Source: a virus
IMG/VR virus record: IMGVR_UViG_3300047481_000178
Span: 1-28,918 of that record
Direction: 5' to 3' (one strand)
DNA length: 28,918 nucleotides
The notes under the pieces were generated by a model. The model was given only the letters and a program-made list of their open reading frames with translations, searched no databases and had not been told where the DNA came from. Positions 1 to 28,918 of the stretch are shown here, piece after piece; position 1 is the first letter of the stretch; every line of letters begins with the position of its first letter. Both the position numbers and the translations under genes were made by a program.

Positions 1-530
1 CATTTATATATGGCACCCTTGTTATAGGATGACCATGAACTCCAATCAATACCGCCTTTTGTCATACGATATGCAATTTGTGCATTTATGACGGGATTGA
101 AAAGATCAGCATTATGCTCTAGATCAAATCGCTTACGGCGATCCTCTCCAAGAACATCTAGCATATTAATTTGAAAGACGCCAAAAGAGGAGTCTCCAGT
201 TTTGATGTTTCCATTGAAAGCAAAAGGTCTTCCATTGGATTCGGCTTTAGCCACTGCCCAAGCAGTTTTTAAAGCCTTGCCTTTGAATCCCACTGCTTTA
301 AGTAACTCAAGTAACTGGTTGTCACTGAGACTTGTCGCATTTTTATACTTAGTAAGTATTTTTTCATTTTTATCCTCAGAAAGCAGAAAAGCCACCTCTG
401 GGGTGGCAAAGACTATTCCTTCTGATTTTGATAAATTGTTTTTGGTAGCATGTGACGGTATAGAGCCCAAAATAGACACCAACAGAAACGTACCACCTAT
501 TACCCCTACAAGCATTTTATTATTTGTCAA
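1..530 (-). CDS. Secreted lysozyme-like lysin (SLT/goose-lysozyme fold), 3' end cut by window edge
   Basis: Reading the minus strand from a TTG at 530 gives 176 open codons to the window edge. The TTG is chosen because AGGAGG (complement of 537-542) lies 6 nt upstream. Residues 1-28 form a signal peptide: basic start, hydrophobic core VGVIGGTFLLVSILG, and likely cleavage after SHA. The lysozyme-like domain starts near residue 69. It has the probable catalytic Glu97 in AVAKAESNG, then GDSSFGVFQINML at about 112-124, a DRRKRF segment, and NAQIAYRMTKGG followed by WSSWSSY. This layout is known from peptidoglycan-cleaving lysozyme/transglycosylase folds. The protein would be exported and cut the wall glycan, as a Sec-exported endolysin or a virion lysin. 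It is the only minus-strand gene seen. Low-complexity stretches or wall-binding domains beyond the edge cannot be judged. Confidence 0.82.
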   Translation of the reverse strand, partial: MTNNKMLVGVIGGTFLLVSILGSIPSHATKNNLSKSEGIVFATPEVAFLLSEDKNEKILTKYKNATSLSDNQLLELLKAVGFKGKALKTAWAVAKAESNGRPFAFNGNIKTGDSSFGVFQINMLDVLGEDRRKRFDLEHNADLFNPVINAQIAYRMTKGGIDWSSWSSYNKGAIYK

Positions 531-550
531 GTTTATCCTCCTAAAATGCA

Positions 551-574
551 TATGACACCATATACGGTGTCATA
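551..574. promoter_or_regulatory. 24-bp palindrome at lysin transcription start (operator-like)
   Basis: TATGACACC and GGTGTCATA are perfect 9-bp inverted arms around the 6-nt centre ATATAC. The palindrome covers the predicted transcription start and early leader of the lysin gene, between its -10 box (580-585) and its ribosome binding site. It could be an operator for a dimeric repressor or a leader RNA hairpin. It has no T tract, so it is not a convincing terminator. Confidence 0.6.
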
Positions 575-579
575 CACCT

Positions 580-609
580 AGTATAACACAAATATTACTT
601 GCAAGTCAA
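580..609 (-). promoter_or_regulatory. Promoter for the lysin gene
   Basis: On the minus strand, TTGACT (complement of 604-609) lies 18 nt from TATACT (complement of 580-585). The TG of an extended -10 precedes the latter (TGTTATACT, 588 to 580). The predicted start near 573 gives a leader of about 43 nt with AGGAGG before the TTG. It is the best -35/-10 pair in the window. Confidence 0.6.
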
Positions 610-628
610 CTTGATTTGATGCTATAAT
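599..628 (+). promoter_or_regulatory. Promoter with extended -10, leaderless start for the 638 gene
   Basis: TTGCAA at 599-604, 18-nt spacer, then TGCTATAAT at 620-628. The ATG at 638 begins 10 nt after the -10 ends and has no Shine-Dalgarno, so the transcript probably starts at or just before the ATG. The -35 box touches the -35 of the divergent lysin promoter at position 604. Confidence 0.6.
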
Positions 629-637
629 ATATTAATC

Positions 638-1153
638 ATGGCAGAAACAACGAATTTTGATTTACCATACCCGCTATCTAGTGATCCAGTAAATGTTCAC
701 GGAGATATTCAGGAGTTAGCAGAGCAAGTTGATTTAGTTTTGCAAACAATTGCAATTCAAGATGTTGAAGTAAGAAATAATAGCGGGGCAACAATTAACA
801 AGGGAACTCCAGTATATATTTCTGGATTTAGCACTAAGCCAACAATTGCTAAATGTGATGCAGACCTTGCAAACACATTTCCAGTTGCAGGAATTACAAC
901 GACAAACATTTCAAATGGCGCAGATGGAAATATTTTAATTTCTGGTATGTTAAATGATTTCAACACATCTACATTTGCTGCAGGAGATATTATTTATGTA
1001 GCGTCTGGTGGCGGTATTACAAACACAAAGCCAGAAAATGGTGGTGGTGCTATTGGCATTATATTTGAATCTAACGCATCAACTGGTAAAATGTTGTTTA
1101 GAAGTCCAAAGGGAAATGGCACTTGGGGATCACTGAAAGAAGGATTAGCATAA
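638..1153 (+). CDS. Tail fibre/appendage-type virion protein
   Basis: The 171-residue product has an N-terminal segment (PYPLSSDPVNVHGDIQELAE, residues 10-29) of a kind often seen at the start of phage appendage proteins, where it probably docks to the virion and trimerises. The rest is beta-rich, with VRNNSGATINKGTPVYISG and AAGDIIYVASGGGITNTKP, typical of phage fibre/decoration beta-sandwich repeats. It has no signal peptide or membrane segment. It heads an operon with the 1153 and 1569 genes, its stop sharing TAATG with the next start. The start is fixed by the leaderless promoter at 620-628. The exact place in the virion (fibre, baseplate or decoration) is inferred. Confidence 0.6.
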   Translation: MAETTNFDLPYPLSSDPVNVHGDIQELAEQVDLVLQTIAIQDVEVRNNSGATINKGTPVYISGFSTKPTIAKCDADLANTFPVAGITTTNISNGADGNILISGMLNDFNTSTFAAGDIIYVASGGGITNTKPENGGGAIGIIFESNASTGKMLFRSPKGNGTWGSLKEGLA

Positions 1154-1569
1154 TGGCAACTTATAGAGGTTCTGGATCTGGAACATATGATATTGGAGAA
1201 AAGCCTCCATTTGTAAATTGGACTTTTGTTAAGGGTGACACAGCGTCATTTAAAGTATATGTTACTGATGATGCAAGAGAGCCATTAAATATTCCAGATT
1301 GGGATATAAGTATGCAAATAAAAAGACCTACAACAAGTCCAGTTGTTCCAGGAGAAATTACAGATACAGCGACACTTCTTTATACCCTGACTCCAGAGGC
1401 AGATGAAGATGATGGTCCAGGAGAGTTTACCGTATTTCTTACTGCTGCTCAAACAGCAACACTTCAGACTAATGATATTTTTGATATAGAACTTTCTTTA
1501 ACTGCAGATGTTCTTGTATGGACGGTAGCGCAAGGAAAGTTAGTTGTTCTTGAGGATGTAACGGCATAA
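1153..1569 (+). CDS. Baseplate/fibre-associated structural protein, beta-sandwich
   Basis: 138 residues from the ATG inside TAATG at 1153, with AAGGA about 10 nt upstream. A longer in-frame start at 1123 would overlap the preceding gene and looks less likely. The segment from about residue 27 (KGDTASFKVYVTDDAREPLN, then ISMQIKRP) has the look of the N-terminal strand-rich domain found in phage baseplate upper and fibre-accessory proteins. The product is acidic (EADEDDGPGE) with no Cys, no signal peptide and no membrane span. It is coupled to the genes on both sides by TAATG overlaps, which suggests co-translation of parts of one appendage. Function is inferred from fold type and context only. 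Confidence 0.5.
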   Translation: MATYRGSGSGTYDIGEKPPFVNWTFVKGDTASFKVYVTDDAREPLNIPDWDISMQIKRPTTSPVVPGEITDTATLLYTLTPEADEDDGPGEFTVFLTAAQTATLQTNDIFDIELSLTADVLVWTVAQGKLVVLEDVTA

Positions 1570-1793
1570 TGGCTAGTGTTACAATATTAGATAACCAACT
1601 AGTAAAAACCAAAAAAATAGAAAACGCCGATTATTCAATAACTAAGTTTAGAGGTAGTAAAAGAATTTCTGTGATCAATGAGGTTTTACCATTTAGAGTA
1701 AGATTTACAGCAATTCAGATTCCAGGAGTTAGTTCATCAAATGTTCCACCAATTCCTCTTCAAATAATTGGTTTTAGTAACTACATTTTATAG
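1569..1793 (+). CDS. Small conserved-type virion protein, function unknown
   Basis: 74 residues starting at the ATG of TAATG (1569), with GAGGA 13-17 nt upstream. The C-terminus is proline-rich then hydrophobic (VPPIPLQIIGFSNYIL) and ends on the last strand. That tail could insert into a partner protein. I do not recognise a family with certainty. Position as third gene of the 638-1793 unit, before two glycosyltransferases, makes a structural or tail-assembly role likely. No transmembrane helix is evident: the single hydrophobic stretch is short and broken by prolines. Confidence 0.45.
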   Translation: MASVTILDNQLVKTKKIENADYSITKFRGSKRISVINEVLPFRVRFTAIQIPGVSSSNVPPIPLQIIGFSNYIL

Positions 1794-1807
1794 GCAAAGG
1801 CGGGGGT

Positions 1808-2521
1808 ATGAAAAGCATAACAATAGCAACACCTATGTATGGTGGTATTTGTCATAACTCATATCAAAAAAGCATGTTTTCTTTAATGAATTTGCTTACT
1901 CAAAAAGGATATCGTGTTAATTACTCTGATCTATCAAATGAGTCTTTGATTACAAGAGCAAGAAATACACTAACAGAGATATTTTTAAGAACGGGCAATG
2001 ACTATCTTCTTTTTATTGACGCAGATCAAGGGTTTAATCCAGAAGGTATATTAAAGATGATTGAGGAAGATGTGGACTTAATAGGTGCCGCTGTTCCAAT
2101 GAAAGGAATTAACTGGGATAGGGTACGCTCTGCCGCAAAAGAGGATAAGCCAGATCTTTCTGTCTTTACTGGAGTATATAATGTTAATATTTCAACCGAA
2201 CAAAAACAAAAATTAAAAGAAAATCCAGGCAGCATTGTAGAAGTTGATTATATTGGAACTGGAGTAATGTTGATTAAAAGAGAAGTATTTCAAAAACTCA
2301 AAGAATCTACTCCATCATATAGGTCAGATCAGACAGATATGGCAGGAGTTAAACATGGAGACACAGTTTACAATTTTTGGAGAACAGATATTGATCCAAA
2401 ATCAAAAAGACTTTTATCTGAAGACTATAACTTTTGCAATATGTGGAAAGATCTTGGCGGTAAAATATATTTGGCTCCTTATGTAAAGGTGGTGCATGTT
2501 GGAACATACTGGTTTAAATAA
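1808..2521 (+). CDS. GT-A-fold glycosyltransferase
   Basis: 237 residues, start supported by GGCGGGGGT just upstream of 1808. The N-terminus SITIATPMYGGICHNSYQKS is the first strand and nucleotide-sugar loop of a GT-A enzyme. LLFIDADQGF holds the metal-binding DxD (Asp71-Ala-Asp73). IGTGVMLIKREVF (149-161) and LSEDYNFCNMWKDLGGKIYL (203-222) are the acceptor-side and late-helix elements seen in Anp1/MNN9-like and related phage glycosyltransferases, with His230 near the end as a likely third metal ligand. It should move a sugar from a nucleotide donor in the cytoplasm. Donor and acceptor are unknown. Placed between virion genes, it most plausibly modifies fibre or other virion proteins, less likely a cell-wall precursor. 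Confidence 0.78.
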   Translation: MKSITIATPMYGGICHNSYQKSMFSLMNLLTQKGYRVNYSDLSNESLITRARNTLTEIFLRTGNDYLLFIDADQGFNPEGILKMIEEDVDLIGAAVPMKGINWDRVRSAAKEDKPDLSVFTGVYNVNISTEQKQKLKENPGSIVEVDYIGTGVMLIKREVFQKLKESTPSYRSDQTDMAGVKHGDTVYNFWRTDIDPKSKRLLSEDYNFCNMWKDLGGKIYLAPYVKVVHVGTYWFK

Positions 2522-3233
2522 GATGGATGGGTTTGGTCCCGTATATGTTGTTAATATGGAAAGATCAACTGATCGTAAAAAATATATAGAAGAACATTTT
2601 AAAAAATATGAGGTATCAAATTTTAACTTTGTAAAAGCGGTAGATGGTTCAGAAGAAGATGTGCTAGGTCTACTTAGCCATGGAATTAATGAGTCTGTAA
2701 TCTCAAAAAAAGAAGTTGCCTGTACAATCTCACACTTAAAGGCAATCGAACAATGGCTGGAAGATTCTGATTCTGAATATGCCATTATTGTAGAAGATGA
2801 TGTAAGTTTTGAGACCGTAGATTTTTGGGATTTTACTTGGAAAGATTTTTTAAACTCTATTAAAGATAAATATGATATTTTACAATTGGCTTTGATTAAT
2901 AACTTTACCATCAATAACAGGCTTCACTTAAGAGAATACCTTGACTGGAGTGCAGCGGTATATTTAATAAAAAGATCATATGCCGAACAACTAATCAAAA
3001 AACACAAAATTAACGACAAGTATACTTTAAGCCCAGTTAGTAGATACGGATGCCTTTCTGAAGGAGTTTTATTTAGTCGCTCTTGGTGTTATTCAATACC
3101 GCTTTTTACCTACTCCCTAAACCACGGGTCTTCATTAAATGAAGATCACATTGATACAATTCATAAAAATTCTAAAGATCAAACTATGTCTTATTGGCAG
3201 AATAATGCGGTATTTAAACTAGATTTAATATAA
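2496..3233 (+). CDS. Glycosyltransferase family 25-like protein
   Basis: 245 residues if started at 2496, where AAAGG/AGGTGG lies 3-6 nt upstream. That start overlaps the previous gene by 26 nt. An alternative ATG at 2523, one base after that gene's stop, lacks a Shine-Dalgarno. Family 25 hallmarks: PVYVVNMERSTDRKKYIEEH (15-34), KAVDG, the ACTISHLKAI block (75-84), and the acidic metal motif IIVEDDVSF (97-105). The last third (YLIKRSYAEQLIKK, then GCLSEGVLFSRS) fits the family's C-terminal half. It is a cytoplasmic sugar transferase, co-transcribed with and probably acting after or alongside the 1808 enzyme. The acceptor is unknown: a two-step glycan on a virion protein is the simplest reading. 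Confidence 0.75.
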   Translation: MLEHTGLNKMDGFGPVYVVNMERSTDRKKYIEEHFKKYEVSNFNFVKAVDGSEEDVLGLLSHGINESVISKKEVACTISHLKAIEQWLEDSDSEYAIIVEDDVSFETVDFWDFTWKDFLNSIKDKYDILQLALINNFTINNRLHLREYLDWSAAVYLIKRSYAEQLIKKHKINDKYTLSPVSRYGCLSEGVLFSRSWCYSIPLFTYSLNHGSSLNEDHIDTIHKNSKDQTMSYWQNNAVFKLDLI

Positions 3234-3240
3234 ATAAATA

Positions 3241-3249
3241 TGATATAAT
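3241..3249 (+). promoter_or_regulatory. Extended -10 promoter, leaderless start for the 3256 gene
   Basis: TGATATAAT sits 8 nt after the stop of the 2496 gene. The ATG at 3256 is 7 nt beyond the -10, exactly where transcription should begin, and there is no Shine-Dalgarno. No good -35 is visible. Confidence 0.6.
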
Positions 3250-3255
3250 TCAATC

Positions 3256-3702
3256 ATGGCTAGAACTACTATCCCCCTCGTTAAAACAAAATATGAAACT
3301 GGCGACAGACCAAGCCAGCAAGACTATGAAGATTTAATTGATACAGTTGCTGCTCAGGCTACTGACCTTGGAACATTCGGCAATAACGAAAACACAATTA
3401 GCGGTATTGAAAGCGCTACAGTAATTGATAATTTTGCGGCATCTGATTGGCGCATGATTAAATATTTAATATCAATTGCTAAAACATCTTCGGGAGATAA
3501 TAAGTACTACGCAACAGAATTGAGCATACTAATTGACGGATCAGATGTAAATGTATCCGAGTATGGCACAATAGACAATGATGGGAATATTGGAACCGTT
3601 AGCGTCTCTAAGGTAGGGGGAACAGTAAATGTTACTGTGACTCCGCAAGTGGGGATCACGCCTATTACCGTACGTTACGCACGTATTGGTCTCAAGGCAT
3701 AA
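3256..3702 (+). CDS. Tail fibre-type protein with a C-terminal module shared with the 3718 gene
   Basis: 148 residues. Residues 1-40 (RTTIPLVKTKYETGDRPSQQ, then DYEDLIDTVA) form a short N-terminal segment typical of phage fibre/appendage proteins. Residues about 52-148 form a beta module (DWRMIKYLISIA, ELSILIDG, VSEYGTIDNDGNIGTVSV, then TVRYARIGLKA). It aligns along its length with the last 95 or so residues of the 734-residue fibre downstream (YRSAKFLVKAE, EILVTLDAG, ITEYAEITTNGNLF). The protein is thus an anchor plus one terminal module, with no repeat shaft. Start set by the leaderless promoter at 3241. A virion appendage, adaptor or fibre-tip partner is likely; receptor binding is inferred. 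Confidence 0.6.
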   Translation: MARTTIPLVKTKYETGDRPSQQDYEDLIDTVAAQATDLGTFGNNENTISGIESATVIDNFAASDWRMIKYLISIAKTSSGDNKYYATELSILIDGSDVNVSEYGTIDNDGNIGTVSVSKVGGTVNVTVTPQVGITPITVRYARIGLKA

Positions 3703-3717
3703 CTAAGGAGATAAAAA

Positions 3718-5922
3718 ATGGCAACAGTCAACAAAGACTTTAAAATCAAAAACGGTCTTATCGTTGAAGGTGCAAATGGTACCATCAATGGATATGACAT
3801 TCTTACAAAAGAAGAAGCAGACCAAACATATATTATTGGTTTGGTCGGAGGCTCTGCTAATTCACAAGCAGTAGCAAACACAATCGTTCTTCGTGATGGA
3901 AGTGCAAACTTTGCTGCAAACGTAATTACAGCAACTCTTTCGGGTAATGTAACTGGTAACGTAACTGGTACAGTATCTGACCTTTCAAATCATGATACAG
4001 ATGATCTTGGTGAAGGCACAACAAACCTTTACTTTTCAAATGCTCGTGCAAAAGATGCGGCAGCAGATTTGCTAACAAGTGCAACTCTTACAAATATTAC
4101 AATTACAGGGAGTGGCTCTGGACTAACAATTAGCGCAGAAAACGGTGTTGCAGATTCTGACACTGACGACCTCGTTGAGGGTACAACAAATCTTTATTTC
4201 TCAAATGCTCGTGTGCGTGATGCAGTAGGTGCTGGTGAAGGTCTACAGTATGATGAAAACACTGGAGTATTTACTGCTCACCTAGGCTACGGTCTTGAAA
4301 TTGCAAACAACGCAATTCGTATTGATGATGATGTTATTGCTACAGATGCAGATGTATCTACCGCAATAAGCAACCACAACGCATCATCTGGTGTTCATGG
4401 AGTTACTGGCAATGTTGTTGGTACAAATGATACTCAGACACTTTCTAATAAAACACTTGGAAGTAACCTTGATGCTGGAACATATAAGATTACAAATCTT
4501 GGCACACCAGAAAACTCAACAGACGCTGCTACAAAAGCATATGTTGATGCAGTTTCTGAAGGACTTCACATCCATCCTTCAGTAAATGCTGCTACCACAG
4601 AAAATATTTCTATTTCAGCAGATCTTGAAGCAGGAGATGTTATTGATGGAGTAACTCTTGTTTCTGGAAATCGTGTTCTTGTAAAAGATCAAACTACAGC
4701 ATCACAAAACGGTATTTATGTTGTTCAGCCAACTGGCGCAGCAGTTCGTGCAGCAGATTTTGATCAACCAGCAGAAGTTGATGGTGGTGACTTCGTATTC
4801 GTAACTGGTGGTAATACTTACGACAATACTGGCTGGGTACAAACATCAACTGGTATTGTAACAATCGGATCTGATCCAATTGTCTTTACACAGTTCTCTG
4901 GTGCAGGCACATTTTTAGCAGGGTATGGACTCTATCTTGATGGAAATACATTTAATGCAAATTCAAATGTTCTTGCAAATCTAGAATATGTTGCAAATGC
5001 AGTTTCAGATCACTCAAACCTTACAACAGGAGTTCATGGTGTTTCTGGAAATGTCGTAGGTACATCTGATACCCAAACTCTTACAAATAAGACTCTTGGA
5101 AATGCTGTGTCTCTTGGAGCAGACCTTGATGCAGTAAATACATACAAGATTGTAAATCTTCAAGATCCAACAAGCAACCAAGATGCTGCAACAAAATATT
5201 ATGTTGATAATGAAATTAGCAATGTTTCAAACACAGTAGCAAATCTTACAACAGACAGTGTTGCTGAAGGAAATAATTTATATTTCACAAACAATAGAGT
5301 TGATACCTATATCAACGACTCAATTGATACCGACGATATTTCTGAAGGCACAACAAACCTATACTTCACAAATGCTCGTGCTGAAGCAGCAATGGTTACA
5401 CCTTTGACAACAGGAACACAGACAAACATTACAGTTTCATACGATGCAATGTCTGGAACTTATGACTTCGTTGCAGAAAACGGTGTTGCAGATTCTGATA
5501 CTGATGATCTTGCAGAAGGTACAACAAATCTATACTTCAGCAATGCTCGCGCAGTAGATGCTCTTGAAGCAGTTGTTCCAAACTTTACAGAGGTAGACAT
5601 TAACAGCGTAGCAACTCAGGTTGCTGCAACTCTTGCTGTACCAACAGCAAGCACTGTAACTGCATATGATTTTGCTCATGCAACATATCGCTCTGCTAAG
5701 TTCTTGGTAAAGGCTGAAACAGCATCACACACAGAACTATCTGAAATTCTAGTAACTCTTGATGCTGGAAATAATATTGCAATCACAGAGTACGCAGAAA
5801 TTACAACAAATGGAAACTTATTTAATGTTACCGCAGATATTGATGGAGCAGATGTAAGAATCCGTGTAACAACTACAGAAAATACTACAGACATTACTGT
5901 AGTAGGAACACTAGTTAAGTAG
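3718..5922 (+). CDS. Large repeat-built tail fibre protein
   Basis: 734 residues, AAGGAG 7 nt before the ATG. The first 15 residues (MATVNKDFKIKNGLI) recur in the 5940 gene and are probably the virion-attachment peptide. The shaft is made of repeats: five copies of an EGTTNLYFSNAR-type unit, two copies of GVHGVxGNVVGTxDTQTLxN plus NKTLG, and two PxxxxDAATKxYVD units. Between them, residues about 290-400 form a module with VLVKDQTTASQNGIYVV and GGDFVFVTGG, common in phage fibres. The last 95 residues match the C-terminal module of the 3256 protein and may be the distal tip or a trimer-locking domain. It should be an elongated trimer used for host recognition. Very few Cys residues, no signal peptide, no enzyme motif. 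Confidence 0.78.
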   Translation: MATVNKDFKIKNGLIVEGANGTINGYDILTKEEADQTYIIGLVGGSANSQAVANTIVLRDGSANFAANVITATLSGNVTGNVTGTVSDLSNHDTDDLGEGTTNLYFSNARAKDAAADLLTSATLTNITITGSGSGLTISAENGVADSDTDDLVEGTTNLYFSNARVRDAVGAGEGLQYDENTGVFTAHLGYGLEIANNAIRIDDDVIATDADVSTAISNHNASSGVHGVTGNVVGTNDTQTLSNKTLGSNLDAGTYKITNLGTPENSTDAATKAYVDAVSEGLHIHPSVNAATTENISISADLEAGDVIDGVTLVSGNRVLVKDQTTASQNGIYVVQPTGAAVRAADFDQPAEVDGGDFVFVTGGNTYDNTGWVQTSTGIVTIGSDPIVFTQFSGAGTFLAGYGLYLDGNTFNANSNVLANLEYVANAVSDHSNLTTGVHGVSGNVVGTSDTQTLTNKTLGNAVSLGADLDAVNTYKIVNLQDPTSNQDAATKYYVDNEISNVSNTVANLTTDSVAEGNNLYFTNNRVDTYINDSIDTDDISEGTTNLYFTNARAEAAMVTPLTTGTQTNITVSYDAMSGTYDFVAENGVADSDTDDLAEGTTNLYFSNARAVDALEAVVPNFTEVDINSVATQVAATLAVPTASTVTAYDFAHATYRSAKFLVKAETASHTELSEILVTLDAGNNIAITEYAEITTNGNLFNVTADIDGADVRIRVTTTENTTDITVVGTLVK
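3994..5550 (+). repeat. Five dispersed coding repeats of the TNLYFSNAR type in the fibre gene
   Basis: Copies at 3994-4047, 4153-4212, 5254-5298, 5326-5379 and 5491-5550. Four encode D-D/E-x-EGTTNLYF-S/T-NAR; the third is divergent (AEGNNLYFTNNR). A second repeat pair, encoding GVHGV..GNVVGT..DTQTL, is at 4372-4461 and 5011-5100. The DNA of the copies is similar but not identical, so the repeats are old or under recombination. Confidence 0.75.
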
Positions 5923-5939
5923 TAGACAGGAAATAGGAA

Positions 5940-6395
5940 ATGGCAACAGTAAATAAAGACTTTCGAGTAAAGAATGGACTTTTCGTCACAAACGGCGGTA
6001 CATTCGGAGGTACTGTTACTGTTGCCACTCCTACTGAAAATGGTCATGCTACTACAAAACAGTATGTAGATAATCTTCAGGGTAGCGTTCCAACAGGAGC
6101 AAATAATCCTGAAAGTGGCACAAACGGAGATTTATTTTTAAATACAAACGAACAAAGATTGTACTATTTTTATAATAGTACTTGGTATTCTGTAGCAATC
6201 GTACAAGATACTTTAGAAATACCACAACATATTCACGATACCGCAATTGATGGAACAGGTCTTATTGTTTCTACCTTTAAAGATGCTGGTCTGGTAACAG
6301 AGGCAGCAGGGGAAACAGAAGATGCTGGATTCTACAATACGAATTCATGGACAGTTACGTACGATGGTGGAATAGCAGTAGATAATTTTAACTAA
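5940..6395 (+). CDS. Short tail fibre protein sharing the attachment peptide of the 3718 fibre
   Basis: 151 residues; GGAAATAGGAAATG supplies a weak ribosome site. Residues 1-15 (MATVNKDFRVKNGLF) are nearly identical to the start of the 734-residue fibre. The next block, TVATPTENGHATTKQYVDN, is a single copy of the ATTKxYVD unit repeated in that fibre. Then GTNGDLFLNTNEQRLYYFYN and STWYSVA form a carbohydrate-binding-like or fibre-capping beta motif common in phage fibres (GDLF...N..T...Y.Y). The C-terminal third (LIVSTFKDAG, then FYNTNSWTVTYDGG) is not recognised. The shared N-terminus suggests the two proteins compete for, or occupy, the same docking site, giving two fibre tips. Confidence 0.62.
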   Translation: MATVNKDFRVKNGLFVTNGGTFGGTVTVATPTENGHATTKQYVDNLQGSVPTGANNPESGTNGDLFLNTNEQRLYYFYNSTWYSVAIVQDTLEIPQHIHDTAIDGTGLIVSTFKDAGLVTEAAGETEDAGFYNTNSWTVTYDGGIAVDNFN

Positions 6396-6400
6396 TTATC

Positions 6401-6409
6401 TGTTATAAT
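6401..6409 (+). promoter_or_regulatory. Extended -10 promoter for the 6436 fibre gene
   Basis: TGTTATAAT 6 nt after the stop of the preceding gene. The expected start near 6416 leaves a leader of about 20 nt with AGGAGG at 6426-6431 before the ATG at 6436. Confidence 0.55.
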
Positions 6410-6435
6410 ATAAACATATTGTCATAGGAGGAAAA

Positions 6436-7974
6436 ATGGCAACAAGAATGCAACAGCGAAGAGGTACTGCTACACAGTGGACCACCGCTAATCCAATCCT
6501 AAATGCAGGAGAAATTGGATTTGAATCAGATACAAATAAATTTAAAATTGGTGATGGAACCAATGTATGGGCAGATCTAGACTACTTTATTGATGAGACA
6601 GAACTAGGCACCACACTTGGCGACTATGTAGAGACTTCTCTTCTTGGTCAAGCACTTGGCGTTGCTACACTCAACTCCGATGGAAAACTTGAATCCTCTC
6701 AACTTCCAAGCGTTGATGAATTATCACAAGATGCTATTAATACCGCTCTTACCGCAGGTACTGGTATAACAAAAACCTACGACGATAACGCAAATACAAT
6801 TACACTTGCTGTTGACACCTCCGTCATAGCAACCAAGGCTGAACTTGCAGAAGTTTCACAGGACTCGGTAAACGATGCAATTGTTGCGGGTACTGGTTTA
6901 GACAAAACTTATGATGACAATGCAAACACCATTACACTTGACATTGACTCAACAGTTACCACAAATACAGGAACCCAGACTCTTACAAATAAATCAATTG
7001 ATTTGGCTAACAATACTGTAACTGGAACTCTCGCTCAGTTCAATACAGCAGTTTCAGACGCAGACCTAGCCTCACTTGCTGGATCAGAAACTCTTACAAA
7101 TAAGTCAATTAGTCTTACAAATAACACTTTAAGTGGCACGGTATCAGAATTTAATTCAGCACTATCAGATGCAAACTTTATTACATCAACAGATACTGGA
7201 ACAGTTACAAGCACAATTATTGCTAATGAAACTATCGTAGATGGAGATATTTCAAATACCGCAGCAATTGCTTGGGATAAACTAGCAGTATCTTCATCCG
7301 TATCTTCTACAGAACTAGGATATCTTGATGGGGTTACATCAAACGTACAGTCACAACTTGATTCTAAGGCAGCACTTGCTGGCGCAGCATTTACAGGAAA
7401 TATTTCCACAACTGGAAATCTTCAGGTAGATGGAAACTTTACAGTAAACGGAAGCAATGTTCTTGTATCCGCTACACAAATTCAAATTGAAGACAGCATC
7501 CTACAACTTGCTCACGAAAACCCAGCAAATACAATAGACCTAGGTATTGTTGCTGGTTATAATGATGGTTCAGCAAAACACGCAGGTCTTGTAAAAGATG
7601 CTACAGATGGAAAATGGAAACTTTTTGATGGCGTAACAGATGAGCCAACAACCACAGTTAATTTTGCACAAGCAACTCTAGATGATTTATCAGTTGGTGG
7701 ATTAGAATCCTCAACCCTGTCTGTCGCAAACGCTACAGTTACAGGAACAATTACTGCTGGAGGTAATACTGGCAGTGCTGGTCAATATTTGGAGTCAACA
7801 GGAACTGGTGTTCAGTGGACAACAGTTAGTGGCTATGCTGCTCCAACTCTTGGTTCAACATCAATTGCTTCAGGTGCAACAGTAACAACCATTTCTGGTT
7901 TGACCGACATTGAACTTAATGGACCAGGAAGTATTGCAGATGAACTTGCCCTATTAATGATGGGTGCTTTGTAA
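6436..7974 (+). CDS. Tail fibre protein with Mtd-like N-terminal domain and tandem repeats
   Basis: 512 residues; AGGAGG lies 4 nt before the ATG. Residues 1-50 (MATRMQQRRGTATQWTTANP, then AGEIGFESDTNKFKIGDGTN) are the small N-terminal domain found on many phage fibres and on the Bordetella phage tropism determinant Mtd. It probably docks the fibre. Residues about 95-170 hold two GTGxxKTYDDNANTITL units. Residues 179-250 hold a tandem repeat of about 37 residues (LTNKSIDLANNTVTGTL and LTNKSISLTNNTLSGTV). The region after 320 (LQVDGNFTVNGSNVLV, then DSILQLAHENPAN, then HAGLVKDATDGKWKLFDGV) is another common fibre module. The C-terminus (TISGLTDIELNGPGSIADEL) may be a tip. It ends its transcription unit: an intrinsic terminator follows 40 nt later. 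Confidence 0.75.
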   Translation: MATRMQQRRGTATQWTTANPILNAGEIGFESDTNKFKIGDGTNVWADLDYFIDETELGTTLGDYVETSLLGQALGVATLNSDGKLESSQLPSVDELSQDAINTALTAGTGITKTYDDNANTITLAVDTSVIATKAELAEVSQDSVNDAIVAGTGLDKTYDDNANTITLDIDSTVTTNTGTQTLTNKSIDLANNTVTGTLAQFNTAVSDADLASLAGSETLTNKSISLTNNTLSGTVSEFNSALSDANFITSTDTGTVTSTIIANETIVDGDISNTAAIAWDKLAVSSSVSSTELGYLDGVTSNVQSQLDSKAALAGAAFTGNISTTGNLQVDGNFTVNGSNVLVSATQIQIEDSILQLAHENPANTIDLGIVAGYNDGSAKHAGLVKDATDGKWKLFDGVTDEPTTTVNFAQATLDDLSVGGLESSTLSVANATVTGTITAGGNTGSAGQYLESTGTGVQWTTVSGYAAPTLGSTSIASGATVTTISGLTDIELNGPGSIADELALLMMGAL

Positions 7975-7991
7975 AAACAAAAGTACTAAAC

Positions 7992-8008
7992 CTTAACTTT
8001 AGGTTAAG
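7992..8008 (+). repeat. Small inverted repeat upstream of the terminator
   Basis: CTTAAC and GTTAAG, 6-bp arms around TTTAG, 6 nt before the intrinsic terminator. It may add an RNA hairpin to the 3' end of the fibre transcript. Weak on its own. Confidence 0.3.
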
Positions 8009-8013
8009 AATTT

Positions 8014-8042
8014 AAAAACCCCTTGAAACATAGGGGTTTTTT
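8014..8042 (+). terminator. Intrinsic terminator after the fibre module
   Basis: AAAAACCCC (8014-8022) pairs with GGGGTTTTT (8033-8041) around a 10-nt loop. The T run and AT-rich tail follow at once. It closes the host-contact module before the reductase gene. Confidence 0.85.
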
Positions 8043-8055
8043 ATTTTAAATTTTG

Positions 8056-8064
8056 TGCTATACT
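8056..8064 (+). promoter_or_regulatory. Extended -10 promoter for the ribonucleotide reductase gene
   Basis: TGCTATACT lies 14 nt after the terminator and gives a leader of about 55 nt before the ATG at 8126. A second possible -10 (TATAAT at 8093-8098, without the TG) lies closer to the gene. Confidence 0.5.
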
Positions 8065-8070
8065 AAGACT

Positions 8071-8089
8071 ACTTTGTAATTTGCAAAGT
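8071..8089. promoter_or_regulatory. 19-bp imperfect palindrome in the reductase leader (operator-like)
   Basis: ACTTTGTAA and TTGCAAAGT are inverted 9-bp half-sites with one mismatch around a single central base (8080). It covers the predicted start of transcription from 8056-8064 and the upstream side of the second candidate -10. It does not match the NrdR box consensus as I know it, nor is there room for a cobalamin riboswitch. Confidence 0.4.
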
Positions 8090-8125
8090 TCTTATAATAT
8101 TTTAGTTGAAAGGTTTTAATTTTAA

Positions 8126-10156
8126 ATGTCAGATGTATTTTCTTTTAGGTTATTAGATGAATTTGTAAATAAATATAAAAATGTTGAGTCTCCTTTTGGC
8201 TTTACTGACGCTGGTGGTAACTCTTTAGGTGAGATAACTTTTATCCGTACATATTCAAGAGTCAAAGAAGATGGCACAAAAGAAAGATGGCATGAAGTTT
8301 GTAAGCGGGTAATTGAAGGAATGTATTCTGTTCAAAAGAATCATGCCAAAGAAAACCGCTTGCCTTGGAATGACAATAAAGCACAGAAGTCTGCCCAAGA
8401 AGCCTATGATCGCATGTTTAATCTTAAATGGACTCCACCAGGTCGTGGTCTATGGGCTTTTGGTACCCCTATGACGATGGAGAGGCGCAATTCAGCAGCC
8501 TTACAGAACTGCGCCATGGTTTCTACTAGGGACATCGATAGAAACGATCCTGGAGCCCTTTTTGGCTGGGTTATGGATGCTCTGATGTTGGGGGTAGGAG
8601 TAGGATTTGACACCCTTGGACAAGAAAAGGGTATGGAAATATACCCTAATCAAAAAGAAGAAATAACCTATCAAATACCTGATACAAGAGAAGGATGGGT
8701 AGAGTCTGTAAGACTTCTTATTAATTCATATTTAAAACAAGGTCAGGCTAAGATTAATTTTGATTACTCTTTAATTAGACCATTGGGTGCGCCTATTAAG
8801 GGGTTTGGCGGTACCGCTTCTGGTCCAGAGCCATTGATTAAACTACATGAGACTATTCGTAAAGTAATTGGAAACAGAGCAGGAGAGATTCTTGATTCTC
8901 GTGCAATTGTTGATATTGTAAATCTTATTGGAACTTGTGTAGTTGCTGGTAATGTTCGTCGTTCTGCTACCCTCGCACTTGGAAGCCCATCAGATGATGG
9001 ATTCATTAATTTAAAAAATTCAGAGATGTTTCCAGAGCGCAACTCATTTGATCCAGAAAATCCTGGATGGGCATGGATGAGTAATAATTCTATTTCAGCA
9101 CAAGTTGGAACCAAGTATGAAGACTATATAGATTTAATTGCAGACAATGGAGAGCCAGGATTTATTTGGCTTGACGTTGCTCGTAACTATGGTCGTCTTG
9201 CAGATCCTGCAGATGGAAAAGATTATCGTGTAATGGGCTTTAATCCTTGTGCAGAACAACCACTAGAATCTTATGAACTTTGCACACTTGTTGAAGTACA
9301 TTTAAATCGTCATGAATCTAAAGAAGACTTTTTGCGTACTCTAAAGTTTGCTTATTTATATGGCAAGACTGTTACTCTTGTTCCCACACATTGGCAGATT
9401 ACAAACGGTATTATGCAACGCAATCGCCGTATTGGAACATCTCTCACTGGCATTGCATCTTTTGCAGACCAAAAAGGTTTGCCAGCAGTTCGTGAATGGA
9501 TGGATGAAGGATATAAGACTATTCGTAAATATGATCATTCGTATTCTGAGTGGTTGTGTGTTCGTGAATCTATTCGTGTAACAACTGTTAAGCCTTCAGG
9601 TTCAGTATCGCTTTTATCTGGTGCGACTCCAGGTGTTCATTGGGGTCCAGGAGGAGACTTCTTCCTTCGTGCAATTCGTTTTGGAAATACAGATCCAATG
9701 ATTCATTTATTCAAAGCAGCGGGGTACAAAATGGAGGCAGATCTTGTATCACAAAATACAACCGTTGTATATTTCCCAGTTCATTCTGGTCATCCAAGAT
9801 CTGAAAAAGATGTAACATTATTTGAAAAGATTGCACTTGCTGCAACAACTCAAAAATATTGGTCAGACAATGGTGTTTCTGTTACTCTTTCATTTGATAA
9901 AGAGACAGAGACAAAGCATGTTGCCCCAGCACTTCATATGTATGAGGGTCAACTTAAGGCGGTATCATTCTTACCTATGGGCAATAGGACATATCCACAA
10001 CAGCCATATACACAAATCACAAAAGATGAATATAACTCATATGTTGGAGAAATTAAAAAGATTAATTGGTCTGCAATTTATGACGGTGTAGATAATCTAG
10101 AGGCTCTTGGAGAGGCATATTGCACCACTGATACTTGCGAAATAAAAATATCCTAA
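8126..10156 (+). CDS. nrdJ: Adenosylcobalamin-dependent ribonucleoside-triphosphate reductase (class II, monomeric)
   Basis: 676 residues, a little shorter than the 739 of the Lactobacillus leichmannii enzyme. It reduces NTPs to dNTPs with a thiyl radical made by vitamin B12 coenzyme, supplying DNA precursors without oxygen dependence. Key residues are visible: Cys129 in ALQNCAMVST (substrate-side redox Cys), NPCAEQPLESYELC with the radical Cys375, Glu377 and redox partner Cys386, VTTVKPSGSVSLLSGATPG (486-504) as substrate loop, and the C-terminal CTTDTC (Cys666, Cys671) that shuttles electrons from thioredoxin. RGLWAFGTP (107-115) is a family signature. It appears intact. The ribosome site is weak (GAAAGG, 13 nt before the ATG). 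It interrupts virion genes yet has its own promoter and an upstream terminator, as expected of a moron. Confidence 0.93.
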   Translation: MSDVFSFRLLDEFVNKYKNVESPFGFTDAGGNSLGEITFIRTYSRVKEDGTKERWHEVCKRVIEGMYSVQKNHAKENRLPWNDNKAQKSAQEAYDRMFNLKWTPPGRGLWAFGTPMTMERRNSAALQNCAMVSTRDIDRNDPGALFGWVMDALMLGVGVGFDTLGQEKGMEIYPNQKEEITYQIPDTREGWVESVRLLINSYLKQGQAKINFDYSLIRPLGAPIKGFGGTASGPEPLIKLHETIRKVIGNRAGEILDSRAIVDIVNLIGTCVVAGNVRRSATLALGSPSDDGFINLKNSEMFPERNSFDPENPGWAWMSNNSISAQVGTKYEDYIDLIADNGEPGFIWLDVARNYGRLADPADGKDYRVMGFNPCAEQPLESYELCTLVEVHLNRHESKEDFLRTLKFAYLYGKTVTLVPTHWQITNGIMQRNRRIGTSLTGIASFADQKGLPAVREWMDEGYKTIRKYDHSYSEWLCVRESIRVTTVKPSGSVSLLSGATPGVHWGPGGDFFLRAIRFGNTDPMIHLFKAAGYKMEADLVSQNTTVVYFPVHSGHPRSEKDVTLFEKIALAATTQKYWSDNGVSVTLSFDKETETKHVAPALHMYEGQLKAVSFLPMGNRTYPQQPYTQITKDEYNSYVGEIKKINWSAIYDGVDNLEALGEAYCTTDTCEIKIS

Positions 10157-10157
10157 C

Positions 10158-10166
10158 TGCTATAAT
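10158..10166 (+). promoter_or_regulatory. Extended -10 promoter for the LamG-like virion gene
   Basis: TGCTATAAT begins 1 nt after the reductase stop. The expected start near 10173 leaves AAGGAGA (10174-10180) at the very 5' end of the mRNA, before the ATG at 10184. Confidence 0.55.
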
Positions 10167-10183
10167 AGTGGGTAAGGAGAACC

Positions 10184-13100
10184 ATGTCTAACCCATCAAA
10201 TTTATATGCAGAAAAAATATTTTCTGAGCATCCCTTGGTATTGTGGGCACTTGACGATAAATTAGATTATGTAAGTTTGGTCTCTGAAGCACAAAGAGAT
10301 TTAAGTTTGTGGACTTCTACAAATATATTTAATATAGATATAACATCTCAAAATTTTGGACAACAATTTACATCTAGTATTACAAATATTATTGAAGGAC
10401 AAGTTCCTGTAGGTGATACTATAGAAATGACTCTTAAAAGTCCAAACATATTAAACTTTACAGACTTGGATCAAGATTTAAAAACATTTTGTTTTGGAAC
10501 ATACTTTTATCCAGAAAGTCCTTATATTCAGTCTATATCTATTGGTTATGAATATACGGATACAACTACTTCATTAATTGTTGAAAAAACAAAAACATTT
10601 CCTATATCTATATTTAATAAGTGGCAGTTTGTTTCAGAAACTTTTGAAATTCCAAATGAAAATACAGATCTTAGGCTTATAATAAAAATAATTGCACAAG
10701 ATGGAGGGGGGTCCATATATGATTACAGATCATACATTAATGGCATAAGCCTTGGTCAATGGAATGAAAATTTTAATGCCACTTCGCTAGGCATTGATAA
10801 AATTGCCCTACCAGCATCAATAAATATTAGTTCTCAATATGCAGTTGAAGCACAGGCATATGGAATAGAAGAATTTTCTGGGTATTATATTGTAGAGCAA
10901 AATGCTTTAAAGTCCGTCAACACATCTATACCAATGGTATTTGGAGCAAAAAATTTAACGAGTATTTTACCTAACAACAATAATCCTTCTCTAATCATTC
11001 CAGGAAAAGGATTTTTAAATGAGGCTGGAAGATATAAAGAGTACACCGTTGAGTTTTGGTTAAAGGTAAATTCTGACACCAACTCTTCCAAAAAAATATT
11101 TGGTCCCATATCTTCTTCAGATGGGTTATATGTAGATTCTGGATTTTTGACTTTGGCTATAAACAATAATACTGTTTCCCATTTTGTTGGAGAATGGTTT
11201 AGACCAATGTTAGTGGATATAAGAATAATTAGAAATTTTGCTACACTGCTGATTAATGGAGAAGAGGTTGGGTCTTTGTCTTTTGATACAGACTCTATAG
11301 ACTTGGCATCCAAACTTAGCGAAGAAGACAAGGATCAAGACTGGCTTGGATTTTACGCATATAATGATGTTACTCCAGTAGAAATTGATTGCGTTGCCAT
11401 ATATCCATATCAAGTTTCTAATGTTTTGGCAAAAAGAAGATTTGCGTATGGTCAAGCAGTTGTTTCTCCAGAAGGAATTAACTCTGCATACGGAGGGGTT
11501 GCAGCATTTATAGACTATCCTTTTGCTAAATATGCCGTCAACTATTCATACCCATCTTTTGCTGGTTGGAGTCAGGGTACATTTGATAACCTAACAACAA
11601 GTCAAACATCTCTTTCCGCCCCTAATTATGAACTTCCAGAAATATTTACGGATACAAAAACTATTGAAGATTTTTATAGTGATAACGGTTCTATTCAAAG
11701 TGAAGACAACAAGTTCTTTACATTTAGACCATCAGGTTCTTGGAATAACCTTGCTACCTATATTAACTTTAATAGATTTAATTTTTTAGGCTCTCAATCA
11801 AAAGCCGTATACGGATTATTTAAAGAAAACACAAATTTGGGCGAACAGATTCTTTTTAAAATATATAACACAAGCAATAGCAATTCTTTTAAGGTTATTA
11901 AGACTGGCTCTACAATATCTTACCTATTTACATTTAATTCCGAGACTACTACACTGCACGAAGAAACAATAAGTAGCCCGTCTGAAATTTTTGCTGCTGG
12001 ATTTAATATTGATAAATTAATTAGTGGCTATGGCAATAACGTAGCAACATTTTTTGGTAATCAAAATGGCTTAAAAATGTATTGTCTTGGAGACGAAACT
12101 TCAACATATTCATATACAGGAAAAGTGTATGATATATCTTTTTGTACAGAAAAAAACTTGTCTTCTATAAATAATTTGTTTGACTCATATGGAATTTTGG
12201 ATCATTCAGAAACAGGTGCCCTGTTAACCAGAAATGGCAGTTACACTTTATTTGCAGATACATCTTTTAACTCATACAGACTTAACATAGGAATCGCAGG
12301 GTATTGGCAAGACTATTTGCCACTAACTTATTTTGCAAAATATGTAGAGGACAGATCTGGTAATCGTTATTATGATTTAGATTTTATTCAGTTTAATATT
12401 GGGTCTCCGTCACCATCGCAACTGTTTGAGCAAGAAATAATTAGTTCTTGGAAATATGGAGAATCAACCTATGTTGATGACGAAGAGATTAAGTCCCTTC
12501 AGTATGAGTACTCTAATCCTGTCGTAAAATCTTATGCTCAACTATCCAATAACCTGTTAACTGGTTGGAATGACTATGAAGACATGGAGCAAAAAGCACT
12601 AAAACATTTTGAATATAATACTGAAAGTTTGCCAATAAGAAGTTTTATTTCTCTTCAATATGTTGAAGACGGAGCAAATTCATTAGATGAAAACTTTACG
12701 ATAACAGAGGCAGCAAATGAGGGCGGCATTGTTGATTTTAATTTGCATCCTAATTGGGATATCACAAAGTTTGAGGTTATAGACAATACTCTAATCTACC
12801 CCCCAACATCTGTAGACTTTAATGATTTAGCAATTGTTTATAGTGTAGAGTTTAATATTCGTGGTATTTTAAATAAAAACATTAACTTGCAACAATTAGA
12901 GTTATGTTCTCAGGTTTTAAGTCAGAACTCTTTTAATGAGGTTGGCACAAGATTTGGAACACCGTTATATCCCTATAAAAGATCTGGATTTTACTTTGAC
13001 TATAAATCAAAAAATCCATTTAGCATTTATAAGGGAAGCACACCCTATTTATACCTTACAAGAAAAAGCGGCATAGAGATTAGAGGAGACTTCGATACAT

Positions 13101-13798
13101 TAATTAATCGTGGAATGTCCTTGCCAGTAAACACAGAGTTATCCTCAACTTATAAAATAAGTGCTCTACAACTGTGGCTTAGATTTGATAAAGATCAACT
13201 ACCTGGTCAACCAGCAGAACTTTTTGAAATTAATTATAAAGATGATACGATAGAGTTTTATATAATAGCAAACAGTAATGGGGGGGATCGTGCAAAAATA
13301 TTTGCGGTATCAAGAAATACTGGTTTGCCAGTTAATGGTATTTCATATTATGTAAACGGTCTTATTGCTAGAGAGCCAGTTCTTCCAATTAAGCAGTGGT
13401 TGTCCCTTGGTGTAGCATTTTCATCATCTCTTTCTTTTGATGCATTTTTAGGGTCCGTAAATCTTAATGGTCCTTTTGTGTTTAACAATATTGGCTATTA
13501 TCGCACAGACAATTTGCAACAGGTTCAGAGCCGAATAGATAGACCATGGTCACAAATAAAAGAAACACCATTTGAAGAACTAGAGTGGCTATATTGGAAA
13601 AACAATTTTAACTGGGACGAAGTGTTAACTATAGCAACTACCGATTTATACGGGGTAAACCCAGGAAATATCTATAACACATACACAGGAACGAATAAAA
13701 TAATAGTGGATGATGAATTTATTTTTAACCTAGACATAGACAGGGTAAAGGTATATTCCGATACTAGATGGCAATCAAGCACAGTATCACCGCTATAA
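10184..13798 (+). CDS. Giant minor tail/virion protein with LamG-like domains
   Basis: 1204 residues with AAGGAGA before the ATG. The N-terminus AEKIFSEHPLVLWALDDK (residues 9-26) is a signature of large virion proteins of actinobacterial phages that carry concanavalin A-like (LamG) folds. At least two such domains are visible. One is at about 280-410 (EYTVEFWLKVNSD, DIRIIRNFATLLINGEEVG). Another is at about 985-1110 (ALQLWLRFDKDQLPG, IEFYIIANSNG, LPIKQWLSLGVAF). A third, weaker one lies near 540-680. The protein is rich in Asn, Ser, Tyr and Phe and has no signal peptide, membrane span or enzyme motif. LamG folds usually bind carbohydrate, so a host-surface role on the tail tip or capsid surface is inferred. 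It forms its own unit just before the head genes. Confidence 0.62.
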   Translation: MSNPSNLYAEKIFSEHPLVLWALDDKLDYVSLVSEAQRDLSLWTSTNIFNIDITSQNFGQQFTSSITNIIEGQVPVGDTIEMTLKSPNILNFTDLDQDLKTFCFGTYFYPESPYIQSISIGYEYTDTTTSLIVEKTKTFPISIFNKWQFVSETFEIPNENTDLRLIIKIIAQDGGGSIYDYRSYINGISLGQWNENFNATSLGIDKIALPASINISSQYAVEAQAYGIEEFSGYYIVEQNALKSVNTSIPMVFGAKNLTSILPNNNNPSLIIPGKGFLNEAGRYKEYTVEFWLKVNSDTNSSKKIFGPISSSDGLYVDSGFLTLAINNNTVSHFVGEWFRPMLVDIRIIRNFATLLINGEEVGSLSFDTDSIDLASKLSEEDKDQDWLGFYAYNDVTPVEIDCVAIYPYQVSNVLAKRRFAYGQAVVSPEGINSAYGGVAAFIDYPFAKYAVNYSYPSFAGWSQGTFDNLTTSQTSLSAPNYELPEIFTDTKTIEDFYSDNGSIQSEDNKFFTFRPSGSWNNLATYINFNRFNFLGSQSKAVYGLFKENTNLGEQILFKIYNTSNSNSFKVIKTGSTISYLFTFNSETTTLHEETISSPSEIFAAGFNIDKLISGYGNNVATFFGNQNGLKMYCLGDETSTYSYTGKVYDISFCTEKNLSSINNLFDSYGILDHSETGALLTRNGSYTLFADTSFNSYRLNIGIAGYWQDYLPLTYFAKYVEDRSGNRYYDLDFIQFNIGSPSPSQLFEQEIISSWKYGESTYVDDEEIKSLQYEYSNPVVKSYAQLSNNLLTGWNDYEDMEQKALKHFEYNTESLPIRSFISLQYVEDGANSLDENFTITEAANEGGIVDFNLHPNWDITKFEVIDNTLIYPPTSVDFNDLAIVYSVEFNIRGILNKNINLQQLELCSQVLSQNSFNEVGTRFGTPLYPYKRSGFYFDYKSKNPFSIYKGSTPYLYLTRKSGIEIRGDFDTLINRGMSLPVNTELSSTYKISALQLWLRFDKDQLPGQPAELFEINYKDDTIEFYIIANSNGGDRAKIFAVSRNTGLPVNGISYYVNGLIAREPVLPIKQWLSLGVAFSSSLSFDAFLGSVNLNGPFVFNNIGYYRTDNLQQVQSRIDRPWSQIKETPFEELEWLYWKNNFNWDEVLTIATTDLYGVNPGNIYNTYTGTNKIIVDDEFIFNLDIDRVKVYSDTRWQSSTVSPL

Positions 13799-13800
13799 TC

Positions 13801-13809
13801 TGGTATACT
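13801..13809 (+). promoter_or_regulatory. Extended -10 promoter, leaderless start for the 13817 gene
   Basis: TGGTATACT directly after the previous stop. The ATG at 13817 begins 8 nt past the -10. A GTG at 13811 in the same frame would lie upstream of the expected transcription start, so the ATG is preferred. Confidence 0.5.
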
Positions 13810-13816
13810 TGTGGAT

Positions 13817-14215
13817 ATGAATCCTTTAATAAACCCAAAAACTGGCGAACCCGTGGTCAAAAATGTTCGTAGACAGGTAATAGATAAAAAGTATAACTGG
13901 GGTCTATATGTTTACAAAAAGTCTAATGGAAAATGGTTTTCGGATGGCGAGGGAAATGTTTTAAATATTCCAGCCGTTCGTGGTGATATAAAAAAGATTG
14001 CAGAATTAAAACAGGCTGCACAGTATTATGGCGATGATGGGGACGGACAGTGCATATTTGTGCCTGGTCTAACTAGAATTTCAGAAGAGGGCTATTCTGA
14101 GCAGGTAGATAGAATGAATAGCGGACTCATACCAAACTTAAATGATCTTGGTGCAATATATGATGCACAACAAACATTAAAAACTCATGGAAGGGACTCA
14201 TACGAAAGTGAGTGA
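13817..14215 (+). CDS. Unknown protein immediately upstream of the portal gene
   Basis: 132 residues from the ATG at 13817 (134 if the GTG at 13811 is used). The N-terminal half (NPLINPKTGEPVVKNVRRQV, then KKYNWGLYVYKKSNGKWFSD) is basic and strand-rich. The middle has GDGQCIFVPGLTRISEEGYSE, with the only Cys. The C-terminus (DLGAIYDAQQTLKTHGRDSY) is helical. I do not recognise the family. It overlaps the portal gene by 8 nt if the portal starts at GTG 14208, so the two are translationally coupled and a head-assembly or portal-partner role is likely. No membrane segment or catalytic motif is seen. Confidence 0.5.
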   Translation: MNPLINPKTGEPVVKNVRRQVIDKKYNWGLYVYKKSNGKWFSDGEGNVLNIPAVRGDIKKIAELKQAAQYYGDDGDGQCIFVPGLTRISEEGYSEQVDRMNSGLIPNLNDLGAIYDAQQTLKTHGRDSYESE

Positions 14216-15818
14216 CGATTTTGAATACATTCAGGCTGCTATAAGCACCCAGACAGAAGATAAAAATATTTTTAGGGACCAAGATCCTTTTATTAAATCT
14301 TGGGACGAATTAAAAAATTATAATGGATTAAACAACAACTTCAAACGCAGAACTGCCAGAAACCTATCAAAGGTTTATCCAGCAACTGCTGATGATACAA
14401 GATATTTAGAAGCGGCAAACTCAACTCCATCTGGAGATGGGGCTCAATCAAAACAGATCAATCCAGGAACGGTATTTAGAAACGGATATGGAATATTTGA
14501 TCTTATAACTCCACCATATAACATGTACGAACTAGCAAGTTATTATGATACTTCTTTTGCTAATCATGCTGCAATTGATGCAAAGGTAGAAAATGTTGTA
14601 GGTCTTGGATATCATTTTGAACTAACAGACCGTACAATGCTTAGATTTGAAATGAATGATGATAGCGAAGCCGTAAGTCGTGCAAGAAAGCGCATTGAAA
14701 GAATGAAAATAGAAATGCGTGACTGGCTAGAGAATCTTAATGATGAAGATAGTTTTCAAAAAACAATGGAAAAGGTTTATGTTGATTTACAGGCTACAGG
14801 AAATGCTTTTATAGAGGTTGGAAGAACTGTTTCTGGCGAGATAGGATATATTGGTCATATTCCAGCAACAACGGTTCGTGTTCGTCGTTTGCGTGATGGT
14901 TTTGTTCAGGTGATTAGTCAAAAAGTTGTTTATTTTAGAAACTTTGCTGCTAAAAATCCAAATCCATTAACAGATGATCCAAGACCAAATGAAATTATTC
15001 ATATTAAAGAATATTCTCCATTAAACACATATTATGGAATTCCAGATATCATTGCTGCAATACCTTCTTTAATTGGAGACCAATTGGCATCTCAATACAA
15101 CATTGACTACTTCCAAAACAAGGCGGTACCAAGATATATTATTACTTTGAAGGGTGCAAAACTATCTGCAGATGCAGAAGACAAGATGTTTAGATTCCTT
15201 CAGACTGGGCTAAAATCACAATCACACAGAACGCTGTATATCCCCCTTCCTGGAGATACAGATAATAATAAGGTTGACTTTAAGATGGAGCCAATTGAAA
15301 ACGGAATTCAAGAAGGTTCATTTAAAGAATATCGTAAGCAAAATCGTGATGATATTTTGATTGCTCATCAGGTTCCAATTTCTAAACTTGGTGGCTCTGA
15401 TTCTGCTGCTATTGCTGCTGCTCTATCTCAAGATCGCACATTTAAAGAGCAGGTATCTCGTCCAGCACAGCGTCATCTAGAAAAGATTATAAACAAGATA
15501 GTTAAAGAAAAAACTGATATTTTAGAGTTGAAGTTTAACGAACTGACCTTAACTGATGAAATAGCACAATCTCAAATTATTGAAAGATATGTAAAGACTC
15601 AGGTTATAACGCCCAATGAGGCTCGTGAAATGTTAAATATGGCACAGCGCCCAGATGGCGATAACCCATTTACAATGTCTCCTAGACAAGCCACAGATGC
15701 AAGGGCAGATTTGGCGGGTAATAGAGAAAGAGATGCTGAAAGAGCAAATAACAACTCAGATTCCTCTACCACTATTTCTGGAAGAAATGCACAAGGAGAG
15801 GGTCGTTCGTCTCAATAG
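14208..15818 (+). CDS. Portal protein
   Basis: 536 residues from GTG 14208, chosen because GGAAGGGA lies 11 nt upstream. An ATG at 14187 without a Shine-Dalgarno would add seven residues. It forms the dodecameric ring at the capsid vertex through which DNA enters and leaves. Recognisable phage-portal (PBSX/HK97-like) segments: YELASYYDTSFANHAAIDAK (clip-proximal helix), DLQATGNAFIEVGR, GHIPATTVRVRR, IIHIKEYSPLNTYYGIPDII, FFQN-type YFQNKAVPRYIITL, and QVPISKLGGSDSAAIAAALS. A polar, Asn/Ser-rich tail (ERANNNSDSSTTISG) follows from about 505. Its stop lies inside a 7-bp inverted repeat just before the protease promoter. Length and motif order are normal for the family. Confidence 0.9.
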   Translation: MSDDFEYIQAAISTQTEDKNIFRDQDPFIKSWDELKNYNGLNNNFKRRTARNLSKVYPATADDTRYLEAANSTPSGDGAQSKQINPGTVFRNGYGIFDLITPPYNMYELASYYDTSFANHAAIDAKVENVVGLGYHFELTDRTMLRFEMNDDSEAVSRARKRIERMKIEMRDWLENLNDEDSFQKTMEKVYVDLQATGNAFIEVGRTVSGEIGYIGHIPATTVRVRRLRDGFVQVISQKVVYFRNFAAKNPNPLTDDPRPNEIIHIKEYSPLNTYYGIPDIIAAIPSLIGDQLASQYNIDYFQNKAVPRYIITLKGAKLSADAEDKMFRFLQTGLKSQSHRTLYIPLPGDTDNNKVDFKMEPIENGIQEGSFKEYRKQNRDDILIAHQVPISKLGGSDSAAIAAALSQDRTFKEQVSRPAQRHLEKIINKIVKEKTDILELKFNELTLTDEIAQSQIIERYVKTQVITPNEAREMLNMAQRPDGDNPFTMSPRQATDARADLAGNRERDAERANNNSDSSTTISGRNAQGEGRSSQ

Positions 15819-15831
15819 TTGAGAAACTATT
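15814..15831 (+). repeat. Inverted repeat over the portal stop codon
   Basis: AATAGTT (15814-15820) and AACTATT (15825-15831) around GAGA; the portal TAG is inside the left arm. It lies just upstream of the protease -10. It could be a weak 3'-end hairpin or a regulator site. There is no T tract. Confidence 0.4.
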
Positions 15832-15840
15832 ATAAACGAA

Positions 15841-15849
15841 TGATATAAT
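15841..15849 (+). promoter_or_regulatory. Extended -10 promoter, leaderless start for the protease gene
   Basis: TGATATAAT, with a possible distant -35 (TTGAGA at 15819-15824, 19-nt spacer). The ATG at 15859 is 10 nt past the -10, with no Shine-Dalgarno before it. Confidence 0.55.
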
Positions 15850-15858
15850 TATTCTGCC

Positions 15859-17172
15859 ATGACTATAAATAAAGCACACTGGATTACTGATGGCGACAAT
15901 GTTCGCTTTTCTATGCCAATTGGCAAGATCGATCAAGAGCGCCGTATAGTCTCTGGTTTTGCCACATTAGACAATGTTGATAAGCAAAATGATATTGTAA
16001 CAACAGAAGCAAGCATTGAGGCATTTAAAAAGTTTCGTGGCAATTTGCGTGAAATGCATCAGCCATCTGCGGTAGGCAAAGTTGTTTCTTTTAAAGAAGA
16101 TCGTTATTTTGATCCACAAGTAAAGAAGTTTTATAGTGGAGTATATGTTTCTGCATATATTTCAAAGGGTGCTCAAGACACCTGGGAAAAGGTTCTTGAT
16201 GGTACGCTGACTGGTTTTTCAATCGGCGGGAATATAAAAAAGTTTGATGATTCTTACGATGAACAACTAGATAAAGCAATTAGAGTTATCAAAGAATATG
16301 ATCTACATGAATTGTCACTAGTGGATAATCCAGCAAATCAGTTTGCGAATGTTCTTTCCATTGAAAAGGGAGAACTAGGCGGTTTCCTAGCAAAAACTGT
16401 TGTTGATACAGTCTATTGGTGCAAGCAACATGATATCGTAAGATTGTCAAAAGACTCTGAGGAGTCATGCCCATCATGCAATTGCAATATGCAAAATATT
16501 GGTTTTGTAGAAGATTCAAATGATATAGAAACAGTAAAATTCTTAGTTGATAGTGCAAAAGGCATTAGAACAATTAAGATGACAAAGGAGGAAAACCCTA
16601 TGACAGAAGAAACCACAGTTGTAGACAATGCAGAAATTGCAAAGTCTGACGAAGTTGTTGAAAATGTTGAGGTTGCTCCAGAGGCTCCAGCAGACGCTGT
16701 AGCAGATGCTCCAGCAGCAATTGCTGAAGAAGTACCTGCAGCAGAGCCAGCGGTAGAGGCAGCACCAGAAGCAGTAGATGCTCCAGTTGCTGAAGAAGCA
16801 GCAGAAAAGTCAGTAGATGCAGTTGTTGATGCAACAGCAGAAATTGCAAAGTCTGTTGATGAAATTAATAACTCTCTAACTAATGCCTTGAGCAATCTTG
16901 CAGAAACAGTTAAGGCTATGCAAGCCAATGTTGATGCAATCACAAAGTCCCTTGAAACCGTTACAGGTGAAGTAAAGTCTGTAGCAAGTGAGGTAAGTCA
17001 AGTAAAGGGAACTTTTAATGAGTTTGGAAAGCGAGTAGATGCCGTAGAGCAAGATACTGCTTTCCGCAAGTCTGGCGATCTAGGCGAGATCGTGCAGGAG
17101 TTTTCGGAAATGAAAACTCAAAAATCCCTATGGGGCGGACGTTTCCTCACAAATGCCGACCTATTTAATTAA
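15859..17172 (+). CDS. Prohead protease fused to scaffold
   Basis: 437 residues. Residues 1-165 are an HK97/XkdF-type (S78-like) maturation protease with the likely catalytic His67 in REMHQPSAVG and Ser121 in GTLTGFSIGG, followed by HELSLVDNPAN (150-160). Residues 188-209 hold a CxxH and a CPSCNC cluster (Cys188, His191, Cys204, Cys207) that looks like a zinc ribbon. From residue 248 the protein becomes Ala/Pro/Glu/Val-rich (to about 320) and then a coiled coil (about 330-400) ending in KSLWGGRFLTNADLF: the expected make-up of a scaffold. The enzyme would act inside the procapsid, cutting scaffold and perhaps the capsid protein's N-terminus. A nested start at 16600 probably makes the scaffold alone. 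Leaderless start inferred from the promoter spacing. Confidence 0.85.
   Translation: MTINKAHWITDGDNVRFSMPIGKIDQERRIVSGFATLDNVDKQNDIVTTEASIEAFKKFRGNLREMHQPSAVGKVVSFKEDRYFDPQVKKFYSGVYVSAYISKGAQDTWEKVLDGTLTGFSIGGNIKKFDDSYDEQLDKAIRVIKEYDLHELSLVDNPANQFANVLSIEKGELGGFLAKTVVDTVYWCKQHDIVRLSKDSEESCPSCNCNMQNIGFVEDSNDIETVKFLVDSAKGIRTIKMTKEENPMTEETTVVDNAEIAKSDEVVENVEVAPEAPADAVADAPAAIAEEVPAAEPAVEAAPEAVDAPVAEEAAEKSVDAVVDATAEIAKSVDEINNSLTNALSNLAETVKAMQANVDAITKSLETVTGEVKSVASEVSQVKGTFNEFGKRVDAVEQDTAFRKSGDLGEIVQEFSEMKTQKSLWGGRFLTNADLFN
16584..16591 (+). promoter_or_regulatory. Strong internal ribosome binding site for nested scaffold
   Basis: AAAGGAGG inside the protease frame, 8 nt before the in-frame ATG at 16600. 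It is as strong as the site in front of the major capsid gene, and ideally spaced. Confidence 0.75.
16600..17172 (+). CDS. Nested scaffolding protein (in-frame internal start)
   Basis: 190 residues in the same frame as the protease, beginning at its Met248 (MTEETTVVDNAEIAKSDEVV). The start is supported by AAAGGAGG 8 nt upstream, while the full-length gene has no Shine-Dalgarno. The product would be an acidic, Ala/Pro/Glu-rich stretch followed by a coiled coil (NNSLTNALSNLAETVKAMQA and on) and a short C-terminus with a WGGRF motif that could bind the capsid protein. The same logic is known from lambda, where scaffold Nu3 is the C-terminal part of protease C translated from an internal start. 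The separate product guides shell assembly in large amounts, while the full-length form brings in protease. Production is inferred, not shown. Confidence 0.68.
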   Translation: MTEETTVVDNAEIAKSDEVVENVEVAPEAPADAVADAPAAIAEEVPAAEPAVEAAPEAVDAPVAEEAAEKSVDAVVDATAEIAKSVDEINNSLTNALSNLAETVKAMQANVDAITKSLETVTGEVKSVASEVSQVKGTFNEFGKRVDAVEQDTAFRKSGDLGEIVQEFSEMKTQKSLWGGRFLTNADLFN

Positions 17173-17199
17173 AGGTATATTCACTAGGAGGTGAACAAT

Positions 17200-18333
17200 A
17201 TGTCGGAACAAGAAATAGTAAAGAATTATCCAGGAACTACTGAGGCTCACAATCACGATGGACAAGGTGCATTTGCATCTGGTGGCATCGGAGGAGCAAC
17301 AGCAACAGGTCCTGACGGTAGTCTTTCACCAGCGGCTTCACTCGGTAACATTGCTACAGCCAATTTTGGTTCAAGCGGTGCTAACTCTGTAAGCCCAACT
17401 GGAACACCTGGTGGTATTTTAGCACCAGAACAGGCTCGCCGCTTCATCGACTACGTGTGGGATGCAACAGTTCTCGCCAAAGATGGTCGTAAAGTTACAA
17501 TGCGAGCAAACACCATGGAAATCGAAAAGGTTAACGTTGGTGAGCGTGTAATTCGTGCTGCAGCCCAGGCTGACAACACATACACAAATGCTGGCGCAAC
17601 ATTCACAAAGGTAGAACTAACAACCAAGAAGATTCGTCTTGATTGGGAAGTTTCAACTGAGTCTCTAGAAGACAATATTGAAGGAGGTGCTCTTGAAGAC
17701 CATCTAGTTCGTTTGATGACAAATGCATTCGCAAATGACATCGAAGATCTAGCCATTAATGGTGATGGTTCAACAGGCAACTTCCTTTCAATCATGGAAG
17801 GTTTCGTAAACAAAGTCACAAGCGGTTCAGATGCTCACGAAGCAGTTGTAACTGTCTCTGATGATGAGTGGACACCAACTGTAATGCAGGACATCATTCT
17901 TGCAATGCCACGTAAGTATCGTGCAATTAAGAACAATCTAAAGTTCTATGCTGGTACAGATGCATTCCAGGGTATCGTTAAGAATAACGGTACACTTGCT
18001 GATGCAGTAGCAGAAGCAATTGCTGGAATGACTCCAGGCAGCACACAGGCTAACCGTCAGAATTATCTTGATGGTGTTGGTCAAACACTTGGTGGAGCAC
18101 GTACAACACGTGTTCTCGGTGTTGACGTTATGGAAGTACCTTACTACCCAGCAGATTATGTCGACTTGACATTCCCTGCAAACCGTGTTTGGGGCTTCCA
18201 ACGTGATATCACAGTAAATCGTGAATACAAGCCAAAGAAGGATACAATTGAATACACAGTATTCGTCCGCTTTGGTTTACAATGGGAAGAACTCGATGCA
18301 GTATCTTATGCAGATGCAGCATCTGATTCCTAA
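17200..18333 (+). CDS. Major capsid protein (HK97 fold) with N-terminal HxHDG extension
   Basis: 377 residues. ATG 17200 is chosen because AGGAGGT (17186-17192) sits 7 nt before it; a GTG at 17191 is part of that site. The HK97-fold body starts at about residue 65 (GGILAPEQARRFIDYVWDAT), with E-loop and spine segments around KVELTTKKIRLDWEVSTESL, P-domain helices (EGGALEDHLVRLMTNAFAND), and the A-domain (NLKFYAGTDAFQGIV, VLGVDVMEVPYYPADYV, VWGFQRDITVNREYKPKKDT). Residues 9-58 are an extra Gly-rich arm (YPGTTEAHNHDGQGAFASGG, then LGNIATANFG) copied in the separate 18404 gene. Codons lean to CGT for Arg and AAC/GAC, as in a highly expressed gene. It follows the scaffold by 27 nt with no promoter of its own. 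Confidence 0.92.
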   Translation: MSEQEIVKNYPGTTEAHNHDGQGAFASGGIGGATATGPDGSLSPAASLGNIATANFGSSGANSVSPTGTPGGILAPEQARRFIDYVWDATVLAKDGRKVTMRANTMEIEKVNVGERVIRAAAQADNTYTNAGATFTKVELTTKKIRLDWEVSTESLEDNIEGGALEDHLVRLMTNAFANDIEDLAINGDGSTGNFLSIMEGFVNKVTSGSDAHEAVVTVSDDEWTPTVMQDIILAMPRKYRAIKNNLKFYAGTDAFQGIVKNNGTLADAVAEAIAGMTPGSTQANRQNYLDGVGQTLGGARTTRVLGVDVMEVPYYPADYVDLTFPANRVWGFQRDITVNREYKPKKDTIEYTVFVRFGLQWEELDAVSYADAASDS

Positions 18334-18355
18334 TTAAAACTGAATAATAAGATCG

Positions 18356-18383
18356 AGGAGGGTAGCGTAAAAACTACCCTCCT
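18356..18383 (+). other. Stable hairpin between capsid gene and its small paralog
   Basis: AGGAGGGTAG (18356-18365) pairs perfectly with CTACCCTCCT (18374-18383) around an 8-nt loop. Only TT follows, so it is a poor intrinsic terminator. It may protect the 3' end of the capsid mRNA or act as a leaky terminator, lowering expression of the 18404 gene. The left arm hides an AGGAGG. Confidence 0.7.
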
Positions 18384-18403
18384 TAATCACATTAAGGATT
18401 AAA

Positions 18404-18613
18404 ATGTCTTATCCAGGAACTTCAGAAGATCATCAACACGATGGTGAAGGATGTATCGCCGTTGGGGGTATTGGAACAATCATTAGTGGTCCTAATGGAA
18501 TAATTACACAAAGATATGCTCTTGGATCTATCCCAGAAGCAAATTTTGGAGAAAATATAATTATGAGTGGAACTCCAGCGGGAGTTAAAAGACCACAAAG
18601 TTTATACAAATAA
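18404..18613 (+). CDS. Stand-alone paralog of the capsid protein's N-terminal extension
   Basis: 69 residues, AAGGA 6 nt before the ATG. Nearly the whole protein aligns with capsid residues 10-75. SYPGTSEDHQHDGEG matches NYPGTTEAHNHDGQG; VGGIGTIISGPNG matches SGGIGGATATGPDG; ALGSIPEANFG matches SLGNIATANFG; MSGTPAGVKRPQ matches PTGTPGGILAPEQ. His10, His12, Asp13 and Gly14 of the HxHDG motif are kept. It therefore lacks the HK97 fold but keeps the whole arm. It lies directly after the capsid gene, behind the 18356-18383 hairpin, and may be a minor capsid, decoration or assembly-control protein that occupies the same site as the arm. A decaying duplication is the alternative, but the intact frame and ribosome site argue against it. 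Confidence 0.72.
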   Translation: MSYPGTSEDHQHDGEGCIAVGGIGTIISGPNGIITQRYALGSIPEANFGENIIMSGTPAGVKRPQSLYK

Positions 18614-18621
18614 TGTAATTC

Positions 18622-18630
18622 TGATATAAT
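18622..18630 (+). promoter_or_regulatory. Extended -10 promoter for the connector operon
   Basis: TGATATAAT 8 nt after the stop of the 18404 gene. The expected start near 18637 puts GGAGGA (18637-18642) at the very 5' end of the mRNA, before the ATG at 18646. It drives the TAATG-linked genes to 21686. Confidence 0.58.
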
Positions 18631-18645
18631 AGCAGTGGAGGAAAC

Positions 18646-18999
18646 ATGTCAATAGAATTAGTAGAAGATTTAAAAAAGAAAACAGTGCCACAATTAAAGG
18701 CATATGCAAAGAAAAATAATATAGATTTATTTGGAGTAAACACAAAAATAGAAATATTAGAAGTAATATTTTCTTTTATTCCAAGACCAGAGCAAATTGA
18801 AAAAGCCAAAAATAAAGATAAACCAACTGAAAAAATTGCTTTATATTCTATGAAAAATCTTCATTGGAATGGTGTTGGAGATCTTGAAAATGGTTATAAT
18901 ATTTTAAGCAAGGAGGATTCGGAAAAATGGCTTACTCGTAGGGATGTGCGAATAGCAACTCCAGACGAAGTAGCGAAATTTTACCGTAAAAAGAAATAA
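18646..18999 (+). CDS. SAP/HeH-like small head protein
   Basis: 117 residues; GGAGGA 3 nt before the ATG. Residues 9-45 (KKKTVPQLKAYAKKNNIDLF, then TKIEILEVIFSFI) have the helix-extended loop-helix pattern of SAP/HeH-type domains, which bind nucleic acid or protein. After a charged linker, residues 65-117 (ALYSMKNLHWNGVGDLENGY, then SKEDSEKWLTRRDVRIATPD) match a module commonly found in small proteins between the capsid and connector genes of actinobacterial siphoviruses. Soluble, basic at the end (KFYRKKK). Its role is probably in head completion or packaged-DNA contact. First gene of a TAATG chain with the next one. The domain names are from pattern memory and need a profile search. Confidence 0.55.
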   Translation: MSIELVEDLKKKTVPQLKAYAKKNNIDLFGVNTKIEILEVIFSFIPRPEQIEKAKNKDKPTEKIALYSMKNLHWNGVGDLENGYNILSKEDSEKWLTRRDVRIATPDEVAKFYRKKK

Positions 19000-19970
19000 T
19001 GCAAATATTAAGAATACCGCCATATCCATTAACAATTACGTATGATGTTCCAGATGCCAGCACTAACTATGTTGTTAGAATAAGCGAGGGCACTAGAAAT
19101 GTAAATGATTTAGAGCAGATAGTAACATCAACTGCTGGATCTAAGGTAGTATTAAATTTGCCTGAAAAATTTAATCTTTATGATGAGTCATATTTGCTAG
19201 AAATTTTTACAGAGGTTGATGAAGAGGCTGATGAAATTGTCGTAGAAGATAATCTTGAAATTATGCGACCATATGTTGATCCAAAAACATTGGGAACCAC
19301 AGCATCTGAAATCGCAGAATATACAAAATGGGAAGGAATTGCTAGAGCAATTATAGATTCTCAAGTTCCTGGCGGATTTTATTATGAACGTAAATGGTAT
19401 GAAGTAGTTGGAAATAATAATGACTTTATGCCAATTTGGGATAGAGTTTATGCAATTAGCAAAGTTTATGAAAATAATAGACTTGTATGGGATATTGATG
19501 ATGAAGATGGTCCAGCATTAGGTGACTGGAATTATTTATTAACAAAAGATAAAACATCAATTATAAAAGAATGGAAAGATGGTCAGGGGGAGTTCATTCG
19601 TCTTGTTGGAAATCCAATAGGAACTCCGATGGGATACTCTGACTCTTTAGACCTTTATGATTCTGAAGATAGTCCAAACACACTTTCTGTAATTCCTGGC
19701 GTTACATTTCCTATGGGATGGAATTATCTTTTTGCAGTATTATCGGGCTACAAAGTAGTTCCATATGATATCTATGATGCAACAAATATGCTTATAGAAG
19801 ATCTTAAGTGTGGAAAACTAGATTATCACAAGAGATATATAAGCAATTATTCAACAGATCAGTTTAAACTTCAAATAGATAAAAGTTCATTTGAAGGAAC
19901 TGGAAATATTCTAGTAGATAAAATTATTAACAAGTATATTACAAATGTTGGTAAGCCTGGAGTACTATAA
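18999..19970 (+). CDS. Head-tail adaptor with N-terminal Ig-like domain
   Basis: 323 residues from the ATG of TAATG at 18999. Residues 1-85 (RIPPYPLTITYDVPDASTNY, then LLEIFTEVD) look like an Ig-like beta-sandwich. From about 100 the fold becomes helical (TASEIAEYTKWEGIARAIID) with PGGFYYERKWYEVVGN and DRVYAISKVYENNRLVWD, then a C-terminal helical end (YLFAVLSGYKVVPYDIYDAT, LVDKIINKYITN). This matches the usual position and helical content of gp6/gp15-like adaptors that sit under the portal. The extra beta domain makes it longer than plain adaptors, which are often 100-150 residues. Joined by TAATG overlaps to the genes on both sides, so probably co-translated with the stopper. Confidence 0.5.
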   Translation: MQILRIPPYPLTITYDVPDASTNYVVRISEGTRNVNDLEQIVTSTAGSKVVLNLPEKFNLYDESYLLEIFTEVDEEADEIVVEDNLEIMRPYVDPKTLGTTASEIAEYTKWEGIARAIIDSQVPGGFYYERKWYEVVGNNNDFMPIWDRVYAISKVYENNRLVWDIDDEDGPALGDWNYLLTKDKTSIIKEWKDGQGEFIRLVGNPIGTPMGYSDSLDLYDSEDSPNTLSVIPGVTFPMGWNYLFAVLSGYKVVPYDIYDATNMLIEDLKCGKLDYHKRYISNYSTDQFKLQIDKSSFEGTGNILVDKIINKYITNVGKPGVL

Positions 19971-20422
19971 TGGAATCACATTGCTCAACTCCAGATGTGA
20001 TTTTTCCAATGAAGGCTGATATTTATTTTCCAATAGTTACTCAAGGAGAATATGGTCAACCTAAAAAAGATTGGGTCTATGATCGAACAATTACATGTAG
20101 CGCTACGCCTATTGGCGGTGCTGGAGAAGAGTCAATAAAACCAGAATCATTCTTGCAATATAAAGATACGCTTATTGGAAGAACTAAAAATGATCCCAGA
20201 GTTTCATCTCATAAAAATAACAATGCCGTAACAAATATATTAGTAACCAATATAAGGGCAGCAAACGATTACCCTCTTTATATAGAAACTGCTGGTGTTA
20301 GATCTGGCAGAGGAACAATCTATGAGGTTGCTACCGTCGAGCCCTTTATTGGTCCATTTCAAGAAATTGAATACTATAAAATGGTTTTAAGGCGAACAGA
20401 AAATCAAACGGTTGGTGACTAA
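19970..20422 (+). CDS. Head closure (stopper) protein
   Basis: 150 residues from the ATG of TAATG at 19970. PMKADIYFPIVTQGEYGQPK near the start, followed by WVYDRTITCSATPIGG, is the beta-barrel opening typical of siphovirus head-closure proteins, which seal the connector after packaging and receive the tail. The middle (QYKDTLIGRTKNDPR) and the late strands (IEYYKMVLRRTENQ) fit this small barrel. Gene order (adaptor, stopper, completion protein, terminator, tube) supports the call better than sequence alone. It has two Cys and no membrane span. Confidence 0.55.
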   Translation: MESHCSTPDVIFPMKADIYFPIVTQGEYGQPKKDWVYDRTITCSATPIGGAGEESIKPESFLQYKDTLIGRTKNDPRVSSHKNNNAVTNILVTNIRAANDYPLYIETAGVRSGRGTIYEVATVEPFIGPFQEIEYYKMVLRRTENQTVGD

Positions 20423-21099
20423 TGATTGTTAGAACCGATCTTCGTAGATTTCAAAAACAAATGAATAATATTGTTGAGTATTCTTATGGATTTTTGGATG
20501 GCATACAAAAAGGTAAAAAGATATTTTTAAATAAATTAGGCAAAGAAGTTATTTTTGCTATTGGTCAATATATTGATGTTGAGGCTAGAGCAAACCCTTC
20601 TGCATTGCATCACGTTTATGAATGGAATCAAACGGGCAGTCCATCTGCTAGATTATTTGACATAGACTATACTGTTAGTAATTTAGGTTTAAGTTTTAAC
20701 TCTAAGTTTAGACAATCAAAAACAGTTTCTGCAGATTCAAATACTCCCTTTTATAATAAAGCATATATTATGGAAAACGGAATACCAGTTACAATAAAAC
20801 CAAAGAGAAATTCAGTTCTTGTATTTGAAGACGGTGGTCAAGAAGTGTTTACCAAAAAACCAATAACGATTAGAAACCCTGGAGGAGATTCAGTATCTGG
20901 ATCTTTTGAAAGAGTGTTTGATGAATTTATGTTAAAGTATTTTAAGCAATCATTTATTCGTGCCTCTGGTTTATACGATTATATAAATAATCCTGTAATA
21001 TACAAAAAGAACATCCGTGCTGGCTCAAAGATGGGTAGAGTTAAGGGCGTAGACACAGGATTTAAATGGATCACAAACGCTAGAATTGGAGTTGAGTAA
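20422..21099 (+). CDS. Neck/tail-completion protein
   Basis: 225 residues from the ATG of TAATG at 20422. The N-terminal helices (DLRRFQKQMNNIVEYSYGFL, then FLNKLGKEVIFAIGQYID) and the basic middle (VTIKPKRNSVLVFEDGGQEV, then FTKKPITIRNPGG) resemble the HK97 gp10-like neck proteins at this place in siphovirus gene order. The C-terminus is basic and aromatic (KYFKQSFIRASGLYDYINNP). It would sit between stopper and tail terminator and link head to tail. The assignment rests mainly on position and on the general pattern of N-terminal helix plus beta domain; the residue pattern is not decisive. Confidence 0.45.
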   Translation: MIVRTDLRRFQKQMNNIVEYSYGFLDGIQKGKKIFLNKLGKEVIFAIGQYIDVEARANPSALHHVYEWNQTGSPSARLFDIDYTVSNLGLSFNSKFRQSKTVSADSNTPFYNKAYIMENGIPVTIKPKRNSVLVFEDGGQEVFTKKPITIRNPGGDSVSGSFERVFDEFMLKYFKQSFIRASGLYDYINNPVIYKKNIRAGSKMGRVKGVDTGFKWITNARIGVE

Positions 21100-21686
21100 T
21101 GGCTGAAGTAAAGACTACTGGATTTCCCCCAACATTTTTGAATGCTTATATTAATCAGCAGTTGATAGACTTTAACATATTATCACAAACATCTCTAGCG
21201 CTTCCAGCACCCTTTGTACCAGCGCAATACCCCACAAACATAGAAGATATGTATAGCGACCTAATTAGTCTTTCTTCGCAGACGGGTGACGGTACTGAGC
21301 CAACCCTTATCATTTATGACAGATTGATGAGATTTAGACCTACTCCTTTTTATAGAAATAAAAGAGAGCAATTAATATATTTTATTTACTCTACTAGCGT
21401 TGAGAACCTAATTGGAGCCGTTAGAGTTATAACAGATGCCCTTGATCGTGAAGATGCTGCAGCCCAAGATGTTAATAAGTGGCTTATGGAAAATCCTATT
21501 ACTAATATTCCAACCAATGTATTTTTTCATAATATCAGGGTATACCAAGCAGATGAAAGCCGAGACGTTGCAGAATTGGCTTCAGCCAGAACCCTGTTTG
21601 TAAATAAGATTATTGTTGAATATGATTACCACGTCAAAGACACGATCACAATTGGCGGGGTATCATATCAAAATCCATACACATAA
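21099..21686 (+). CDS. Tail terminator-like protein
   Basis: 195 residues from the ATG of TAATG at 21099. The N-terminus TGFPPTFLNAYINQQLIDFN is followed by TLIIYDRLMRFRPTPFYRNK and EQLIYFIYSTSVENLIGAVR. The latter two are a strand-helix pattern like that of gpU-type proteins that cap the head-proximal end of the tail tube. The late part (NPITNIPTNVFFHNIRVYQA, then LFVNKIIVEYDYHVK) gives the remaining strands. It is the last gene before the tail tube, which is where terminators lie. The promoter of the tube gene begins within 10 nt of its stop. Family assignment is by position and strand pattern. Confidence 0.47.
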   Translation: MAEVKTTGFPPTFLNAYINQQLIDFNILSQTSLALPAPFVPAQYPTNIEDMYSDLISLSSQTGDGTEPTLIIYDRLMRFRPTPFYRNKREQLIYFIYSTSVENLIGAVRVITDALDREDAAAQDVNKWLMENPITNIPTNVFFHNIRVYQADESRDVAELASARTLFVNKIIVEYDYHVKDTITIGGVSYQNPYT

Positions 21687-21692
21687 AAACGC

Positions 21693-21701
21693 TGATATAA
21701 T
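21693..21701 (+). promoter_or_regulatory. Extended -10 promoter for the tail tube gene
   Basis: TGATATAAT 6 nt after the preceding stop. The expected start near 21708 gives a leader of about 44 nt, the longest on the plus strand in this tail region, with GAGGTG (21741-21746) 5 nt before the ATG at 21752. Confidence 0.6.
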
Positions 21702-21751
21702 TGTCTTGAGGAAACCCGCCTTTTAATTTCTATAAAAAAAGAGGTGAAAAA

Positions 21752-22378
21752 ATGGCATATACACGTGGTACATCCACCAACATCATCGTTGGTGCTGCTG
21801 CGCTCTTCGTAGCAGATTCAACCCTTACTCCAGCAGGACTGGAGTCGTTTGTAAGTGATGAATCATTTAAGGAAACCCTTTCTGATGCAAACACATACAC
21901 AAACGTGGGTTATACCATGAACGGTCTTGAACTACAGTTTCAGCCAGACTTCGGTGAAGTCCAGGTTGATCAGGTTCTAGACGTTGCTAAGTTGTACAAG
22001 CAAGGTATGCAGGTAAATCTTGCTACCGCTTTCGCTGAGGCTACACTTGAGAACCTTCTCTTGGCACTAGCAGCAAGCGATGCTGATCTCTCTGGAACAA
22101 AGTCAACATCAAACGGACAGGTTCTTGACCTATCTGCAGGTGATATTGGAGAATGTCCAGTTGAGCGTGGTATCGTTGCTGTAGGACCTGGAACAGGTGA
22201 CTGTGAGGACTCAGCATACGTTGAGCGTGTTTATACAGCATATCGTGCTCTATCAATTGAGAACGTAACTGTATCCGCAAAGCGTGACGAGGCTTCAATG
22301 TTTGAAGTTTCATTCCGTCTTCTTCCAGAAGACACATCAGGTTCATACGGTAAAATCGTAGATCGTACTTGGTCATAA
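21752..22378 (+). CDS. Major tail tube protein
   Basis: 208 residues, GAGGTG before the ATG. The size, Gly/Ala/Thr-rich start (AYTRGTSTNIIVGAAALFVA), beta-rich body (GYTMNGLELQFQPDFGEVQV, then DQVLDVAKLY) and the ENVTVSAKRDEASMFEVSFR end (255-class strand pair) fit siphovirus tube proteins. These stack as hexamer rings to form the DNA channel. Two Cys residues (in ECPVERG and DCEDS) are unusual and could pair. Arg codons are almost all CGT, and the gene sits alone between its own promoter and an intrinsic terminator, as expected for one of the two most abundant virion proteins. Its position before the chaperones and tape measure supports the call. Confidence 0.8.
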   Translation: MAYTRGTSTNIIVGAAALFVADSTLTPAGLESFVSDESFKETLSDANTYTNVGYTMNGLELQFQPDFGEVQVDQVLDVAKLYKQGMQVNLATAFAEATLENLLLALAASDADLSGTKSTSNGQVLDLSAGDIGECPVERGIVAVGPGTGDCEDSAYVERVYTAYRALSIENVTVSAKRDEASMFEVSFRLLPEDTSGSYGKIVDRTWS

Positions 22379-22396
22379 TAATCTAGTTTTAGATTA
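22379..22396 (+). repeat. Perfect 7-bp inverted repeat after the tube gene
   Basis: TAATCTA (22379-22385) and TAGATTA (22390-22396) around GTTT, starting one base after the tube stop codon and 8 nt before the intrinsic terminator. It may stabilise the 3' end of the transcript. Confidence 0.4.
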
Positions 22397-22403
22397 ACGA
22401 CAA

Positions 22404-22430
22404 GCCCACCCTAGCGGTGGGTTTTGTTGT
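22404..22430 (+). terminator. Intrinsic terminator after the tail tube gene
   Basis: CCCACC (22405-22410) pairs with GGTGGG (22416-22421) around CTAGC, with a further G-T and A-T pairs below, then TTTTGTTGT. It separates the abundant tube transcript from the chaperone genes. Confidence 0.85.
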
Positions 22431-22433
22431 TTG

Positions 22434-22442
22434 TGGTAAAAT
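22434..22442 (+). promoter_or_regulatory. Weak extended -10 promoter, leaderless start for the long chaperone
   Basis: TGGTAAAAT right behind the terminator. The ATG at 22450 is 8 nt past the -10, with no Shine-Dalgarno. The -10 is the least canonical of the set. Confidence 0.45.
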
Positions 22443-22449
22443 AGATAAA

Positions 22450-23169
22450 ATGGCTACAGAAGTTTATAACAAAGATAATATTTTATTAATTGATGGAACA
22501 GAAATAGAAATTATTCCATTAAAAATAAAATATTTAAGAGAATTTATGAAAACATTCTCTGGAATAAAAAATACAACAACTGATGATGAAGCCATAGAAG
22601 TTTTAGCAAAATGTGTTCAAGTATGTATGAAACAGTATTATCCACCAATATCCAAAAACTTGGAAACAGTTGAAGATAGCATTGATCTGCCAACAATATA
22701 CAAGATAGTTGATATTGCTGCGGGTATAAAAATAAACAAAAAATCAGAAGAACCTGTAAAAGATCAAGCAGTAGATAGTGGATCTACATGGGATAATCTA
22801 GATTTGGCAAAATTAGAATCAGAAACATTTTTGCTGGGTATATGGAAAGACTATCAAGAATTAGAAGAATCATTGTCTATGCCCGAATTATTGGCTACAT
22901 TAATGATAAAAAGAGAATTAGATCATACAGAGAAAAAGTTTTTGGCTGCTCTGCAAGGTGTAAATTTAGACGATCAAGGATCTGACGGACAGGTGCGGGG
23001 ACAAAAAGAATGGGAAGACCTAAAGGCTAGAGTCTTTAGTAGGGGGCAAACAAAAGATAGTAATGATGTTTTATCTCTTCAGGGTCCAAAAGCAAAAAAA
23101 ACTGGGTTTGGAATTGGCATGGGGCTAGACTATGAAGATATGCGTGATCCTTCAGTAATGAAACAGTAA
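22450..23169 (+). CDS. Tail assembly chaperone, long (GT-like) form
   Basis: 239 residues from ATG 22450; an upstream in-frame GTG at 22417 lies inside the terminator and is rejected. Residues 1-98 (LLIDGTEIEIIPLKIKYLRE, CVQVCMKQYYP, SIDLPTIYKIVDIAAGIKI) are the G-like domain and match the next gene along their length. Residues 115-180 (DNLDLAKLESETFLLGIWKD, then SMPELLATLMIKRELDHTEK) form the T-like domain, with a basic, disordered tail. In most siphoviruses this long protein is made by ribosomal frameshifting from a short gene. Here it is one open frame. It should coat the tape measure and recruit tube subunits during tail assembly. Its Arg codons are mostly AGA/AGG, unlike the tube and short form. 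Confidence 0.75.
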   Translation: MATEVYNKDNILLIDGTEIEIIPLKIKYLREFMKTFSGIKNTTTDDEAIEVLAKCVQVCMKQYYPPISKNLETVEDSIDLPTIYKIVDIAAGIKINKKSEEPVKDQAVDSGSTWDNLDLAKLESETFLLGIWKDYQELEESLSMPELLATLMIKRELDHTEKKFLAALQGVNLDDQGSDGQVRGQKEWEDLKARVFSRGQTKDSNDVLSLQGPKAKKTGFGIGMGLDYEDMRDPSVMKQ

Positions 23170-23192
23170 ATATTTAAAAAACAGGCTTTCTA

Positions 23193-23201
23193 TGCTATAA
23201 T
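23193..23201 (+). promoter_or_regulatory. Extended -10 promoter for the short chaperone
   Basis: TGCTATAAT in the 61-nt gap between the two chaperone genes. The expected start near 23208 gives a short leader with AAGGAGG (23216-23222), 8 nt before the ATG at 23231. This is a stronger start signal than that of the long form. Confidence 0.6.
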
Positions 23202-23230
23202 TAATGTTACCTTATAAGGAGGAAAAATCA

Positions 23231-23560
23231 ATGGCAACAACCGTACACGAGGGTGAAGAACTTGTTCTCATGGATGGTACAAAGATTACAGTGAGACCTT
23301 TAAAAATCTCACTTCTTCGTGCTTTCATGAAAAAGTTTGAGGGTATTGCAGCAGTCGCAGAAGACAATGATAAGTCTACTGATCTTCTGATGGAATGTGT
23401 TCAAATTGCTATGCAACAGTACAATCCAGAACTTGCAGATAAGGCTAAACTAGAAGATGTTTTAGATCTTCCATCAGTTTACAAGATTATCGAAGCAGCA
23501 TCTGGTGTAAAACTCGCTGACGCTAATGCGCTGTTAAATACAGTATTAGCAAATAATTAA
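23231..23560 (+). CDS. Tail assembly chaperone, short (G-like) form
   Basis: 109 residues from ATG 23231, set by AAGGAGG at ideal spacing; an ATG at 23204 would place that site inside the gene. It aligns with the first 98 residues of the 22450 protein: VLMDGTKITVRPLKISLLRA with LLIDGTEIEIIPLKIKYLRE, ECVQIAMQQYNP with KCVQVCMKQYYP, LDLPSVYKIIEAASGVKL with IDLPTIYKIVDIAAGIKI. It ends shortly after, without the T-like domain. Its Arg/Asp codon choice resembles the capsid and tube genes. It should be the abundant G-type chaperone that works with the long form on the tape measure encoded 22 nt downstream. Confidence 0.78.
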   Translation: MATTVHEGEELVLMDGTKITVRPLKISLLRAFMKKFEGIAAVAEDNDKSTDLLMECVQIAMQQYNPELADKAKLEDVLDLPSVYKIIEAASGVKLADANALLNTVLANN

Positions 23561-23582
23561 ATAAATGAAAAAGGTATAAAAG

Positions 23583-26500
23583 ATGAGTGACGTTAATGCC
23601 AATATTGGGGTGCATATTGACACCTCGTTGGCATTAGCGGAACTTAAAGCCCTACAAAGACAACTTGCTCAGTTTCATTCTCAAGTATCAAAAACAAGCG
23701 CAGCCGCTGCGGCAGCACAAAAAAATCTACAAACCAATCTTTTAAATTCAATCAATGCTACTGGTAAATTCAGAGCACAGATGGGTGTTGTTAGAACATC
23801 TACAGAATCTTTTACAAATGCACTAGAAAAAAATAAATTCTCTATGCGGGAATACTTCCGCTATGGAATGGGTGCTACACGAACATTTGGCAAACTATTT
23901 AAATCAGAATTTGACACAATTGGAAAGGTTGCTCAAGAACGTGTAAAGCGTATGCAGACCCAGTACATAAAAATGGGTCGTGATGCAAATGGCGCTATGA
24001 AGGCTATTGCAATTACTCCAACAACATTAAATATGAAGGAGTACGGAAATCAGGTAGCAGTAGCAGCACAAAAACAACAACTTTTAAATCAATTATTAAA
24101 GCAGGGCTCCACAAATCTATTAAATTTTGGTAAGAATACTCAGTGGGCTGGTCGCCAGTTGATGGTTGGCTTTACCATTCCGCTTGCATATTTTGGTACC
24201 GCTGCTGCAAAAACATTTATGGATCTTGAAAAACAAGCACTCAAGTTCCGTCGTGTTTATGGAGATATGTTTACTACAACTGCAGAAACAGAAAAGGCGC
24301 TTGGAAATATAAGAGATTTAGCAGAGGAGTTTACCAAGTATGGTGTTGCAGTTAGCAAGACTATGGAGATGGCTGCATCCGCTGCTGCAATGGGTAAAAC
24401 TGGAGCAGATCTTACTGCTCAGGTTGCAAATGCTACAAGACTTGCGGTTCTAGGTAATGTTGAACAAGAAGCAGCACTTGATACAACTATATCTTTAACA
24501 AATGCATTTGGTTTGGCTGCAGAAGATTTAACTGGAAAGATTAATTTTCTTAATGCTGTTGAAAACCAAACTGTAACCGCAATTGAAGATTTAACAATTG
24601 CTATTCCAAAAGCAGGTCCCGTTGTACAGCAATTAGGTGGAGACGTTGAAGACCTTGCATTCTTTCTTACTGCTATGCGTGAGGGTGGAATTAATGCATC
24701 TGAATCTGCAAACGCATTAAAGTCTGGTCTTGCATCTTTAATTAATCCTACAAAGAAAGCAAGCGAAATGCTTGCGGGTATGGGCATTAATATAAAAGAT
24801 ATTGTTGAAAGAAATAAGGGAGAATTAAGAAACACAGTTGTAGAATTTGCACAAGCACTAGATACACTTGATCCACTAAATCGTGCTCGTGCCATTGAGC
24901 AGTTATTTGGAAAATTCCAGTTTGCACGTCTTTCAACATTATTTCAAAATGTAATTAAAGATGGATCTCAGGCTGCGAAAGTTTTAGATTTAGCGGGAGC
25001 ATCTGTTGAAGAACTTGCAATTCTATCTGAAAGAGAATTAAAGGCTGTAGAAGATGCAGTAGGGACTAATTTTAAAGAGGCTGTAGAACAATTAAAAGTT
25101 GCTATTGCTCCAATTGGAAAAGAATTCTTAAAAGTTATAACACCAATAGCACAATTTTTAGGTAATTTGCTAGAAAAGTTTAATGGACTAAGCGATGGGT
25201 CTAAAAAATTTATAGTCGTAATGTCAACTCTTGTTGGCTTAGTTGGTCCAACATTATTGATGACTTTTGGTTTAGTTGCTAACGGAGCAGCAAACATAAT
25301 TAAATTATTTGTTTTAATGCGTCAAGGATTTTTAAAACTAACTGGCAATACCAGTAACCTAGCACAGCAAACTCAGTACATGACAACTGAGCAAATGGAA
25401 GCAGCAACGGTTGCAGCATCATTAAATCAGACACATGCCAGACTAACACAACAGTTTGTGCTAGAGGCAGATGCAGTAAGAGTATTGCGTAATGCCTATA
25501 TTGAAGCAACTGCAGCAGCGGCAAGATTTGCAGCAGCAAATCCAGGAATGATGGTTCCAGGCGCTGGGCGAGTTCCAAAAGCCCCTGGTAGATTTGCACG
25601 AGGTACTACAGAAGTTGTTGGTGGACAAGCAGGAAAAGATTCTGTACCATCATTGTTAATGCCAGGGGAAGCAGTTGTTCCAACAGACATTGCACAAGAT
25701 GATAGATTTAAGCCACTAATTGCCGCTCTTGTATCTGGAGATATTGCTAAGTACGAAAAGGGTACAGTAGACGCTGGATCAGAAAAAGTATTTGGACATG
25801 CAGTTAATTTCCGTGAACTACGTAAAACACAAATGTCTCAAAGAGGTAAAGACTTTGGTTTTTCTAAAGAAAATCTTTATACATCAATAGGATTTGATGT
25901 TCCAAAAGACATAAATTCAAGAATGAATACTAAGTCGGCAAATGTTGAACTTGGTGAATACAGAAGGGCTATTCAAGATAAAGAGTCATTAAGAACAATG
26001 ACAAGCAGATTAATTGATGCTGGTATTCCGCCAAAACAGGCTATCTCAATAGCAAAAGAAATTAGAAATAATTTATTAAAATCAACTGCAGGTTTACCAG
26101 ACAATACAAGAATTAACGATGACTTTATTTATAAGAGAATGGGCAATGATAGGGCTGGCATTATTGGTGCCCTTGCTAAGAGTAAAAACCCAATAGTTGC
26201 TGCAGCAGTAAAAGAACTGTATTTTGGTGGCACTAGGTCAATGGGTGGAACCCTAAATCTAGACAGGGTATTAAGTAGTCTAAAGTTATCAAATCCTGGA
26301 GCACAAAAATCTGTAGCATCAATTGATGATGTAATAAAGGCTACAAATGGAAAAATAAATCAATTAGCCTTAAGACCATTAGAAAAAATACGTCAATTAT
26401 ATCCAGACACTCAATTAGAAGTTATTAGAGATCAAAAAGGAAATATAGTTGCTTTTGAAAGACCAGAAGTTAAGCCAGATAACACATTAAGCAAAACAAA

Positions 26501-28918
26501 AGGTGCTATTGGTTTATTAAGAGGTAACAAGTTTGATGTAGAAAGATCGATTGGATCAAGTAACAGAAAAATAGAATTTTCAAAAACGGCTTCAGCAGCA
26601 TATGATAGATTAATTGGCAAAAAGGTTGCTGTTAAGCCAGGGCAAAAGGTTGTAGATTTGGAAACTGGAGCAATGGTTCCAGCAAAACGTGTTCCTTTGA
26701 CGGGATCAGATAAGAAAAGACTACCCCTTAAACAAAAACTAAGTCACTCAAGAGCATTTATGTTAAGAAGGGGTCAGGCTATCCCAGCACTTGGTGCAAC
26801 AGCAGATGACGGAGAGGTTGGACCAGGAAGTAAGTATACAAGAACAGAGAGTGGACTTATAGTTCCTAAAAAAACAATTGATGATCAAACAAAAGCAATT
26901 GTTGATAATACAAAATCTCAAGACAAGGGTACAGATACACAGGAAAAAAGTGCTAAAGAGGTAAAGCAAGATCAACGTGCTATGAAAGCACAAAGAATTG
27001 GAACATACTCAGGACCAGCGGCAATGGCTGCAGGAACTGGTGCAATGGTTGCAGCAATGACTGGGGCTCCACAAGTAATAACTAATTTCTTGTTTGGAAT
27101 TTCTGCTGTTGCTGGTTTACTACCGTTGCTTGCAAATCCTGTTGGACTTGTTATTGCTGGAATGGTTGCTTTAGGGGCAGGCATCTGGAAAATGAATTCT
27201 GATGTTAAAAAAGCAGGTAAAGAAGGAGCAGAACTTGCAAAATCTATGAGTATGACAAATTCAAAACTTATAGAACTTTCTAAAATTACTGGAACGGTTA
27301 GCGCAACAGAATCAGCAAAGAAAAAACGAGAAACAATTTTAACAGGAGCATCTGGAGTACAAAGAAAAACTGGGCAGACAATTCTTGAAAGTGAAGTCGG
27401 AAAAGGTATTCTTAAAGATATAGAAGCACAAAAGAAAACTGGTGCAACTGGGGCAGACATTGCTAAAAATGTTGGTGTTGGGTTATCAATGGCAATTATG
27501 CAGGGTGTTTTAACAACAGAACAAGCAAAAAGCCTTGCTGCTGCCTTGGGAGAAAAACTTGGAAATTATGAGATTCCAGCACAAATTAGTGGAACAATAG
27601 TAAGCCTTGTTGGACCAAATGGAGAAAAATTAGATAGCCAACCATTACAGGTTGCTCTTGAAATTAAAAAGAAATCTATGGAGCAACAAGCCAAAGTATT
27701 TCAAAATGCTATGTCACAAAGAAAGCAGCAGATAGGTGGCGTAGGTATTGCTGCTGCAGTGGGAGCAACTGCTGTCGGTCTTGCTGCCCCTGGACCAGGA
27801 ACTGTTGTTGCTGCTGTAACATTAACTAAATTAATAATGGATGCAAACAAAGCAAAGGCATCAAATCTAAAATTAGATACAGCGGCAATTCAACTTGGAT
27901 TTGAGTCAATTGCTCAAGGACAGGGACTTGTAGACTCTTTAAACAAGCAATATGACAATAAGATTAAACAAGCAAAAACTGATGCAGAAATAGTAGAAAT
28001 CGAAAAACAAAGAAAGAACGCTATTGATGAAGTTAATAAAGCAAATGCAGACACTTTGGATGCGCTTCTAGAACAAAAAGATCAGTTTAGTCCAGGCTCT
28101 TTTGATGCCGCTATCAAGGCTGCTGCAGATGTTATGTATAAAGAAGGACCTATGGCTGTCTTTAAAGATGAGGCTATTAGTGCTCTTAATGGATTATCAA
28201 ATAGTGATTTTAAAACCACTCTTCAACTTGGTTTCGCTTCTGGCGAAATGGATCCAAACCAGATTATTGCTTTAATTAATATGGTCTCAAAAGATGAATC
28301 AATTAAACAAAATATAGAGTTAATTGTTAGCCAAAGCGGTATGGCAGAAGCAAATATTTTAATTGGACTGCTTGAAAGAGCAGGAGCAAACGAATCAACA
28401 TATAAGATCATCACATCAATAGCAGATGACAATCCTGAATCAACAAAGAAAGTTCAGGATGCTCTTTCAGTTATTTCTAATATTTTACCAGAATACGGTG
28501 TTAATGTTGATATAAATGTAAATGGTCAAAAGAAACTTGAGCAAGTTATGAAGTATCAGCAAATGCTTGTTAATATGCCAAATCCATTAACAAAGGATGC
28601 TGTAATTAAATTAAGTGAAGAAAATCCAAATGACCAAATGCTTAAGGATATCTTAGAAGACTGGAACGAGTTATCTGGAGGCGCCACTTCAATTGATAAG
28701 ACAGTTGTTACAAGATTTGCTGCAGTATATGATGATGAAAATGTTAAGAATTTTTACGCAACATCCACAATGGGTACAGGTGGAGAAAATGTTCCGCAAC
28801 ACATCAAAGACCTTGCCACAGCAGCATCAGATCCTGGAAAGGCTGCAACATATCTTCTTGGAGCAAAAGGTAAGGGCACAGTAGTTGGCGGCGGAGGCGG
28901 AGGTGGTGGAGGCGGAGG
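23583..28918 (+). CDS. Tape measure protein, 3' end beyond window
   Basis: Open for 1778 codons to the window edge; AAAGG lies 8 nt before the ATG. It sets tail length and is released ahead of DNA. Order: N-terminal helical coil with an Ala-rich linker; the TP901-type core at about 210-480 (FMDLEKQALKFRRVYGDMFT, ISLTNAFGL, LTAMREGGINASESANALKS); hydrophobic segment at about 540-580; GGQAGKDSVPSLLMPGEAVV at about 681-700, a motif frequent in tape measures; an unrecognised basic region at about 700-1100; two hydrophobic clusters at about 1145-1205 and 1387-1420 that may enter the membrane on infection; then a helical end. It finishes here in a polyglycine run. If length scales as usual (about 0.15 nm per residue), the tail is over 260 nm, though insertions may not count. 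Confidence 0.92.
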   Translation, partial: MSDVNANIGVHIDTSLALAELKALQRQLAQFHSQVSKTSAAAAAAQKNLQTNLLNSINATGKFRAQMGVVRTSTESFTNALEKNKFSMREYFRYGMGATRTFGKLFKSEFDTIGKVAQERVKRMQTQYIKMGRDANGAMKAIAITPTTLNMKEYGNQVAVAAQKQQLLNQLLKQGSTNLLNFGKNTQWAGRQLMVGFTIPLAYFGTAAAKTFMDLEKQALKFRRVYGDMFTTTAETEKALGNIRDLAEEFTKYGVAVSKTMEMAASAAAMGKTGADLTAQVANATRLAVLGNVEQEAALDTTISLTNAFGLAAEDLTGKINFLNAVENQTVTAIEDLTIAIPKAGPVVQQLGGDVEDLAFFLTAMREGGINASESANALKSGLASLINPTKKASEMLAGMGINIKDIVERNKGELRNTVVEFAQALDTLDPLNRARAIEQLFGKFQFARLSTLFQNVIKDGSQAAKVLDLAGASVEELAILSERELKAVEDAVGTNFKEAVEQLKVAIAPIGKEFLKVITPIAQFLGNLLEKFNGLSDGSKKFIVVMSTLVGLVGPTLLMTFGLVANGAANIIKLFVLMRQGFLKLTGNTSNLAQQTQYMTTEQMEAATVAASLNQTHARLTQQFVLEADAVRVLRNAYIEATAAAARFAAANPGMMVPGAGRVPKAPGRFARGTTEVVGGQAGKDSVPSLLMPGEAVVPTDIAQDDRFKPLIAALVSGDIAKYEKGTVDAGSEKVFGHAVNFRELRKTQMSQRGKDFGFSKENLYTSIGFDVPKDINSRMNTKSANVELGEYRRAIQDKESLRTMTSRLIDAGIPPKQAISIAKEIRNNLLKSTAGLPDNTRINDDFIYKRMGNDRAGIIGALAKSKNPIVAAAVKELYFGGTRSMGGTLNLDRVLSSLKLSNPGAQKSVASIDDVIKATNGKINQLALRPLEKIRQLYPDTQLEVIRDQKGNIVAFERPEVKPDNTLSKTKGAIGLLRGNKFDVERSIGSSNRKIEFSKTASAAYDRLIGKKVAVKPGQKVVDLETGAMVPAKRVPLTGSDKKRLPLKQKLSHSRAFMLRRGQAIPALGATADDGEVGPGSKYTRTESGLIVPKKTIDDQTKAIVDNTKSQDKGTDTQEKSAKEVKQDQRAMKAQRIGTYSGPAAMAAGTGAMVAAMTGAPQVITNFLFGISAVAGLLPLLANPVGLVIAGMVALGAGIWKMNSDVKKAGKEGAELAKSMSMTNSKLIELSKITGTVSATESAKKKRETILTGASGVQRKTGQTILESEVGKGILKDIEAQKKTGATGADIAKNVGVGLSMAIMQGVLTTEQAKSLAAALGEKLGNYEIPAQISGTIVSLVGPNGEKLDSQPLQVALEIKKKSMEQQAKVFQNAMSQRKQQIGGVGIAAAVGATAVGLAAPGPGTVVAAVTLTKLIMDANKAKASNLKLDTAAIQLGFESIAQGQGLVDSLNKQYDNKIKQAKTDAEIVEIEKQRKNAIDEVNKANADTLDALLEQKDQFSPGSFDAAIKAAADVMYKEGPMAVFKDEAISALNGLSNSDFKTTLQLGFASGEMDPNQIIALINMVSKDESIKQNIELIVSQSGMAEANILIGLLERAGANESTYKIITSIADDNPESTKKVQDALSVISNILPEYGVNVDINVNGQKKLEQVMKYQQMLVNMPNPLTKDAVIKLSEENPNDQMLKDILEDWNELSGGATSIDKTVVTRFAAVYDDENVKNFYATSTMGTGGENVPQHIKDLATAASDPGKAATYLLGAKGKGTVVGGGGGGGGGG
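28887..28918 (+). repeat. G-rich low-complexity tract encoding polyglycine
   Basis: At least ten Gly codons in a row, all GGN with many GG pairs separated by one base (GGCGGCGGAGGCGGAGG). It is in frame in the tape measure and touches the window edge, so its length is unknown. It is a sharp GC-rich island in an AT-rich genome. Confidence 0.8.

Follow-up and report, generated by a model that had tools for sequence, protein, structure and literature searches.

Accessory and capsid-derived proteins of phage heads

In lambda (C/Nu3) and in herpesviruses (UL26/UL26.5), one morphogenetic module is made in a fused and in a free form from overlapping reading frames, the modules being scaffold domains. 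Capsid decoration or cement proteins, such as lambda gpD, T4 Soc and phage L Dec, are accessory and not universal among related phages, and some of them attach by means of extended N-terminal arms (PMC7602432). In T4, the vertex protein gp24 is a paralogue of the major capsid protein (MCP) gp23, from which the T4 protease cuts off a 65-residue N-terminal region (PMC9958956). The HxH iron-binding proteins of phage fibres and spikes include T4 gp37, P2 gpV and the R-pyocin fibre (PMC6116203, PMC11705849), and three-fold HxH metal sites are known in both kinds of structure (PMC6116203).

The window studied here is the whole stretch of 28,918 nucleotides of the viral record IMGVR_UViG_3300047481_000178. 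Downstream of its MCP gene there is a small gene (18404..18613, + strand) whose 69-residue product consists of a free copy of the MCP N-terminal arm followed by a basic C-terminal tail. As in C/Nu3 and UL26/UL26.5, one module exists both within a larger head protein and alone, but here the free form is a separate, diverged gene and it is a capsid arm that has been copied. Like T4 gp24, the small gene is a second capsid-derived gene arising from duplication of the MCP; unlike gp24, which is a full-length capsomer subunit, it copies the arm module alone, without the fold. The HxH motif of the fibre and spike proteins is present in 83 of 93 distinct MCP/small pairs, including that of the window. 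However, those proteins are trimeric tail components, some with repeated HxH, whereas here a capsid protein and the free copy of its arm have one HxH each.

The small gene shares with decoration proteins its small size, its accessory nature (its slot is empty in 48 of 77 MCP relatives) and its position in a promoter-bounded unit with the protease and MCP genes. Its product differs from them in having no sequence match to any known decoration family in Pfam, PHROG or PDB, and therefore membership of this class is not established. No decoration protein paralogous to the MCP's own arm was found described, nor was any description of a free capsid-arm gene found in the open-licence literature, which agrees with the first-pass annotation of this DNA, where no such system was known. 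Judged by sequence comparison, this co-evolving free copy of a capsid arm is real, conserved and unusual.

The major capsid protein and the head protease

The MCP gene (17200..18333, + strand) encodes 377 residues from an ATG that is preceded by AGGAGG and is probably the true start, rather than the GTG at 17191, which could also be used. Residues 70-374 match phrog_1623 (E 1.1e-72). The core of the protein is 41-45% identical to annotated MCPs of Streptomyces phages of the Stanwilliamsviridae (BillNye, Sham, Coruscant), which also have a similar portal-protease-MCP gene order. However, these phages lack both the arm module and the small gene: their MCPs have only a short N-terminus, and the arm module appears as an insertion between 'VKN' and 'ILAPEQARRFIDY'. 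As delimited by alignment of MCP N-termini, the module (17224..17436, + strand) comprises about 65-70 residues with the pattern YPG..HNHDG..LGNI..ANFG..GTPGG. It lies outside the phrog_1623 match region and is the most variable section of the MCP, the rest being 81%-conserved. AlphaFold models of single chains from shallow alignments reached a pLDDT of 34 for the MCP and 52 for the small protein, values too low for a fold to be read from them or for a choice among the candidate roles named in the first-pass annotation, namely decoration, competition with the arm, and control of shell size or of pentamer/hexamer identity.

The gene just upstream (15859..17172, + strand) codes for an S78-like head maturation protease (phrog_9427, E 1.5e-122; Pfam Peptidase_S78, E 2.2e-6) with an Ala/Glu-rich C-terminal part that contains coiled-coil and may be scaffold-like. 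By analogy with the N-terminus of T4 gp23, this protease might remove the MCP arm, and the small gene would then add a free propeptide in trans as an internal scaffold, comparable to a protease-scaffold gene accompanied by a free copy of its scaffold. The neighbouring protease gene, the absence of the arm from the related Streptomyces-phage MCPs and the size of the segment removed from gp23, which is near that of the arm (PMC9958956), are consistent with this possibility. Nevertheless, it is distinctly unlikely: the long C-terminal part of the protease would already provide a scaffold-like segment, and the idea does not account for the basic tail on the small protein. Scaffold propeptides are helical, unlike the Gly/Pro-rich arm.

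A free copy of the capsid arm

The open reading frame of the small gene runs from an ATG to a TAA. In phmmer searches, residues 2-66 of its product align with MCP residues 12-81 in 380-residue numbering (domain conditional E 2.6e-14, 46 bits). When the MCP was used as query against the window record, the small reading frame was matched with an E value of 1.8e-14 and 45% identity over MCP residues 9-82. The alignment covers the arm and no part of the conserved core that follows it in the MCP, so that the whole capsid-protein core is not carried; a second match, to MCP residues 95-126, is not significant (conditional E 7.9). A profile of the small-protein family scored a median of 45.8 bits on 67 real arms (lowest 15.6), compared with a maximum of 12.1 bits on 6,697 shuffled arms. 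The Smith-Waterman score of the window pair is 151, versus 28.8 ± 5.5 (maximum 56) after shuffling. These controls rule out a composition artefact as the source of the similarity, and the paralogy to the MCP arm claimed in the first-pass annotation is thus confirmed. Residues 10-12 of the small protein, HQH (18431..18439, + strand), are in register with the HNH of the MCP arm.

The earlier description of the product as a copy of the capsid arm has to be extended, since the arm is aligned end to end but the small protein carries in addition a basic C-terminal tail that the MCP arm lacks. In all 64 distinct small proteins measured, the last 14 residues have a net charge of +2 to +5. The ribosome site that had been noted for the gene is present, although AAGGAT, the form found in the window, is weak; most relatives have a site of the AGGAG type.

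The cassette slot

The small gene is the gene next to that of the MCP, but it does not strictly abut it, as first described: a gap of 70 nt (64-76 nt in relatives) separates them and contains an RNA hairpin, GAGGAGGGTAG..CTACCCTCCTT (18354..18384, + strand), with an 11-bp consensus stem. Compensatory changes are found at 8 of the 11 pairs among 24 loci, and the hairpin is kept in relatives whether the small gene is present or absent. Its T-run is short, which would make it at best a weak intrinsic terminator. It is possibly an attenuator, or a stabiliser of the mRNA 3' end, that fixes the ratio of MCP to small protein.

Extended -10 motifs of the form TGNTATAAT occur eight times in the window (620, 3241, 6401, 10158, 15841, 18622, 21693 and 23193), against a mean of 2.4 expected, all on the + strand and each just 5' of a gene. 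They are probably promoters of the phage that split its late region into separate units. The copy ahead of the protease gene, TGATATAAT (15841..15849, + strand), is proposed as the start of a transcription unit comprising the protease, MCP and small genes, since the following one (18622..18630, + strand), which would belong to the next operon, lies 8 nt past the small-gene stop and forms the right border of the cassette. Transcription would probably extend into the small gene only when it continues through the hairpin. Where it is absent, as in locus L034, the hairpin is directly followed by the promoter motif (CACATT/CTGATATAAT), indicating that the small gene is a clean cassette in a hairpin-promoter slot. 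The slot is flanked by a gene for a 117-residue protein (18646..18999, + strand) whose N-terminus is Rho_N/SAP-like (Rho_N, E 1.1e-3, below the Pfam cut-off); this gene occupies the same position in relatives whether or not they have the small gene.

Distribution, origin and selection

When viral contigs were scanned, an MCP was found at 486 loci and the small gene at 347, many of these being overlapping views of the same contigs. After reduction, 93 distinct MCP/small pairs were left, in which the small gene lies directly behind that of the MCP. The relatives of the small gene were all found on metagenomic contigs; neither the arm nor the small protein was found in isolated phages (INPHARED) or in Pfam, PHROGs or PDB, where the small protein has no significant sequence match. 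With respect to hosts, a scan of genome contigs with the MCP profile returned one short contig, lacking the small gene and binned with an Actinomycetota MAG. Together with the kinship to Streptomyces phages, this suggests that the hosts of these uncultured viruses are actinobacterial.

Of 77 loci retrieved with the MCP as the sole query, 29 carry the small gene and 48 have an empty slot, the latter including close relatives whose MCP is 94% identical. Absence from relatives had been named as a sign of a decaying duplicate. The gene is indeed absent from many of them, but the slots are cleanly empty and not occupied by broken copies, which indicates that it is dispensable and mobile rather than decaying. 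In the contigs searched, MCP relatives with an empty slot contain no copy of the module elsewhere, and none was found outside the MCP and small genes in 19 whole contigs of 41-114 kb. A generic virion motif, the other objection foreseen to the paralogy, is thus rejected, the module being restricted to these two genes.

The only truncated small genes seen are those of L449 and L098. In L449 (1400-1880), a deletion that reaches from the 3' end region of the MCP gene to midway through the small gene has fused the two, and the sequence is possibly a chimera. In L098 (3494-6007), most of the MCP gene is repeated in tandem with identical DNA, and a truncated small gene lies at the junction; this repeat, which looks perfect and is probably an assembly artefact, was not taken as an evolutionary intermediate.

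The small proteins form one clade apart from all arms (support 100/99), which points to a single old duplication and rules out repeated recent ones. By this tree, the duplication is followed by several losses or transfers of the gene. Its pairwise dN/dS has a median of 0.43 and exceeds 1 in just 2% of pairs, with 0.27 for the arms and about 0.12-0.39 for the window gene compared with near relatives. The small gene is under purifying selection.

Duplications are known to leave fragments, and a gene absent from many relatives could be a non-functional remnant of the MCP duplication. This explanation is scarcely credible in view of the purifying selection, the 93 distinct intact pairs and the single ancient origin, the L449 fusion being the sole internally truncated copy; the selection and the many intact copies rule out a decaying duplicate. 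That the small gene is paralogous to the arm, intact, under selection and always located beside the MCP gene indicates a working part and not debris, as the first reading of the sequence had proposed. The patchy, mobile occurrence of a protein that mimics a capsid fragment could also be understood if it were a dominant-negative factor poisoning the capsid assembly of competing phages or satellites. Such a role is very improbable, however, for a gene located in the late capsid unit whose motif and register are matched to the arm of its own phage.

Matched evolution of the arm and its free copy

The HxH motif is either shared by arm and small protein or missing from both in 93 of 93 distinct pairs (83 with, 10 without), and wherever it is present the offset between a conserved Tyr and HxH is equal in the two copies (83/83; 55 pairs at 8 and 28 at 7). 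Pairs without HxH have instead an N-(G/S/A)-x-G motif (LNGxG variants) common to both. On a capsid-core tree, four changes are placed in the arm and four in the small protein, with 93/93 rows concordant; the match of motif and register therefore rests on about four evolutionary changes, with 1-3 phylogenetically independent pairs. Distances agree with this picture. In partial Mantel tests given the core and the other halves, which remove shared ancestry only partly, the N-terminal half of the arm correlates with that of the small protein (r=0.46, p=0.0005) and the C-terminal half with its counterpart (r=0.52), compared with r=-0.08 (arm-N vs small-C) and r=0.13 (arm-C vs small-N) for mismatched halves.

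Gene conversion was rejected as the cause of the match, there being no surplus of identical codons with the own arm: the same-codon fraction at identical residues is 0.437 with the own arm, 0.445 with other arms and 0.416 by codon-usage expectation. The matched motif and register strongly suggest that the role of the small protein is tied to the capsid arm, as had been supposed, and the matched change of both copies suggests incorporation of the free copy into the phage head, next to the arm. The two could also be matched via a common third partner and not by mutual binding.

The window offers one particular case, read from branches whose support is limited on about 70 columns. Its MCP arm falls with those of the L034-L042 set (support 98/91), where the spacing is 7 and the small gene is absent, while its small protein falls with the L002/L003/L014 set (support 85/95), where the spacing is 8. 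The spacing in the window small protein is nevertheless 7, equal to that of its own arm. The simplest reading would be that recombination brought in the cassette and that the loss of one residue later adapted it to the resident capsid.

A common external ligand would also produce a match between the copies, if arm and free copy were both displayed outside the shell and bound a metal or a host ligand. Iron is indeed bound by HxH motifs in the trimeric fibre and spike proteins of phages (PMC6116203, PMC11705849), and the arm is more variable than any other section of the MCP. We regard such an adhesion module as quite improbable: there is one HxH only, it is missing in ten distinct pairs that retain the small gene, and PDB sequence searches with the MCP and small profiles gave nothing significant, a trimeric fibre fold being only hypothetical.

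Possible roles in the phage head

The reading that we favor, with a probability of about 0.5, is that the small protein is an optional minor capsid or decoration protein placed beside MCP arms or filling open arm sites in the shell. The small gene would be expressed in one late transcription unit with the head protease and the MCP, and its product would be incorporated into the head, where it may contact an MCP arm or substitute for it. Its N-terminal segment, YPG...HxH, would share the register of the MCP arms, the HxH of arm and small protein may bind metal, and the basic tail would hold an acidic partner, for instance DNA or the shell. In a more specific form, which is offered as a tentative possibility, the capsid arm would be supplied in trans: free arms would intercalate with MCP arms at matching register, perhaps at local three-fold sites, in mixed trimers bridged by a metal bound to HxH, as an optional, swappable reinforcement with a register lock to the capsid.

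A free arm with the register of the MCP arm could alternatively occupy the docking site of the arm on MCP subunits during assembly, where it would slow or adjust the closing of the shell as a chaperone or competitor, and would be missing from the finished virion. The position of the gene in one unit with the protease and MCP genes fits such a regulator, and the hairpin between MCP and small gene could hold the small protein at substoichiometric levels. However, many close relatives, with 94% MCP identity, have an empty slot, and no copy was found elsewhere in contigs of MCP relatives whose slot is empty, which makes this role unlikely.

If the minor capsid or decoration reading is true, the small gene would represent a route to accessory capsid proteins for which no description was found, in which the MCP's own arm is copied as a separate gene and yields an optional part pre-fitted to the lattice. 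The register-matched variants found in nature, which differ in spacing (7 or 8), in motif (HxH or LNGxG) and in whether the small gene is present or its slot cleanly empty, constitute natural experiments on the use of the capsid arm, spanning many uncultured, probably actinobacterial, viruses.

Other genes in the window

The products of 22450-23169 (239 residues) and 23231-23560 (109 residues) both belong to phrog_10504, and the shorter one is 44% identical to residues 1-95 of the longer and also weakly matches a profile of tail assembly chaperones. The two resemble a tail assembly chaperone pair made from separate genes and not by frameshifting, and the shorter gene would be another case in this genome of an N-terminal domain copied as a free protein. 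The 171-residue protein encoded by 638-1153 has weak similarity to the head decoration family phrog_122 (E 1.8e-4) and is possibly a second, conventional decoration protein. A B12-dependent ribonucleotide reductase and two glycosyltransferase-like genes (8126-10159 and 1808-3233) are located between genes of the tail-fibre type.
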